Source: an uncultured SAR86 cluster bacterium
GTDB lineage: Bacteria; Pseudomonadota; Gammaproteobacteria; Magnimaribacterales; D2472
DNA: 64,000 nt
Direction of reading: 5' to 3'
Assembly: GCA_902593675.1 (NCBI GenBank)
Contig: CACJJI010000001.1
Span: 320,957 to 384,956 of the forward strand
The notes below the pieces were generated by a model. That model made no database searches. It was not told where the DNA came from and was given only the letters and a program-made list of their open reading frames with translations. The position numbers and the translations under genes were made by a program. Of the stretch, positions 1-64,000 are shown piece by piece. How positions within the stretch are numbered: the first letter of the stretch is position 1; each line of letters opens with the position of its first letter.

Positions 1-2
1 TA

Positions 3-749
3 ATGGAGTTAGTTTTAACTAATTTATTATTGATAGCGCTTGGTGGCTGTCTTGGAAGTTTTGCTTCAGTGTTAATTTACCGGCTGCCATTAGAAAACAG
101 TGAAATTAATATTTTACAGCCTAGATCATTTTGCCCTCTTTGCAAAAATCAACTAACAATTATGCAGCTGATTCCATTCGTAGGATATCTTTATACCAAA
201 GGAACTTGTCGAACGTGTAATGCCAAAATAAGCCCCACCTATTTTATTCATGAAGTATTAATTACTGCTTTTATTATATTAATATTTTATAAAATGGAAT
301 TTGCCGCTCTTTCATCATGGCTGATAGTTTTAATTGTGATTTGTTTGTATATTCAATCAATAATAGACATCCAGACTCTCCATTTATTTCAGCCCCTGAG
401 CATTATTTTGGTTATGACTGGATTATTTCTTAATATATCAACTGAATTTTTTACAATTCCTTTAGATGCTTTACTTGGATTAATTTTTGGATACGGAATA
501 TTATTTTGCATTAATCATCTTCATAAAATGGTGCGATCGATAGATGCAATTGGGTCTGGTGATTTTTTATTGCTTGGGGGAATTGGGTCTGTTTTTGGAG
601 CTTCAGCTTTAGGGCCAATTCTATTGATTGGGTCAAGCATTACTTTATGCCTATACCTTTTTAATAAGAATAAAGATAAAGAGTTGCCATTAGGATTTGG
701 CTTGGGCTTAGCCGGAATTGTTTATTGCTTAATGTTTATTTATATTTAA
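3..749 (+). CDS. pilD: Type IV prepilin peptidase / N-methyltransferase (PilD/GspO)
   Basis: Polytopic inner-membrane aspartic protease that removes the leader of type IV pilins or type II secretion pseudopilins and methylates the new N-terminus. The sequence shows the N-terminal GSFASVLIYRLP segment, two CxxC pairs of the cytoplasmic zinc loop (C44/C47 and C69/C72), and the two catalytic-aspartate regions (D122 in IIDIQTL and D187 in GSGDF), among about seven hydrophobic segments. Its 248 residues are slightly short for the family. The ATG lies two bases into the window, so an upstream ribosome site or operon partner cannot be judged. It converges on the downstream SDR gene with a 4-bp overlap. 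The first Asp region lacks the usual second acidic residue pattern (LHLFQP instead of LLPD), a minor divergence. Confidence 0.93.
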   Translation: MELVLTNLLLIALGGCLGSFASVLIYRLPLENSEINILQPRSFCPLCKNQLTIMQLIPFVGYLYTKGTCRTCNAKISPTYFIHEVLITAFIILIFYKMEFAALSSWLIVLIVICLYIQSIIDIQTLHLFQPLSIILVMTGLFLNISTEFFTIPLDALLGLIFGYGILFCINHLHKMVRSIDAIGSGDFLLLGGIGSVFGASALGPILLIGSSITLCLYLFNKNKDKELPLGFGLGLAGIVYCLMFIYI

Positions 750-1648
750 TCTTCTTTAAGACTAGGAGGAAAAACTCCCTCGTGAAATGGATATGGCAAA
801 GATAACATGCCCAAATTTTTAAATTCATCAATAAATCCTTCCATCACTCCATCAATATCCTGTATTGACCAACTCTCATCTTTTTGTAAAGTTTTGCCAT
901 AGTGCGGTTGAACCATCAAGGCCAGTCTTTGCCCTCCACATCCAAATATTTGACCGCTAATTTTATTTGCTAAATGGCTGGATAAGTATGTAATTAAGGG
1001 GCCATTTGATGTTGGGTCAATGAATGACAGATTATCATTGTCCATATTTTTGCTTGAGGCAAAAGTTGCCGACATTCTAGTAGAGCCAGTTGGTCCAATT
1101 GCATTTACTCTAATCCCATATTTCGAAAGTTCAATAGCCCAGGTATATGTCATAGAGGCAATAGCCCCTTTTGCTGCGGCATAATTTGTTTGTCCAAAAT
1201 TTCCAAAATGAGCACCAGAAGTAGTATTAATAATTGAGCCTCCCCCACCAGATTCTTTCATTTTTAATGCAGCATATTGAGAGCACCAAAAAGTGCCTTT
1301 AACATGAATATTCCAAACTGAGTCGAATTCCTCATCGGTCATTTTTAATAGAGATTTATCTCTCAAAATTCCTGCATTATTAACAAGAATATCAACACTG
1401 CCGAACTCTGCAGCACATTGATCAATTAGGTTAGAACAACCCTTTCTTGAAGAAATATCGTGAGCACTAATCTTAGCTTTGCCTCCTGCATCTTCTATTT
1501 CACAAACAACTTTTTTAGCCTCTTCAACATCTATATCATTGACCAAAACAGAAGCGCCTGATTGGGCCAAGTGAAGACAGTGACCTCTTCCTATACCTCT
1601 TCCTCCACCTGTAACGATTGCAGCTTTATTTTTAAGCAATTCCTTCAA
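746..1648 (-). CDS. Short-chain dehydrogenase/reductase, MFE-2-like
   Basis: Classical NAD(P)(H)-dependent SDR of 300 residues. Visible are the cofactor motif TGGGRGIG (13-20), NNAG (90-93), and catalytic S144, Y156 and K160 in GQTNYAAAK. The segment SGAHFGNFGQTNYAAAKG is close to the 3-hydroxyacyl-CoA dehydrogenase part of peroxisomal multifunctional enzyme type 2, so a 3-hydroxyacyl-CoA or hydroxysteroid dehydrogenase role is plausible; the substrate is inferred. The start is a TTG preceded by AGGAGAG at good spacing. The gene diverges from the second SDR at 1751, and both sit beside the steroid-type operon at 2989-8566. Confidence 0.88.
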   Translation of the reverse strand: MKELLKNKAAIVTGGGRGIGRGHCLHLAQSGASVLVNDIDVEEAKKVVCEIEDAGGKAKISAHDISSRKGCSNLIDQCAAEFGSVDILVNNAGILRDKSLLKMTDEEFDSVWNIHVKGTFWCSQYAALKMKESGGGGSIINTTSGAHFGNFGQTNYAAAKGAIASMTYTWAIELSKYGIRVNAIGPTGSTRMSATFASSKNMDNDNLSFIDPTSNGPLITYLSSHLANKISGQIFGCGGQRLALMVQPHYGKTLQKDESWSIQDIDGVMEGFIDEFKNLGMLSLPYPFHEGVFPPSLKED

Positions 1649-1750
1649 GGCACTCTCCTATGAAAAATTTAACTATGACTATATTTTTTAACATAACAAA
1701 TGCAAAATAAATAGAGTAGTAATTCATAGTAATATAAATCGAAATAAATA

Positions 1751-2524
1751 ATGGATGATCTAACAAAAAGAAAACTGTTTCCTGAAGGCTCCGCGGTTGT
1801 TATTGGGGGCAGTGGAGGTATAGGTTCATCGATATGTAAAACATTTGCTGCTCATGGGGTACCAGTAATATTCTCATATCATGGAAATGAAACAGCAGCT
1901 AATAATCTTAAAAAAGAAATTTTAGACTATGGTGGAATTGCTTCCTCTCAGAGATTATCAATAAATAAAAAAAATGAAGTAGAAAGTTTCTTTAAGAACT
2001 TAAAAGACGAACGTATTCATAGCATAGTCAATGCAACTGGATCAGATATAAGAATGAAATGGATCAATGAATTGTCCTATGAGGAATGGGATGATGTAAT
2101 GCGAACAGATGCTGATGGATTTTTTAATATTATAAAAAATAGTCTTCCTATTCTAAGAAAATTTGGAGGTTCGTATACAACTCTAAGCTCAATTGGTTTA
2201 TCCAGATGGCCTGTAAAAGATGTTCTTTCTGTTGCACCTAAGGCTGCAATTGACGCCTTAATTAATGGTATTGCAAAAGAAGAAGGTCGAAATAATATTA
2301 GAGCCAATTCCATACAACTTGGAATCATAGAGGCGGGAATTTTCTTAAGAATAAAAGGTAAAGATTATGATGACCGATATATAGAAGCTGCAAAAAATAA
2401 TACCGCTCTTAAAAAATTAGGTGAAGCTCAGGATGTTGCAGATGCTGTCATCTTCCTTGCATCAGATAGAGCTAAATATATAACTGGTCAAACGTTATAT
2501 CTGGATGGAGGCTACAGAATTTAA
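1751..2524 (+). CDS. SDR-family protein lacking the catalytic tyrosine
   Basis: Rossmann-fold SDR of 257 residues with a glycine-rich loop GGSGGIG (19-25), NATG in place of NNAG (94-97), the LSS serine region (145-147) and a C-terminal LYLDGGYRI typical of FabG-like proteins. In the catalytic YxxxK position the sequence reads SVAPK, so S160 (codon TCT) stands where Tyr is expected, while K164 is kept. This may be a non-catalytic or altered-chemistry member. It is followed 20 bp later by an NTF2-like gene with a strong Shine-Dalgarno sequence, and the two probably form one transcript. No clear ribosome site is seen before its own ATG. Confidence 0.85.
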   Translation: MDDLTKRKLFPEGSAVVIGGSGGIGSSICKTFAAHGVPVIFSYHGNETAANNLKKEILDYGGIASSQRLSINKKNEVESFFKNLKDERIHSIVNATGSDIRMKWINELSYEEWDDVMRTDADGFFNIIKNSLPILRKFGGSYTTLSSIGLSRWPVKDVLSVAPKAAIDALINGIAKEEGRNNIRANSIQLGIIEAGIFLRIKGKDYDDRYIEAAKNNTALKKLGEAQDVADAVIFLASDRAKYITGQTLYLDGGYRI

Positions 2525-2544
2525 TATAAAAATAAGGAGGATTT

Positions 2545-2949
2545 ATGCCTACAAAAGAACAAATTGAAACAACAATGAAAATTCATTTTAATTCTTGGAA
2601 TAATGAAGAGAAGGAAAAATGGATGGATAATTGGACTGATGATGTGGTGATGTTTGATCCTGTAGGAGGTCCTGATAAAAATGGAAAAATAGCCCTTGAA
2701 GAAACTTGGCGAAATAGTTTTAAAGATGGGCATCATTGGAAAATAGAGCCAGTTTTTATGCAAATATGTGAAAATCAAGCAGCTCTTCATGTAAAAAATT
2801 ATGGAACTGTAGAAAATGAACCAATAGAACTTGATAGCATTGAAATATATTGGATAAATGACGATGGGAAAGTTTACAAAGTCCAAACATACTTTGGGCC
2901 CCCCGAAGGAAGAACACTTGATCCATTTTTTTCTAAAAAAGATATTTAA
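2545..2949 (+). CDS. NTF2-like / SnoaL-like small protein
   Basis: A 134-residue alpha+beta protein with the cone-shaped NTF2-like pattern: N-terminal helix, FNSWNNEEKEKWMDNWTDDVVMFDPVGG, then a beta-rich C-terminal half ending in VYKVQTYFGPPEG. The fold is shared by ketosteroid isomerases, SnoaL cyclases and limonene-epoxide hydrolases, but I cannot assign catalytic residues. A strong ribosome site (AAGGAGG) lies just before the ATG. It sits downstream of the tyrosine-less SDR and converges on the steroid-dehydrogenase-like operon, which makes a role on a cyclic or isoprenoid substrate plausible (inference). Confidence 0.75.
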   Translation: MPTKEQIETTMKIHFNSWNNEEKEKWMDNWTDDVVMFDPVGGPDKNGKIALEETWRNSFKDGHHWKIEPVFMQICENQAALHVKNYGTVENEPIELDSIEIYWINDDGKVYKVQTYFGPPEGRTLDPFFSKKDI

Positions 2950-2966
2950 AGCTTATCTTGGTATAT

Positions 2967-2986
2967 AAATTTTTACGTAAAAATTT
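2967..2986. repeat. Perfect 20-bp palindrome between convergent genes
   Basis: AAATTTTTACGTAAAAATTT is its own reverse complement over all 20 bases. It lies in the 39-bp gap between the stop of the NTF2-like gene and the stop of the Tat-exported flavoprotein gene. Transcribed from either side it would form an AT-rich hairpin with terminal U residues, so a bidirectional terminator is possible. A protein-binding palindrome is the alternative. Confidence 0.5.
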
Positions 2987-2988
2987 AG

Positions 2989-4590
2989 TTATACCCAATT
3001 CTCAAAGGAAGATAGGGTTTTCCCTGCAATATATGCGAAGGTAAGTGCAGGACCAATTGTGCCTCCACCTCCTCCATAACTTGGTCCCGGAGAGCCTACT
3101 CCAGAAGAATTCCCAGAAGCACAAAGTCTTTTGATAGGAATTTCATTTACATCTAACACCTGTGAAAATTTATTTACTCTAGGGCCTCCACATGTTCCTA
3201 AATGAGCAGGTGCAATTTCTGCACCATAAAAAGGTGGTTGGTCGAGTGGCTGAAGAGCTAAACTAGTGTCCTTAATACCCATCCTATCGTAATGAGTTTC
3301 GCCTCTGTGAAAATCTGGATCAATGCCTAACAAGGCATTTTTATTGAAATTAGAAATGGTTAATTTTAAATTATTTTGATTAATACCTAACTTTTTGGCT
3401 AGCCCCTCTATAGTGTTAGATTTAACAAACCAATTAGGTAATGACTGATCAAATGTTTTGCCACCCAGTGTGCCATTTAGTCTTACTTTATGATCAAATA
3501 TTTGAAAAGCTGGGATATTTTTATATTTTAATGCTCCCCAATTTTCTTTAGCATGAAATGAACGCCATGAAGAGTCATAATCTGCTTTCTCATTTGAAAA
3601 TCTATTTCCATAACGATTTACTAAAATGCAGCTAGGATAATATTTTTTTTCAGTCACGGCATTCAAAGATCCTAAAGCTCCAGCCTCTCCTTTGTAGACC
3701 ACACTTCCCCATACCTCATTCATATTTCTTAAATCTGCGCCAAGTTTCATCGCCATCTTTATACCATCTCCGGTATTCGATTTGACTCCAACCCCATAAG
3801 AAGGAATTGATAAAAAATTTTTTTTCATTTGTTCATCGTGATCAAAGCCACCACTTGCTATGAGAACTCCTTTTTTTGCTTTTAAATTATATAACTTTCC
3901 TTTTGAGCTATATGCGACTCCAAGAACTTCAGAAGAGCCGTCTTCATTTTCTCTGCTAATTAACTCTGTAGCTGGAGTATCTAAAAGCATTTCACCACCT
4001 AGATTCTTAAAAGTATTTAATAAATGAGAGATCAAAATTCCTCCAAAATGAGCTCCATCTGGCCCTCCAGTATCGGGCTCAATACTGCGGCCCTTAAGAA
4101 CACTCCCTTCCCAATCAGTATGATACTCTGAAGCCTCTCCCATAATTTTTGAGACCCTCCATTTTAATGAGGTGTTATCCTCAAGAAATTTGACCATTCT
4201 TGGACCTTCTGCAGCAAATGCCTCAATCAATTCTTGATCTGCCTGTCCTTGTGAAAGTTGATTTAAATACTTTAATGAATTGTCTTTTGAATCGGTAAAT
4301 CCTTCCCTCTTCATAACATGATTGTTTGGTACCCAAGCAACACCTCCTGAAATTGCAGTTGTGCCCCCAGCTGAGCGAGCTTTTTCTAAAACAACAACTC
4401 TAAGTCCTTTTTTTAGCGCTGTAATAGCGCCAGCTAACCCTGTTCCTGATCCTATAACTACAATATCAGTTTCGCCATGCCATATAAAATTATTGTCTTT
4501 AAGAGGTTTTTTTAAGCTAAGGAGAAAACCTGTACCTATAAGACCAATGAAGCTTTTGAAAAAAAAATCTCTTCTTTTAAATAGGCCCAT
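2989..4590 (-). CDS. Tat-exported FAD-dependent dehydrogenase, 3-ketosteroid-dehydrogenase-like
   Basis: Flavoprotein of the FAD_binding_2 superfamily (fumarate reductase / 3-ketosteroid dehydrogenase), 533 residues. The N-terminus KRRDFFFK (5-12) followed by a hydrophobic stretch is a twin-arginine signal, so the folded FAD enzyme is probably exported to the periplasm. The dinucleotide motif GSGTGLAGA begins near residue 47, followed by EKARSAGGTTAISGG for FAD binding. The C-terminal GPSYGGGGGTIGPALTFAYIAGK corresponds to the flavin-side loop of KstD proteins. It is the last gene of a four-gene operon, 6 bp after the cytoplasmic paralogue. Exact substrate is unknown; a delta-1 or other ring dehydrogenation of a steroid-like compound is inferred. 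Confidence 0.85.
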   Translation of the reverse strand: MGLFKRRDFFFKSFIGLIGTGFLLSLKKPLKDNNFIWHGETDIVVIGSGTGLAGAITALKKGLRVVVLEKARSAGGTTAISGGVAWVPNNHVMKREGFTDSKDNSLKYLNQLSQGQADQELIEAFAAEGPRMVKFLEDNTSLKWRVSKIMGEASEYHTDWEGSVLKGRSIEPDTGGPDGAHFGGILISHLLNTFKNLGGEMLLDTPATELISRENEDGSSEVLGVAYSSKGKLYNLKAKKGVLIASGGFDHDEQMKKNFLSIPSYGVGVKSNTGDGIKMAMKLGADLRNMNEVWGSVVYKGEAGALGSLNAVTEKKYYPSCILVNRYGNRFSNEKADYDSSWRSFHAKENWGALKYKNIPAFQIFDHKVRLNGTLGGKTFDQSLPNWFVKSNTIEGLAKKLGINQNNLKLTISNFNKNALLGIDPDFHRGETHYDRMGIKDTSLALQPLDQPPFYGAEIAPAHLGTCGGPRVNKFSQVLDVNEIPIKRLCASGNSSGVGSPGPSYGGGGGTIGPALTFAYIAGKTLSSFENWV

Positions 4591-4596
4591 TGTTAG

Positions 4597-6309
4597 TTAT
4601 ATAGTATTGGACCCACTAATATGTTTACCAGCAATAAATCCAAATGTCATTGCAGGACCAATTGTAGCTCCAGGCCCTGGATATGTAGTTAATAGGGCTG
4701 GGGTGCAATTTCCAGTTGCATATAAACCTCCAATAGCTTGATTATCATTATTAAGAACTTGCCCATATTCGTTAATTGCCATTCCCCCACAAGTTGCAAA
4801 TTCACCTGGGTCAATTCTCATTGCATAATATGGAGCTTGATTGACTGGACCCAAGCATGGATTGATAAGGCTTTGATCGCCAGAGAATCTATCTCTTTCA
4901 TTATCCCCCCTTTGAAAATCTATATCCTTTCCGGTTTCAGAAAACTTATTAACTTTTTGAATTGTATCTTCAAGACCATCAGGATTTATCCCTGTTTTTT
5001 GTGCGAGCTCCTGAATAGAGTTTGCGCGGGTAATAAAATCGTCATTAAACCAATTTCTATGGACAAATTTTACTAAAGGGTCTGGAAAAAACTTACCTGG
5101 CATAAGTGGTCCTACAGGATAGTTTTTTCGATGATTAGAATCAAATATCATATACATTGGTGTAAAGGACTCTCCTTGTTCCTGTTTTCGCAATACTTCC
5201 AGCATAAAAGTAAGGTAGTTCTGAGATTCATTAGCAAAGCGTTTTCCAGACTTATTAACTGTATAATTTCCTGGCATTGATTTTTCTACTTCGCTGAGTC
5301 TCGGAAAATCTTCATCAGGCGCTTTTAGTGTTGTTACCCACCAAGCTTTATTCATAAATTTTAATTGTGCTCCAATTGCCTCTGCTGCTTTAATTGGGTC
5401 ACCTGTATTCGTCTTTGGTTCGCAACCCCAATCAGTGTTTGTTGGTTTAGGTAAATACTCCTCTCTCATTGCTTGATTCTGCCCAAATCCTCCCGAGGCA
5501 ACGATGACACCCCTAGTAGCTTTAATTCTCAAGATTTGACCATCTTTGTTTACTAATGCACCAACCACTCTATTATTTTCAACAATATATTCTTTTAATT
5601 CTGTTGATCTCCATATTGGAATATTTCTCTTTTTTGCTGAAGAAATTAACCTAGCAACTGAGGCAGCACCAAAAGCCAATCTTCTAGATCGTTTGCGTTT
5701 AAGCCTCCATGGGATATCAAGCCAATACTTGAAAAAAATTTTTAAAAATAATTTAAGCCATCCAGGTGATTGAGTTGTAAATGCATGAGACTCTTCAAAA
5801 TTAACTCCATAACGACCAAAAAGAATTGTTTGTGGGCCTGAGGGGTGTAAGTTATCTACATCATCCTTAAGTGTATCTGCAGAAACTGGAGATGGCTCTA
5901 AGGCTCGATTGCCTAATTTTACTCCAGGAGCATCTTGAAAATAGTCAGGATAATGCTCAAGACTGGTATAACTTACATCGGTATTATCTTCCATAAACTT
6001 TACCATTTTGGGCCCATTCTCAAGATATGCATCAATCATTGGCTCATTAAATTCATCAGAAGGGATCGTTGCTTTTAAATAATCTTTTGCATCTGATAAA
6101 GAGTCATCAGCACCAGCTTGAATAGCATGATGATTATTTGGGATCCAAATGACGCCCCCAGAGGTTGCGCTTGTGCCGCCAATAAGTTTATTTTTTTCTA
6201 TAACTAAAACTTTAGAAGCATTAGTAATATTTGCAGTTAAAGCCGCAGTTAGACCTCCGCAACCACTTCCAACAACCAATACATCTACTGTTTCATCAAA
6301 TTTTTGCAA
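4597..6309 (-). CDS. 3-ketosteroid-delta1-dehydrogenase-like flavoprotein
   Basis: FAD-dependent dehydrogenase of 570 residues resembling KstD. GSGCGGLTAA near residue 14 is the FAD-binding Rossmann motif, EKNKLIGGTSATSGGVIWIPNN is the typical second block, and GGLYATGNCTPALLTTYPGPG leading into GATIGPAMTFG is the KstD-family C-terminal signature. Unlike its downstream neighbour it has no export signal. The start must be a TTG because no ATG precedes the Rossmann strand; AGGA lies about 11 bases upstream. Nine base pairs separate it from the Rieske oxygenase gene, supporting one operon. The natural substrate is inferred as a 3-keto-4-ene steroid or similar polycycle. Confidence 0.88.
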   Translation of the reverse strand: MQKFDETVDVLVVGSGCGGLTAALTANITNASKVLVIEKNKLIGGTSATSGGVIWIPNNHHAIQAGADDSLSDAKDYLKATIPSDEFNEPMIDAYLENGPKMVKFMEDNTDVSYTSLEHYPDYFQDAPGVKLGNRALEPSPVSADTLKDDVDNLHPSGPQTILFGRYGVNFEESHAFTTQSPGWLKLFLKIFFKYWLDIPWRLKRKRSRRLAFGAASVARLISSAKKRNIPIWRSTELKEYIVENNRVVGALVNKDGQILRIKATRGVIVASGGFGQNQAMREEYLPKPTNTDWGCEPKTNTGDPIKAAEAIGAQLKFMNKAWWVTTLKAPDEDFPRLSEVEKSMPGNYTVNKSGKRFANESQNYLTFMLEVLRKQEQGESFTPMYMIFDSNHRKNYPVGPLMPGKFFPDPLVKFVHRNWFNDDFITRANSIQELAQKTGINPDGLEDTIQKVNKFSETGKDIDFQRGDNERDRFSGDQSLINPCLGPVNQAPYYAMRIDPGEFATCGGMAINEYGQVLNNDNQAIGGLYATGNCTPALLTTYPGPGATIGPAMTFGFIAGKHISGSNTI

Positions 6310-6318
6310 TTATTATTC

Positions 6319-7365
6319 CTATGAAAGATTTGATTCCCATTCAAGAGTCTTAGATAAGGCTGGTGAAACCTCAGATCTATCTAAATAGAATTGATTGTAC
6401 CATTCTCGTAATTTATGCACTGGGCCATCTCCATCACATAATAAAGGGTTATCAACTCTCACTTTGTTATGCCATATCTCAACATCTTGCTTAAATGACA
6501 TTTGAGTCATTTCTGTATACATATCTACCATTTCTTGATTCTGCTCATCTGTGAAACTATCATTCTTTTCGACAATCACTCCATGCCTTAAAAGAAAACT
6601 ATCTTTATCAATCGGCACATGACTTACCAATTGAACTGATTTTTGCTTCATTCCTTGACCTTCATTCGTCATCCAACACATCATATATGCTGGACCAAAA
6701 TAAGTAGCTTTTGATTTCATTATCCCGCCTTCATCATACTCCGAGCCTTCTAAATTTTTTCCTTCATTAATTTGCGTTAATACGTGACCTTCAAAGATAT
6801 TCTTAAACCGAGTTGCTGTGACCCCATGAACAGTTTTAAAATGAGCCATATCAGCCATATTATCTATTAACTCCCTGCAGTTAATATTTATAACATTTTC
6901 CTCTAGCACCCAATCTGACCATTTGTCAGAAAAGCATGCTTCTTCTCTAGGAATGATTTCATGGTCTAATGGCTCGGAACCTTCTGGGTCATTCCATACA
7001 AACAATAATTTATTTTCTTCATGCACTTTCCAACTTTGAATACATGCGCCTTTAGGAATTTTTTTAGCATAAGGAATATCTAAACATTCTCCATCCTTTC
7101 CCCAACCCCATTCATGATAAGGACACCTAACCATATCACCATCAACCTTGCCCATGCTGAGATCACCTCCCATATGAGGACAAGCAGCCTGTAGTGCTAA
7201 AGCTTCGCCTTTTGAGTTACGAAAAACCACTAATTTAGTTCCAAAAGCATTAACGCCAACTGGTTTGGACGTAAAGGATTCAGAAAGCCCTAAAGTATGC
7301 CAACCTCGACCATACCTATCTGGTGGCGGTGTTTGATCTATTATTCTTATTTTTTTATTACTCAA
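6319..7365 (-). CDS. Rieske non-heme iron oxygenase, KshA-like
   Basis: Oxygenase component resembling 3-ketosteroid 9-alpha-hydroxylase (KshA). From the chosen start the Rieske [2Fe-2S] ligands are C62/H64 (CPHMGG) and C81/H84 (CPYHEW). The mononuclear iron motif is NMADMAHFKTVHG (H175, H180 and probably the nearby Asp). The ORF track starts at a TTG at 7389, but the TTG at 7365 has GGGGGAG four bases upstream and gives a better N-terminus; both are non-ATG. The gene follows the HsaA-like gene and precedes the KstD-like genes. In known pathways KstD and KshA act together to open ring B. No cognate ferredoxin reductase is seen in the window. Confidence 0.88.
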   Translation of the reverse strand: MSNKKIRIIDQTPPPDRYGRGWHTLGLSESFTSKPVGVNAFGTKLVVFRNSKGEALALQAACPHMGGDLSMGKVDGDMVRCPYHEWGWGKDGECLDIPYAKKIPKGACIQSWKVHEENKLLFVWNDPEGSEPLDHEIIPREEACFSDKWSDWVLEENVININCRELIDNMADMAHFKTVHGVTATRFKNIFEGHVLTQINEGKNLEGSEYDEGGIMKSKATYFGPAYMMCWMTNEGQGMKQKSVQLVSHVPIDKDSFLLRHGVIVEKNDSFTDEQNQEMVDMYTEMTQMSFKQDVEIWHNKVRVDNPLLCDGDGPVHKLREWYNQFYLDRSEVSPALSKTLEWESNLS

Positions 7366-7390
7366 AATGCTCCCCCATTTTTTATGCAAT

Positions 7391-8566
7391 TTATAACATT
7401 AAATTTTCTGTCTCTATACCCAAAAAACTTGAGCCATAATCCATGGCAAAAGGATCAGAAATATTTGCAACATGAACTTGTGTCATCATAATATCCAAAA
7501 ATTTATTCGTAATCTCATTGCCTAAATAAACCGTTGACCCACCACTTGCTTTGACTAACTTTAAAGCGCCAGCAACACACCTATCATTAATGGTGCTTAC
7601 TTGATACCTATACCTAATCCGATCATTGATATCAATCTCTTTAGATTGATTGGCTGCATCCATCATAGATTTAACATTTGCCTCTATGTTATGCCACAGC
7701 TGATCTATTTCGGTAGAAATTTCTGATGCTAAGGTTAATGTTATGGGATTTGTTTTTGCCTCTACTCCAAAGCTAGAAACTCTCTCTTTTGCCCCCTCAA
7801 TAAATGCATTTAAAGCTCCTTTATAAGCCCCTAAAGCAGGTATGGCTACTGCATGAGTAAAAATTTGTCCAAATGGAACTTGATATAAAGGACCGTTATT
7901 AGAATTATCTGGATTATTATTCAAAAAAGCGTCTTTTAGATAATGGATCCTATGGCCTGGAACAAAAATATTTTCTACTTTAATTCTTTTACTGCCGGTG
8001 CCCTTCAAACCATAGGTATGCCAATTATCAATAATTTCGTAATCGTTTCTTGGTATTAGCAAAGTTACAAAACTATCAAGCCCTTTGGAAGGATCAAGAA
8101 TTGCTCCACCAAAAAACCAATCACAGTGATCACTGCCTGAAGACCAATCCCATTCGCCAGAAACCATAAAACCATCATCTTTAGGCTGAGCCATAGCTTT
8201 TGGAGCATAGGATGAAGAAATTAGAACTGAATTATCTTCACCCCATACCTCATCCTGAGCCTTCTCATCATAGACAGAAATTTGCCAGTTATGCACTCCT
8301 ACAGTTGCATAGACCCATGCTGATGGCATGCAGGCTTCTCCAATAATAGAAGTTACTTTGTAGAAAACTATTGGATCCATTTCATAGCCTCCCCATCTTT
8401 TTGGTTGTACGATCTTAAAGAAACCAAGATCTTTAAAATCCTGAATAGTATCATCTGTAAGTCTTCGCAATTTAGCTGTTTCCTCTGCTCGACTTTCAAG
8501 CACAGGCTTTATATCTTCAGCTCTTTTATACAATTCTTCAGGAGATGGAATTAGATTTTCAGTCAT
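7391..8566 (-). CDS. Flavin-dependent monooxygenase, HsaA-like (acyl-CoA dehydrogenase fold)
   Basis: Acyl-CoA-dehydrogenase-fold protein of about 391 residues. It matches the oxygenase branch (HsaA, DszC, phenol hydroxylases), with the N-terminal RAEETAKLRRLTDDTIQDFK helix, GFFKIVQPKRWGG and a WDWSSGSDHCDWFFGGA core. It lacks the C-terminal catalytic Glu of true acyl-CoA dehydrogenases. HsaA hydroxylates the phenolic ring after steroid ring-B opening, which fits the KshA- and KstD-like genes downstream. The track ORF begins 19 codons earlier, but ATG at 8566 has AGAGG upstream and begins at the family N-terminus (MTENLIPSPEEL). It is the first gene of the operon. A reductase partner is not seen. 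Confidence 0.85.
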   Translation of the reverse strand: MTENLIPSPEELYKRAEDIKPVLESRAEETAKLRRLTDDTIQDFKDLGFFKIVQPKRWGGYEMDPIVFYKVTSIIGEACMPSAWVYATVGVHNWQISVYDEKAQDEVWGEDNSVLISSSYAPKAMAQPKDDGFMVSGEWDWSSGSDHCDWFFGGAILDPSKGLDSFVTLLIPRNDYEIIDNWHTYGLKGTGSKRIKVENIFVPGHRIHYLKDAFLNNNPDNSNNGPLYQVPFGQIFTHAVAIPALGAYKGALNAFIEGAKERVSSFGVEAKTNPITLTLASEISTEIDQLWHNIEANVKSMMDAANQSKEIDINDRIRYRYQVSTINDRCVAGALKLVKASGGSTVYLGNEITNKFLDIMMTQVHVANISDPFAMDYGSSFLGIETENLML

Positions 8567-8772
8567 CTTATTAATACCTCTAGCAAAAAAATAAAAAAAT
8601 ATATTAATTAATAATATACACATACTTTATTTTTTCAAAATTACGTTGATTTAATAAAAAAGATCAAATCATGCAAATAAACATACTACTTATGAACTTT
8701 TATTAAACTGGGTTGTCTTATTAGTAAGTTGGTTAAAAATTTTCCTCTAAAATTTTTTCCCTAAGACCAATT

Positions 8773-8804
8773 AGAGCGGGTTAGCCATGCCCGCTTGCTC
8801 CTTT
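8773..8804. repeat. GC-rich hairpin in intergenic region
   Basis: AGCGGG and CCCGCT flank a nine-base loop (TTAGCCATG), giving a stable stem in otherwise AT-rich DNA. On the plus strand it is followed by TGCTCCTTTT. On the minus strand it lies about 20 bases after the stop of the 62-residue gene but has no U-tract. It could be a weak terminator for that small gene; the strand is not resolved. Confidence 0.35.
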
Positions 8805-8815
8805 TAGATAATACC

Positions 8816-9004
8816 CTATTGAAGCTTTGGATTCCTGCTAATATTTTGTATCTCTTTGATGACACCTTCCCAAATGAGCCACTCCTCGGTGTTTAGATTC
8901 GCAGCGTATTCAGCAGCTCTCAACATAGCTATAGATTCAGCATCTGCACCATATTGAGAAATTAGATCAATAGCAATTTGATAATTAGAGTTCGGAGCAT
9001 TCAT
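8816..9004 (-). CDS. Small hypothetical protein (62 aa)
   Basis: Short acidic helical protein with the pattern AIDLISQYGADAESIAMLRAAEYAANLNTEEWLIWEGVIKEIQNI. The helix-turn-helix layout (QYGADA...A...W..V...I) resembles small uncharacterised proteobacterial proteins of the DUF6961 type as I remember them; this was not searched. It stands alone between the start of the steroid-type operon and the divergent ELM1-like gene. A hairpin follows its stop codon. No strong ribosome site is seen, so the call rests on the protein-like composition and the otherwise empty 500-bp gap. Confidence 0.5.
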   Translation of the reverse strand: MNAPNSNYQIAIDLISQYGADAESIAMLRAAEYAANLNTEEWLIWEGVIKEIQNISRNPKLQ

Positions 9005-9093
9005 TTCAATAGTATTTTATGAAGGTATTTCCTTTATAAGACTTCTTCATAGACAGGGTATTTTAAACCTATAAAATTATAAGTAAAAATTTT

Positions 9094-10053
9094 ATGAACG
9101 TTTACTGGTTTCAAGATTCAAAAACTGGGCACCTAAAACAAGTGCAGGCTCTTTTAGATCAACTTAAAAAAGAGACAGAACTCTCGATAACCACAATCAA
9201 TTATTCCAATCGCAAAAGTTTACCTGAAATGCTTTCTAATAAAAATGAGTTAGATGGTCCAACAATACTAATAGGTGCGGGTCATGGCGTTTATTCAAAA
9301 ATTCTTCAGGGGAAAAAATATTTAAGAAAACTGAATGATCAGGACATATTCTCAATTGCTGTGCTTCGTCCAAGCTATAAAATAAATTCTTTTGATTTAA
9401 TTGTTGCTCCAGAACATGATTTTCGCAGAAGAAATCTTCCTAAAAATGTTATTTCATTTCAGGGCTCTCTAGCACCTACGTCTCAAACTCCAATTGATGA
9501 AAATAAGGCAATAATAGCTATTGGAGGGCCAAGCAAGCATTATAAATTTGATCAAGAAATTTTAATTGAACAGCTTCACTATATTTTAAGCATACATCCA
9601 AAGCATAAATTTAAAATTTTTAATTCTCGTAGAACACCTGATGCCCTCAATTTAAAGTTAAAGAATGAGCTTGATAACTACTCTAATGTAAAATTTATTC
9701 ACTTGAGTTCACCAGAGTCTAATACATTTCAAGAAACTCTAAATGAATCTGCTTTGAAGTTTGTCACGCCTGATAGTTCAAATCTTGTATTTGAGGCATT
9801 ATCTACCCAGGGGTATACCTATTTAATACAAATAGAAAGGTCTAAATACAGACGGATTTTTGGTGCTAAAAAAATAAGAGAGTTGATGATTGAGTTAGTT
9901 AAATCAAAGCGAGTTGGTGTAGTAAGCATATTAAATAAAAAAGGAGGGATAAATATTTCTAAAATTGAAAATCCTTCGCTGCATTTTGAGCCTTTAGCAG
10001 AAGTTGAAAAGGTATCATTTTCTATAATGAAATTTATCAATAATCACGAATGA
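9094..10053 (+). CDS. ELM1/GT-B-like family protein (Mito_fiss_Elm1)
   Basis: A 319-residue protein with the N-terminal pattern VYWFQDSKTGHLKQVQALLDQL characteristic of the bacterial relatives of plant mitochondrial fission factor ELM1. The family has a GT-B-like two-domain fold and often sits with lipopolysaccharide or cell-envelope glycosyltransferases. Supporting features are the conserved AIGGPSKHYKFDQE segment and the C-terminal TPDSSNLVFEALSTQ, which looks like a nucleotide-sugar site. It overlaps the next gene, a GT4 glycosyltransferase, by 4 bp (ATGA), so the two are translationally coupled. An envelope-glycan function is inferred from context. Confidence 0.8.
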   Translation: MNVYWFQDSKTGHLKQVQALLDQLKKETELSITTINYSNRKSLPEMLSNKNELDGPTILIGAGHGVYSKILQGKKYLRKLNDQDIFSIAVLRPSYKINSFDLIVAPEHDFRRRNLPKNVISFQGSLAPTSQTPIDENKAIIAIGGPSKHYKFDQEILIEQLHYILSIHPKHKFKIFNSRRTPDALNLKLKNELDNYSNVKFIHLSSPESNTFQETLNESALKFVTPDSSNLVFEALSTQGYTYLIQIERSKYRRIFGAKKIRELMIELVKSKRVGVVSILNKKGGINISKIENPSLHFEPLAEVEKVSFSIMKFINNHE

Positions 10054-11027
10054 AAATTACTCATTTGCTATCAAGCAAAATCTTTGCGGGGATTGAACAG
10101 CATGTTTATGAGCTGTCATCATTCATGTCTGATGCGTCTGATCAATTCATTATTTGTGATAAAGATATACATCATCATATGGATCGAATTAAAACCACTG
10201 ATTTGAACATCGGGTCAAGATATTCTCCTTTTAATACATACAAATTAATTAAGTTTCTTCAAACAAATAATGTTTCTATTTTGCATTGTCATGGAGCTAA
10301 ATCGAGCGCCATTGGAAAAGGAGTAAAGATTTTTAGCAGTATTAAGGTTGTATCAACAATCCACGGCCATAAAAAAAATAACAGCGCATTTACAAATGTG
10401 GATGCTGTTATAGGAGTCAATGAGTTGCTTGGTAAAAATATTCCTAATAGTACTTATATCCCTAATTGGTTTAATCCATCGCATGCAGGAGAGCGATCAT
10501 CTCGCAGTGGACCCATTATTGCTATTGGTAGGCTTGAAAAAGTTAAAGGTTTTGATCAACTTGTTAAAAGTTGGATTAATATCAATGAACGTCTAGAAAT
10601 TATCGGACTTGGACCAGAAGAACCTACCCTTAATCAGCTCATACAAGATTTAAATCTTCAGGATCGTATTCAAATTATTACAAATTGCGATTATGACAAT
10701 ATTGAAAGTAAATATAAAACAGCCAGCGGACTCATTGTATCGAGTCTCAAAGAAGGAGGTCCTAGGGTTGTGCTAGAGGCCATTAATCATGAAATACCAG
10801 TTCTTGGATCAAGAGTTGGAATCATTCCTGATTTGATTCCTAACGAATGTATATCAGAGCCTGGCAATCAAGAGAGTTTACAAATTTTGTTAGAAGAAAT
10901 GATACCTCTGTTACCTCAATTAAATATGGAGGGTATCAAGGCAGCTCTAATTGAAAATTATTCAGTTGCAAGTGCTGCTAAGAAAACCAAAGAAATTTAT
11001 GAGGCTTTGCTTAAAGCCAATTCATAA
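10050..11027 (+). CDS. GT4-family glycosyltransferase
   Basis: A GT-B-fold retaining glycosyltransferase of 325 residues. The N-terminal half has ILHCHGAKSSAIGKG and STIHGHK. The C-terminal donor-binding half has IIAIGRLEKVKGFDQLV and VSSLKEGGPRVVLEAINHEIPV with the EGGPRVVLEA segment equivalent to the E-x7-E motif of GT4 enzymes. The start overlaps the ELM1-like gene by four bases. It converges on the next GT4 gene with a 31-bp tail overlap. Acceptor and sugar are unknown; lipopolysaccharide core or another surface glycan is likely. Confidence 0.88.
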   Translation: MKITHLLSSKIFAGIEQHVYELSSFMSDASDQFIICDKDIHHHMDRIKTTDLNIGSRYSPFNTYKLIKFLQTNNVSILHCHGAKSSAIGKGVKIFSSIKVVSTIHGHKKNNSAFTNVDAVIGVNELLGKNIPNSTYIPNWFNPSHAGERSSRSGPIIAIGRLEKVKGFDQLVKSWININERLEIIGLGPEEPTLNQLIQDLNLQDRIQIITNCDYDNIESKYKTASGLIVSSLKEGGPRVVLEAINHEIPVLGSRVGIIPDLIPNECISEPGNQESLQILLEEMIPLLPQLNMEGIKAALIENYSVASAAKKTKEIYEALLKANS

Positions 11028-12091
11028 ACATTCATTGTTGCATTGACCAAAGACTCTTTTGTAAATTGTTCGGGTATAGATTCAGGCGGTGGAGTTACTA
11101 AAACTTGATCAATTTGTTTGGCAAGCATCTTCACATTTCCATAATCAACCAAGCCAATTGGATTAATAGAGTTAATTGATTCTTCGACGCCACCTCTATC
11201 CCAGCCCATGACATGACTCCCGCAAGCAGCCGCTTCAATAATGGTTCTGCCAAATGGTTCAGGCTTAGATGATAAATTCATAACGATATTTGAAATTTTA
11301 TAAACATCGGCAATATCTGATCGAGCGCCACAAAAAGTAAGATGCTCAGTAAGATTTTTTTGTTTTATTAGTTTGTTTAAAAAATTGAAATAGCTTCTTT
11401 TATTTGTTGCAACTGGGCCTGGAATAATGCCGTGAAACCGCGATGTATCTATATAAGAAAAAAGGTCGATAAAACTCTCTATGCCTTTCCAGCTGGTTAT
11501 TCTTCCGGGCAGATTGAGAATAATTTTATTTTTTGTTTGAGGAAACTCATTAAACCAAGCTTCTTTCCATTCTTGACTTAAAGGCGATCTATTAAATTCA
11601 TGGAGATCGCATCCACGATATATTAAATGTAAATTAGATTCATCTACAGAATAGTTTTGCTGGATATATTTTTTTACAGTTTGAGAGATAGCAATAATTT
11701 CATCTGCATAAGACATAGATTTGCTGTAAAAAGGTTTGCTATATAAGCCATGAAATGTGGAGATGATAATGGGTTTTTTTCCCTGAAAATTTTTTAGTGC
11801 AAAGTAATTTATCCAAGCTGGAAATCTTGATCGGACGTGAACTATGTCGGGCTGAAACTCCAAATAAATCTTTTTTAAATTACGAATTTGCGATAAAGCT
11901 CTTATATTTTTCTTTGCTATTGGAAGGTTATAATGTTTTGCGCCATGGTCATTCAATAAATCTACTAGTTGTCCACCAGCAGAGATAACTGCAGAATCAT
12001 GGCCGCGTTTTATCAGATGATCGGAAAGATCTACTGTGCCGCGCTCAACACCACCAACTTTTAACTCCGGCAGCAGTTGCACGACTCTCAT
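10997..12091 (-). CDS. GT4-family glycosyltransferase
   Basis: A 364-residue GT-B glycosyltransferase with the N-terminal acceptor-side motif LKVGGVERGTVDLSDHLIKRGH, the middle motif DIVHVRSRFPAW and the C-terminal donor motif KPEPFGRTIIEAAACGSHVMGWDRGG. These are typical of GT4 enzymes in lipopolysaccharide synthesis. It lies 3 bp after the MacB-type permease gene and is probably the last cistron of that minus-strand operon. The association of an ABC exporter with a glycosyltransferase could be functional or merely co-transcriptional. Confidence 0.88.
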   Translation of the reverse strand: MRVVQLLPELKVGGVERGTVDLSDHLIKRGHDSAVISAGGQLVDLLNDHGAKHYNLPIAKKNIRALSQIRNLKKIYLEFQPDIVHVRSRFPAWINYFALKNFQGKKPIIISTFHGLYSKPFYSKSMSYADEIIAISQTVKKYIQQNYSVDESNLHLIYRGCDLHEFNRSPLSQEWKEAWFNEFPQTKNKIILNLPGRITSWKGIESFIDLFSYIDTSRFHGIIPGPVATNKRSYFNFLNKLIKQKNLTEHLTFCGARSDIADVYKISNIVMNLSSKPEPFGRTIIEAAACGSHVMGWDRGGVEESINSINPIGLVDYGNVKMLAKQIDQVLVTPPPESIPEQFTKESLVNATMNVYELALSKAS

Positions 12092-12094
12092 ATA

Positions 12095-13300
12095 TTATTC
12101 GTATCGCAGCGCTACAGCTGGCTCTAATTGCGCTGCTTTCCTTGCAGGCCAAATACCAAAAAATAACCCAACACATGCTGAAAATATTACAGAGCCCAAT
12201 ATCGCTGAAAAAGGTATGGTAAAGACCCAATCTTGAAAAACTGTTACTAAAAAATATAAGCTAGAGCCAAAAATGACGCCGATAATACCGCCGATAATAC
12301 ATAGAGTTACAGCCTCAATAATGAATTGCAAAAGTATTGCTTGTTGAGTTGCACCTAAAGCTTTTCTTAAGCCTATTTCTCTTGTCCTCTCCGTCACAGA
12401 AACTAGCATTATATTCATTACGCCAATGCCACCAACCATAAGACTAATACCAGCAATACCAATCAATAAAGCTGAAAAGATGGCCGTTGCCTGTTTTTGC
12501 AAATCAGTAAACTGTGACCAATCATTAATTCTAAAATTGTTTTCCTCACCTGGGCCTATGTCATGCTCCCTTCGAAGAACTCTTTCAATAGATATCATTG
12601 CCTCTTCAGGCGTATAGGTATTTGGGACTTCCACGCGAATTGAATCGACTCTATCTCTTCCAAATACCCTATCGGAAGCTGTTAAAAGTGGTATGTAAAT
12701 TTGCTCATCGGGATTAGACCAACCTGTAGACCCCTCAGATTTAGTCACTCCTATAATCTTAAAAGTTACACCTCCAAGGTCAATCTCCTGCCCAACCAAA
12801 GCCTTTGAAGATGTTTTGAGCTCTGTGCCAACGCTTGAACCAATGACTGCCACTCTTTTCCTAGCCAGATCATCTCTTTCAGTAAAAAATGCTCCTTGGT
12901 CAATTTCATAGCCTTGAATGCTCAAATAAGTTTCTCTAGCGCCGATAACTGAAATACTTATACTTTCATTTTTATATTTGAGAGATTTGCTGCCTCGAAT
13001 TTCTGGCGACACCCTCCATTTTATCTCATCATCTTTGATTAATGCGTCGGCGTCAGAAATTGAGAGTGGTGCTGCACTTATTTTTTGACTACCCCTGCCA
13101 CGAGATGGATATACAGACAATGTGCGAGCAGATAAGTTGGTGATTGAATCATCGATTGCTCTTTGGGCGCTTGATCCAATTCCAACCATGGCAATAACTG
13201 AAGCTGTACCTATAACAATAGCAATGGTTGTCAAAAGAGATCTTAATAGATTAGCCCTAATGGAATCTATGGCTGTGGAAATAGATTCTTGCAATACCAT
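12095..13300 (-). CDS. MacB-type ABC transporter permease (FtsX family)
   Basis: Permease of 401 residues with the MacB/FtsX architecture. One N-terminal membrane segment (LLRSLLTTIAIVIGTASVIAMVGIG) is followed by a large periplasmic MacB_PCD domain (about 45-240) and three C-terminal membrane segments, including the conserved GGIGVMNIMLVSVTERTREIG coupling region. Unlike E. coli MacB, the ATPase is a separate gene two cistrons upstream. With the MacA-like adaptor it should form a tripartite exporter for lipids, peptides or macrolide-like compounds. The start is 3 bp after the adaptor stop. Confidence 0.92.
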   Translation of the reverse strand: MVLQESISTAIDSIRANLLRSLLTTIAIVIGTASVIAMVGIGSSAQRAIDDSITNLSARTLSVYPSRGRGSQKISAAPLSISDADALIKDDEIKWRVSPEIRGSKSLKYKNESISISVIGARETYLSIQGYEIDQGAFFTERDDLARKRVAVIGSSVGTELKTSSKALVGQEIDLGGVTFKIIGVTKSEGSTGWSNPDEQIYIPLLTASDRVFGRDRVDSIRVEVPNTYTPEEAMISIERVLRREHDIGPGEENNFRINDWSQFTDLQKQATAIFSALLIGIAGISLMVGGIGVMNIMLVSVTERTREIGLRKALGATQQAILLQFIIEAVTLCIIGGIIGVIFGSSLYFLVTVFQDWVFTIPFSAILGSVIFSACVGLFFGIWPARKAAQLEPAVALRYE

Positions 13301-13303
13301 AAG

Positions 13304-14500
13304 TTAACCAAACCTACCTTTTACTCTTTCAGAAAATTTTTGTTGGTATTTAATGAGACCTTCGCTTGGAAGCACATATACAACCTCGTCATACTCTATG
13401 CCTTGTTTGACCTCAACATAGTTCAGATCTGTTTTTCCAACCTTGACCCAAATCGGTACTGCTCCCCTCTTAGTTTTTTTTAGGACTATGTAAGCATCAA
13501 AATTTTCACCTTCAACTTTTTTAGTCAAAAAATTATTTAGCTCATCTTCTTTAATCCCAAGCAATGGAGCAACTGATCGGATATCCTTTCTTGTTCTTAA
13601 AGAACCTGCTGGTAATGCTAGAGCAACCTCTTCATTTAAAATTTCAATTTCAACATCAGTATTCATTCCTATCAGAAGTAAATTTTCTTGATTTTCAATG
13701 TCTATTAGCACAGGAAATGTTGTAACATTTTGATCAATTTTTGACATAGGTTCGATCTTAGAAACAACTCCTACAAATTTTCTATCTCTGTATGCAGAAA
13801 CCTTTAATGTAACTTCTTGACCAATAGTAATCTTTCCAATATCTATCTCATCGATTAATGCTCTAACTCTAACTTTATTTAGATCTGCCATCTCCATTAA
13901 TAATGTTCCACCGCCCACAGCCGAAGTTGGAGAAGTAATTACTTGACCTACTTCAGCTGGTCTACTGATAACAGTCCCAGCAATTGGCGACCTAACACTT
14001 GTGTCATCTAATGCTATTCGAGCATTTTCTAAAAACACTTCTGCTCTTACTAGCTGAGCTCTTGCTGAGGAGAATGACTCCTGAGCATCTTCAAATGATT
14101 TATCAGAAATATTCCCTTCATCATGCAGTCTTTTAGAGCGCTCAAATTGATTTTTAGCATTACTTAAACGAACTTTAGCAACCTCAAGGTCTGCATTAGC
14201 TTGAGCTAAAGTATTTGTTGGAGTTCTTTGATCTATTCTTGCGAGAACCACGCCCTCATCGACATAATCTCCGATTTCAGCTCCCAAAAAAAGAATTTGC
14301 CCAGAAGCCTTGGATTTGATTTCAATTGAGGAGATAGCCTCTACTGTTCCAGAAGCTTCAACCGTAAGTTCTAGCTGTTGAGATGCCGCTTCTTTTAAAG
14401 CATAGAATTTAAATTCTTCTTCTTCTTTGCCTCCACCACAACTAACAATTAATGCCGTAGACAAAATAATGCTGAAAGTTTTAATTATTGAGTGCTTCAT
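13304..14500 (-). CDS. MacA-like periplasmic adaptor lipoprotein
   Basis: Membrane-fusion protein of 398 residues. The N-terminus ends in LIVSC, a lipobox placing the protein on the inner or outer membrane after lipidation. A barrel-sandwich/lipoyl half (VEASGTVEAISSIEIKSKASGQI) flanks a long coiled-coil hairpin (about 80-160, rich in Ala, Lys, Gln and Leu). Beta-barrel and membrane-proximal domains follow. It bridges the MacB-type permease and an outer-membrane channel, which is not encoded here. Its start codon overlaps the ATPase stop by 4 bp. Confidence 0.9.
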   Translation of the reverse strand: MKHSIIKTFSIILSTALIVSCGGGKEEEEFKFYALKEAASQQLELTVEASGTVEAISSIEIKSKASGQILFLGAEIGDYVDEGVVLARIDQRTPTNTLAQANADLEVAKVRLSNAKNQFERSKRLHDEGNISDKSFEDAQESFSSARAQLVRAEVFLENARIALDDTSVRSPIAGTVISRPAEVGQVITSPTSAVGGGTLLMEMADLNKVRVRALIDEIDIGKITIGQEVTLKVSAYRDRKFVGVVSKIEPMSKIDQNVTTFPVLIDIENQENLLLIGMNTDVEIEILNEEVALALPAGSLRTRKDIRSVAPLLGIKEDELNNFLTKKVEGENFDAYIVLKKTKRGAVPIWVKVGKTDLNYVEVKQGIEYDEVVYVLPSEGLIKYQQKFSERVKGRFG

Positions 14501-15186
14501 GATTTTTCCTTTCTAATGTCTGATTCTATCAAACCATCCTTAATAAATATTGTTCTTTGAGCTTCTGCAGCTACTTCATTCTCGTGAGTAATTAGAATAA
14601 TAGTTTGACCTTGTTGATGAAGATTATGAAAAAGCTGCATCACATCATGCCCAGTTTGGCTATCTAAGTTTCCAGTAGGCTCATCAGCAAATAGAATAGA
14701 AGGGTTGTTAACCAAAGCTCTCGCTATGGCAACTCTTTGCTGCTGCCCTCCTGAAAGCTCAGATGGCTGATGATCCATTCTTGATTCAAGCCCAACCTGA
14801 CAGAGAACATCCTTACCTATTCTGAGTTGATCGTTTTTGCCTACTCCTGCATATTTTAGAGGTAGCATGACATTATCAAGAGCACTGTTGCGTGCCAACA
14901 AATGGAAATTTTGAAAAACAAATCCAATTTCTTTATTTCTTATGCTTGCAAGCTCATCGCCTTCAAGCGAACTAACTTCTTGGTTATTAAGATAGTATGT
15001 ACCATCTGTTGGACTATCAAGACACCCGATAATATTCATTAGCGTTGATTTACCTGATCCTGATGGACCCATAATTGCTATAAATTCCCCTTGCTCAATA
15101 CCAAAACTCACACCTCTTAAGGCTTCAACGGTTTGCGTACCAAGCAAGTAATGTTTGGTAATATTTTTAACTTCTATAACATTCAT
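14497..15186 (-). CDS. ABC transporter ATPase, MacB/LolD type
   Basis: Nucleotide-binding subunit of 229 residues. Motifs: Walker A GPSGSGKST (about 40-48), Q-loop FQNFHLLARN, ABC signature LSGGQQQR, Walker B ILFADEPT and the switch His in LITHE. FGIEQGEFIAIMGPSG is typical of the LolD/MacB family. It is the second cistron of a five-gene operon, overlapping both its upstream and downstream neighbours by four bases. Confidence 0.93.
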   Translation of the reverse strand: MNVIEVKNITKHYLLGTQTVEALRGVSFGIEQGEFIAIMGPSGSGKSTLMNIIGCLDSPTDGTYYLNNQEVSSLEGDELASIRNKEIGFVFQNFHLLARNSALDNVMLPLKYAGVGKNDQLRIGKDVLCQVGLESRMDHQPSELSGGQQQRVAIARALVNNPSILFADEPTGNLDSQTGHDVMQLFHNLHQQGQTIILITHENEVAAEAQRTIFIKDGLIESDIRKEKS

Positions 15187-15638
15187 GCTGGCTTACATAT
15201 AAATACAGGTATTTCTCTAGAGGTATTACTCTGATAGGTTTCATAGTTAGGATAAAATGAACAAATTAATGGCCATAACTCATCCTTCTTCTCTTTGGAC
15301 ACCTCTTCTGCTAGATAGTTCCCTTGCCCATCAATGGTTGTGATCTTAACTGCTGGGTGAGCTTTAAGATTGTAATACCAATCAGGATTCTTTGGCATGC
15401 CTCCAAGAGATGCAACCAGAATTGGCATACCATCTTGATGAACATAAATTAAGGGAATATTTCTTATTTTATTAGATTTAGCGCCCTTGGTTTCTACAAC
15501 CATAATTGGAAAGCCGCCCGGCCACTTATTCCATAATTTGCCGTTACTAAACAAAAATATAGAGGCTTGGAATTTAGCAAAATATTTAATCATTCGCTTC
15601 GCGGTTTTAGCTTGCTTTGTAGAATATTTTTCAGACAT
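15183..15638 (-). CDS. Deazaflavin (F420)-dependent nitroreductase family protein, Ddn-like
   Basis: A 151-residue split-barrel protein matching the Ddn/DUF385 family closely: GGFPIMVVETKGAKSNKIRNIPL, then ASLGGMPKNPDWYYNLKAHP, and the C-terminal YETYQSNTSREIPVF. Characterised members bind coenzyme F420 and reduce quinones or nitro-compounds. In gammaproteobacteria the cofactor is uncertain, since F420 synthesis is patchy. Its 4-bp overlap with the MacB-type ATPase makes it the first gene of the exporter operon. Whether it uses F420, FMN or another cofactor cannot be told from the sequence. Confidence 0.85.
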   Translation of the reverse strand: MSEKYSTKQAKTAKRMIKYFAKFQASIFLFSNGKLWNKWPGGFPIMVVETKGAKSNKIRNIPLIYVHQDGMPILVASLGGMPKNPDWYYNLKAHPAVKITTIDGQGNYLAEEVSKEKKDELWPLICSFYPNYETYQSNTSREIPVFICKPA

Positions 15639-15747
15639 GGTTATAAAGATGTAAAGTTTACTTTACATTAAAAACTATACAATAAAAAGTTCATAGGGTT
15701 TTAATAATTGTTATTAGCTAGAAGGAATAATGCTTTGTGCTTAAGCT

Positions 15748-16914
15748 TTATTCGAAAGAAGCTATTCCAGTTTGAAAATTGCCAAGAATCAGCGCATGTA
15801 AATCATGAGTGCCCTCATAAGTATTTACAGCTTCGAGATTCATTGAATGTCTGACAACATGATACTCATCAATGACTCCATTTCCTCCATGCATATCTCT
15901 TGCCATCCTAGCTATATCTAGGGCCTTGCCACAGTTATTGCGCTTGATAAGCGAAATCATTTCTGGGACCATTTTATCTTCATCAATCAACCTTCCAACG
16001 CGGAGGGCTGCCTGAAGACCAAGAGAAATCTCTGTTTGCATGTCGGCCAATTTTTTTTGAATTAATTGCTTGCTAGCTAAAGGATTACCAAATTGCACTC
16101 TATCTAATGTGTACTGTCTCGCTGCATGCCAACAAAACTCGGCCGCGCCAATGACCCCCCAAGCAATTCCATATCTGGCTAAGTTTAAACAGGTAAATGG
16201 GCCTCTAAAGCTTTGTGCTAAGGGTAAAACATGATCATCTGGAATAAAAACATCTTCCATAAATACTTGACCAGTGACAGATGCACGAAGTGCAAATTTT
16301 CCACTCATTGGTTTTGCTTCAAGTCCCTTAAACTCTTTTCTTGCAATGAAGCCTCTCAATACTCCTTGCTCATCTTTGGCCCAAATTACAAAAACATCTG
16401 CAATAGGCGCATTTGTGATCCATGTTTTTGATCCATTTAATTCATAACCACCATCAACTTTCTTAGCTCTTGAAAGCATGCTACCTGGATCTGAGCCAGC
16501 ATCAGGCTCTGTCAAACCAAAACATCCTACAAGCTCTCCTGTAGCCATTTTTGGCAGCAATTCTTCTTTTTGTTCCTCAGAACCAAAATTATAAATTGCA
16601 TACATCGATAGCGATGACTGAACACTAAACGCAGATCGATAACTGGTGTCAACTCTTTCAATTTCTCTTGTTATCAATCCATAAGCAACGTAATTAATCC
16701 CGGCACAGCCATAACCTTTAATGGTTGCCCCTAAGATACCAAGATCACCCATCTCCCTCATAATTTCAGGATGAAAAATCTCATTTCTGTTTGATTCTAT
16801 GATCCTTGGCATCAATGATTTTTGACAATATTCCCTAACATTATCTCTAATCATTCTTTCTTCCTCAGAAAGCTGATCATCAAATTTAAAAATGTCTTCC
16901 CAATTATTTTCCAT
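15748..16914 (-). CDS. gcdH: Glutaryl-CoA dehydrogenase
   Basis: Acyl-CoA dehydrogenase of 388 residues that oxidatively decarboxylates glutaryl-CoA to crotonyl-CoA in lysine, tryptophan and aromatic catabolism. Diagnostic segments are [37 protein letters not shown] and the C-terminal [20 protein letters not shown], which contains the catalytic Glu of the GCDH subgroup. The length equals that of the mature human and bacterial enzymes. It stands as a single gene between the exporter operon and a TonB-receptor gene whose terminator lies just upstream of its start. Confidence 0.93.
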
Positions 16915-16925
16915 AAATCATTACC

Positions 16926-16958
16926 CAAAAAAAAGCCTGAAACTAAGTCAGGCTTTTA
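16926..16958 (-). terminator. Intrinsic terminator after TonB receptor gene
   Basis: Read on the minus strand, AAAAGCCTGA and TCAGGCTTTT form a 10-bp stem with a short loop and run into a T-tract. It lies immediately after the stop of the receptor gene at 16973 and before gcdH. Confidence 0.9.
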
Positions 16959-16972
16959 ATTATATTCGAGAT

Positions 16973-19159
16973 TTAGAATTTATAGTACAAATCCATTCCT
17001 ATAGTTCTTGGATGACCATAAAAATCTAAGGTTAGTTGCCCAAAACCAGGTCCAAAAGGAATCATATTTACTACATAAGACGCATCGTTAAGGTTTTTAA
17101 TCCAGAATGTTAAATCCAGATTATCCATTGGACTAGTCATCAATCTAAAGTCAGTAATATTCCTAGCCTCAACATGAGTTAAAGCAGATCTAGGATCTTT
17201 ACTGCTATATGGGAAAGCATTATGTTCACCCACTCTAGAATGATCTAATCGAATACGATAATTCCCAAAATCTTTTTCCAATGAAGCATAAATCATAGAC
17301 TCTGGTGCATAGGGGAATAACTCTGGAGCAAACCCATCAGGAGCCATAACTGATTCAGTATACTCACTATCTAAGCTTCCATAATTTAAGCTGAATTGAG
17401 TTGTATCATTAAGTAATGCTACTGCCTCAAGCTCAAAACCAGATTGCTCTGCAGAATTGTTAAGAACTACAGATGCAGCAGCTTGTTCTGCTGTAAAATA
17501 TGCAACTTGCATATCTTCATGCTCATTATCAAAAAAAGCAGCATTGATTGAAACTCTGTTATCCATGTATCGCCCTTTTAAACCAAACTCAACTGATTCA
17601 ATAAGCTCAGGACCATACCCTGCTCCTGCTTGTGCTGGATTAGAGGCTTCAGTGTTATAACCTCCAGCTTTAAATCCATCTGCAGCTTTGGCATATATAT
17701 TTGTTGTGTCGCTTAGCTGATGAGAAATAATAAAGGTATTACTGGTATTACTGTCACTTCTTTGTTGATCAACAGTCCAAAAACCTGAATATGAAGCATA
17801 ACCTTTTTTATCTTCTTCGGTTCTTCTTGATCCAACAGTGATATCAGTCCTATCGCCAATATCAAAAGTTACCTGAGCATATAAAGCACTCGCATCGCCA
17901 CCACCAGAATATTTTTGATCAATAGCGAAACCCCCTAAGAATCCTGATTGCGGGTTATCTGTAAATGCATCATCGTCAAACGAATAATATCCAGCAACAT
18001 AGCTCATAAAATCATTTGAACCAGTTAGTTGTAATTCAAGTGTTTTAGAGGAATAAGAGGTATGTCTTGCGGTATGGAAAATATAATGAGGTGTTCCATC
18101 CATATCTAATTGATCATCCCAGTCAAGTTTTCGATCAGCTAAAGTGAGCTTTAATTCGCCAAGAGCTGTTTGACGGGTGATTATTAAATTTACACCTTCA
18201 ACTACTGAAGTCTCATACATCTCATTGTCAAGTGACGTATATCTATCTCTACCTAAACGATCATAAAGCTGGACAGGGGCTACCCATAAACCGCCTGTGG
18301 CTGGAGATGGTCCAAACCCAAGAGCTGGGGCCCACCAATCAGCCATATTTCCAAGCTGAGGATGAGGAGGAGTATTATCTTGATCTGTCCAATCAAAAGA
18401 CAGATCTACCTGAGTATTCTCGCCAGCATAATAGAGCGAAAATTTAAAACCTTTTGAATCAATAACATCTAACTCTTTAGTTGGCGGATTGATGTTATTT
18501 GGAATCACGCCAGGTTGAGTTGCAGGTTGGTATGGTCCTGGATTGTTTTTTACGAAACCATCTCTAGATTTATTGTGTAGAACAACTTTGGCAAAAATAT
18601 CTTGCCCGATTTCATAATCTGCAATTAATCGACCCTGCTTGAGGCCATAGTTACCAATTGTAACTGCGCCTGAAACACCAGCACCTGAAGGTTTTTTACT
18701 TATAAAGTTTACCGCTCCAGCAAGAGTATTTCTTCCATAAAGTGTTCCTTGAGGTCCTCTTAAAATCTCAACTCTCTCTAGGTCAACGAGATCCCATATT
18801 CCACCTTGAGTTTTACCCATATAAACTCCATCAACATAAGTACCAACTGAAGGCTCCCATGTAATAGCTGGGTTCATGGCTACACCACCACGGATCGCCA
18901 AAGAGGCTCCCGTATTGTTAGCAGGTGCCGGTAATAACATCACATTCGGTGCAATTCCTTGCAAATCAACAACATTTTTAATGTTTAAATCTTGAATTGT
19001 TGCCTCAGTTACCGCTGTAACGGCAATAGGTGTATCTTGAAGTGATTTCTCAGTTTTTTGAGCAGTAACAACTACCTCTTCGAGCACAGCATCAGCAACT
19101 GAAAAGACTGAAAAACATGCCAATGGAAGAGCAAAAAATGTAAATTTTAGATTATTCAT
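16973..19159 (-). CDS. TonB-dependent receptor
   Basis: Outer-membrane active-transport receptor, about 728 residues. It has a Sec signal peptide (MNNLKFTFFALPLACFSVFSVADA), a TonB-box region LEEVVVTAQKTEKSLQDTPIAVT, and a plug domain with the RVEILRGPQGTLYGRNTLAGAVNF signature. A 22-strand barrel follows, ending in the C-terminal aromatic LYYKF. The class resembles FecA/FyuA-like receptors widespread in marine gammaproteobacteria. I moved the start from 19171 to the ATG at 19159 because GGGGGAT sits four bases upstream. The ligand is unknown; neighbours hint at aromatic or steroid-like compounds but do not prove it. Confidence 0.93.
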   Translation of the reverse strand: MNNLKFTFFALPLACFSVFSVADAVLEEVVVTAQKTEKSLQDTPIAVTAVTEATIQDLNIKNVVDLQGIAPNVMLLPAPANNTGASLAIRGGVAMNPAITWEPSVGTYVDGVYMGKTQGGIWDLVDLERVEILRGPQGTLYGRNTLAGAVNFISKKPSGAGVSGAVTIGNYGLKQGRLIADYEIGQDIFAKVVLHNKSRDGFVKNNPGPYQPATQPGVIPNNINPPTKELDVIDSKGFKFSLYYAGENTQVDLSFDWTDQDNTPPHPQLGNMADWWAPALGFGPSPATGGLWVAPVQLYDRLGRDRYTSLDNEMYETSVVEGVNLIITRQTALGELKLTLADRKLDWDDQLDMDGTPHYIFHTARHTSYSSKTLELQLTGSNDFMSYVAGYYSFDDDAFTDNPQSGFLGGFAIDQKYSGGGDASALYAQVTFDIGDRTDITVGSRRTEEDKKGYASYSGFWTVDQQRSDSNTSNTFIISHQLSDTTNIYAKAADGFKAGGYNTEASNPAQAGAGYGPELIESVEFGLKGRYMDNRVSINAAFFDNEHEDMQVAYFTAEQAAASVVLNNSAEQSGFELEAVALLNDTTQFSLNYGSLDSEYTESVMAPDGFAPELFPYAPESMIYASLEKDFGNYRIRLDHSRVGEHNAFPYSSKDPRSALTHVEARNITDFRLMTSPMDNLDLTFWIKNLNDASYVVNMIPFGPGFGQLTLDFYGHPRTIGMDLYYKF

Positions 19160-19248
19160 AGTATCCCCCATACGTAAATGAATGTTTCTAATATACAGTT
19201 AATCAGAATTTATGAGCATATGTCTAGTTTTTTTACAAAAAAATATAC

Positions 19249-19482
19249 CTAGACCTTCTCAATTCTTATAATTCCAAAGCGTGGCGAAGAAAATTCTATA
19301 TTTGATTTCTGGAGAATATTAGATGCTATTTCTATCATTTTATTACTATTTCCGCAGATAATTATTAAAGGCAGTTGATCTTGATATTGATAGACAAAAT
19401 CTAGCACTTCATTACTTGCATCTTGGTGCTTTACTCCATGCAAATCTAAATGAGTTATACCTCGTTCAAGAAAGGTCTTCAT
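19249..19482 (-). CDS. Small Smr-domain protein
   Basis: A 77-residue protein consisting essentially of an Smr domain: LDLHG near residue 12, then a helix, a central strand LPLIIICGNSNKM equivalent to the family GxG/N loop, and a C-terminal FGIIRIEKV strand. Smr domains bind or cleave nucleic acids, but small stand-alone versions are poorly characterised. It follows the P450 gene by 22 bp and is probably the last gene of that operon. Its relation to the oxidative enzymes is unclear. Confidence 0.7.
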   Translation of the reverse strand: MKTFLERGITHLDLHGVKHQDASNEVLDFVYQYQDQLPLIIICGNSNKMIEIASNILQKSNIEFSSPRFGIIRIEKV

Positions 19483-19504
19483 TGGATCAATGCAGTGATT
19501 TTGT

Positions 19505-20731
19505 TTAATTTAGATTGGTTTGCACGGTCATAACATCCATTCTTCTTGCATTATGATGATCATAATCATAGATAATCTCATTGCCCAAACTAAGATTTGG
19601 AAACCGTTTGAATAATTCTTTCAACATTACTTCTGTTTGAGATCTAACTAATGTGACACCTATACAATAATGAGGACCCTGCCCAAAAGAAATGCTCTTA
19701 TCATGATCTCTCCTGATATCAAATTTTCTTGGATTTTCATATATCTTTGGATCCATGCCTGCAGTGCTTGTAATAAGTTGAACCATTTGCCCTTTTTTAA
19801 TTTCATGACCATTGAGTTCTATATCTTCAGAAGCATATCTAGCTAAACCTGTCTTACCTGATGATTCATATCTCAGTGTTTCTGAGATGGCTCCTTGAAC
19901 GAGGCTTTCATCATTTTTTAACTCATCTAGCTGATCAGGATGCTGTAATAAAGTTTTTATCAAATAGCTATGAAGGTCAACAGCTGTATCTGAGCCTGCT
20001 CCCAAAACTGCTCCAACAAGAGCACACATCTCTAAATTTGATAGCTTTGAACCTTGATCCTCTGCCAGAATCAAAGTTGAAAGAAAATCATCGCCAGGAT
20101 TCTTTCTTCTTTCATCAATTAATTCATTGAGAAGGATTAGCCCCTCTGGAACTCCCTTGATTGCGTCCTTTCTTTCCTCTGGAGTTAGCATTGGGTTTAT
20201 CCCTCTTACCACCCCATATGCTAAAGAATCAAAAATAGGGAATTTATCTCTTGGGATTCCTACTAAACTTGCTATGGCTTGGGTTGGAATAATTTCAGCA
20301 ATTTCTGCAGCAAAATTAAAGGAATCTGGGGTCCCAATTTCGTTAAATCTTTCTTCAACCAAGATAGTAAATCTCTCTTTCATTTGCTGCATAATTCGTG
20401 GAGAAAATGCAGGTAATGCTAATTTTCTTAATCTCAAATGATTTTTTCGATCTAAGAAAAAAAGATTATTGTTCATTAGTTTTTCAAAAGGGTCCATATC
20501 TTTAATTGCTTTTTTCTCTGGAGCGAATTCCCACAAATTAAAATCTGTTGATAGTCTGGGATCCAATAAACATTTGATAATATTTTCATGTCCTGTAACT
20601 AACCATGCCTGCCATTGATCAAATCTAGAAATTGGAAATTCAGAGCTTAATTTTTCTAGAGTTGGGATAGGATCATGAATAAAATCCTTGGATGAAGGAT
20701 TAAAAAAATGATCAACAGTTTGAACGCTCAT
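19505..20731 (-). CDS. Cytochrome P450
   Basis: Bacterial class I soluble P450 of 408 residues without a membrane anchor. The I-helix oxygen-binding motif is AGSDT (245-249), the K-helix ExxR is ETLR (284-287), and the heme loop FGQGPHYCIG holds the Cys ligand C356. It therefore hydroxylates or otherwise oxidises a substrate using a ferredoxin and reductase not found in the window. It lies 12 bp downstream of an SDR and belongs to an ADC-like/SDR/P450/Smr operon. The subfamily cannot be assigned by eye; terpenoid or steroid-like substrates are inferred from the neighbourhood. Confidence 0.95.
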   Translation of the reverse strand: MSVQTVDHFFNPSSKDFIHDPIPTLEKLSSEFPISRFDQWQAWLVTGHENIIKCLLDPRLSTDFNLWEFAPEKKAIKDMDPFEKLMNNNLFFLDRKNHLRLRKLALPAFSPRIMQQMKERFTILVEERFNEIGTPDSFNFAAEIAEIIPTQAIASLVGIPRDKFPIFDSLAYGVVRGINPMLTPEERKDAIKGVPEGLILLNELIDERRKNPGDDFLSTLILAEDQGSKLSNLEMCALVGAVLGAGSDTAVDLHSYLIKTLLQHPDQLDELKNDESLVQGAISETLRYESSGKTGLARYASEDIELNGHEIKKGQMVQLITSTAGMDPKIYENPRKFDIRRDHDKSISFGQGPHYCIGVTLVRSQTEVMLKELFKRFPNLSLGNEIIYDYDHHNARRMDVMTVQTNLN

Positions 20732-20743
20732 AATTAAATTTTT

Positions 20744-21622
20744 TTAGAAAATGTTGGGGTTGGGTAGATCCCCTCTTGAGATAATAGAATCAACACGATC
20801 CTTAAATGCTTGTTCACTTTTTTCATTTACAGGATTAATCCAATACTTTCCTTCTAGAATTTGAGACAGGCAGAATGAAGCAACCTCTTCTGGCTCAGTT
20901 GTCTCCATTTCAATTCCCATTGAGCTCATCATTTCTAGCATATCTTCCACGGAGGAGATTGGATGTTCTGGAGCATTTGGGTCTCTTGCAAGTTCTTCAG
21001 GGCGGTTCCTTTCAGCTGAAAATAGCTTGGTTCTAACTGTGTGTGGGCCTGGAAAAAGAATTGAAACCTTAACATTTGCATCAGCCTGCTCAAGTTGAAG
21101 TTTCAATACCTCCGAAATACTAGAGACTGAAGCTTTGGATGATGTGTATATAGGTGTAGAAGGTAAATTAATAAATGCGCCATTACCTGAACACGTGTTA
21201 ATAACTCTGGACTCTTCCCCATGAGCTAACATCCTAGGGACAAACGCTTGAATGCCATGTAGTACCCCCATAACATTTACACCATAAGCCCATTCCCAAT
21301 CATTTGGTTTTGTCTCCCAAATTGGAAGCAACTCTGCAGGGGCAACTCCAGCATTGTTAAAAAGTAAATGTACTGGCCCATGTTCCGAATCACACCAGCC
21401 TGCAAGGTCTTTCATAGACTCGATGTTTGAAACATCTGCAACCTTAGAGCAAACATCAAGCGATTTATTTGCAAGTAAGGCTGTTGAGCTTTCAAGACTT
21501 TCTTTTTCCACATCAGTAAGAATTACCTTTGCGCCCTCTTTTGCTAAAGCTTCGCCAATTGCAAACCCAACACCAGATGCGCCTCCAGTAACGACAGCCA
21601 ATTTGCCATTAAAATCTTTCAT
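20744..21622 (-). CDS. Short-chain dehydrogenase/reductase
   Basis: Classical SDR of 292 residues with TGGASGVG cofactor motif, LTDVE (Asp after strand 2, suggesting NAD+ preference), NNAGVAP, and the catalytic Ser and YTSSK. The extended C-terminus (EEVASFCLSQILEGKYWINP) is typical of SDRs acting on bulky alcohols. It lies between the acetoacetate-decarboxylase-like gene (9-bp gap) and the P450 (12-bp gap), so it may oxidise the alcohol produced by the P450 (inference). Confidence 0.9.
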   Translation of the reverse strand: MKDFNGKLAVVTGGASGVGFAIGEALAKEGAKVILTDVEKESLESSTALLANKSLDVCSKVADVSNIESMKDLAGWCDSEHGPVHLLFNNAGVAPAELLPIWETKPNDWEWAYGVNVMGVLHGIQAFVPRMLAHGEESRVINTCSGNGAFINLPSTPIYTSSKASVSSISEVLKLQLEQADANVKVSILFPGPHTVRTKLFSAERNRPEELARDPNAPEHPISSVEDMLEMMSSMGIEMETTEPEEVASFCLSQILEGKYWINPVNEKSEQAFKDRVDSIISRGDLPNPNIF

Positions 21623-21631
21623 ATTTAATCC

Positions 21632-22399
21632 TTAGGCAGAGTCATACCTAGAATGCATAAAGGGTACATATGACATCGCATCTACCTCTTCCATGACTGA
21701 TGCATTGGAAGATGAGGTGCCTTCCTCCCAAACTAAAGAAACCATTTCTTTAACTGGTAAATCAACAACAGGATCAACCGGTGATTCTCTAAGTATAATC
21801 TCCCCATCAAGCTTTGTATGAACAGATTGAGTTCTGTGCATATTAATTTTTACAAGTAATGGATTTTGATCAACTGCTTTGTGCTGCTCGCACGAGGGGA
21901 ATACCTTAAAACAGTATACGTCGTCTGTAAAAGAAGATGTCTCTAGTGAATCGGTAGTTTTGCCTTTTAATTCTATATATGTAATGCCATGCCTGGTTAC
22001 CGTTGCAACACAATTATCACCATCTTTTGATGCTGTAACATCTGCTATTTTCTTTGGCTCCCCATATGTTTCTCTTCCTCCAACAACAACTCCTTCAGTT
22101 TCCATAGGCATAGTAATTTCATAAATACCCTCTTTTCCTTTATACATGCAGTTAACGCCAAAGGTTGCAGCTCCAAAATCCATTCCACCATTCAAATCAA
22201 CAAAAACCCTAGAAATTACTATTCTTACCATAGGATCAGCATGAGCCTCTAATGGCGCTGGAATTAATTGCTCTATAAGGCCGGGTTCAGTTTTGTACCA
22301 AGCTTTTATGGCATGCATATTTGCATCAAAAAATTCTAAGTTATTTTCTGCAGCCTCAATTAGCTGCTCAGGTGTTTTAACAAATCTAAGCTGTGTCAT
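21632..22399 (-). CDS. Acetoacetate decarboxylase family protein
   Basis: A 255-residue protein with the acetoacetate-decarboxylase-like fold. The block VVVGGRETYGEPKKIADV matches the family region containing the adjacent lysines, one of which forms the Schiff base in true ADC. ADC-fold proteins also act as aldolase-dehydratases, so the reaction is uncertain. The ribosome site GGGAGAG is well placed before the ATG. It is the first gene of the operon with the SDR and P450, divergent from the second Rieske oxygenase across 208 bp. A role in processing a keto-acid or ring-cleavage product is inferred. Confidence 0.82.
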   Translation of the reverse strand: MTQLRFVKTPEQLIEAAENNLEFFDANMHAIKAWYKTEPGLIEQLIPAPLEAHADPMVRIVISRVFVDLNGGMDFGAATFGVNCMYKGKEGIYEITMPMETEGVVVGGRETYGEPKKIADVTASKDGDNCVATVTRHGITYIELKGKTTDSLETSSFTDDVYCFKVFPSCEQHKAVDQNPLLVKINMHRTQSVHTKLDGEIILRESPVDPVVDLPVKEMVSLVWEEGTSSSNASVMEEVDAMSYVPFMHSRYDSA

Positions 22400-22543
22400 A
22401 ATTTTTTCTCTCCCTGTATTTGCCTAATCATACATTTTCTAAATTATATTTAACAATAATATAACTCGTAATTTAACATGATGCATTTATGAAAAAATGT
22501 GTTGATTCAAATAATTAATAATGAAATCATGATAAATATGTAT

Positions 22544-22572
22544 TTTCAAAAATAGCTTCAAACCAATATAAT
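22544..22572 (+). promoter_or_regulatory. Candidate promoter for the second Rieske oxygenase gene
   Basis: TATAAT at 22567-22572 with a weak TTTCAA hexamer 17 bp upstream. It is about 35 bp before the ATG of the Rieske gene. The 208-bp divergent region is strongly AT-rich, so the -10 match alone is modest evidence. Confidence 0.4.
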
Positions 22573-22607
22573 TTGATTTGAGCTGTTAACAAAGCAAGGA
22601 AGTAAAA

Positions 22608-23609
22608 ATGCCAAAACAAGAATTTCCATTTCCAATGCCAAACGGGTGGTTTTGCGTAACCAGAAGCCATGAGCTAAAAGCCGGAGAAGTGCAATCTTTA
22701 AAATTTTGTGAAAAAGAGGTAGTTGCTTTTAGAACTGAAAGTGGTGCTCCAACTGTACTAGATGCATTTTGCCCTCACTTGGGAGCTCATTTAGGTGAAG
22801 GAGGTTGTGTGCGTGGTGAAACCATAGAATGCCCTTTTCATGCATGGCGGTGGAATGCAGACGGAACGTGTGCTGAGATTCCATATGCTAAAAATTTTCC
22901 TCCAAAAGCCAAGGAAACAAGAATCTTTAATTATCCAGTCGTAGAGGTGAATGGATTTATTTGGGCTTGGCATCATCTTCACAAAGAAGAGCCAACTTGG
23001 GAAGTTCCTGTAATAGAGGGTTTTAATGGCGATGACGAGAAATGGGGAAAAGTATATCACTACGATTACAACATCAATACTGTCTTACAAGAAATAGCTG
23101 AGAATGATGTTGATCAAGCTCACTTCCCAAAAGTTCATGGATCTCCCAGTCTGCCAGAAACTGAAGCAATTACGGAAGGAATATACAAAAAGACAATTGC
23201 TGAAACATTAATGGATCCGAGTAATGATAGTGTTTCTGAAGAGTTTAAAGTAAAAGATCATGGGATGTTTACCACTACTTTCACAAGAGAGTCTTGGGGC
23301 CTAGGAACAGTTGGATTGCGAATGGTTAATTTGCCACCAAGCGGAGGAGAATTCATCATGGTTAACGCCTCGTGTCCAGTTGATAATTCCAATTCTATCT
23401 TACGCTGGTCAATGAGAGTCTCTAAAGATATTGAAGATGAGCTTGGAATGGCGATCATTGATGGCATAGCGAATGGTGTCTTAGATGACATGCCAATTTG
23501 GGACAACAAAAGTTATGTTGCTGATCCAATTCTATGTGATGGCGATGGACCAATTAATAAATTTCGTAAATGGGTTAGTCAATTTTACTCTGAACCTATA
23601 CAAAACTGA
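22608..23609 (+). CDS. Rieske non-heme iron oxygenase
   Basis: Oxygenase alpha subunit of 333 residues, KshA/vanillate-demethylase-like. The Rieske ligands are C55/H57 (CPHLGA) and C75/H78 (CPFHAW). The mononuclear iron motif is ENDVDQAHFPKVHG (D169, H172, H177). The C-terminal half (ILCDGDGPINKFRKWVSQFY) closely parallels the end of the KshA-like protein at 6319-7365 (LLCDGDGPVHKLREWYNQFY), so the two are paralogues. AAGGAAG precedes the ATG. It is followed 3 bp later by the thymidine kinase gene. No reductase is present nearby. Confidence 0.9.
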   Translation: MPKQEFPFPMPNGWFCVTRSHELKAGEVQSLKFCEKEVVAFRTESGAPTVLDAFCPHLGAHLGEGGCVRGETIECPFHAWRWNADGTCAEIPYAKNFPPKAKETRIFNYPVVEVNGFIWAWHHLHKEEPTWEVPVIEGFNGDDEKWGKVYHYDYNINTVLQEIAENDVDQAHFPKVHGSPSLPETEAITEGIYKKTIAETLMDPSNDSVSEEFKVKDHGMFTTTFTRESWGLGTVGLRMVNLPPSGGEFIMVNASCPVDNSNSILRWSMRVSKDIEDELGMAIIDGIANGVLDDMPIWDNKSYVADPILCDGDGPINKFRKWVSQFYSEPIQN

Positions 23610-23612
23610 TCA

Positions 23613-24194
23613 TTGGCTAAAGTACATTTTTTTTACTCAACAATGAATGCAGGCAAATCGACTGCATTACTTCAATCAAACTACAACTATCATGAGCGAG
23701 GCATGGAAACCTTGCTGTTTCTTCCAAAAATTGATGCTGATAGCAATGATGGAAAGATACACTCAAGAATTGGATTGAAAAAAGATGCACATTCAGTAGA
23801 TGTAGATTTCAATTTCTTTCATTTTGTTTCTCAAGAACAAATAAAAAAAACCATTAGCTGTATTTTAATTGATGAAGTTCAATTTCTTACAAAAGAACAG
23901 GTTAGGCAAGTTTGCAAAATTAGTGATGAGTTAAATATTCCTGCGATGTGCTATGGGATTCGTACTGATTTTCAGGGCAAGCTTTTTGAAGGAAGTTCAG
24001 AATTGCTAGCTCTGGCAGATAACTTAATTGAATTAAAAACAGTATGTGATTGTGGTAGGAAAGCTATTATGGTTGTTCGGCTTGATGAAAAAGGAAAAGT
24101 TGTAACTAGCGGCGATCAGATTAAGATTGGAGGCAATGATACTTATAAGGTTTATTGTAGAAAACATTTCAGAGAGTTAACTAGGCTAATTTAA
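23613..24194 (+). CDS. tdk: Thymidine kinase
   Basis: Type II thymidine kinase of 193 residues, phosphorylating deoxythymidine in the pyrimidine salvage pathway. Its N-terminus AKVHFFYSTMNAGKSTALLQSNYNY is the family P-loop block. ILIDEVQFL is the Walker B-like segment, and CDCGRKA with YCRKH are zinc-lasso cysteines. The start is a TTG: the codon before the TCA immediately upstream is the TGA that also ends the Rieske gene, and no ATG precedes the conserved N-terminus. It converges on the NTF2-like gene with a 4-bp overlap. Confidence 0.95.
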   Translation: MAKVHFFYSTMNAGKSTALLQSNYNYHERGMETLLFLPKIDADSNDGKIHSRIGLKKDAHSVDVDFNFFHFVSQEQIKKTISCILIDEVQFLTKEQVRQVCKISDELNIPAMCYGIRTDFQGKLFEGSSELLALADNLIELKTVCDCGRKAIMVVRLDEKGKVVTSGDQIKIGGNDTYKVYCRKHFRELTRLI

Positions 24195-24736
24195 TAACGA
24201 ATACCTCTTTTAAATAACTTTAAACGTTCATAAGATGGATCTTTTTTATTTGGGCTCCCAATATCGGCCCCCTGGATCATCGAATGAGTCAAATTTACTT
24301 TTGATGGATCATTTACATAGACCCAATCAGCATCAACTGCCCTGCTAGAAAATTTCCATACAGAATTTCTTTTTTCATATTCATCGAAATATCTACCGCC
24401 AATTAAGACATCATAATTTCCTTCTTCAGTTAAAACTTGATGGAAAGCAATAATGTAGGTTTCACCTTCAGCCTTATCACCATTTAGTTTAATATTGTGA
24501 GTGGTCACATTGTGATGCAAAATGCCCATTGATTTTTGTATCTCAGGAAGAAGATCAATAAATTCCATAGCCTTGCCTTTAAAAAAAGATCCATGATCAT
24601 CATAAGCATCCTCATGGTAAAGTGAACGCATTAAATCATTGTCATGACGGTCAGCTGCTCTGCAGTATGTGCCAACTAATTCTCGGATTGATTCCTTATC
24701 AAGGATTTCTTGAATTTTACTATCTATATCACTCAT
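24191..24736 (-). CDS. SnoaL-like / NTF2-fold protein (SnoaL_4)
   Basis: A 181-residue NTF2-fold protein with the N-terminal block KESIRELVGTYCRAADRHDNDLMRSLYHEDAYDDHGSF typical of the SnoaL_4 group, which includes ring-hydroxylating-dioxygenase small subunits and dehydratases such as baiE. H and D residues in this block are candidate catalytic positions. It converges on tdk and diverges from the Old-Yellow-Enzyme-type reductase gene. The BaiE/BaiCD-like pairing is suggestive of steroid-type chemistry but not proven. Confidence 0.78.
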   Translation of the reverse strand: MSDIDSKIQEILDKESIRELVGTYCRAADRHDNDLMRSLYHEDAYDDHGSFFKGKAMEFIDLLPEIQKSMGILHHNVTTHNIKLNGDKAEGETYIIAFHQVLTEEGNYDVLIGGRYFDEYEKRNSVWKFSSRAVDADWVYVNDPSKVNLTHSMIQGADIGSPNKKDPSYERLKLFKRGIRY

Positions 24737-24804
24737 ACTAATTACCTTTAATTAAATCTTTAATTTAATATAAATGAAAACTTTTTTATATGAAAATTGA
24801 CTGA

Positions 24805-26937
24805 ATGAATAGGCAAATTAAACATCCGCTTCTTGCTTCGCCTGCTTCGATTGGAAGCTTGGAATTAAAAAATAGAATGATTATGGCTGCAATGGGTTCA
24901 AATTTTGCTTCAGAAGATGGTTGCACGACTGAGAAATTAATCGCTTATTATGAAGAGAGGGCCCGAGGAGGAATCGGGTTAATTATTTTAGAAACCTCAG
25001 CAATCACTTGGCCCGCAGGAGCGTCCATGCCAAATATGATAGGTTTTTCTAAAGATGAATTTATCCCTAGTCTTCAATCCTTGACCCAGCGCATCCATCA
25101 ACATGGCTCAAAAATAGCTGCTCAACTTAATCATAGTGGAAAAATAGCTCAAGAGGATGTTATTGCCGGAAGACCTATTCCAGTTCCCTCAATACCAAAA
25201 TCTGAGCCAAGTGACATGTTTGGCTTGCTAACTCAAGATGAAATTATGAATTTTATTAAAGCTGGTGGGCCTGATGGAAAAGGCCCTCGTTATCATGAGC
25301 TATCAGTGGATGAAATCCATAAAGAAGTTCAGCACTTTGTGGATGCTGCAAAACGAGCTAAAGCCTCAAATTTTGATGCAGTAGAAATTCATGCTGGTCA
25401 TGGCTATCTTATTTCGAGCTTCCTTTCTCCAGCAATTAATAAAAGAACAGATGAATACGGAGGAACTGTTGAAAATAGAGCAAGGCTACTTGTAGAAATT
25501 ATTTCTCAAATAAAAAAACAAGTAGAAGACTTTCCTATACTAGTTAGACTTGACGCTAACGAATACCGTATAGAAAACGGAATAACTCCTGCTGACTTTT
25601 TAATTACTGCTTCGATGGCACAAAATGCAGGTGCTGATGCAATTGATGTAAGCGCATACGGAAATACAAGTAAGGGGATAGCATTTACCGAAGCACCACT
25701 TGTTCATGAACCAGGCGGATTTTTAAATTTTGTAAAAATGGCTAAAAGAGAGCTAACTATACCCATCATTGCAGTTGGCAGAATTGAACTTGATGTTGCA
25801 GAAAAAGGATTAAAAGATAATGAATTTGATTTTTTAGCCATGGGAAGGAAAGTATTGGCTGATCCTGGCCTACCAAACAAAATTATTTCAGGTCAGGAAT
25901 ATCTTATTAGACCCTGCATCTATTGTTATGTCTGTGTTAGTCAAATTTTTATCAATAAACCAATGAAGTGTGCAGTAAACTCTCAACTTGGTAATGAGCA
26001 TCGTAATGAAAATATCATTCATTCAACAGCCAATCAAAAGAAAATATTAGTAGTTGGTTCTGGTCCAAGTGGCATGGAATCAGCAAGACTTCTAGCAATG
26101 CGAGGTCATCATGTTGAGGTATGGGAAAAAGATAAAGACATTGGAGGTACTATTAGGGTTGCAGCATTAGCATACGAACCAAATGGTCGTCTAATAAGTT
26201 ACCTAAAGAATTCTCTAGATGAGCTAGGAGTTAAAATAAAACTAAAGAAAATAGCAACGGCTGGGTCAATTAAAGCCTTTAATCCTGACCATGTAATAGT
26301 TGCAATCGGCGCTAAAAGAAATGCCCCATCAATAAAGGGAAAGAATAATAAGAATGTTTTTGATGGAGAGCAGCTTAGAGGATTATTATTTGGTGCAGAT
26401 GCAAATGCCATTAATAAACTTTCAATATTTCAACAATTAATTTTAAAAATTGGAAAAGCATCTCAGTTATTAAGAAATATCTCTGCGCTAAGGTTTCTTA
26501 GTAAAATCTGGATGCCTCTATCAAAAAATATTATTGTCATAGGAGGAGATTTGGTTGGTTTGGAATTAGCTGAATTTCTTGTAGAGAGAGGCAGGACTGT
26601 GAAGGTGCTCGAGCCAAGCAGCTCACTTGGTCCCAACTTAAGCATTGTTAGAAGATCTAGAGTTGTGCATATGTTAAAAGAACATGGTGTAGAACTTTTA
26701 ACTAATGTAATGATCAAGGAAATTTGCGATCAAGAGGTAATTTTTAACCATGAAGAAACTGAAAAAACGCTGCAGGCCGATCAAGTAATTATCGCCCTAG
26801 GAACCAATGCTAATTTAGAGCTTTCCGATGAACTCAAGAGACTGAATGTACCACTTACCTCAATTGGAGACTGTACATCTGTGGGTTATATTCATGGAGC
26901 CATAGCTGACGCAAGGGAAGCTGTAATCAATCTTTAA
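24805..26937 (+). CDS. NADH:flavin oxidoreductase, Old Yellow Enzyme/TMADH-type (FadH/BaiCD-like)
   Basis: Three-domain flavo-iron-sulfur enzyme of 710 residues. An N-terminal OYE-type TIM barrel (FMN, about 1-360) is followed by a 4Fe-4S motif C371-x2-C374-x2-C377-x11-C389. A C-terminal two-part FAD/NAD(P)H Rossmann region follows (VVGSGPSGMESARLLAMRGH near 415, a second IVIGGDLVGLELAEFL near 575). The cysteine spacing is of the trimethylamine-dehydrogenase/bile-acid-reductase kind rather than E. coli FadH (x2-x3-x11). Likely it reduces an alpha,beta-unsaturated ketone or enoyl-CoA. It ends in a 4-bp overlap with alanine dehydrogenase. Confidence 0.9.
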   Translation: MNRQIKHPLLASPASIGSLELKNRMIMAAMGSNFASEDGCTTEKLIAYYEERARGGIGLIILETSAITWPAGASMPNMIGFSKDEFIPSLQSLTQRIHQHGSKIAAQLNHSGKIAQEDVIAGRPIPVPSIPKSEPSDMFGLLTQDEIMNFIKAGGPDGKGPRYHELSVDEIHKEVQHFVDAAKRAKASNFDAVEIHAGHGYLISSFLSPAINKRTDEYGGTVENRARLLVEIISQIKKQVEDFPILVRLDANEYRIENGITPADFLITASMAQNAGADAIDVSAYGNTSKGIAFTEAPLVHEPGGFLNFVKMAKRELTIPIIAVGRIELDVAEKGLKDNEFDFLAMGRKVLADPGLPNKIISGQEYLIRPCIYCYVCVSQIFINKPMKCAVNSQLGNEHRNENIIHSTANQKKILVVGSGPSGMESARLLAMRGHHVEVWEKDKDIGGTIRVAALAYEPNGRLISYLKNSLDELGVKIKLKKIATAGSIKAFNPDHVIVAIGAKRNAPSIKGKNNKNVFDGEQLRGLLFGADANAINKLSIFQQLILKIGKASQLLRNISALRFLSKIWMPLSKNIIVIGGDLVGLELAEFLVERGRTVKVLEPSSSLGPNLSIVRRSRVVHMLKEHGVELLTNVMIKEICDQEVIFNHEETEKTLQADQVIIALGTNANLELSDELKRLNVPLTSIGDCTSVGYIHGAIADAREAVINL

Positions 26938-28019
26938 GCATGGTCTCCTAAAGCTTCTTTGATTGCTGAATGGATTATTTGTCCATTCTGAATATTAAGG
27001 CCGTTCATAAGGTGCTTGTTTTCATTTAACGCTTGATTAATGCCCTTGTTGGCAAGCTCTTTTATAAATGGCAGAGTGGCTCTATTTAATGCGCTGGTTG
27101 CTGATAAAGGAACCGCTCCAGGCATATTGGTTACACAATAATGTAAAACGCCATTTTCTATGAATGTTGGTTCATCATGGTTGGTAGGTCTGCTTGATTC
27201 AAAACATCCCCCCTGATCGATTGATATATCAACTAACACGCTACCCTCTGTCATACTTCCAAGCATCTCTTTAGATACAACTTTAGGCGCCTCTTTACCT
27301 ACCACATATACTGATCCAATAACTATATCTGATTTAGATATTGCATCTTTTATTGCATCAGGAGTAGAAATAATATATTCAATCCCCTCATCACCAAACT
27401 CTGACTTGAGTTCTTCTAATTTTGAGTGATTGAGATCAATTGCCTTAACATAAGCATGATTAGCTTTTGCTTTTGCTATTGCCTCTTTACCCGCAACACC
27501 CGCCCCAATAACAGTGACTGTTCTAGGATCAAGATTGCTTAATAAAGTGCCTCGACCATTGTTAGGTTTAAGTAGATGATATGAACCAACAACAACTCCA
27601 AGCTGACCTGCTATAGCACTCATTGGAGCAAGCAAAGGCAAAGAGCCATCATCGGAAGTAACAGTCTCATAAGCAATACCAGTCACCCCAGTTTCCAATA
27701 GTTTTTTTGCCTGCACAGGATCACCCGCTAAATGAAGATAAGTGAACAATGAAAGATCATCTCGAAGGAACTGAAATTCAGTTTCAACTGGTTCTTTAAC
27801 TTTAATAATTAAATCAGATAATTGATATACTTCTGCAGCTGAGTCAAAAATTTGCGCTCCAGCTATTTCATATAACTCATTAGTAAAACCAATTTCATAA
27901 CCTGCATTAGATTGGACAAATAATTCATGACCAAGATCAGTAAGAATTTTGACTGATTCTGGAGTCAGACCAACTCTGTGTTCGTTATTTTTAACTTCGG
28001 AGGGAACACCAATTTTCAT
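26934..28019 (-). CDS. ald: Alanine dehydrogenase
   Basis: NAD-dependent L-alanine dehydrogenase of 361 residues, interconverting alanine and pyruvate plus ammonia. Family blocks seen: MKIGVPSEVKNNEHRVGLTP at the N-terminus, KVKEP with the substrate Lys, TYLHLAGD with the catalytic His, the Rossmann motif GAGVAGKEA, and DISIDQGGCFESSRPT near the C-terminus. It is a single gene, converging on the OYE-type reductase and diverging from the glycosyltransferase gene. Confidence 0.95.
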   Translation of the reverse strand: MKIGVPSEVKNNEHRVGLTPESVKILTDLGHELFVQSNAGYEIGFTNELYEIAGAQIFDSAAEVYQLSDLIIKVKEPVETEFQFLRDDLSLFTYLHLAGDPVQAKKLLETGVTGIAYETVTSDDGSLPLLAPMSAIAGQLGVVVGSYHLLKPNNGRGTLLSNLDPRTVTVIGAGVAGKEAIAKAKANHAYVKAIDLNHSKLEELKSEFGDEGIEYIISTPDAIKDAISKSDIVIGSVYVVGKEAPKVVSKEMLGSMTEGSVLVDISIDQGGCFESSRPTNHDEPTFIENGVLHYCVTNMPGAVPLSATSALNRATLPFIKELANKGINQALNENKHLMNGLNIQNGQIIHSAIKEALGDHA

Positions 28020-28077
28020 GAAGCTAATCTAACATAAAATTTTATCAACCTGATTAATTAAAAACATTGTCCTCGCT

Positions 28078-29067
28078 ATGCTCAGTTCTATTGGCAGTAA
28101 TATTAAGCAATATGGTATCCTTTTTTTAGAACAGATTCCTTTTTTGGCTTACTTATTTATCATGATAGAAACAAAAACATTTTCACCAAATGGCTTTAAT
28201 AGCTTTGCTATACAAGCTTATCGTTTAGTGTTTGGTCGTATTTTACCACAGTCATTGTTTCGCGATAAAATACCTGCTGAAGTAGATCGCAAGGCAGTAA
28301 AGGGAAAGTTTGATTTAGAAATTGTTAGTCACTGTTGGGGTTATGCCAACATGTTAACCTATCAATTAAGTTCGTTTGTAAACTATCCACCAACAAAACT
28401 AAGTTTAACTGTGACCGTTTTTTATGCTGAAGAAGATAACAAAACAAAGGCTACATTGGACTTCTTTAGTCAAATAACCATGCCAAATATCACTTGGAAT
28501 TTCCACCCACTTTCCAAAGGAAAGCTCTTTAGACGTGGCATAGGTCGAAATATGGCTGCGCGGTCAACAGAAGCTGACTGGATATGGTTTACAGATTGCG
28601 ACATTATCTTTTATGAAAACTGCTTAGACTCACTAGCCGATAGTTTACAAGGCGAGAAAGGTTCATTGTTTTTTCCTAAAGAAGAAAAAATCACTAAGAT
28701 GTTAAAAGATGATGACCCATTATTGTTAAATGATGCCCAACCACAAGTTATCGATATAGAAACAGAAAATTTCAGTTTATACGAGCGTGATAAATCCCGT
28801 GATAAAGCACGCGGCGCATTTCAAATTGTTCATGGTGACGTTGCTCGTGCTATCGGTTATTGTGAAAAACTGTCAATATTTCAAACTGAATCTGACCGTT
28901 GGCGTAAAACCTATGAAGACACCGCCTTTCGCTGGCTACTTGGCACTGATGGTGAGCCTAAGCATATTGACGGTGTTTTTCACATTCGTCATGTTACAAA
29001 AGGACGTTATACTGAAAATTCTCAATTGTCTAAAGTGCGTAGTAATATCCGTTTAAGCCAAAAATAG
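28078..29067 (+). CDS. GT-A-fold glycosyltransferase (GT2-like), probable horizontal acquisition
   Basis: Protein of up to 329 residues with a GT-A nucleotide-sugar fold. DLEIVSHCWGYANML is an N-terminal strand, the metal-binding DxD is in WFTDCDIIF, and the C-terminal YEDTAFRWLL is the acceptor-side segment. The first 28 residues may be non-coding, since an in-frame ATG at 28162 starts at IETKTFSP and no ribosome site decides between them. Arginine codons are mostly CGT/CGC/CGA rather than the AGA used in flanking genes. It precedes a Kdo kinase, so lipopolysaccharide core modification is likely. A hairpin terminator follows the stop. Confidence 0.8.
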   Translation: MLSSIGSNIKQYGILFLEQIPFLAYLFIMIETKTFSPNGFNSFAIQAYRLVFGRILPQSLFRDKIPAEVDRKAVKGKFDLEIVSHCWGYANMLTYQLSSFVNYPPTKLSLTVTVFYAEEDNKTKATLDFFSQITMPNITWNFHPLSKGKLFRRGIGRNMAARSTEADWIWFTDCDIIFYENCLDSLADSLQGEKGSLFFPKEEKITKMLKDDDPLLLNDAQPQVIDIETENFSLYERDKSRDKARGAFQIVHGDVARAIGYCEKLSIFQTESDRWRKTYEDTAFRWLLGTDGEPKHIDGVFHIRHVTKGRYTENSQLSKVRSNIRLSQK

Positions 29068-29070
29068 ATG

Positions 29071-29104
29071 CCCTTGAAGATAAATCAAGGGATATTTATT
29101 TTAC
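29071..29104 (+). terminator. Intrinsic terminator after the glycosyltransferase
   Basis: CCCTTGA and TCAAGGG form a 7-bp stem around AGATAAA, followed by the T-rich ATATTTATTTT. It begins 3 bases after the glycosyltransferase stop and separates it from the Kdo kinase. Confidence 0.75.
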
Positions 29105-29266
29105 TAAAAGTCTTACCTAACTTGAATATTAAAATGATATGAAACTAGACTAGGAAGCATGCTGAAAAGATTAAAAATAAAAATATTTTATTTCAGTTCG
29201 ATTGCTTCGAGTCGAATTTTGATTTTTAATGATTATTCTTAGTATTATTTGGATCAAAATTGTTGC

Positions 29267-29992
29267 ATGGCATACATACAACAAAAAGCAGTTAAGTCCC
29301 ACATCATGTTGTTTGATGCAGGCCATTTCCCTGTACTTGTCCCAAAAATGTTTACAGGTCAATATTGGAAGACACAAAATGCCATAACAGGACAGGCAAC
29401 CGGCCGTGGCACCACCTACTTTTTTCAACATAACAAAAATGAATATGTGTTACGGCACTATCGTCGCGGTGGCTTGATTGGAAAAATACTAAGTGATCAA
29501 TATATGTATACAGGTATTGAAAAATCACGAGTATGGCAAGAATTTAAGCTACTACAGCACATGAAAAATATGGATTTAAATTGTCCAACTCCGATCGCAG
29601 CGATGTTGAAGAAGACAGGCTTATATTACCAAGCCGATATCATTTCAAAAAAAATTTCCGGCGCTAAAGACTTACATCATATTTTACTAGCAAACAGCTT
29701 AACAGCTGATGTATGGAAAAAAATTGGGCAAACCATTGCCAAATTTCATCATCATCAAATTTATCACCACGATTTAAATATCCACAACATTATGCTCGAT
29801 ATAAAAAACGAGGTTTGGTTAATTGATTTTGATAAATGCGGAATTAGACAAGGCAGTAATTGGAAAAACTCAAACATGGTGCGTTTAAAGCGATCGTTTG
29901 AAAAAGAAAAACGATTACGTAATATTTATTGGCAACCGGCCGATTGGCAAATGCTAATATCTGCCTATAACGAAGCGGCAATGGCTAATTAA
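29267..29992 (+). CDS. kdkA: 3-deoxy-D-manno-octulosonic acid (Kdo) kinase
   Basis: Small eukaryotic-like sugar kinase that phosphorylates Kdo in lipid A-Kdo at the inner membrane. Motifs are GRGTTYFF (nucleotide loop), the ATP-binding Lys/His region VLRHYRRGG, the catalytic HHDLNIHNIMLD, and LIDFDKCGIR with the metal-binding Asp. I use the ATG at 29267; the track start at 29249 is a TTG and no clear Shine-Dalgarno sequence supports either. Like the preceding glycosyltransferase, its codon use (CGT, CGC) differs from neighbouring genes. It ends about 45 bp from the 3' end of a tRNA-Ala gene. Confidence 0.88.
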   Translation: MAYIQQKAVKSHIMLFDAGHFPVLVPKMFTGQYWKTQNAITGQATGRGTTYFFQHNKNEYVLRHYRRGGLIGKILSDQYMYTGIEKSRVWQEFKLLQHMKNMDLNCPTPIAAMLKKTGLYYQADIISKKISGAKDLHHILLANSLTADVWKKIGQTIAKFHHHQIYHHDLNIHNIMLDIKNEVWLIDFDKCGIRQGSNWKNSNMVRLKRSFEKEKRLRNIYWQPADWQMLISAYNEAAMAN

Positions 29993-30036
29993 GTCCAATA
30001 GGCTTATGAGCAATAAACATATTCCTAAAAACAGAT

Positions 30037-30112
30037 TGGTGGAGCTAGGCGGGATCGAACCGCCGACCTCTTGCGTGCCACGCAAGCGCTCTCCCAGCTG
30101 AGCTATAGCCCC
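30037..30112 (-). tRNA. tRNA-Ala (anticodon GGC)
   Basis: A full cloverleaf on the minus strand: acceptor GGGGCTA pairs with TAGCTCC, the D-arm is GCTC..GAGC, and the anticodon stem CTTGC/GCAAG holds the loop GTGGCAC with anticodon GGC. The T-arm is GGCGG-TTCGATC-CCGCC, and CCA is encoded. It resembles E. coli alaW. Its 3' end faces the atypical kdkA/glycosyltransferase segment. Confidence 0.97.
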
Positions 30113-30123
30113 AAAAAATATGA

Positions 30124-30153
30124 ATTATATATCACGAATATCTGTTGAGTTAA
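30124..30153 (-). promoter_or_regulatory. Candidate promoter for tRNA-Ala
   Basis: On the minus strand TTAACT and TATAAT are separated by 18 bp. The -10 ends 11 bases before the tRNA 5' end, so the leader would be short. Four of six -35 positions match the sigma70 consensus. Confidence 0.5.
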
Positions 30154-30200
30154 TTATTTGATATATTGATCAAAAACAGAGCAATCTCAATTGATATTCA

Positions 30201-31658
30201 ATGAAAAATAGACCTGTCCTTGTTGGTATTGGCTCACTGCAGCAAAAAGGCTCATTTTCTGAGCTTGATGAAGCGCTAATTTTAATGGAAAAAGCAACCA
30301 TTGAAGCAATTGAAGATAGCCAATCTCTAGAAATCAAAAACTATATTGATGAAATTCAAATACCCAAAGGTTACTGGGCCTACAGAGATCCTGGCAAGTG
30401 GATAGCAGAAAAGCATGGATTCTCTAAAGCTAAAACAAGTGTTACAAAGATTGGAGTCCTACAACAAAACTTAATTAATTCTGCTTGTAAAAAAATTATA
30501 AACGGTGACATAAGAGCAAGTCTTATTGTTGGAGGTGAAGCAAGGTTTAAAAAAATTCAGGCTCTCAAAGAAGGACTGGTTTTTGAGGAAATGCAGCTTA
30601 ATGTTAATCCAGATCATTATGTTAAAGCTAAAGAAGACTTATATGTTCCCGAGGAGCTTGAAGCCCTAGGAATGATGGCCGTTGGCTATTACGCAATCAT
30701 AGAAAGCGCCATGCGTCATAAAAGCAAACGCTCCATACAGGACCATGAAAGGTTTCTTGGTGATTTTTATGCAAAGTTTTCTGAAATTGCTGCTCAAAAT
30801 CCTCATGCATGGAATCAAAAAATTTTTACCTCAAAGGAAATTCAAAATCCATCAGCTAAAAACCATAGAATTGCCTACCCTTATAACAAACTTCATAATT
30901 CAAGCTGGAATGTGAATCAAGCTTCAGCTTTAATTATTACTAGCGAAGAAATTGCAAATAAATTAAGCATCCCATCGGCTCAACGAGTCTACCCATTAGT
31001 CTCAAGTGAAACCAATCATATGATTGGAGTGATTCAAAGACCTGATATTACACATCCTGTTGGTCTTCAATTGGCAGCTCAATTCTTGCTTGAAACAGCT
31101 GCAAAAAATAAAGTTATCCCAACTTTGTACGAGCTTTATAGCTGTTTTCCTGTGGCAGTCCAACTATTCGCTGAATCATTAAATGTGCCTGATAATATTG
31201 ATAAAACCATAACCGGTGGAATGCCTTTTGCTGGAGGACCTTTAAATAATTATATGTTGCATGCAACAGCACAAATGCTTATGAGGATCCGAAAACATAC
31301 AGATGAAATAGGTCTGATCACTGGTGTTTCCGGGATGATGACTAAGCAAGCTTTAGCGATATGGGGTAAGGATCCATTGATGGATTTTGAAGCAAAGGAT
31401 GTTACCGCAGAGGCAGAAAAATTAGAAATTCCTGTACCTATGTCCAATCTAAAAGAAGGCATTGCCAAAGTGATTGGTTGCACTACTCTTTACGAAAAGT
31501 TAAATCCCACTAAAGCTGTTTTTTATGCTGAAGATTCACAAGGCCGTCGATTAGTATTAACATCAAATGAAGAAAATATTATCAAACAAGTAGAGGAAGA
31601 AGAATGCGTAGGACTAAAAATCAATTTTTCAAACAAGCAACTGGTATCATTTGGCTAA
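30201..31658 (+). CDS. Thiolase-like protein, TLP1 type (acetyl-CoA acetyltransferase family)
   Basis: A 485-residue member of the SCP2-thiolase-like group. The thiolase core includes [23 protein letters not shown] and [15 protein letters not shown], with an added C-terminal OB-like domain (from about 400) as in thiolase-like protein type 1. The usual CGSG nucleophile block is absent; the equivalent region reads [10 protein letters not shown], so classical Claisen/thiolysis activity is doubtful. Family members are often annotated acetyl-CoA acetyltransferase and accompany fatty-acid or sterol side-chain genes. Its 3' end overlaps the next gene by 55 bp. Confidence 0.82.
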
Positions 31659-33040
31659 TTGCCTCTTTGCAAATACATGCGGATTCTAGTCTAAATCTGA
31701 GCATTAACAAACATCAAGATACCTTTGAAACCGCAGCAATGAAAATTTGGGATTGGGCTGAAGTTGGATATCAAGAATACAAAAGCTCAGAACTTTTAAA
31801 AAATGAATTGAGATCTAATGGATTTTCAATCCAATCAGGGGTTGCAGATATTCCAACAGCATTTATTGCAGAATATTCAAATGGAGGTCCAGTTGTTGGA
31901 ATTTTGGGAGAATATGATGCTTTACCAGGTCTAATGCAAACAGCCTCACCCTTCAAAGAAATCAAGGAAGGCGTTGATGCAGGCCATGCATGTGGACATC
32001 ATTTATTTGGAGCTGCATCAGCTTGGGCCGCAGTAGCAATAAAAGAATGGTTAGTAAAGACTAAAACAAAGGGAACAATTAGGTTTTATGGAACTCCCGC
32101 TGAAGAAGGTGGCTCAGGAAAAGTGTATATGGTAAGAGCCGGATTATTTGATGATGTTGATGCAGTGCTTCATTGGCACCCCAGCAGCTCTAATGCAGCA
32201 AATGCTGAATCCTCCAACGCAAATAAGTCTGCAAAATTTAAGTTTCAGGGTATTTCTGCTCATGCAGCAGGCTCACCACATAAAGGTAGATCTGCTTTGG
32301 ATGGTGTTGAAGCAATGAACATAATGGTGAATATGATGAGAGAACATATCCCGCAAGAGTCACGAATCCATTACGTTATTACAAAGGGCGGATTGGCACC
32401 AAATGTAATACCAGATATAGCAGAAGTTTATTACTATGTGCGCAATCCACAAAGAAAGAAAGTTCAAGAAATTTTCAATTGGGTTGTAAAAGCAGCTGAG
32501 GGGGCTGCTATGGGAACAGAAACAACCATGACCTATGAAGTAATGCATGGAAATTATTCAAAGCTTCCCAATAACACTTTGCAAAAAGTTATGCATAAAA
32601 ATTTAGTTACTCGTGGCGGAATTAAATATTCAAAAAAAGAAAATGAATATGCGGAGACTATATACGCCACCATGGTTTCTCCAGGCAGCAAGATTGGAGA
32701 TCAGGAAAAAATTAAACCCTTTAAAGCAAGTCACACTTATGGCTCAACAGACGTGGGAGATGTAAGTTGGGTGGTCCCTCAGGCAGGTCTCAGAACAGCT
32801 ACTTGGGTTCCGGGAACAGCTGGTCATTCATGGCAAGGAGTGGCTGCAGGCGGAACATCAATAGGGTTAAAAGGAACTAAACTAGCAGCTCAAGTTCTGG
32901 CAGATACAGCTCAAGATTTATTTAAAAATCCTAAGATTATTGAGTCAGCTCATGATGAATATTTAGAAAGAGTTGGAGCGAACTTTGAATATTACCCCTT
33001 ATTAGGGGATAGAAAACCGCCTTTAGATTATCGCAATTAA
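31604..33040 (+). CDS. Exported M20-family amidohydrolase, AbgB-like
   Basis: Zinc metallo-amidohydrolase of 478 residues related to AbgB (p-aminobenzoyl-glutamate hydrolase subunit B). Metal-binding blocks are [20 protein letters not shown] and PAEEGGSGK, with a later [13 protein letters not shown] and [11 protein letters not shown]. Unlike E. coli AbgB it has an N-terminal signal-like segment ([16 protein letters not shown]), so it is probably periplasmic. The ATG lies inside the upstream gene behind GAGGAAGAAG, suggesting translational coupling. The likely reaction is hydrolysis of an N-acyl or aminobenzoyl amino acid; the precise substrate is unknown. Confidence 0.88.
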
Positions 33041-33948
33041 ATTTTGATCAGTTGATCTAATTTGCCTGAAAGCTTTTCAAGAAAATTAATAAATGACTTG
33101 GCGCTCACAGATAAGGGTTTTTCTTTGTTGCTGATCATGCATATTTTATAACCAATCGCTGGCTCAATTTCATGAATTGAGATTTTGTCCCCATATATTG
33201 CAGCACTGAAATCGTCAATAATTGCATAACCAGAACCTTGTTCAACCATAGCTTTTGCCACTTGAATAGTTTCAGTCTCTGCAATCCAATTGACTGTTAT
33301 TCCTTCTTTCTTTAAGACATCATCAAGATTATTTTGTGCTGCATTAGTTTTTAAATTTTTAATCTTTATAAAAGGTTGATTTTTGATTCCTTTTAGCTTG
33401 AAAGTGCTCTCTTTTGGTGCATTCTTATTTGATGCTATAAGAACTAACTTTCCTGAATGCAAAACAGTCTTCTGGAATAGATCAAAATCATTTGGGTTGA
33501 AACAAATAACCAAGTCAAAAGTGAGCTCCTTTAATTGATCCTCCAGATCTGAGCTCTGTAAATTTACAATATTAAACTTAGTATCAGGATTAAGTTTCAA
33601 GTATTTATTTAATAAGTTTGGTAGCAAGCCCAGTCCCAAGGATGGAGTGCAACCAATATTGATAGTAGAAGAAGGATCGGAAACAAGATTTTCAGCAATA
33701 TTGTTAAACTTTGAGATCTGCTGATTTACATCAGCAGCATGTTTAAAGAGAATATCCGCCTCTGGAGTTGGCGAAAGTCGTCTGGCATGCCTTACAAACA
33801 GCTTTAACTGTAATTTATGTTCAGCATATGCAAGAGTTTTACTCACAAGCGGCTGAGAAACATTGAGAACTCTAGCTGCACGCGTTAATGAGCCCTCATT
33901 ATATATATGATAAAAAACTTCAATATGTCTTGAACTAATCATAGTCAT
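33037..33948 (-). CDS. LysR-family transcriptional regulator
   Basis: A 303-residue LysR protein with an N-terminal winged helix-turn-helix (SSRHIEVFYHIYNEGSLTRAARVLNVSQPLVSK, about 5-38) and a C-terminal effector-binding domain. It diverges from the TonB receptor gene across 144 bp that contain a TGTTAT-N6-ATAACA dyad, and converges with the M20 amidohydrolase gene by a 4-bp overlap. It probably controls the receptor, and possibly the downstream DASS and ggt genes; the effector is unknown. Confidence 0.93.
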   Translation of the reverse strand: MTMISSRHIEVFYHIYNEGSLTRAARVLNVSQPLVSKTLAYAEHKLQLKLFVRHARRLSPTPEADILFKHAADVNQQISKFNNIAENLVSDPSSTINIGCTPSLGLGLLPNLLNKYLKLNPDTKFNIVNLQSSDLEDQLKELTFDLVICFNPNDFDLFQKTVLHSGKLVLIASNKNAPKESTFKLKGIKNQPFIKIKNLKTNAAQNNLDDVLKKEGITVNWIAETETIQVAKAMVEQGSGYAIIDDFSAAIYGDKISIHEIEPAIGYKICMISNKEKPLSVSAKSFINFLEKLSGKLDQLIKI

Positions 33949-33962
33949 TAAAAGTTATTTAA

Positions 33963-33989
33963 TGTTATCTAAGTATAACAAATAGTTAT
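33963..33989. promoter_or_regulatory. Candidate LysR-type operator
   Basis: TGTTAT-CTAAGT-ATAACA is a perfect 6+6 inverted repeat containing a T-N11-A core, and a third GTTAT half-site follows five bases later (33985-33989). It sits 14 bp upstream of the LysR start and about 110 bp before the divergent TonB receptor gene, the usual place for an autoregulatory and activating LysR site. Confidence 0.6.
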
Positions 33990-34092
33990 ATATAAGGCTC
34001 TTATTTTTAGCAATAAAATTGACTAAATATCATAAAAAATTGCCTTCAACTGTTACTATTAAATTAAGAGAAATATTTATTTTGGGGAAAAT

Positions 34093-37065
34093 ATGAAATT
34101 AACAAATCTTAAGTACGCATTTGCTTTATTGCTATTGCCAATCTCTCTCAGCGTCTTTGCTCAAGAAGACTCAACAAAATTAAGTGATGTTGAGGAAGTT
34201 GTGGTCGTAGGATCACAAATCAAAGGGGCAAAAATTACAGGTGCTTTGCCTGTATCAGTCTTTTCAGGAAAAGACATAGAAGCATTAGGTGTTGATGGTG
34301 GTGATGAGCTGCTTGAAAATATTGCTGAGCAAGGTCTGAACTACTTCAATGAAGCTGAAGATGCATCCGGAGGTGTGAACGCATCTCGTGGGGATGTTGG
34401 AGCATATAACTTAAGGAATATGGGTGTTGGTAATACCCTTACCTTGCTTAATGGAAGAAGGCTCGTTAATAACGGAACCTATCAAACTGAATTAATTGGT
34501 GGTGATTTTGTTCCTACTGTCTCAGTTAACTCAAACCTAATACCAACATATGGAATGGAAAGATTGGAAATCTTGCGTGATGGTGCCTCGGCTATTTATG
34601 GCGCAGATGCTGTAGCGGGAGTTGTTAATAACGTGCTGCAAAAAGATTATGAAGGCTTAATGGTTAGAGCCAAAGTTTCTGCATATGATCACTTTGAAAC
34701 TGAAGATAATACTTTTAATGTGAAATGGGGTTCTTTCTTTAATGATGGAGCAACTAATGTAAGCGTTTTCTTTGATCACTATGATCGTGGGAACATTAAT
34801 GCGCAAGAAGATCCAAGATGGGGCGCAGGAGATCATAGACCATTTGTTGCGGATGACTCTCCATGGAAAACAAGTACTTCATTCAGGAATCTAAGCTCAA
34901 ATTCAATCTATGGGCAATTTGATATGGTGAGCTCGAGGGAGCATGCTGGTGAAAGCTACAATCATGTTTGGACTGATTCAAATGGTGAATTTGAAGTATT
35001 TCCACTTGGGGATTCTAAATGTACAAATAGAGGGCACCCTCTTTTTGATACTGGATTTGGTACATGTATTGCTCAAGATGGTAATGGAGCTCTTAGAAGC
35101 AACTTTTGGGGACCAACTGATGTGAGATCACAACTTGTCAGAAATAATATGGTGATATTTATTAATCATGACATGGGAAATGGTGTTGAGTCTTTTACAG
35201 AAATTGGAGCCTATAACTCAGATAGTGATAGAACAGCTCATGCATCTTATGCATTCTCTTCATCAAAACATAGAGTTGGTCCAGATAACTACTATCTCAA
35301 TCAACTTAAAGTGAATGTGGATGGCGTCCCTACTGCCATATTTGCCGGTAAGAATCTTTACATTGATAATTATCGCTATGAAGAAAGACAAAGACTTGTA
35401 AATGTAAAAAAAGAAACTTACCGATTCTTGCAAGGTTTCAGAGGTACTTCAGGTAATTGGGATTGGGAAACAGCATATGTTAGCTCAATTGCAAGACATA
35501 GAGATGTAACTAGAAATAGATTATCCAATAATCTATTAAAAGCTGCTTTATACGACCCTACTCCAGCTGCTTACAATCCATTCAGCGCAGGAGTGAACTC
35601 TAATATAGAAAGAGCATTGATAAGTGTTTACAGAAAAAATGAAAGTACTTTGGATATGTTTGATTTTAAAATGTCGAACGCATCCTTTATGACTCTTCCT
35701 GCCGGAGATGTTGGTCTTTTACTAGGTTTTGAGTATCGAGAAGAGGAAGTTATTGATGATAGAGATCCAAGATTGGATGGAACTATCACTTATACTGATT
35801 ACGAGGGCGATACTTATCCATTAGTTTCAGATGTTGTGAATTCATCGCCTACGCCAGACGTTTCTGGTTCAAGAGATGTGACATCGTTATTTGCAGAGCT
35901 ACAAATTCCATTAACAGAATCAATCAATGCGCAGTTGGCTGTCAGGAATGAGGACTTTTCCGACTTTGGTGATACCACAGTTGGAAAACTAGCCCTTGGC
36001 TGGGAAGTTGCTCCTTGGATGACATTAAGAGGCTCATTCTCAACAGCATTTAGAGCACCAAATATAATCCAAATCAACGAAAAAATTGTTGCTAGATCTG
36101 GAACAAGATACGACCGTGCTGCTTTCAGAGTAAATGAAGTTCAAAGTGTTGAGAATGTCATTGACTCTGACTCACGTTATACAATTCAAAGGGTCGCAAC
36201 TGGAGCCGAGGGCCTTGAAGCTGAAGAATCAGATAATACATCTTTCGGTGTGGTCTTAACTCCAATGGATGGCCTGATTGTAACTGTTGATGCCTGGACA
36301 ATTGAAAAAGATAAAACCATTGGTTTGTTTGGTAGAGAAAACCAGACTGTTAATGATATGTTGTTGCGTTTTGCTAATGGTCTCAATAATTGTGATACCT
36401 TTGCTGGAGACCCGCTCGTAGTCAGAGAGGCGCCTGATGCCGGAGATGCTGCGGGCTTTGCTGCTGCAGGTGTTTGTCCTTTTGGAGACATTAAGTATGT
36501 AACAAACAACTATACCAATATGGCTCTTAGAACTATTGAGGGAATGGATGTAGGAATCTATTACGATATTCAAACTGATTATGGTGATTTTGATTTGAGA
36601 TATATTGGAACTTTTCTTGATAAATTTGAGCAAAAAGCAAGTGGTGAATTTGCTGCTTTGCAAGCTAAGAAAGATAGTGGTGAAATCCCAGAATCAATTC
36701 CATTAAAAGGATTTGGTGACTTGCTAGAAAAAGATGGGATATATGATAACAAGCATACTATTAGAGTGTCTTGGGATAAAGGTCCTTGGGGTGCCAGCCT
36801 AACTGGATTAAGAAAAGGTTCATTTGTTCAGACCTCATTAGGACTAAAAAATGGAGTGCCGTACTTGGTTCCTGAAATGACAACTATGGATGCAACTGTT
36901 TCATATAACTTTGATCTAGGTGGCCACAAAGCAAGACTTAGGTTTGCTGTGAAAAACCTTGAGGATGAGAGAGCCCCTACTGCTGATAGATATTACGGCT
37001 ACTATGCAGATGCTCACTCTGACTGGGGTAGAAATTATTACTTAGATTTAAGAGTTACATTTTAA
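34093..37065 (+). CDS. TonB-dependent receptor (large class)
   Basis: Outer-membrane receptor of 990 residues. The signal peptide is MKLTNLKYAFALLLLPISLSVFA, the TonB-box region is VEEVVVVGSQIKG, and the plug has RLEILRDGASAIYGADAVAGVVN. The barrel ends in YYLDLRVTF with a terminal Phe. This SGSRI-type class (about 900-1000 residues) is often used by marine bacteria for carbohydrates, peptides or aromatics. GGGGAAA precedes the ATG. The divergent LysR gene and the downstream exported proteins suggest a regulated uptake locus. A strong terminator follows. Confidence 0.94.
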   Translation: MKLTNLKYAFALLLLPISLSVFAQEDSTKLSDVEEVVVVGSQIKGAKITGALPVSVFSGKDIEALGVDGGDELLENIAEQGLNYFNEAEDASGGVNASRGDVGAYNLRNMGVGNTLTLLNGRRLVNNGTYQTELIGGDFVPTVSVNSNLIPTYGMERLEILRDGASAIYGADAVAGVVNNVLQKDYEGLMVRAKVSAYDHFETEDNTFNVKWGSFFNDGATNVSVFFDHYDRGNINAQEDPRWGAGDHRPFVADDSPWKTSTSFRNLSSNSIYGQFDMVSSREHAGESYNHVWTDSNGEFEVFPLGDSKCTNRGHPLFDTGFGTCIAQDGNGALRSNFWGPTDVRSQLVRNNMVIFINHDMGNGVESFTEIGAYNSDSDRTAHASYAFSSSKHRVGPDNYYLNQLKVNVDGVPTAIFAGKNLYIDNYRYEERQRLVNVKKETYRFLQGFRGTSGNWDWETAYVSSIARHRDVTRNRLSNNLLKAALYDPTPAAYNPFSAGVNSNIERALISVYRKNESTLDMFDFKMSNASFMTLPAGDVGLLLGFEYREEEVIDDRDPRLDGTITYTDYEGDTYPLVSDVVNSSPTPDVSGSRDVTSLFAELQIPLTESINAQLAVRNEDFSDFGDTTVGKLALGWEVAPWMTLRGSFSTAFRAPNIIQINEKIVARSGTRYDRAAFRVNEVQSVENVIDSDSRYTIQRVATGAEGLEAEESDNTSFGVVLTPMDGLIVTVDAWTIEKDKTIGLFGRENQTVNDMLLRFANGLNNCDTFAGDPLVVREAPDAGDAAGFAAAGVCPFGDIKYVTNNYTNMALRTIEGMDVGIYYDIQTDYGDFDLRYIGTFLDKFEQKASGEFAALQAKKDSGEIPESIPLKGFGDLLEKDGIYDNKHTIRVSWDKGPWGASLTGLRKGSFVQTSLGLKNGVPYLVPEMTTMDATVSYNFDLGGHKARLRFAVKNLEDERAPTADRYYGYYADAHSDWGRNYYLDLRVTF

Positions 37066-37081
37066 TATTTAGGCTAAAATT

Positions 37082-37110
37082 AAAGGGAGCTTTAGCTCCC
37101 TTTTTTTTAT
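37082..37110 (+). terminator. Intrinsic terminator after TonB receptor gene
   Basis: AAAGGGAGC and GCTCCCTTT form a 9-bp stem with the loop TTTA and a run of T residues. It lies 17 bp after the receptor stop and only 9 bp before the next gene's start, so read-through or an internal promoter would be needed for downstream genes. Confidence 0.93.
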
Positions 37111-37118
37111 AAAGAATT

Positions 37119-37982
37119 ATGTATAAATTTATTTTTACTTTTCTATTTTCTTCTATTGCCTGGAGTGCAAAGGCTGATACTCTTGAATATAAGTTCGACG
37201 GTTGGTCCGGTTCTTCTTTACCTGCCTACGTAGCTAAACCCAATAAAATTAATGCTGCGACAAGACTGGTGGTTGTAATGCATGGACGAAAAAGAAATGC
37301 TGAGGAATACAGAGATCAATGGGTCAAAGCATCTCAGGAGTTAAATCTTTTAGTAGTTGTTCCTGAATTTAGTGAAAAGAACTTTCCAGAAGTATGGGGT
37401 TTTAATTATGGGAATATCAAAAATAAGAACCTAGAGCCCATCAAGCAAGATTTACATGCATTTAGTGCTATTGAACCTCTTGCTAAAAATGCATTGAAAA
37501 AATTTAAAATTAAATCAAAGAACTGGGGTATATATGGCCATGGTGCTGGAGCACATTTTGTACATCGGCTTGTACTTCATCATCCAGAGGTATCATCCAC
37601 CCTGGCAATTGCAGCTAATTTGGGATGGTATCTGTCAATGACTGATCAAGAGTGGCCTTTTGGTTTAACTAATTCAAATATAGATGACATCAAACTAAGA
37701 CAAGCTTTTAGTAAGTATTTCTTATTAATGCTTGGAAGAGCAGACACCTCAACCAAACCAAATACTCCATACGTAGCAGATCATTGGGATATTATTAATT
37801 TGCAGGGAGAACATCGACTTGCTAGAGGAAGAAACTTCTTTAAATCTGCAGTTGCGAAATCTAAAGAAGTTAACCAATTTTTTAAATGGGGGATGGTTGA
37901 AGTGCCAACCACCAAGGGCCACAGCAATACAGAACAAATGGTTCCTTATGCTGCTGAAATGTTTTATGCGAGACTAAAATAA
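37119..37982 (+). CDS. Exported alpha/beta-hydrolase-fold protein without the nucleophile serine
   Basis: A 287-residue protein with a signal peptide (IFTFLFSSIAWSAKA) and the alpha/beta-hydrolase fold: oxyanion-side LVVVMHGRKRNAEEYRDQW, the nucleophile elbow, and a C-terminal KGHSNTEQM with the candidate catalytic His. The elbow reads YGHGAGAHFVHR, so G142 (codon GGT) replaces the serine of GxSxG; relatives have GHSAG here. It is therefore probably not a classical serine hydrolase and may bind a ligand, or it may be decaying. It overlaps the DASS symporter gene by one base. Confidence 0.8.
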   Translation: MYKFIFTFLFSSIAWSAKADTLEYKFDGWSGSSLPAYVAKPNKINAATRLVVVMHGRKRNAEEYRDQWVKASQELNLLVVVPEFSEKNFPEVWGFNYGNIKNKNLEPIKQDLHAFSAIEPLAKNALKKFKIKSKNWGIYGHGAGAHFVHRLVLHHPEVSSTLAIAANLGWYLSMTDQEWPFGLTNSNIDDIKLRQAFSKYFLLMLGRADTSTKPNTPYVADHWDIINLQGEHRLARGRNFFKSAVAKSKEVNQFFKWGMVEVPTTKGHSNTEQMVPYAAEMFYARLK

Positions 37983-39418
37983 TGCAGGCTTACAAAAAAA
38001 GAGGTTTTTGGGTTGGATTAGCAGCTTTCTTTTTTATTCTTCTGACACCAAACCCAGAGTCTCTCTCACCAATAGGCTGGGCTGTTGCTGCAGTTACTGT
38101 TTTGATGGCTATATGGTGGGCAACTGAGGCGGTTCCAGTAGCCGTTACTGCGCTATTACCATTAGCATTATTTCCAATGCTGCATGTAACTGATTTTAAA
38201 ACAGCTGCCCTGCCCTATGCGAACCCAAATATTTATTTATTCATGGGTGGCTTTATTTTAGCCTTAGGAATTGAATCGTCAGGATTGCATAGGCGGCTGG
38301 CATTAAAAATGTTAATAGCTGTTGGAAATAGTGGAGCAAAATTAGTCGGGGGATTTATGCTTGTTTCTGCCTCCATAAGCATGTGGGTGATGAATACATC
38401 GACCACTCTAATGTTATTGCCAATTGGATTAGCTGTATGTTCAAGTGTTGCCGAAACTATTCCCAATTTTTCAGCAAAAGAAAGAAAAAGCTTTGAAATC
38501 TCACTTTTGCTTGGTATTGCCTATGCAGCTTCAATTGGGGGCATGTCTACTTTGGTAGGAACAGCTCCAAACATAATATTCGTTGGCTTTATACAAGAAA
38601 CATATGGTATTGAAATTTCTTTTGTTGATTGGATGAAATTAGGAGTACCTTTAGCTATCCTGATGCTGTGCGCATCTTGGTATGCAATAACAAAAATAGT
38701 TTATCCTGTTAATTTCATAGCTAGCATTGAAACAAAGCTACAGCTTCAAAATATGCTGACTGATTTAGGCCCTCTGGGTAGAGATGAAAAAAAGGTTTTA
38801 ATCATTTTTTCTTTAGCAGCTAGCGCTTGGATGTTCAGAACATTGCTTGATAATTTTGTGCCTTTATCTGGCCTAACTGATGCAGGGATTGCCATATTTG
38901 CAGCATTGAGTTTTTTCTTCATTCCTTCCGAGAATGCTAAGACAGATTTACTGACTTGGGAGCAAGCTAATAAACTTCCATGGGGCTTGCTTGTTTTATT
39001 TGGTGGCGGGTTATCTTTAGCAGCATCAATTGGATCTTCTGGTCTTGGTAGCTGGATTGGGGAAGGTTTAACTATCTTAGAGAATGTTCCGCCTATTGTC
39101 CTAATACTAGCAGTTGCGACTTTAATTATATTCTTAACTGAGATCACATCTAATGTTGCAACCACATCAACATTTTTACCAGTTGTTGGGGCAGTTGCAG
39201 TTGCTATTGGAGTAGCGCCAGTAGCTTTAACAATTCCTGTTGTGTTAGCGGCAAGTTGCGCATTCATGCTTCCAGTAGCAACACCACCTAATGCGATCGT
39301 TTTTGGGTCAGGTAAAATAACCATCCCGGATATGATAAGAGCAGGCTTTGCATTGAACATTATAGGAGTTTTCCTAGTTACTATATTTGCCTTCTATTTA
39401 GCTCCAATGATATTTTAA
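37982..39418 (+). CDS. DASS-family sodium:dicarboxylate/anion symporter (SLC13)
   Basis: Inner-membrane transporter of 478 residues with about eleven hydrophobic helices. The N-terminal WWATEAVPVAVTALLPLALFP and the two sodium/substrate-binding re-entrant tips (MNTSTT and TSNVATT) match VcINDY-type transporters. TPPNAIVFGSG near the C-terminus is the conserved signature. It imports dicarboxylates, sulfate or related anions with Na+. It overlaps the preceding hydrolase-fold gene by one base and precedes ggt by 5 bp, so the three form one transcript. Glutamate or a related anion released in the periplasm would be a reasonable cargo (inference). Confidence 0.93.
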   Translation: MQAYKKRGFWVGLAAFFFILLTPNPESLSPIGWAVAAVTVLMAIWWATEAVPVAVTALLPLALFPMLHVTDFKTAALPYANPNIYLFMGGFILALGIESSGLHRRLALKMLIAVGNSGAKLVGGFMLVSASISMWVMNTSTTLMLLPIGLAVCSSVAETIPNFSAKERKSFEISLLLGIAYAASIGGMSTLVGTAPNIIFVGFIQETYGIEISFVDWMKLGVPLAILMLCASWYAITKIVYPVNFIASIETKLQLQNMLTDLGPLGRDEKKVLIIFSLAASAWMFRTLLDNFVPLSGLTDAGIAIFAALSFFFIPSENAKTDLLTWEQANKLPWGLLVLFGGGLSLAASIGSSGLGSWIGEGLTILENVPPIVLILAVATLIIFLTEITSNVATTSTFLPVVGAVAVAIGVAPVALTIPVVLAASCAFMLPVATPPNAIVFGSGKITIPDMIRAGFALNIIGVFLVTIFAFYLAPMIF

Positions 39419-39423
39419 AATCT

Positions 39424-41127
39424 ATGACTCTGAGAAATATTTTCTTCTTACTTTTATTTATTGCTCCTAGTGCATGGGGGCAAGTTAGATATATTGATTA
39501 TCCGTCACCTTTTCATCCTACTATTGGAAATTCTGGAATGGTCGTTTCACAAAACCAGTCCTCTTCAGATATTGGGGTAGAAATTTTAAATATGGGCGGT
39601 AATGCAATTGATGCAGCGGTTGCGGTTGGATTTTCTTTAGCAATCACTCTACCTAGGGCAGGCAACATAGGGGGTGGAGGCTTTATGCTTGTTTATTTAA
39701 ATGATGAAAAGAAAACAATAGCTGTAGATTTTAGAAGTGCTGCGCCGAAAAATCTTTCAAAAAATGATTTTCTTTTTTTAAAGAATAATTATGATCAAAG
39801 AAGATATGGCTATAAAGCCTCCGGTGTTCCTGGGACTGTAGCGGGATTATTACAAACTCATGATCGTTATGGAAAATTACCATTAAAAAAAATATTGCAG
39901 CCTGTTATAAAACAAGCCCAAAAAGGAATTCAGGTTAGCTATGATCTCAATCAAGCAATTGGTAGCGCTGATCAGATAAGCCTAAACAATGAGTCTAAAA
40001 ATATTTATTATCAAAATAACCGCCCAATAAAAGAACATTTGTTAATGAAGCGACCTGATTTAGCTTGGACTCTTCGTGAAATAGCGCGAAATGGCGAAGA
40101 AGCTTTCTACACAGGCTCTATTGCCAAGAAGATAGTTCAAGCTATGCAAGAAAATGGCGGATATATTTCTGCCAAAGATCTTCAAGAATATAAGCCTAGG
40201 TTTGCAGAACCTATCCAAACAACTTATAGAAATCACATGGTTCTTGCGCATCCTCCTCCAGCTGGTGGTGCTGCAGTATTACTTGAAGGATTAAATATTT
40301 TAGAAAACTTTAGTACTGATGAAATTGGGCCAAACTCAGCAAGCTTCCTGCACTTATTTGCAGAAGCATTACAACGCGGACATATGGATAGATCAAGGTA
40401 CATGGGAGATCCTCAATTTTATGACGTCCCGATAAAAAAAATAATTTCAAAAAAAAGAGCAAATTCTTTGGCTAAGACTATTAATTTTGAGAAAGCCACT
40501 CCACCAAGCACATTAAATCCTGATTCATTATTTTATGAGGGCGAAAACACGACTCACTATTCAATCATTGATAAACATGGCAATGTTGTTTCTAATACTT
40601 ACACATTGGGCTATTCATTTGGCTCAGGAGTAACTATCCCTGGAACAGGAATTCTTATGGATAATCAAATGAATAATTTTGCTTATCAGTATGGAGACCC
40701 TGAAGTCATTGATCGCTCTGCAAGCATAGGCAATCGATTTGAGCCAGGCAAAAGACCCATGAGCACCATGACACCTATTATCATCTTTGATGAAAACAAT
40801 GAGCTGAAACTCATCACAGGATCTCCTGGAGGTGCATTAATTCCTGCTGCGGTATTAAGAGTTGTAACTGGGGTCATAGATTTTAATTTAAATCTCGGTG
40901 AGGCCACCATGCTCCCAAGACTTCATAAAGATTGGCCTTATAAAAATTTACGTTTAGAAAAAGGGTTTAGTCAAGATACTCTACAAATACTTGAATCATA
41001 TGGTCATGAACTCGAAGAATCAAAAACTATGGGTTCAACACAAAGCATTTTAATCTCTTCAAAAGGCAAAGAAGGTTTTGCTGACTTAAGAAGACCCAAT
41101 GCAGGCGTGGCAATTCAAATTGATTAA
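39424..41127 (+). CDS. ggt: Gamma-glutamyltransferase
   Basis: Periplasmic Ntn-hydrolase of 567 residues. After a signal peptide (IFFLLLFIAPSAWG), the large subunit has GGNAIDAAVAVGFSLAI and the GGGGF loop. Autocleavage is expected before Thr in ENTTHYSIIDKHGNVVS, giving a small subunit with LMDNQMNNF and the oxyanion SPGGALIP. It hydrolyses or transfers gamma-glutamyl groups from glutathione and related peptides. It follows the DASS symporter by 5 bp and overlaps the EthD gene. Confidence 0.95.
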   Translation: MTLRNIFFLLLFIAPSAWGQVRYIDYPSPFHPTIGNSGMVVSQNQSSSDIGVEILNMGGNAIDAAVAVGFSLAITLPRAGNIGGGGFMLVYLNDEKKTIAVDFRSAAPKNLSKNDFLFLKNNYDQRRYGYKASGVPGTVAGLLQTHDRYGKLPLKKILQPVIKQAQKGIQVSYDLNQAIGSADQISLNNESKNIYYQNNRPIKEHLLMKRPDLAWTLREIARNGEEAFYTGSIAKKIVQAMQENGGYISAKDLQEYKPRFAEPIQTTYRNHMVLAHPPPAGGAAVLLEGLNILENFSTDEIGPNSASFLHLFAEALQRGHMDRSRYMGDPQFYDVPIKKIISKKRANSLAKTINFEKATPPSTLNPDSLFYEGENTTHYSIIDKHGNVVSNTYTLGYSFGSGVTIPGTGILMDNQMNNFAYQYGDPEVIDRSASIGNRFEPGKRPMSTMTPIIIFDENNELKLITGSPGGALIPAAVLRVVTGVIDFNLNLGEATMLPRLHKDWPYKNLRLEKGFSQDTLQILESYGHELEESKTMGSTQSILISSKGKEGFADLRRPNAGVAIQID

Positions 41128-41674
41128 AGCTTTAGCATTCATTCACAAGATGGATGGGTTGTCTGATGGTGATTTTAGGGATTACTATGAAAACCAACAT
41201 GCTCCCCTTGCCTCTTCACTTCTTTCTTTGGAGGGCTATGAGCGAAATTATGTAAACTCAGAACTGAATCCACTATATAAATCGCTAGGATCAATAAGTA
41301 TTTTTAAATACCAATCAATGGAATCATTAGATGTTGTTGGAAAACAAATGTCTTCTGATACTGGCGATATATTGCGAAATGATGAAGTGAAATTTATGAA
41401 TGTTCCAAAAAACTATTTTGTTTTAACTCAATCAGATCAATTGACTGAAATGGAATTTAATAAAAAGATTTTTTATTCTGTGAGGGATATGGAAAACTTA
41501 AATCTATTAGATTCTTATGACGGCATAAAAAAAATTTCAGACAATCTAGTTATTGAACCTAATGAAGTCTTTGGTATTGCTGAGTATGGAATCACTAAAG
41601 AAGCATCTTTAGATACCTTGGAACATTTAACTCAAGAGCATCCTCAGGCAATAATTACCTCATGCGTTTTCTAA
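41099..41674 (+). CDS. EthD-domain protein
   Basis: A 191-residue protein with an EthD (ferredoxin-like) domain: LIKALAFIHKMDGLSDGDFRDYYENQHAPL near the N-terminus carries the family FxxYYxxxHxPL motif. A second ferredoxin-like half follows (VRDMENLNLL...). It overlaps the end of ggt by 29 bp if the ATG is used. A TTG at 41120 would give MIKALAFIHK, a more family-like start, but no ribosome site decides. It converges on gltX with a 4-bp overlap. EthD proteins occur in ether or polyketide degradation, with unclear chemistry. Confidence 0.78.
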   Translation: MQAWQFKLIKALAFIHKMDGLSDGDFRDYYENQHAPLASSLLSLEGYERNYVNSELNPLYKSLGSISIFKYQSMESLDVVGKQMSSDTGDILRNDEVKFMNVPKNYFVLTQSDQLTEMEFNKKIFYSVRDMENLNLLDSYDGIKKISDNLVIEPNEVFGIAEYGITKEASLDTLEHLTQEHPQAIITSCVF

Positions 41675-43068
41675 GTGGAATCAGCTAAATATTTAAGCGC
41701 TGCATCAATTCTGTTGTTCACCTCAACCAAATCAAATAATGAAAGTGTTAAGCCCAAGGAAGGAGATTGAATAGATCCAGTCATTGCAATTCTTATTGGT
41801 TGATTAAGTTTTGGAGTTGGTAAGCTTAATGCGGTTTGAGCCTCCTGCAATGCATGATCTATAGATTCTTCATTCCAAGCTTCTAATTTATTTAATTTTC
41901 TTTGTACATATTCCAAAACAGACTCCGATCCAATTAAAAACTTATTTGCTGCTTTTTCATCATATGAATTTACTTGAAAAAAGTAGGGTATAAGATCTTT
42001 GGCAACTCCAAGGAGTGTTGGCTTAGAGCTCCTCATGGCTTCAATAATCTCATTGCTATTTTGCTTTTGAGTTAAGTCAATTTCAACGCTATTAAGAAAT
42101 GGAATCAATCTGTCCTTAAAATCATCAAAAGATAGTGCGGCTAAGTGATAATTATTAATCCAGTCTAGCTTTGCTGGGTCAAAGACAGCGCCCGCCTTTT
42201 GAACCTCTTGAATTCTAAAATCAGAGATCAGATCATCTAGATAAAAAATTTCTTTGTCGCCTTTAGACCAACCCAACCGAGCAAGCATGTTTATCATGGA
42301 AGACTCTAAGTACCCTTGATCAAAATAATCCTGCAAGCTTGTAACAGCATTCCTCTTTGATAACCTTTTTTTATCTTGACCTAGCACCATTGGTAAGTGC
42401 GCATACTCAAGAGGCGGATAACCTAAAGCTTGTTGAATGTGTATTTGTCTGGGTGTGTTGCTTAAATGGTCCTCTCCCCTTACTACGGTTGTAATTCCTT
42501 GATTAAAATCATCAACGACATTACAAAGATGATATGTTGGAGATCCGTCGCTTCTAAGAAGAATCAAATCATCTAATTCAGAATTCTGAAAAACCACTTC
42601 GCCTCGAACCAAATCATGAAAAACTAACTCCCCATCTTTTGGTGTTTTTAACCTAAGGACCGTTTTGTCAGACCGTTTCAGTCCAAGATTTCTGCTTCTT
42701 CCGTCATACATAGGTTTTTTACCAGCTAATTCCTGCTCTTTGCGCATTTCTTCTAGAGCTTCTTTTGAACAATCACACCAATAAGCATTTCCAGATTCTA
42801 TTATTTTATCTACAGCCAACTTATATAGTTCAGATCTTTCGGATTGTCTAACAGGAGGCTCATCAGGATTAATGCCAATATCAGACAATCCTTTTAGAAT
42901 ATTTTCTTCATACTCTTTCGTTGATCTTTCACGGTCTGTATCTTCGACTCTGATTAAGAACTTTCCTTTGTTTTGCTTAGCATACACATAGTTAAATAAT
43001 GCAGTCCTTACTCCCCCTATGTGCAAGGCTCCGGTCGGACTGGGTGCAAATCTTGTAACCTTTGTCAT
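41671..43068 (-). CDS. gltX: Glutamyl-tRNA synthetase
   Basis: Class I aminoacyl-tRNA synthetase of 465 residues that charges tRNA-Glu. The HIGH-type motif is HIGG (FAPSPTGALHIGGVRTALFN), and the KMSKS-type motif is KRLSKR. RVEDTDRERS and VVRGEDHLSNTPRQ are further catalytic-core blocks. The C-terminal third is the anticodon-binding helical domain. The length is normal. It follows dnaQ with a 4-bp overlap on the minus strand. Confidence 0.96.
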   Translation of the reverse strand: MTKVTRFAPSPTGALHIGGVRTALFNYVYAKQNKGKFLIRVEDTDRERSTKEYEENILKGLSDIGINPDEPPVRQSERSELYKLAVDKIIESGNAYWCDCSKEALEEMRKEQELAGKKPMYDGRSRNLGLKRSDKTVLRLKTPKDGELVFHDLVRGEVVFQNSELDDLILLRSDGSPTYHLCNVVDDFNQGITTVVRGEDHLSNTPRQIHIQQALGYPPLEYAHLPMVLGQDKKRLSKRNAVTSLQDYFDQGYLESSMINMLARLGWSKGDKEIFYLDDLISDFRIQEVQKAGAVFDPAKLDWINNYHLAALSFDDFKDRLIPFLNSVEIDLTQKQNSNEIIEAMRSSKPTLLGVAKDLIPYFFQVNSYDEKAANKFLIGSESVLEYVQRKLNKLEAWNEESIDHALQEAQTALSLPTPKLNQPIRIAMTGSIQSPSLGLTLSLFDLVEVNNRIDAALKYLADST

Positions 43069-43763
43069 GATGAGTCTCTTTTTGAATTAATTGCAGCAAT
43101 TCTTTGATCGTTTGCCAACATATCCTCCTTAGAGACAATGATTTTTGGAATGGGAAATTTCTTTAAATCAATATTGAGTTCGCTCGTTTCACTTTCAAAA
43201 TTAGAATTTATATTTGATGCAATGAATTCAAACTTACTTTGACCGCCAGTTAAATGAATATATACGTCTGCTAGAATATTTGCATCTAACAAGGCGCCAT
43301 GAAAGCTTCTGTCGTAACCGCTTATCTCAAATCTATTTGCAAGGGCGTCTAAAGAGTTTCGCTGACCGGGGAATTTACTTCTTGCCATTAGCAAAGTATC
43401 TTCAACTTCACATATTTCCTCAAGCGCTGGATAATTCGAGGAGACTCTCTTTAACTCAGCATTGAGGAAACCTAAATCAAACGCAGCATTATGAATAACC
43501 AATATACTACCTTCTACAAACTCTAAAAACTCCTCTGCAATCTGTGAGAACTCTGGCTCATTTGAAAGCCGCTCCATTGAAAGGCCATGAACTTTTTCAG
43601 CTTCCTCATCAATAGATCGTTGAGGATTTAAATATGAGTGAAAATGAAGATCTGTTCTTTTTCTATCAGCAAGAGCAACTGCACCTACCTCAACAATTCG
43701 GTGACCTTGCTCAACCTCCAGTCCGGTTGTTTCAGTATCAAGAACAATGAGTTTTTTTGTCAT
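43065..43763 (-). CDS. dnaQ: DNA polymerase III epsilon subunit (3'-5' exonuclease)
   Basis: Proofreading subunit of the replicative polymerase, 232 residues. Exo I is LDTETTG (D and E metal ligands), Exo II is [13 protein letters not shown], and Exo III is [15 protein letters not shown] with the catalytic His and Asp. A short C-terminal tail should contact the alpha subunit. It overlaps rnhA by 4 bp and gltX by 4 bp; the rnhA-dnaQ pair is conserved in gammaproteobacteria. Confidence 0.95.
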
Positions 43764-44194
43764 AAAATGGAATCGATTCCTTTGTTTGCCAATAAATCAG
43801 CAGTTTCATTGCCAGCATCTCCTGAATGGCCTTTTACCCAGTGCCATTGTACTTGATGCTGAGAAATTAATTGATCTAATTTTTGCCATAATTCTTTGTT
43901 TTTCACATCTTTTTTTGCAGCAGTTCTCCAATTATTTTTTTTCCAATTTTGAATCCATTGAGTTATACCATCCATTACATACTTTGAGTCAGTATATAAC
44001 TCTACACTGCAACGCTCTTTTAAAGCAGCCAGACCCTCGATTGCTGCAGTAAGCTCCATTTGGTTATTGGTTGTATTGAATTGACCGCCAAAAATTTCTT
44101 TTTCTATCGCATCTAACCTTATAAGTGCGCCCCAACCTCCCGGACCTGGATTGCCTCTACACGCACCATCAGTATAAATAATTACCTGTTTCAT
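43760..44194 (-). CDS. rnhA: Ribonuclease HI
   Basis: A 144-residue RNase H1 that degrades the RNA of RNA-DNA hybrids. The active-site acids are in [16 protein letters not shown] (D10), [12 protein letters not shown] (E48), [12 protein letters not shown] (D70) and the C-terminal GNETADLLA (D134-equivalent). The handle region is present. It is the first gene of the rnhA-dnaQ-gltX operon and diverges from mltD across 150 bp. Confidence 0.96.
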
Positions 44195-44344
44195 GAGTTA
44201 AAATATGACATGGATGCTTATGACTAATCAATTTATAAAAGCTTATACTAATCATTATATTTGGTTAATTGTAACTAATGAAGACAATCTTTTACTTACA
44301 TATAAAGAGCTGGGACTTATTCACAAAATATAAAATTTAATATC

Positions 44345-45796
44345 ATGAATAAATTCTTATTAATTTTTGTACTAATTGGAAGCTCAAGTTGTGAACTACC
44401 TTCAATTATTCAAGCTGATCGATACATTGAGCCTATCCCATTAAAGGCATCTGAAAGCCTCCCACTTTACACAAATGTTTGGGACCGAATAAAAGCAACT
44501 AGCTCAAATGAACAAGTCAAGCTTGATGAAAAAACCCTTCAATACATTAACTCTTACCTTGCTAACCCTGCTCAGCTGAATAAGCTGCTTGAAAAAGGAA
44601 GATATTTTATTTTCTTTGTTCTTGAAGAATTAGATAGATACAGGCTTCCATCTGAGCTAGCGCTTCTTCCCTATATTGAAAGTAACTATGACCCATTTTC
44701 CATCTCGGCGTCAGGAGCAATGGGACTATGGCAGTTTATGCCTGCAACAGCAAGGATATATGACCTTAAAGATACATGGTGGTATGAGCAAAGACATGAT
44801 CCTTTGGTATCATCAAAAGCGGCTGTTAGATATTTAGCCTATCTTCACAATAGATTTAACAAAGAAATTACATACACTCTTGCTGCATATAATGGTGGCC
44901 CGACTCTTCTTGAAAAGCAAATTAAACTTAATAGAAGAGCAGGCAAGCCGACTAATTATGAAAATCTTAAGCTTCCAAAACAAACTAAGGAATATGTACC
45001 TAAATTTAAGGCGATACTTGAATTAGTTCTTAACGCTCAAAAATATGGAATTATTCTGCCAGATTTTCCTAATAAAAAAGTTTTGGGCAGCATAGAACTT
45101 GACGGTCAAGTTGAAATATTATCCTTCAGCGAATTTGCTGGCTTAAAGCCTGAATTTGTATATAAATTAAATGCAGGATATACAAAATGGGCTTCGCCTC
45201 CCGGAAATAAGACTACCTTCAATATCCCGGTGGAGTTAGAGGAAATTTTAAACCTCAAAAAAGATAACTTTATTCAAACAAGTCAGATCAACTGGGTCAC
45301 ACATAAAGTTTCAAAAGGAGATAGTTTGTGGAAGATTGCTGAAGAATTTGATACTGAGGTCAATGTCTTAAAAAAAGTTAACTATCTAACTTCTAATGTC
45401 TTAAGCTTAAATCAAGAGTTATTGATTCCGTTAAGCAACGACCAAAATCAAACATTTATCCCCTATCAAGCTCATATTATTAGCGAAGGCGATACGTTAT
45501 GGAATCTTGGAATTCAATACAAAATCTCTCCTGCAGAAATAGCTAAGAATAATGGATTAAGAATGAATTCACCCTTAACAATCGGCAAAGAATTAAATAT
45601 AGGAAATAAAAATATTTACCGAACAATTAACTCAAAAAAAAGAACGATTTTATACAGTGTTAAACAAGGGGATAGTCTTTATCGAATAGCAGATATCTTT
45701 AATATTGAGATCTCAGATATTAGAAATATCAATGAATTATCAAACAATGAAATTAAGCCTGGGCAAGTTTTAAAAATTATAATTAGAGCATATTAA
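44345..45796 (+). CDS. mltD: Membrane-bound lytic murein transglycosylase D with LysM repeats
   Basis: Lipoprotein (N-terminus ends GSSSC, lipobox) of 483 residues that cleaves peptidoglycan to anhydromuropeptides. The goose-lysozyme-like SLT domain has the catalytic Glu in LPYIESNYDPFSISASGAMG and LWQFMPATARIY. Three LysM domains follow (THKVSKGDSLWKIAEEF, AHIISEGDTLWNLGI, YSVKQGDSLYRIADIF) for glycan binding. It converges with a 4-bp overlap on the oppC-like gene. The mltD/rnhA/dnaQ neighbourhood is like that of Pseudomonas. Confidence 0.94.
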   Translation: MNKFLLIFVLIGSSSCELPSIIQADRYIEPIPLKASESLPLYTNVWDRIKATSSNEQVKLDEKTLQYINSYLANPAQLNKLLEKGRYFIFFVLEELDRYRLPSELALLPYIESNYDPFSISASGAMGLWQFMPATARIYDLKDTWWYEQRHDPLVSSKAAVRYLAYLHNRFNKEITYTLAAYNGGPTLLEKQIKLNRRAGKPTNYENLKLPKQTKEYVPKFKAILELVLNAQKYGIILPDFPNKKVLGSIELDGQVEILSFSEFAGLKPEFVYKLNAGYTKWASPPGNKTTFNIPVELEEILNLKKDNFIQTSQINWVTHKVSKGDSLWKIAEEFDTEVNVLKKVNYLTSNVLSLNQELLIPLSNDQNQTFIPYQAHIISEGDTLWNLGIQYKISPAEIAKNNGLRMNSPLTIGKELNIGNKNIYRTINSKKRTILYSVKQGDSLYRIADIFNIEISDIRNINELSNNEIKPGQVLKIIIRAY

Positions 45797-46647
45797 TCTG
45801 AGGAAATTTTAGGATCTAACGCATCCCTCAAGCCGTCACCAAAAAAATTTAATGCAAACAGGGTAATGGTAAAAGTTAATCCTGGGTAGATTAACAACCA
45901 TGAATATTCCTCCATAGATTCAACACCATACCTAATCAAGGTACCCCAGCTACTCATTGGTGGCTGAATTCCAAGACCTAAAAAGCTTAAAAATGCTTCT
46001 AGCAACATAACCTGAGGAATGGTTAATGTTGCATAAACAGCGATAGGACCAAGAATATTTGGAAATATATGCTTTCTGAACATTTGCATATTTGTAACTC
46101 CCATGGCCTTAGCTGCTAAAACATACTCTTGATTTTTTATTGTTAAAACCTGTCCTCTAACAATCCTTGCCATAGTTAGCCATTCAACAGCTCCTATAGC
46201 AGCAAATAAAAGCCAAATGTTTCTTCCAAAAATTACCATCAACAAAATAATAAAAATAATAAATGGTAATCCATATAGCACATCAACGATTCTCATCATG
46301 ACAGAATCAACTCTGCCACCAAAATATCCAGCAATAATTCCCCAACTGACACCGATAACCAAAGCAACACCAGTTGCAACAAATCCTACCAACAGTGAGA
46401 CTCTAGCGCCATATAAAATCCTGCTAAATAAATCCCGACCAAGAGTGTCAGTGCCTAGCAAAAAATCAACAGAGGGTGGTTGCGCTCCTAGCTCAAGATT
46501 TTGATATGCATAAGAATGGGGAGCTATCCATGGTGCAAAAATAGCAAGAAAAATTAATACCAAAAGAATGATTCCACCAGCTAAAGCAGCCTTGTTGGCA
46601 AGCAATCTTCTCCAAGCATCTGACCATAATGAACTGTCTTGACTCAT
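45793..46647 (-). CDS. Peptide ABC transporter permease, OppC/DppC-like
   Basis: Inner-membrane permease of 284 residues. The N-terminal cytoplasmic part and first TM segment (AALAGGIILLVLIFLAIFAPWIAP) are of the OppC type. LLGTDTLGRDLFSRILYGARVSL is the conserved family block, and YVLAAKAMGVTNMQMFRKHIFPN is the EAA loop that contacts the ATPase. It overlaps the OppB-like gene by 4 bp. No OppD/OppF ATPase follows; the next gene is mltD on the other strand. Confidence 0.94.
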   Translation of the reverse strand: MSQDSSLWSDAWRRLLANKAALAGGIILLVLIFLAIFAPWIAPHSYAYQNLELGAQPPSVDFLLGTDTLGRDLFSRILYGARVSLLVGFVATGVALVIGVSWGIIAGYFGGRVDSVMMRIVDVLYGLPFIIFIILLMVIFGRNIWLLFAAIGAVEWLTMARIVRGQVLTIKNQEYVLAAKAMGVTNMQMFRKHIFPNILGPIAVYATLTIPQVMLLEAFLSFLGLGIQPPMSSWGTLIRYGVESMEEYSWLLIYPGLTFTITLFALNFFGDGLRDALDPKISSD

Positions 46648-47567
46648 GCCTCACTCCTAGCACGAGGATTCATCAGCAAAACAGCGATATCAGATAAAAG
46701 ATTAAAGAATATAATTAGAGTTGAAAAGAAAATGGTGGTGCCTAAAATCATTGTGTAGTCTCTATTGAAGGCTGCTTCAACATAAAATCTACCTAGACCT
46801 GGAATCTGAAAGATTGTCTCTACAACGAAAGATCCTCCGATTAGTCCTGCGACTGCAGGCCCTAAAAATGAAACCACCGGGACAAGCCCGCCTTGGAGCG
46901 CATGATTAATAATTACCTTATATTCTGGTAATCCCTTTGCTCTTGCTGTTCGAATATAATCTTGGCTGAGCGTTTCCAGCATGCCTCCTCTGCTCAACCT
47001 TGCAATATAGGCGGCATATGCAGCCCCAAGAGTCACAGATGGCAAAATCTTATCTCCAGCAAGAGAATCCCAACCAGAAACAGGTAAAACCTCAAGATGA
47101 ATGCCAAAATATAAAACCAATAATGGGCCTAGTAAGAATGTAGGCATACAGATTCCAATCATTGCAATAGTCATAGGTATATAGTCTAGCAATGTGTTTC
47201 TCTTTACAGCTGCGGTGACCCCTGCAAGACTGCCAATGATCATGGCAATAATAATGGCATAAAAAGCTAACTCAAAGGTTACTGGCAAACCTGTAAAAAT
47301 CATCTCTGTTACTGATCTTCCTGGATACCTAAATGATGGTCCAAAATCTCCTTGAATGAGATTAAACATGTAATCTCTGTATTGAATAATTAAAGGGGCG
47401 TCTAAGTTATAGACTGCATTTAAATTCTTCATTACTTGAGGTGGAACAACTTTTTCTGCATCAAATGGACCACCAGGTGCCATACGAACTAAGAAAAATG
47501 TCAAAGATGCAACTACCAAAATAACCGGAATAGCGATTGCAATTCTTTTGAGGATAACTTGCAGCAT
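46644..47567 (-). CDS. Peptide ABC transporter permease, OppB/DppB-like
   Basis: Permease of 307 residues with the N-terminal OppB_N segment (KRIAIAIPVILVVASLTFFLVRMAPGGPF), six membrane helices and the EAA loop DYIRTARAKGLPEYKVIINHAL. GGSFVVETIFQIPGLGRF is the conserved C-terminal block. It pairs with the OppC-like subunit to form the channel for oligopeptides or related solutes. It lies 8 bp after the binding-protein gene. Confidence 0.94.
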   Translation of the reverse strand: MLQVILKRIAIAIPVILVVASLTFFLVRMAPGGPFDAEKVVPPQVMKNLNAVYNLDAPLIIQYRDYMFNLIQGDFGPSFRYPGRSVTEMIFTGLPVTFELAFYAIIIAMIIGSLAGVTAAVKRNTLLDYIPMTIAMIGICMPTFLLGPLLVLYFGIHLEVLPVSGWDSLAGDKILPSVTLGAAYAAYIARLSRGGMLETLSQDYIRTARAKGLPEYKVIINHALQGGLVPVVSFLGPAVAGLIGGSFVVETIFQIPGLGRFYVEAAFNRDYTMILGTTIFFSTLIIFFNLLSDIAVLLMNPRARSEA

Positions 47568-47575
47568 TTATTAGA

Positions 47576-49180
47576 TTATCTTTCTAGATAAATAAATTTT
47601 GGATGATGCGTATCCAAAAGATTTGGATGCCAGCCTTTAACATCGCTTGATAACTGATATTGCCGAACATAAGTATAAATAGGAATGATAGGCATTTCGC
47701 TTATTAACAATCGCTCTGCCTGCATAAGATAATCGTATCTCAAAGATTGTTCATTTGTTGAATTTGCTAACTCTAACAGTTGATCATATTCTTCATTTTC
47801 CCAGCCAGTTTTATTATTACCTCTATTAGGTCTCAATGTATCTAAAAATGTGTTTGGATCTTCGTAATCTCCAATCCATCCTGCTCTAGATATCTGAAAA
47901 TCACCAGTCATTTCTCTAGCCAGATAAACTTTCCAGTCTTGATTAACTAACTGTACGGAGATCCCTAAATTTTCTTGCCACATCTGCTGAACTGCCAGAG
48001 CTATTTTTCTATGCCCTTCTTGAGTATTAAATAGAATCTCCAGGACAGGGAAACCTATACCATCTTTATAGCCAGCTTCAGCTAACAGGGTTTTTGCCAA
48101 AGATGGATCAAATGGGATTTCGGTATCAGGCTCGTAACCCGCTGAGCCAGGCGGTGTAAAAGAATAAGCAGCCTTTTGCCCACATTTAGAAACCTTATCA
48201 ACAATTTGATTTCTGTTCAAAGCATAAGCCAAAGCCAATCTAACTTTTTTATCTTTTAAGACAGGATGCAGAGTATTAACTCTATAAAAATATGTACCCA
48301 TGTAAGGCTCAATTCTTAAATTAGGGTTGTTATTTTCAATATAGACTGGACATTTTTCTAAAGGGACAACATTTGTAACATGAAGCTGACCGGCTCTAAA
48401 CATTCTATCTTCAGTAGATTCATTAGACACAGGATAGTATCTAATTTCATTAAGTTTCACTTTATCTGCATCCCAATACAATGGATTTTTTTCTACTGTA
48501 ATCTGCTTATTAAGTTCCCAAGATTTTAAATTCATTGGGCCATTGCACACAAAGTTGCCGGGGCGAGTCCACATACCATTCCGATCATCAATCGAGCCAT
48601 GCTTTAGAATAGTTTCTTTGTGAACAGGATATGTGCTGTAATGACTCAAGAGTCTTATAAAAAAAGGTGTGGGATTTTTTAACTCTACTTGTAACTCATA
48701 ATCATTTATAGCTTTTACGCCAACTGTTGAAAAATCATCAGTTTTAGCTTGGTGAAATTCAGCAGCACCCTTAACATAATAAAGCATATCTGGGTATTGA
48801 GAGCCTAATGATGGGGTAAGAATTCTCATCCAGGACCAAACAAAGTCACCAGCAACCAACGGATCTCCATTAGACCATCTAGCATTCTTATTCAGGTAGA
48901 ATGTATAAGTTTTGCCATCAGGACTAATTGTCCAAGATTCTGCAACGCCAGGTAAATTCTCTCCGCCTTTAGGGTTTGCAATTGTTAGCCCTTCACACAT
49001 GGAGATTAATAAGTGATGTTCTGGGACACCAGTTACAATGTGCGGATCAAGTCCTTGAGGCTCACTACCATTGCCAAAATGAAATATCTGAGCATCTAAC
49101 CCAGCATCAACAGGTGAGACATTTTCGCCACAGCCAATAAGAAAGAATAGAAATAAGAAAGGGATATGTTTATTTTTCAT
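47576..49180 (-). CDS. Peptide ABC transporter substrate-binding lipoprotein, OppA-like
   Basis: Family 5 extracellular solute-binding protein of 534 residues. The N-terminus ends FLIGC, a lipobox. FGNGSEPQGLDPHIVTGVPEHHLLISMCEGL is the OppA/MppA N-terminal block. WSNGDPLVAGDFVWSWMRIL and VRLALAYALNRNQIVDKV are further family signatures. It probably captures oligopeptides (murein tripeptide is possible for the MppA-like type). It begins the oppABC-like operon. The adjacent hairpin at 49.2 kb belongs to the upstream TonB receptor gene. Confidence 0.93.
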   Translation of the reverse strand: MKNKHIPFLFLFFLIGCGENVSPVDAGLDAQIFHFGNGSEPQGLDPHIVTGVPEHHLLISMCEGLTIANPKGGENLPGVAESWTISPDGKTYTFYLNKNARWSNGDPLVAGDFVWSWMRILTPSLGSQYPDMLYYVKGAAEFHQAKTDDFSTVGVKAINDYELQVELKNPTPFFIRLLSHYSTYPVHKETILKHGSIDDRNGMWTRPGNFVCNGPMNLKSWELNKQITVEKNPLYWDADKVKLNEIRYYPVSNESTEDRMFRAGQLHVTNVVPLEKCPVYIENNNPNLRIEPYMGTYFYRVNTLHPVLKDKKVRLALAYALNRNQIVDKVSKCGQKAAYSFTPPGSAGYEPDTEIPFDPSLAKTLLAEAGYKDGIGFPVLEILFNTQEGHRKIALAVQQMWQENLGISVQLVNQDWKVYLAREMTGDFQISRAGWIGDYEDPNTFLDTLRPNRGNNKTGWENEEYDQLLELANSTNEQSLRYDYLMQAERLLISEMPIIPIYTYVRQYQLSSDVKGWHPNLLDTHHPKFIYLER

Positions 49181-49195
49181 GCAGGTATTATATAT

Positions 49196-49225
49196 AAAAA
49201 AAAGGCCGGTAAACCGGCCTTTTTA
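49196..49225 (-). terminator. Intrinsic terminator after TonB receptor gene
   Basis: On the minus strand AAAGGCCGG and CCGGCCTTT form a 9-bp stem with the loop TTTA, followed by a long T-run. It lies 16 bp after the receptor stop at 49242 and just before the OppA start. Confidence 0.93.
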
Positions 49226-49241
49226 ATTAGTTTATGCTCTA

Positions 49242-52202
49242 TTATAGTGAGATCTTAAATCCACCATAAACGAATGCTCCACCAGGTAAGTCCCAAGCAA
49301 AGTCAAAGTTTTGAGCAAATGCATCATATGCAACTGGAGGCTCTTCACCGAATAGGTTTCTAGCTCCAATAAACACATTGATTGAATCACTGTATTGATA
49401 ATCAACTTGCAAGTCAGTGTAGTACTCAACTTCCATTAGATTGTAACCATAGTCTCCAAAGTTATTAGCATCGTCTGGATTAGAACAGTCATCATTTAAT
49501 CCATAATATGTAGACAACCAACAATCGTCTTTGTTGTCATCTAAGAATCTAAAGTTAAGAGATGTAGTGAAGTCATTGTACTCCCACAATACAGATGCGT
49601 TAGCTCTCCATCTGAAGTCAGCACCACCATCATACCAACCGAATGACTCGGATGGGGTTGAAGATGCTGCTTGAGCAAATTCATCTTTAGTGTAATAAAC
49701 CATGTCAAAACCTGTAGTGAATGAACCATAGTTTTCAACATCGAATGAGTAATTAATTACAAAGTCAACACCTGAAACATTTTGCAGAGCAGAGTTAACT
49801 TGAGCTGTTCTAACAGTCTGAAGACCACCGTTACCTGTTCTTGTTACGAATGTACAGAAGTTATCGTCTTGTTGAGTAGACTCAACATAACATCTGTTAA
49901 GAACTGTTCCAACACCAATTGAGTTAAAGATATTTTCTAATTCAATTTCCCAGAAATCAACACTCATGCTTAAGCCATCGATTTGGCTAGGAGTGTATAC
50001 GATACCAACGGTAGCATTTTCACCCTCTTCAGGAGCCAAGAATGGGTTACCACCAACAAATGCTCTAATTTGAGTGGTTGGTTGCTCAGCACCGCCTGCA
50101 GGGACACCAGCAGCTAAACAGTTAGCCTGAGTTCCAGCAGATTGTGTTGGGAATTGATCTGTATTACATGGATCTGTAGCTTGTGGGAAAGACTCACCGC
50201 CGCCTCGATACAAGTTTCCTACAGTAGGAGCTCTAAAAGTTTCACCCATAGTTGCTCTAACTAGAACATCATCAATTGGTCTCCATCTGATACCAATCTC
50301 ACTGGTTGATGGCTTTCCTGGGTTATTGGTATTTGGAGTAAATCCAACCATACCACCAGCAGTGTAATCTGAAGTTCTTGCTGAAAGTGTTACTTCTAAC
50401 TCTTGAGCACCAGTTACACCTTCAAGAAGTGGGATATTAATCTCAACGAAATATTCCTCAACAGAAGTTTTACCTGAGGTAGGCTCTCTGTAGTTGGTAG
50501 AAGAACCACCGGAAGTAATAAGCGCATCTGGAGTATCAAAATAACCTGCTGATCTTTTCTCATAACCAGCAGCAAAGAAAGCTGTTCCATAAGGCATTTC
50601 AAATAAAGGACCTGAGATTTCAGCCCAGTAGTTGTCGCTATCAAAGGCTGCATTTTGCACTCCATCATAACCAACATAATCTACCATGGCATCATATTCA
50701 GCCTGTGAAATTCTTCCAGCAGCAAGACCAAGATCTGGTCCACCAAATATATTAAATGGAACACACTGAGAAACAGGAGCTTCTGGAGTTCCACAAGTTA
50801 ATGCACCACTAACTGGATCCCTAAATGAGTCTCCAACTGCTTTTCCTAAGTGAACAAGGTCAACAAAGTTGTACAACTTACTATCGTATTGAGCATCATT
50901 AATTTGAGTACCAACACTCCAGTTATAAGTATTACCACCAAGCTCAAGATTACCATCTAATCCAAGCCTTATACCGAAGATGTCATAGTCATAACTATAA
51001 ATCCTAGGACCAATAGCAATAGCTCTAAAACCAAAAGATGTGTCTTGATTCAAGACATTGAAATAACCGCCAGCAGTAGCAAATCTACCATTATTAAGCT
51101 GCCACTGAGGTCCAGCTCCACCATATGCAGTCATTGGAACCTGCGCTAGCTGATTATCACGTCTTGATTTTGTGTAGTTGATTTGAACATATGCAGTTAC
51201 ATCATCTGAAATATCATAGTCAGAATATGCATATACAGAGTATTGATCAATTGGGTTTTGCACATGGTTAACTGGAGCATAGTTATAACGTCCAGCATTT
51301 GACCATGGAATAAAGTGCTCCGGTAAAGCACCTGATTTACCAGGCTCTAAATATTTATTTAAAGAAAAGTATCTACCATAAGCAGGGAACGATGATCCAC
51401 AAACAAAACTATCACTTGCTGGAGCAAAGTTACCATAACCTGAGTTTTGTTCAGGGCTAGGTCCTAAGTTAGTTGGGGAGTTTTGAGGACCAGTACCACT
51501 ATTTGGCACGTTAGAACAACCATAATAAGGTTGATTTGCTCTTGGAATTTGACCTGCCATAATTTCTTCTTGAGCAGCAAATGATAGAGACAGAATGCTA
51601 GAAGACTTTTCTGATGTGCTTCCAAATTGCATGCTGATGGAATCTTGTTTTCCGTAACCAGCATCATATTCACCTGTGAAAGCTCTCATTTCAAAACCGT
51701 CATAGTCTTTCTTAGTAATAATGTTAATTACCCCTGCAACTGCATCGGAACCATAGATTGAAGATGCTCCATCCTTAAGGATTTCAACTCTTTGGATGAT
51801 AGAAGCAGGAATTGTGTTCATATCAACAGCACCAAAAGCGTCTGTGACCCATCTTCTTCCATCAACAAGAACTAGAGTTCTTCCAGCCCCAAGGTTTCTT
51901 AATGATATTTCGTTAGAACCATCACCACCGTTTGTAGCAGTTGTAACTGGTCGGATACCATTACCATCATTAGATGAGATACTTTGTAAGATATCACCAA
52001 TGTTGTTAAGACCTGTTCTCTCAATAGCAGCATCAGAAATAATTTCTAAAGGCTTTGAACTATCAAAAACTGATTTCTTGATCTTAGAACCAGTAACGAT
52101 AACCTCTTCGACATCATCTTCAGCCTCTTGAGCGAATGAAGTATTTGGCATTAGGCCTAAAGATAGGACCGCAACCAAAGAAAATTTAATTAATTTAGAC
52201 AT
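49242..52202 (-). CDS. TonB-dependent receptor (large class)
   Basis: Receptor of 986 residues with signal peptide MSKLIKFSLVAVLSLGLMPNTSFA, TonB-box region VEEVIVTGSKIKK, and plug signature RVEILKDGASSIYGSDAVAGVIN. The barrel ends in FVYGGFKISL. Several paired cysteines in the barrel loops (for example CVESTQQDDNFC and CWLSTYYGLNDDC) suggest disulfide-stabilised surface loops. It lies between two terminators and so forms its own transcript. The ligand is unknown. Confidence 0.95.
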   Translation of the reverse strand: MSKLIKFSLVAVLSLGLMPNTSFAQEAEDDVEEVIVTGSKIKKSVFDSSKPLEIISDAAIERTGLNNIGDILQSISSNDGNGIRPVTTATNGGDGSNEISLRNLGAGRTLVLVDGRRWVTDAFGAVDMNTIPASIIQRVEILKDGASSIYGSDAVAGVINIITKKDYDGFEMRAFTGEYDAGYGKQDSISMQFGSTSEKSSSILSLSFAAQEEIMAGQIPRANQPYYGCSNVPNSGTGPQNSPTNLGPSPEQNSGYGNFAPASDSFVCGSSFPAYGRYFSLNKYLEPGKSGALPEHFIPWSNAGRYNYAPVNHVQNPIDQYSVYAYSDYDISDDVTAYVQINYTKSRRDNQLAQVPMTAYGGAGPQWQLNNGRFATAGGYFNVLNQDTSFGFRAIAIGPRIYSYDYDIFGIRLGLDGNLELGGNTYNWSVGTQINDAQYDSKLYNFVDLVHLGKAVGDSFRDPVSGALTCGTPEAPVSQCVPFNIFGGPDLGLAAGRISQAEYDAMVDYVGYDGVQNAAFDSDNYWAEISGPLFEMPYGTAFFAAGYEKRSAGYFDTPDALITSGGSSTNYREPTSGKTSVEEYFVEINIPLLEGVTGAQELEVTLSARTSDYTAGGMVGFTPNTNNPGKPSTSEIGIRWRPIDDVLVRATMGETFRAPTVGNLYRGGGESFPQATDPCNTDQFPTQSAGTQANCLAAGVPAGGAEQPTTQIRAFVGGNPFLAPEEGENATVGIVYTPSQIDGLSMSVDFWEIELENIFNSIGVGTVLNRCYVESTQQDDNFCTFVTRTGNGGLQTVRTAQVNSALQNVSGVDFVINYSFDVENYGSFTTGFDMVYYTKDEFAQAASSTPSESFGWYDGGADFRWRANASVLWEYNDFTTSLNFRFLDDNKDDCWLSTYYGLNDDCSNPDDANNFGDYGYNLMEVEYYTDLQVDYQYSDSINVFIGARNLFGEEPPVAYDAFAQNFDFAWDLPGGAFVYGGFKISL

Positions 52203-52299
52203 ATAAACTCCCTAAAAGTTTGTTAGTACCGCTAATTGTTGCCATTTTGATGCAATATGTCAACTTTTTGTAACAATTAGAATTGAGATAATTATGTTA

Positions 52300-52329
52300 A
52301 AAAAAAGGGGCGCAAAGCACCCCTTTTTA
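52300..52329 (-). terminator. Intrinsic terminator after TonB receptor gene
   Basis: On the minus strand AAAAGGGGTGC and GCGCCCCTTTT pair around AAA with one mismatch, followed by T residues. It follows the receptor gene ending at 52347. Confidence 0.9.
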
Positions 52330-52346
52330 GTTTTTTTACTTTTTTC

Positions 52347-55337
52347 TTAATATTGAAGTGTCAAATTTAAGAAAATGTACTGACCAAAGGCATCAAAGTA
52401 ACCTGGGAAAGTATTACCATTACCTGGCGCTGTACCAGCATCAGAGGTATATTCTGGTTCCTCATCAAATAGATTGTTGATACCAAATGTAACCACTAGA
52501 TTTTCTGTAGGCATATGCTGCAGAGTTAAATCAATATATGTGATTGCATCAAAGTCAATCTGGTTTGAATTAAGGTCATCAGTTTCACCAAGATATCTTA
52601 AACCTAGTGTGACATCTGTATCATACTCTGTGGTAAGTTTTGCTTGATATTTACCTGCAAATTCAGGCAAAGGATTCTTTCCACATGAACCGCCCCAATT
52701 ACCAGAACATGCAATCGGTGCTGCACCTGGAAGCTCAGTAATATCATATGTATCAAGAAGTGTTGTAACACCTTGAAGTTCTATTGGACCCCATGCGGAC
52801 TCTAAAGAATAATCAAATATTATATCAACACCACTTGTAGTTTCTTCACCAATATTAGTAAGCTGTTGTGAAATGTATCCACCTGATAACCACAATGATC
52901 CTGTACCAGCTTGTCTATTGATCAAGCCGCAGTATTGAGCACTTCCAGTAGAAATACATTTGTCAAGAGCAGTCTTTGCGCTAACTGTACCAATACCATC
53001 TTCAACAGTAATATCAAAATAATCCAATGTTAAAGTTAAACCAGGAACTGATTCAGGAGTAAGAACAACACCAATGGTTGTAGACTCTGATTCTTCAGGA
53101 GCAACCTTAGGATTACCACCACCTTTAATGTTGTACTGATCAGCTGGAGAATTTAAGTCTGTGTTATATAGACTTGCTGGCAAACCAGTCAATGCACATT
53201 GTGCTTGAGTTGCAGTAGCAGGATCTCCATTTTGCTGAATTGAACAAGGGTCGTTATCAAGATCGACAAGTCCATCACTAACAGCTGAATAAAGCTCTGA
53301 AATATTTGCATGACGCTGAGCAGTTTGAAACGAAGCTCTCAATGAGACGCTATCATTCACTGTCCAATAAGCACCAAGCTTACTTGAATCAGTTTCAGCA
53401 CCAGTTGAGTATTCTGCAGATCTAAATCCAAGATCAAGACTTAAGTCAGCAGTAACTGGAATACCAAATTCAAAGAAGAATTCATCAACATCGTACATGC
53501 CACCAATAGGTAATGTAGCTCCACCTGATCCAGATCTATCACCCTGTTTAGTAGGAGTATCAGGTCTGAAGTCTGTTTCAAGTTCTTTAGTTTCAAAACC
53601 AATTACAGCTGAAACTGAACCTGGGGCTCCTGGAATTGTCCATCCAGTATCACCAGTGATATAACCTGAAAAAATCTTTTGCTTTCCATCTCCATTAATA
53701 AAGGTTGATTTAGCAAGATAGTCTTGAGCGGCTTGGCCACCATCAATAACCCCTTGAATACCTTGATCGCCAGGTAAACCACCTTGGAAAAGGTTATAAG
53801 GAATACAATCTGCGTCAATACCTTGAAGCTTAGATACACAAGTTGGAACTCCGTTCACTGAAATTACGTCAACCGCTCTGTTGATTGCAGTAACTGAAAG
53901 ATCGTTTCTATATTCATTGGCATAATTAACAACTGAGTTTTGATAATAAACGTCATAAGACCAATCATCATTTATGTCGCCTCTAACGCCAATTGTTGTG
54001 TTATAGCTCTTATACATTTGGATACCCTGTCTTGGGTTACCCTCAACATTTCTTTTTAAAGAATACAATGGAGCTTTATAGCCAATTATAGAGCCATCAC
54101 CTACAGCAATATCAAGCCCTGAAATATATGCTAATGCAGCAGATGCTGATGCAAAGTCAGGAGCATGAGATCCACCCATACCTACCCAATCACTACAAGC
54201 GACTTTATATTGTTGTGCTGAGAGCAATGAATTATAACAAGGAAGGTCTGTGATATTTCCAAAAGTACCGGAATATGCGATCTGAGCATTTGATTCTGAT
54301 TTCATGCTAGTGAAATCTAGATATACTTCTGCTTTGTCAGTTAATTCATATTTACCAAAAAACCCTACATTTAGCCTATCATCTGGTCTTTGAAAGAAGT
54401 TAGTTGGATTATAGTTATATGTCTGACCTGCTCTTGGAACAAATTCATTCCCTTGAACTTTGAGATCTAAACGAGTAACTGAAGGATCTATATTAACAAA
54501 TCCTGCTCCACCATATCGACCAAAATCAGCCCATCTTCCTGGAGGAATAGTTGATGATCCTCCACATCGAGTGGTACCCCCACTTAAAGCACAAGCACTG
54601 ATATCAAAATCACCTTGGAGTATAGGTTGAGTATCTGTGTGCTCCATGTATGCTGTTATGTGACCTCTTCCACCATCAATATCTCCACCAAATGCTATGG
54701 AGAACTTACCAGTGTCACCAGTTTGAACATCACTTGGTGCTTGTTTATAACCGTAACTTTTTACAAGCTCTCTTAAGGAACTATTATCGTTTTCATGGTT
54801 ATAAAAGCCATGAGAATATGCGGCTTTGAATCCATTAAACTCGTCATCTAATATAAAGTTCACAACACCTGCAACAGCGTCAGAACCGTATACAGAAGAA
54901 GCACCACCAGTTAAGACTTCCACTTTGTCTAAAAGCAAAGTAGGAATAGTATTTAGGTCAGCACAGCTACCTCCACCCGTCGTACCTGGAACAAGCCTTC
55001 TTCCATTCATCAAAACCAATGTTCTAGAACAGCCTAAGTTTCTTAAATTAACAGTAGCTGTACCATTAGAACCGTTTGAGTTGGTAATAGATTGGCCAGG
55101 AGAGATCTGAGGCATATCATTAAGATAATCCTCAACCCTAGTTACACCAGCCTCGATTATATCTTGCCCATCGACAACAGCGATTTGAGAAGAGCTGATA
55201 ATGTTAGGATCAATAATCCTTGATCCAGTTACAATGACTTCTTCAACATCTTCATCAGAATCTTGAGCAATTGCTAGAGGTACCGATAAAGAGATTATTG
55301 CAAAAGCACTGAATAAATATTTATTTAAATCAATCAT
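52347..55337 (-). CDS. TonB-dependent receptor (large class)
   Basis: Receptor of 996 residues with signal peptide MIDLNKYLFSAFAIISLSVPLAIA, TonB-box region VEEVIVTGSRIID, and plug signature KVEVLTGGASSVYGSDAVAGVVN. The barrel ends in FLNLTLQY. The domain layout matches the neighbouring 986-residue receptor, and the two share segments such as IEDVEEVIVTGS-like starts and PEESESTTIGVV versus PEEGENATVGIV, consistent with an old tandem duplication. Cysteine pairs occur in the extracellular loops. The gene diverges from fabI. Confidence 0.95.
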   Translation of the reverse strand: MIDLNKYLFSAFAIISLSVPLAIAQDSDEDVEEVIVTGSRIIDPNIISSSQIAVVDGQDIIEAGVTRVEDYLNDMPQISPGQSITNSNGSNGTATVNLRNLGCSRTLVLMNGRRLVPGTTGGGSCADLNTIPTLLLDKVEVLTGGASSVYGSDAVAGVVNFILDDEFNGFKAAYSHGFYNHENDNSSLRELVKSYGYKQAPSDVQTGDTGKFSIAFGGDIDGGRGHITAYMEHTDTQPILQGDFDISACALSGGTTRCGGSSTIPPGRWADFGRYGGAGFVNIDPSVTRLDLKVQGNEFVPRAGQTYNYNPTNFFQRPDDRLNVGFFGKYELTDKAEVYLDFTSMKSESNAQIAYSGTFGNITDLPCYNSLLSAQQYKVACSDWVGMGGSHAPDFASASAALAYISGLDIAVGDGSIIGYKAPLYSLKRNVEGNPRQGIQMYKSYNTTIGVRGDINDDWSYDVYYQNSVVNYANEYRNDLSVTAINRAVDVISVNGVPTCVSKLQGIDADCIPYNLFQGGLPGDQGIQGVIDGGQAAQDYLAKSTFINGDGKQKIFSGYITGDTGWTIPGAPGSVSAVIGFETKELETDFRPDTPTKQGDRSGSGGATLPIGGMYDVDEFFFEFGIPVTADLSLDLGFRSAEYSTGAETDSSKLGAYWTVNDSVSLRASFQTAQRHANISELYSAVSDGLVDLDNDPCSIQQNGDPATATQAQCALTGLPASLYNTDLNSPADQYNIKGGGNPKVAPEESESTTIGVVLTPESVPGLTLTLDYFDITVEDGIGTVSAKTALDKCISTGSAQYCGLINRQAGTGSLWLSGGYISQQLTNIGEETTSGVDIIFDYSLESAWGPIELQGVTTLLDTYDITELPGAAPIACSGNWGGSCGKNPLPEFAGKYQAKLTTEYDTDVTLGLRYLGETDDLNSNQIDFDAITYIDLTLQHMPTENLVVTFGINNLFDEEPEYTSDAGTAPGNGNTFPGYFDAFGQYIFLNLTLQY

Positions 55338-55402
55338 TTTAAAATACTCCTAAGTTTTAAATACACAAATGCCTTTACATTTCGTGCAATGGACGATTAT
55401 AT

Positions 55403-55427
55403 GCCTGTTTCGGTGAAAGAAACAAGC
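55403..55427. repeat. Inverted repeat in the receptor-fabI intergenic region
   Basis: GCCTGTTTC and GAAACAAGC flank GGTGAAA; eight of nine pairs are complementary. It sits 66 bp upstream of the TonB receptor start and about 110 bp upstream of fabI. An operator or a transcript hairpin is possible. Confidence 0.4.
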
Positions 55428-55495
55428 TTATGTTAAAAAATGATTTATAAATCCTATGGCATTCATTCACCTTATTAACGATAAACGAACTGTTA

Positions 55496-55501
55496 TATAA
55501 T
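55496..55501 (+). promoter_or_regulatory. Candidate -10 element for fabI
   Basis: A perfect TATAAT lies 35 bp before the fabI ATG. No convincing -35 hexamer is found 16-18 bp upstream, so only the -10 is offered. Confidence 0.35.
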
Positions 55502-55535
55502 ACATAACAAATTAGCTATCAGGAAAAATAATACA

Positions 55536-56321
55536 ATGTTACAAAATAAAAAGATTCTAATAGCAGGACTTGCCAATAAACACTCTATAGCGGCTGGTAT
55601 TGCTCAAGCAATGCACGCTCAAGGAGCGGAACTAGCCTTTACATATCAAAGCGATAGGTTAAAGGGAAACGTTGAAAAGATAGCTTCAGAGCTTGGATCT
55701 AATTTATTATTTGAATGCGATGTTGCCTCTGATGAGAGCATTTCAAATATGTATCAAGAGCTATCAAAAACATGGAAGTCTTTTGATGGGTTTGTCCATT
55801 CTATTGGTTTTGCTCCAGCCAATGAATTAGAGGGCAATTTTGTTGATGCCTCTACTAGAGAAGGCTTTCAAATTGCCCACGACATAAGTTCGTACAGTTT
55901 CACTGCTATGGCCAAAGGAGCGAAACCCATGTTGAATGAGAATGCAGCTCTTTTAACACTCACCTATTTAGGATCTATACAATCCCTTCCAAATTACAAT
56001 GTAATGGGTCTTGCTAAAGCAAGTTTAGAGGCAAATACTAGGTTTCTTGCTGCTGCCATGGGACCTGATGGTATAAGGGTCAATGCCATTTCAGCCGGGC
56101 CCATAAAAACTCTTGCAGCAATGGGCGTAAAAAATTTCAGAAAAATGTTAACTAATTATGCTAACAGAGCACCTTTAAGAAGAGCTGTCACAACTCTGGA
56201 GGTAGGAAATGTTGCAGCATTCTTGTGCTCAGACCTTGCAAGCGGAGTCACGGGTGAAATTACTTATGTAGATGGTGGTTTCAATACTGCCGCCATGTCC
56301 ATAGAAGAGTACGCTGATTAA
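55536..56321 (+). CDS. fabI: Enoyl-[acyl-carrier-protein] reductase (NADH)
   Basis: SDR-type enoyl-ACP reductase of 261 residues completing each cycle of fatty-acid elongation. It has the FabI-specific [25 protein letters not shown] cofactor region rather than TGxxxGIG. The active site is [14 protein letters not shown], with the Y-x6-K spacing, and the LTYLGS segment supplies the second conserved Tyr region. The C-terminus ([12 protein letters not shown]) is typical. It converges on ppiD with a 4-bp overlap, as in Pseudomonas where ppiD and fabI are also neighbours. Confidence 0.96.
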
Positions 56322-58180
56322 TTTGAAGCAAGATTCTTTAAACGAACCTTTTGTCCTTTTTTAAAAGCACGATCAATAAACCCTGAAAACTTCTGATTTA
56401 AACTTTCATTATAAAAACCTTGATACTGCTCAAGAGACTCTGAAAGCTCTTCGATTGATGGCACAGACTCATTTGAGGACTTTGCCCAATAACGATCGCC
56501 ATTGAAAGCTTCACTCGAAACCAAGGTTCCCAAAGGTGATTCAAATGTTGAATTAATAATCTCTGATGGAAGCAAGGAAGAAAATCTTTTAACACCTTTA
56601 TAACTTTCTTGAGAAAAAGCACTTAAATCGGGCAATACATTCTGGCCGTCAATAACGCCCTCTGCATCTTTAACAAAATCATTGATGATCATGTTAGCTT
56701 TCTCATTACGCACTTCTTGAATAGCTGAATCAGCAACATCAGCAAAAGGCTGAACAGTTGGCTGAAGCGTCTGTGTCATCATTACAAATGCATAACTTTC
56801 ATCGCCTTCAAAAATTTCAATTTTGTTAGGCAAAATAGAAGAATCAAATAGTTCCGAAGATGCAACATCAACAAAACCATTTAGCTCAATTCCATCTATG
56901 TCCTTTAACCCAGTGACCTGGACTGCGCCATCTATTGAGTCAGCTAATACATTTAAAGTAGCTCCTTCAAGCACTAGTGATTCTAACTCCAGAAAATCAT
57001 CTTGCATCAAAGCTAATGCCTCGGCATCAACAAGCTCAGTTAATAGCTCTTCGGACATTTCAGATTTTGTTCTTATTTGAGGTTTAATAATTTCAGTTAA
57101 TTTTAAAATATGTAGTGAATCCTCGAGCTCTATAATTGGGCTAATGGAGTTAAGCTGCATTGACAATATTGCGTTTTCAAACTCTTCTGGAAATGCATCT
57201 CCTGATGATAAACCCAAATCACCGCCAGCATCTTTTGATGCTAGGTCTTCACTTGATTGAGATACTGCTTCATCAAACGAAAGCTCATTTGATTGAATGC
57301 TTTGGTATATAGAATTTATTTTTTCATAAGCCAAAGATGAGCTTTCATAATTAGATTTTTCAATCATTAGATGAGAAATTCTGTTTTGCAGTTGCCCTTC
57401 AAGGTTGTTTAAATAGTCTGAATATGCCTCTTCAACATAATCTTCGGGAACTTCAACCTGCTCTTTGTACGCATCATAGGTTAAGACAAGATAAGAAAAG
57501 TCTCGTTGCTCTTTTGAAAGAAATAAAAAAGGGTTGTTATCATAAAATTGCTGCCCTTCTTCAAGGCTTGCTTCTTGTTGATTCACCAGCAAATTTTTAT
57601 CTACTTTTATAAAATCTATGTCTCTTGAAGTTTCTAGCAATGAGGCTAAATCTTTTAAGTCACTATCAATTGGAAAAGCAGTGTCTCCCATAGCGGATAC
57701 AAGTTTATCTAATGACATAGTTTCTCTTACAAGATCAATATATTCCTCTGGAGTCCAACCATTAGCTCTTATTGTTGACTCAAAAAGCATTTGATCGAAA
57801 CCATTTTCACCTTGAAAGGTATCAATATTTATAACTTCTCGCTTTGCTGTTTTCTCTGATACCATTAGGCCAAGTTTTCTAGCATGAGAAAGAAGGGTTT
57901 TTTGATTAATAATTTCATTTTTAATTAACTCGGTAGAAACTTCTTCATCTAAATCTTCTAAAGAAAAATCATCGCCATAAATAGATTTAAGTCTTTGAGA
58001 AACTTGATTAGTTGCAAGATTAACATCCATCTGAGATACAGGCTCGCTATTTACAGTCCCATAACTTGTAAAAGCTGTTCCGAAAGATTGTGAGCCTAAA
58101 AATACAAATGGTATTGCAAGAAGGGCTGTAACAACAATAACTCGTTTACCCGACAGAAAGTTTCTTAGTGAATCCATCAT
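56318..58180 (-). CDS. ppiD: Peptidyl-prolyl isomerase D (PpiD), inner-membrane chaperone
   Basis: A 620-residue periplasmic foldase anchored by one N-terminal helix ([16 protein letters not shown]). The SurA-like N-terminal chaperone region (about 40-230) is followed by a parvulin domain (about 255-360: [17 protein letters not shown]...[17 protein letters not shown]...[19 protein letters not shown]). A large C-terminal domain follows. It interacts with the SecYEG translocon in E. coli. The upstream gene is hupB, separated by a terminator, so ppiD may have its own promoter there. Confidence 0.93.
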
Positions 58181-58222
58181 TTGAACTTCATCCTTTTTAA
58201 ATAAAAGCTAACAATCATACAT

Positions 58223-58252
58223 AAAAAAAGGGTGCTTATGCACCCTTTTTTT
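58223..58252 (-). terminator. Intrinsic terminator after hupB
   Basis: AAAAAAAGGGTGC and GCACCCTTTTTTT form a 13-bp perfect stem around TTAT or its complement, including the A and T tracts. It lies 24 bp after the hupB stop codon and before ppiD. Confidence 0.93.
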
Positions 58253-58276
58253 AAAGACCTTTATGTCTAAAGTTAA

Positions 58277-58555
58277 TTAAGAGTATTTAACTTTATCTTT
58301 TAATCCTTTACCAGCTTTAAAGCCTGGAACTTTTGATGCAGCAATATGCATTGAAGCACCTGTTTGTGGGTTTCTTCCTTCTCTTGCAGCTCTATGTCTT
58401 ACTGAAAAAGTTCCAAAACCTACAAGCGAAACTGTATCGCCTTTACCTAACGCATCACCTATTGAATCTAAAACCGCATCAACAGCTCTTCCAGCTGAAG
58501 CTTTGGTAACGTCTGCTGATGAAGCAACTGCATCTACTAAGTCTGATTTATTCAT
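58277..58555 (-). CDS. hupB: DNA-binding protein HU-beta
   Basis: A 92-residue nucleoid protein: [32 protein letters not shown] is the HU helical dimerisation part, and [21 protein letters not shown] with the following arm forms the DNA-binding beta ribbon. AGGAG is well placed before the ATG. It lies between lon and ppiD, the standard gammaproteobacterial order. A good terminator follows. Confidence 0.97.
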
Positions 58556-58614
58556 TGAATTCTCCTCTGGTTAATTAATGTACCTAAGCCTATGAAAAGC
58601 TATCACAGAAGAAA

Positions 58615-58620
58615 TGTCAA
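58615..58620 (-). promoter_or_regulatory. Candidate -35 element for hupB
   Basis: On the minus strand a perfect TTGACA lies in the 80-bp lon-hupB gap. The expected -10 region is weak (TTTCAT or TAGGCT at non-ideal spacing), so only the -35 is clear. Confidence 0.4.
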
Positions 58621-58635
58621 GCTTTAAAACCTATT

Positions 58636-61047
58636 CTAATGGGGTTTTCTGGAACTTGCTCTGGAGCCAGATGATTTTGGTTTGCTGAGGCTTTTAGCAC
58701 TTCTTCTTTTTTTAACCGGTTTTGGTTCTGAAGTCAGAGCATGAGTAATGGCCTCGTCAACCCATCGAACTGGAAGTATCTCTAATGCATGTGTAATTTG
58801 AGATGGTATTTCTCTGAGGTCAGCAGCGTTGTCTTCGGGAATAATAACTCTCTTGATCCCTCCTCGTTTTGCAGCTAAAAGCTTTTCTTTAAGGCCTCCG
58901 ATTTTTGTTACTTGACCGTGAAGAGTAATCTCACCAGTCATAGCAGTATCAGAACGAACAGGAATTCCGGTGAAGACCGAAATCATTGCGGTACACATAC
59001 CAACCCCTGCACTAGGTCCATCTTTTGGAGTTGCACCATCAGGAACATGAATGTGAACATCAAATTTTTCGTAAAAATTACTTGGAATACCCAGTTTCTC
59101 TGATCTTGATCTAACCACGGTTAACGCAGCTTGAATAGATTCCTGCATGACATCACCCAATGATCCTGTTTTAATAACTTGTCCTTTTCCAGGGACATAT
59201 GATGACTCTATGGTCAAAAGTTCTCCACCAACCTCAGTCCAAGCCAGACCAGCAACCTTGCCAACTATATCTTCCACATCAGCTTCACCAAATTTAAATT
59301 TAGGTACGCCGCAATATTTTTCTAAATTTTTTGGAGTAATATTAATAGAGCTTTTAATTTTCTTAGGATCTGCGAGAACTCTTTCTTTTACTGACTTTCT
59401 AAAGATTTTAGCTATCTGTCTTTCAAGACCTCTAACACCAGCCTCCCTTGTATAGTGACGGACTATATCTAGAATGGACTTATCGCTAAGCTTAACTTCT
59501 TTATCATCAAGTCCATTTCTTTCAAGCTGTTTAGGGATCAGATACTGTTTAGCAATATTTAATTTTTCATCCTCTATGTATCCAGGCAGTCTAATGATCT
59601 CCATTCTATCAAGCAAAGGACCAGGAATATTTAAACTATTAGCAGTGCAAACAAACATCACTTCTGAAAGATCAAAATCGACTTCTAGATAGTGATCCGA
59701 AAAAGTATTATTTTGCTCTGGGTCCAAAACCTCAAGTAAAGCTGATGCCGGATCCCCTCGATGGTCCATGCCCATTTTATCAATTTCATCTAACAGGAAT
59801 AATGGATTTTTTACTTCAACTTTTGAAAGCTTTTGAATAATTTTTCCTGGCATAGATCCAATGTAAGTTCTTCGATGCCCTCTAATTTCTGCCTCATCTC
59901 TGACTCCACCCAAAGACATTCTGGCAAACTTTCTGTTCGTAGCTCTTGCTATCGATTTTCCCAAGGAAGTTTTACCCACGCCAGGAGGTCCCACCAAGCA
60001 CAAAACTGGTGCTTTTAGTTTTTTTACCCTTTGCTGAACAGCTAAATATTCTAAAATCCTTTCTTTCACTTCGTCTAAGCCAAAGTGGTCTTCATTTAAG
60101 ATTTCTGTTGCGGAATTCAAATTTGATTTAACTTTACTTCTTTTTTTCCAAGGAATTCCAGTTAGCCAATCCAAGTAAGAACGAACAACTGAGGCCTCTG
60201 CAGACATAGGTGACATTTGCTTAAATTTGGTAAATTCATTGTTTGCTTTTTTTAGTGCCTCTTTAGACATCCCTGCTTTGGCAATGTCTTTCTCTAATTG
60301 CGAGATTTCATCGCCCTCCTCGCTGATATCACCCAGTTCCTTTTGAGCAGCTTTAATTTGCTCATTTAAGTAATACTCTCTTTGAGATTTTTCCATCTGT
60401 CCTTTAACTCTATTTCGAATTCTTTTATCAACATCCATCACATCTAACTGAGACTCGATGTAAGCGATAAGAATTTCAGCTCTTAATTGGAAATCTGCTG
60501 TTTCAAGAATTTCTTGTTTTTGCTTTATTTCCATTGGAAGATGGCCAGCTATTGAATCAATAATTCTTGATAAATCATCTAAAGCATCAATTGAAGCAAG
60601 AACTTCTGGAGCAATCTTTTTAGTAATTTTTATAAAATCATGAAACTTAGCTTTAATGAATCTTGCAAGATTTTCTCCATCTTTTAAATCAATTGCAGAC
60701 TCAGTGATGAGACTGACTCTAACCTTAGAAAACTTATCATCTGACTCTAACGAATCCATTTGAGCTCTGTGAGAGCCCTCAACAAGAACTTTTACAGTGC
60801 CATCAGGTAATTTTATTAATTGAAGGATGTTAGCAATGGTTGCAACCTTGAATAAATCATCAAACATTGGGGCATCCAATGAGCCATCCTTTTGAGCGGC
60901 TAAAATAATTTTTTTTTCGCCAGCCATTGCTGCATTCAAGGCGTTTATAGATTTATTTCTTCCAACAAATAGTGTTGAAACAACTCCCGGGAAAACAACA
61001 ACGTCTCTGAGAGGAATAAGCGGAAGATCATATTTAATAGTAGCCAT
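58636..61047 (-). CDS. lon: ATP-dependent protease Lon
   Basis: Serine-lysine AAA+ protease of 803 residues degrading misfolded and regulatory proteins. Domains in order: N-terminal substrate-binding region (about 1-200), a coiled coil, the AAA+ module with Walker A GPPGVGKTS and Walker B PLFLLDEIDKMG, and the protease with catalytic Ser in DGPSAGVGM and Lys in the following KEKLLAAKRGG region. The C-terminus carries about 30 extra, basic, Ser-rich residues (KKRRSAKSLSKPKSSGS...), as in some gammaproteobacterial Lon proteins. It lies 30 bp from clpX. Confidence 0.97.
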   Translation of the reverse strand: MATIKYDLPLIPLRDVVVFPGVVSTLFVGRNKSINALNAAMAGEKKIILAAQKDGSLDAPMFDDLFKVATIANILQLIKLPDGTVKVLVEGSHRAQMDSLESDDKFSKVRVSLITESAIDLKDGENLARFIKAKFHDFIKITKKIAPEVLASIDALDDLSRIIDSIAGHLPMEIKQKQEILETADFQLRAEILIAYIESQLDVMDVDKRIRNRVKGQMEKSQREYYLNEQIKAAQKELGDISEEGDEISQLEKDIAKAGMSKEALKKANNEFTKFKQMSPMSAEASVVRSYLDWLTGIPWKKRSKVKSNLNSATEILNEDHFGLDEVKERILEYLAVQQRVKKLKAPVLCLVGPPGVGKTSLGKSIARATNRKFARMSLGGVRDEAEIRGHRRTYIGSMPGKIIQKLSKVEVKNPLFLLDEIDKMGMDHRGDPASALLEVLDPEQNNTFSDHYLEVDFDLSEVMFVCTANSLNIPGPLLDRMEIIRLPGYIEDEKLNIAKQYLIPKQLERNGLDDKEVKLSDKSILDIVRHYTREAGVRGLERQIAKIFRKSVKERVLADPKKIKSSINITPKNLEKYCGVPKFKFGEADVEDIVGKVAGLAWTEVGGELLTIESSYVPGKGQVIKTGSLGDVMQESIQAALTVVRSRSEKLGIPSNFYEKFDVHIHVPDGATPKDGPSAGVGMCTAMISVFTGIPVRSDTAMTGEITLHGQVTKIGGLKEKLLAAKRGGIKRVIIPEDNAADLREIPSQITHALEILPVRWVDEAITHALTSEPKPVKKRRSAKSLSKPKSSGSRASSRKPH

Positions 61048-61077
61048 ATAAATATAATGAGGGAGAATTAATTAAAT

Positions 61078-62325
61078 TCAACCAGCAGAAGAGGATTTTT
61101 TCTTGGGAGATTTATAAACCTTAATAGGATCTGTTGAGTGTAAAACAGAATTTTCATCAACTATGACTTTTTCCAAGTCCACATTTGGAAGTTCAAACAT
61201 AGTATCCATTAAAAGCTCTTCCATGATTGATCTAAGGCCTCTGGCTCCGGTTTTTCTTTGAAGCGCTTTCTTTGCAATCTCAAGTAAAGCTTCAGTTCGA
61301 AAATCTAATTCAACATCGTCAATATCAAACAAGTATTTGTATTGGTTAACTAAGGCATTTTTTGGTTCTTGAAGAATTCTAACCAATGCATCTTCATCAA
61401 GCTCATGTAAGGTTGAAATGACTGGCAATCTACCTACAAACTCAGGGATTAAACCAAATTTTACTAAATCTTCAGGCTCTAAAGCTTCAACTATCGAGGC
61501 TACGGATGCTTGGGTATCTTTAACAGCGGCACCAAAACCAATGCCTGATTTGTCTGTTCGATGTTTTATGACCTCATCTATGCCTGAAAAGGCTCCACCA
61601 CAGATAAATAGTATGTTAGATGTATCTATTTGAATAAATTCTTGCTGCGGATGTTTTCTCCCTCCCTGGGGCGGAATTGAAGCAACCGTTCCTTCTATTA
61701 ATTTAAGCAGTGCTTGCTGGACTCCCTCTCCTGATACATCTCGAGTTATAGAGGGGTTGTCTGATTTGCGAGCAATCTTATCGATTTCATCGATATACAC
61801 AATCCCAAGGGCAGCTTTGTCAGGGTCATAATCACATTTTTGTAGAAGCTTTTGAATTATATTCTCGACATCCTCACCAACATAACCAGCTTCAGTTAAA
61901 GTAGTTGCATCTGCAATAGTAAATGGAACGTTTAAGACTCTTGCCAATGTTTGCGCTAAAAGTGTTTTGCCACTCCCAGTTGGTCCAAGCAATAAAACAT
62001 TGCTTTTTTGAAGCTCTATCTCATCTTTCTTAGCATTAGATCTCAATCGCTTATAATGATTGTAAACCGCAACTGAAAGAGTTTTTTTAGCTTTTTCTTG
62101 ACCAATCACATAATCATCAAGTTGCTTAAAGATCTCTAGAGGGGATGGTAGAACATCAAGCACCTCTTCATCATCGGCTTTTACTTCCTCTTCTATAATG
62201 TCATTACAAAGGTCGACGCACTCATCACAAATGTAGACACTCGGTCCAGCAATAAGCTTGCGAACTTCTTCTTGGCCTTTGCCACAAAAAGTGCAGGATA
62301 ATTTATTGTTGTCCTTATTTTCCAT
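61078..62325 (-). CDS. clpX: ClpX, ATP-dependent unfoldase subunit of ClpXP
   Basis: AAA+ unfoldase of 415 residues. The N-terminal zinc finger is [11 protein letters not shown]...[10 protein letters not shown] (four Cys). Walker A is GPTGSGKT and the pore loop is YVGEDVEN (GYVG). Sensor and box VII blocks ([21 protein letters not shown]) are present, and the ClpP-docking IGF loop is SGIGFGAAV. It starts 11 bp inside the end of clpP, so the two are translationally coupled; many relatives have a gap between them. Confidence 0.97.
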
Positions 62326-62929
62326 TCGTTGTTGGTCTGCTCTCTAGTATTTCATCGATTATGCCATAGGTCTTTGCTTCTTTAGCATTCAAAAAATTAT
62401 CTCTATCGGTATCTTGTTCAACTTTCTTTAAAGTTTTACCAGTGTGCTTAGAAAGAATCTCATTAACCTTTTGTTTAACAAGAATCATCTCTTTTGCATG
62501 GATTTCAAAGTCAGAAGCTTGACCCTGGAATCCACCAAGAGGTTGATGAATCATGATTCGTGAATTTGTTAAAGCAAACCTTTTGCCTTTTTCGCCTCCA
62601 GCAAGCAGAAGCGATCCCATGCTTGCTGCCTGACCTATGCACAATGTTGAAACCTCGGGTGCAATAAACTGCATGGTGTCGTAAATAGCAAGGCCTGAGG
62701 AAATTACACCACCTGGTGAATTAATATAAATACTAATGTCTTTTTCGGGATTTTCTGATTCTAAAAATAGAAGCTGAGCAACTACTAAATTAGAAATATA
62801 GTCGTCTATTGGTCCGGATAGAAAAATAATTCTTTCTTTTAAAAGTCGTGAGTATATGTCAAAAGCACGCTCTCCTCTCGGAGTCTGCTCTACAACCATC
62901 GGCACCAAACCAGAATTTATTTTTTCCAT
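62315..62929 (-). CDS. clpP: ATP-dependent Clp protease proteolytic subunit
   Basis: Tetradecameric serine peptidase subunit of 204 residues. The catalytic Ser is in [14 protein letters not shown], the His in [10 protein letters not shown], and the Asp in the [11 protein letters not shown] block. The N-terminal [28 protein letters not shown] is the usual start. It lies 3 bp after tig and overlaps clpX by 11 bp, giving a tig-clpP-clpX-lon run. Confidence 0.97.
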
Positions 62930-62932
62930 AAT

Positions 62933-64000
62933 TTATTTATTTGCTAGTTCTGAAAATTTTATCACCTTTACTTTAGATTTAAGGGCGGAATCTAATTTTT
63001 CAATGAGCAGATTTTCTAAAATCACCATTCTATACTGATCAAGCTGTTGAGGCTGACTTTGAATCCAAGATCTAAATTGCTCACCATCTTTGTACTTCTC
63101 AGCTTCCTCATCTATAAAAGCATTCAAATCATCCTCTTTTACTTCAAGTTCATATTTTTGTACTAAAGCTGAAAACAAGAGATCGAGTCTCACTCTTTTT
63201 TCGGCATTTTCTTTAAAATCTTCAATTGGATAAAGATCCTCAGGAGCATTTTCAACAGTTTGACCCATACGCATTAATGAATCCTTACGCATTAGTTCAG
63301 CCTGCTCAGCAACCGTAGCATTTGGTACTTTAAAATCATTGCTTTGAAGAAGCGTCTCATAAATAGATTCTTTGGTAAGAGATTTTTCTTGTTGCTTGAT
63401 CTCTCCTTCCATTCGTCTTGAAATCTCAGCACGAAAGCTACTTTCATCAGAGACATCTTGCATTGCTAATTTTTCAAAAAGCTCCTTATCAATTTTTGCT
63501 TTATGCATCTCTTGCACTTCATGAACGGTGATAAAGAATTCAGCCTCCTTGCCAGCCAGATCTTTTTTAAAATAGTCTTCAGGAAAATTTGTTTTGAATG
63601 AAAAGCTTTCTCCAGATTTCTTGCCAACTAAGTTGTCCTCAAATCCTGGAATCATAGATTTTGAACCAATAACCAATTTAAAACCTTTGGATTCATTCCC
63701 TTCAAAACCCTCACCATCAATTTTACCTTCAAAATCAATAATTAATTGATCTTTTTCTTTTGCAACTCTCTCAACCTTTTGCCATTCGCAATACCTTTCC
63801 AAAATATCATCAATTGCCAAGTCAATATCCGAGTCGTCAAGAGTGATTTCAGATTTTTCAAAACTTTTCCATCGAGAAAGTTTTGGCTTGATTTCTGGAA
63901 AAACTTCAAAAACTGCTGAATACGAAATGGGCTTTGAAGCATCCTCGCTTTCTATGCTAATTGTAGGTGAAGATGCAGGTTTAACATTCTGCTCTTGAAG
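62933..64000 (-). CDS. tig: Trigger factor (5' end beyond the window)
   Basis: Ribosome-associated chaperone and prolyl isomerase, cut by the window edge. The track ORF starts at an internal TTG (63820). The same frame stays open to base 64000 and translates to family sequence there (LQEQNVKPASSPTI and SYSAVFEVFPEIKPKL, part of the ribosome-binding domain). A FKBP-type domain follows (DFEGKIDGEGFEGNESKGF, IPGFEDNLVGKKSGE), then the C-terminal chaperone arms. About 356 of the usual 430 residues are present. It begins the tig-clpPX-lon run. Confidence 0.95.
   Translation of the reverse strand, partial: LQEQNVKPASSPTISIESEDASKPISYSAVFEVFPEIKPKLSRWKSFEKSEITLDDSDIDLAIDDILERYCEWQKVERVAKEKDQLIIDFEGKIDGEGFEGNESKGFKLVIGSKSMIPGFEDNLVGKKSGESFSFKTNFPEDYFKKDLAGKEAEFFITVHEVQEMHKAKIDKELFEKLAMQDVSDESSFRAEISRRMEGEIKQQEKSLTKESIYETLLQSNDFKVPNATVAEQAELMRKDSLMRMGQTVENAPEDLYPIEDFKENAEKRVRLDLLFSALVQKYELEVKEDDLNAFIDEEAEKYKDGEQFRSWIQSQPQQLDQYRMVILENLLIEKLDSALKSKVKVIKFSELANK

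Follow-up and report, generated by a model that had tools for sequence, protein, structure and literature searches.

A PahZ1-like protein of SAR86 bacteria with a conserved glycine at the nucleophile position, encoded between a TonB-dependent receptor and a DASS symporter

Proteins that have the alpha/beta-hydrolase fold and lack its nucleophile are already a known kind. Neuroligins and related cholinesterase-like adhesion proteins carry a non-catalytic alpha/beta-hydrolase fold without the nucleophilic serine. In human DPP10 (DPPY), an inactive S9B peptidase, this serine is a glycine, while the histidine and aspartate are kept and the geometry of the elbow is intact; engineering the serine back does not restore activity, and the role of the protein is non-enzymatic, as a Kv4 channel subunit and in membrane transport (PMC4350108). 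Among enzymes that are closer to the protein described here, PahZ1 of Pedobacter sp. KP-2 cuts the beta-amide bonds of poly(aspartic acid) (PMC4456602).

Here we analyze a gene in a 64,000-nucleotide stretch of SAR86 DNA (the window), whose product resembles PahZ1 but has glycine in place of the nucleophilic serine. Members of SAR86 abound in surface seawater and are mostly uncultured, and what organic matter they take up has largely been deduced from annotation. A search of open-licence papers, which is not proof of absence, returned neither a bacterial Ser-to-Gly alpha/beta-hydrolase pseudoenzyme nor a paper on SAR86 and gamma-glutamyltransferase (GGT); that literature likewise yielded no conserved, possibly recurrent Gly lineage among PahZ1-family proteins with ties to outer-membrane uptake in bacteria.

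Fold and active site of the Gly protein

The open reading frame runs from an ATG start to a TAA stop and encodes 287 residues, whereas the opposite strand has many stops (Table 1). Its product is similar to PahZ1 over the full length in both sequence and fold, as expected of a PahZ1-like alpha/beta-hydrolase. The closest solved homologue, PahZ1 of Sphingomonas sp. KT-1, ranks first in Foldseek (rmsd 2.2), and the KP-2 enzyme (PDB 9o7u) matches with E 4e-31. LpqC of Bordetella parapertussis (PDB 3d0k), annotated as a poly(3-hydroxybutyrate) depolymerase, shares the fold and family (E 2e-23, TM about 0.8), but is more remote in sequence and has serine in its GHSAGG elbow. The Gly protein scored below the cut-offs of the PHB depolymerase families (28 bits vs. 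107.85 for TIGR01840; 37 bits vs. 150 for NF050058), and no Pfam family exceeded its cut-off.

Table 1. Features of the locus, in window coordinates.
Feature	Position	Strand	Basis
M20-family amidohydrolase/peptidase, syntenic	31604..33040	+	TIGR01891
LysR-type regulator, in part of the loci	33037..33948	-	synteny comparison
TonB-dependent receptor	34093..37065	+	Pfam PF00593/PF07715; type co-inherited with Gly-protein residues 21-125
Intrinsic terminator after the TonB receptor gene, ahead of the Gly gene	37082..37110	+	conserved; also in SAR86 genera without the Gly gene
PahZ1-like protein gene, Gly at nucleophile position	37119..37982	+	ORF; PDB 6ve6, E 1.6e-42; model pLDDT 93, Foldseek TM 0.84/0.90 to 6ve6
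Predicted signal peptide, residues 1-19, MYKFIFTFLFSSIAWSAKA/D (SAKA/D)	37119..37175	+	sequence; similar hydrophobic N-termini in full-length orthologues
Gly142 codon GGT, replacing the nucleophile Ser	37542..37544	+	elbow IYGHGAGAHF; orthologue comparison
His146, invariant in the SAR86 Gly clade, Gln in Ser relatives	37554..37556	+	His 24/24; Gln 37/38 Ser relatives
Asp209 (GRADT), acid of the former triad, kept	37743..37745	+	alignment with relatives
His268 (GHSNT), base of the former triad, kept	37920..37922	+	alignment with relatives
DASS-family sodium-coupled anion symporter	37982..39418	+	TIGR00785, 293 bits vs. cut-off 198.6; synteny
Gamma-glutamyltransferase (GGT)	39424..41127	+	TIGR00066, 500 bits
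EthD-like protein, conserved cluster end	41099..41674	+	profile matches, synteny

Aligned with PahZ1, Gly142 occupies the position of the nucleophile, Asp209 that of the acid and His268 that of the base. An AlphaFold model built from a 49-sequence alignment (mean pLDDT 93.1) places Gly142 at the turn from strand 136-141 into helix 143-154, a canonical elbow. Strand 201-206 precedes Asp209 and strand 258-262 precedes His268; elbow, acid and histidine follow one another in the canonical order. Also kept, besides the Asp-His pair, are the region of the oxyanion loop (HG-x-x-RN) and the invariant arginines. The GHGAG elbow reported in the earlier note is thus real, and the signal peptide, the rest of the fold and the histidine are as intact as it had supposed. 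The protein is predicted to reside in the periplasm.

Conservation of the glycine in SAR86 and in the wider family

Orthologues were recovered from 17 of 26 same-genus genomes (the window genome counted), from six genomes in genus g8 and from a single g10 genome. All 24 SAR86 orthologues that cover the site have glycine there; they come from separate assemblies and share 48-94% identity. Their codons include all four for glycine (GGT, GGA, GGC and GGG), which argues that the residue is held at the amino-acid level, even though GGT and GGC are one base from a Ser codon. Hence the GxSxG serine of a poly(aspartic acid) hydrolase is absent throughout, and the triad Asp and His of the PahZ1-like family are present in 24/24 SAR86 Gly proteins. 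Conservation in orthologues was the check that the earlier note had proposed, and none has serine; the Ser-bearing relatives that these genomes also encode are paralogues with about 30% identity.

Compared with six relatives, the Gly gene has a dN/dS of 0.07-0.13, similar to that of the GGT gene (0.07-0.11); the value for the Ser paralogue is 0.05-0.08. The dN/dS values for the EthD-like gene look unusable, as its frames seem to be misaligned. The Gly gene is under purifying selection and is not decaying. Conserved loss of the nucleophile in a protein that is otherwise intact and under selection is one mark of an alpha/beta-hydrolase pseudoenzyme; the other marks, a lack of enzymatic activity and a non-catalytic function, are predicted for the Gly protein. 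The gene does diverge faster than its TonB and DASS neighbors (94% vs. 98-99% identity between close relatives), as a serine hydrolase that is decaying or privately mutated might, but we consider such a mutant, or a sequencing error, extremely improbable. Glycine in all 24 assemblies, with four codons, rules out a private mutation or error; a dN/dS of about 0.1 and the absence of internal stops rule out a pseudogene, and synteny is maintained.

Many SAR86 genomes also encode the Ser paralogue (G000:C1:10802-11584 in the window genome), so that the Gly protein is an extra copy with an altered active site. The paralogue of the window genome (L048 2249-3127) lies beside sulfatase and photolyase-related genes, with no outer-membrane receptor in the stretch read.

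A search of about 1900 genomes in all yielded 111 distinct family members. Serine occupies the nucleophile position in 79 of these and glycine in the other 32, every one of which retains the Asp and His. The Gly proteins fall into four clades, all supported at 100/100 and all set on long stems: SAR86, L105/L116/L117, L097/L131 and L176/L178/L179. The tree favors four changes between Ser and Gly, two of which are forced by well-supported branches; yet an AU test of a single Gly clade gave p 0.144 on the larger set, which does not reject one origin, and p 0.038 on the smaller set. We read these results as two to four origins of the Gly form, with one origin not firmly excluded by the AU test. 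One Ser relative (L099 118-2283) lies within a 722-residue open frame that has about 460 extra N-terminal residues, a possible fusion.

Gly and Ser proteins share a set of invariant or nearly invariant residues (His55-Gly56, Arg59, Tyr64, Pro82, Gly140, Gly144, Arg150, Asp209, Gln229, Arg233, Arg236, Trp257 and His268). By analogy with the PahZ1 family, the conserved arginines may bind an acidic substrate. Other residues, including Gly142, His146, Arg57 and Trp136, are specific to the SAR86 Gly clade. A Thr172-to-Leu co-switch that was present in one alignment was lost on realignment.

The conserved surroundings of the active site and the retention of Asp and His across four clades would also suit a protein that is still an enzyme. 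In the cavity left by the serine, the Asp209-His268 dyad could act as a general base on water or the substrate, without a covalent intermediate, and could catalyze hydrolysis, elimination or isomerization. The invariant, SAR86-specific His146 is perhaps a helper in SAR86, but its position is Gln in the other Gly clades, which also rules out His146 as a general replacement nucleophile. The same dyad is present in DPP10 without activity, and to our knowledge no PahZ1-family enzyme works without the serine. We therefore regard catalysis by the dyad as rather unlikely, although it is the main rival to the ligand-binding role that we favor below.

Locus organization and mosaic inheritance

Across SAR86 loci the genes are arranged as thiolase-like, M20, (LysR), TonB, Gly gene, DASS, GGT, EthD-like and GltX, with single-gene exceptions. 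The first of these (30201-31658 in the window) encodes a 485-residue protein that is thiolase-like by look alone; it is syntenic in SAR86 and has no Pfam match at E 1e-4. The stop codon of the Gly gene overlaps the start of DASS (TAATG). Whether or not the Gly gene is present, a strong intrinsic terminator follows the receptor gene in nearly all loci whose junction was read (the L036 and L070 stretches did not span it), so that the Gly gene belongs to a read-through unit with DASS and GGT. The terminator probably keeps expression of the receptor higher than that of the transporter genes. The operon with a symporter and GGT described in the earlier note thus holds, with the correction that a conserved intrinsic terminator (37082-37103) separates the Gly gene from the TonB receptor gene. 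In SAR86 genera g5, g6, g7 and g9, DASS and GGT come immediately after the receptor and the Gly gene is absent, which makes the Gly protein an accessory to a core uptake operon. The DASS gene of one genome (G006; L044 5777-7180) contains one in-frame TAA near the end of the match, unlike the other genomes listed.

The two halves of the Gly protein track different neighbors. In 17 loci, residues 21-125 track the receptor (r 0.75; partial r 0.77 controlling for DASS; 0/5000 permutations as high), and residues 126-287 track DASS and GGT (r 0.905). For example, two loci from one genus (L071 and L069) are 88% identical in M20, 86% in the C-terminal half and 87% in DASS, vs. 44% in the receptor and 50% in the N-terminal half. 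Between L071 and L040, which come from different genera, M20 and DASS are 68% and 76% identical, vs. 86% and 67% for the receptor and the N-terminal half. Judging from these identities, the receptor and the N-terminal half apparently travelled together, the breakpoint lying within the Gly gene near the elbow. Functional matching with the receptor, or with its cargo, would fit such inheritance, and so would mere hitchhiking. L037 combines a third type of receptor with an N-terminal half like that of the window, which weakens the case for a strict pairing between receptor and Gly protein. TonB receptors at this locus (window 34093-37065; L037, L040, L071, L072) are of at least three types, with about 40-50% mutual identity; the types are swapped between SAR86 genera, while the flanking M20 and DASS genes track genus.

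The link between the N-terminal half and receptor type, the translational coupling to DASS and the service of DPP10 as a channel subunit could all be accommodated if the Gly protein bound other proteins, serving the receptor or the symporter as a scaffold or adaptor, with no small-molecule ligand. However, conservation is centered on active-site motifs that a scaffold would not need, and other SAR86 genera run the core operon without the Gly protein. We judge a scaffold to be improbable, and rank it after dyad-only catalysis.

In the other Gly clades, the gene neighbors a Porin_O_P-type gene (3/3 genomes) or a Porin_4-type gene (2/2), or is clustered with Porin_4, LysR, an oligopeptide ABC transporter and a PurB-like lyase. 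Ser relatives, too, have TonB receptors or an OprD-type channel nearby, along with dicarboxylate carriers (DASS, SDF, DcuC) and PurB-like lyases. From the neighborhoods of both forms, the PahZ1-like family looks linked to the way in which acidic, aspartate- or succinate-like compounds are taken up and broken down. Aspartase/PurB-superfamily lyase genes recur near Ser and Gly members (L106, L107, L110, L181), in the company of transporters for dicarboxylates or peptides, a hint that the substrates may be N-substituted aspartates or similar compounds.

A candidate ligand-binding role and its known counterparts

In the reading that we favor, to which we give an even chance of being correct, the Gly protein is a pseudohydrolase of the periplasm, binding an acidic ligand and passing it on. 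A PahZ1-type polyamide or peptide hydrolase would have lost its nucleophile to Gly while keeping the fold and the other parts of the active site. An acidic, peptide- or amide-like ligand would enter through the neighboring TonB receptor, and the Gly protein would bind it and present it to the co-encoded DASS symporter, GGT and M20 hydrolase; these partners, and not the Gly protein, would perform transport and cleavage. Ligand binding, the nature of the ligand, contact with the partners and the absence of hydrolase activity are thus what we infer. The binding or scaffold role raised in the earlier note would fit the gene context, the kept active-site residues and the co-inheritance with the receptor.

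A pseudohydrolase is supported by glycine in 24/24 orthologues with four codons, the low dN/dS and the kept Asp, His and Arg residues, as well as by the signal peptide and the fixed place between the TonB receptor and DASS-GGT. It is further supported by the tracking of the receptor by the N-terminal half, the porin-side setting of the other Gly clades, the long stem of every Gly clade, and the DPP10 precedent. Against a binder, pure binding has no need of the catalytic Asp and His, yet 32/32 Gly proteins keep them. Periplasmic binding proteins are usually made in excess, whereas the Gly gene, behind a terminator with the transporter, probably is not. Nor is the outer-membrane-channel setting specific to Gly proteins, since Ser relatives lie near such channels too. 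Finally, L037 breaks the pairing of receptor and N-terminal half, and recombination hitchhiking could explain the co-inheritance.

More broadly, it is possible, though doubtful, that bacteria turned a PahZ1-type hydrolase, perhaps several times, into a periplasmic ligand-binding or hand-over protein by replacing Ser with Gly and keeping the Asp-His pair, and that SAR86 exchanged its N-terminal half and the TonB receptor as a matched module, a new accessory of TonB-dependent uptake. Gly genes would tend toward annotation as esterases or depolymerases despite having no nucleophile, and degradation that may not take place would then be counted. As a binding partner, the protein would add a new type of periplasmic component to TonB- or porin-linked uptake and give DPP10-type pseudoenzymes a bacterial counterpart that is open to experiment.

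PahZ1 and the SAR86 protein have export, the Asp, the His and the invariant Arg positions in common, but PahZ1 has a Ser nucleophile where the SAR86 protein has Gly. DPP10 shares the change from Ser to Gly at the nucleophile elbow and the kept His and Asp; in contrast, it is a eukaryotic, membrane-anchored protein with a beta-propeller and a hydrolase domain, and therefore an analogy and no close homologue. Neuroligins differ in being animal cell-adhesion proteins from another hydrolase family.
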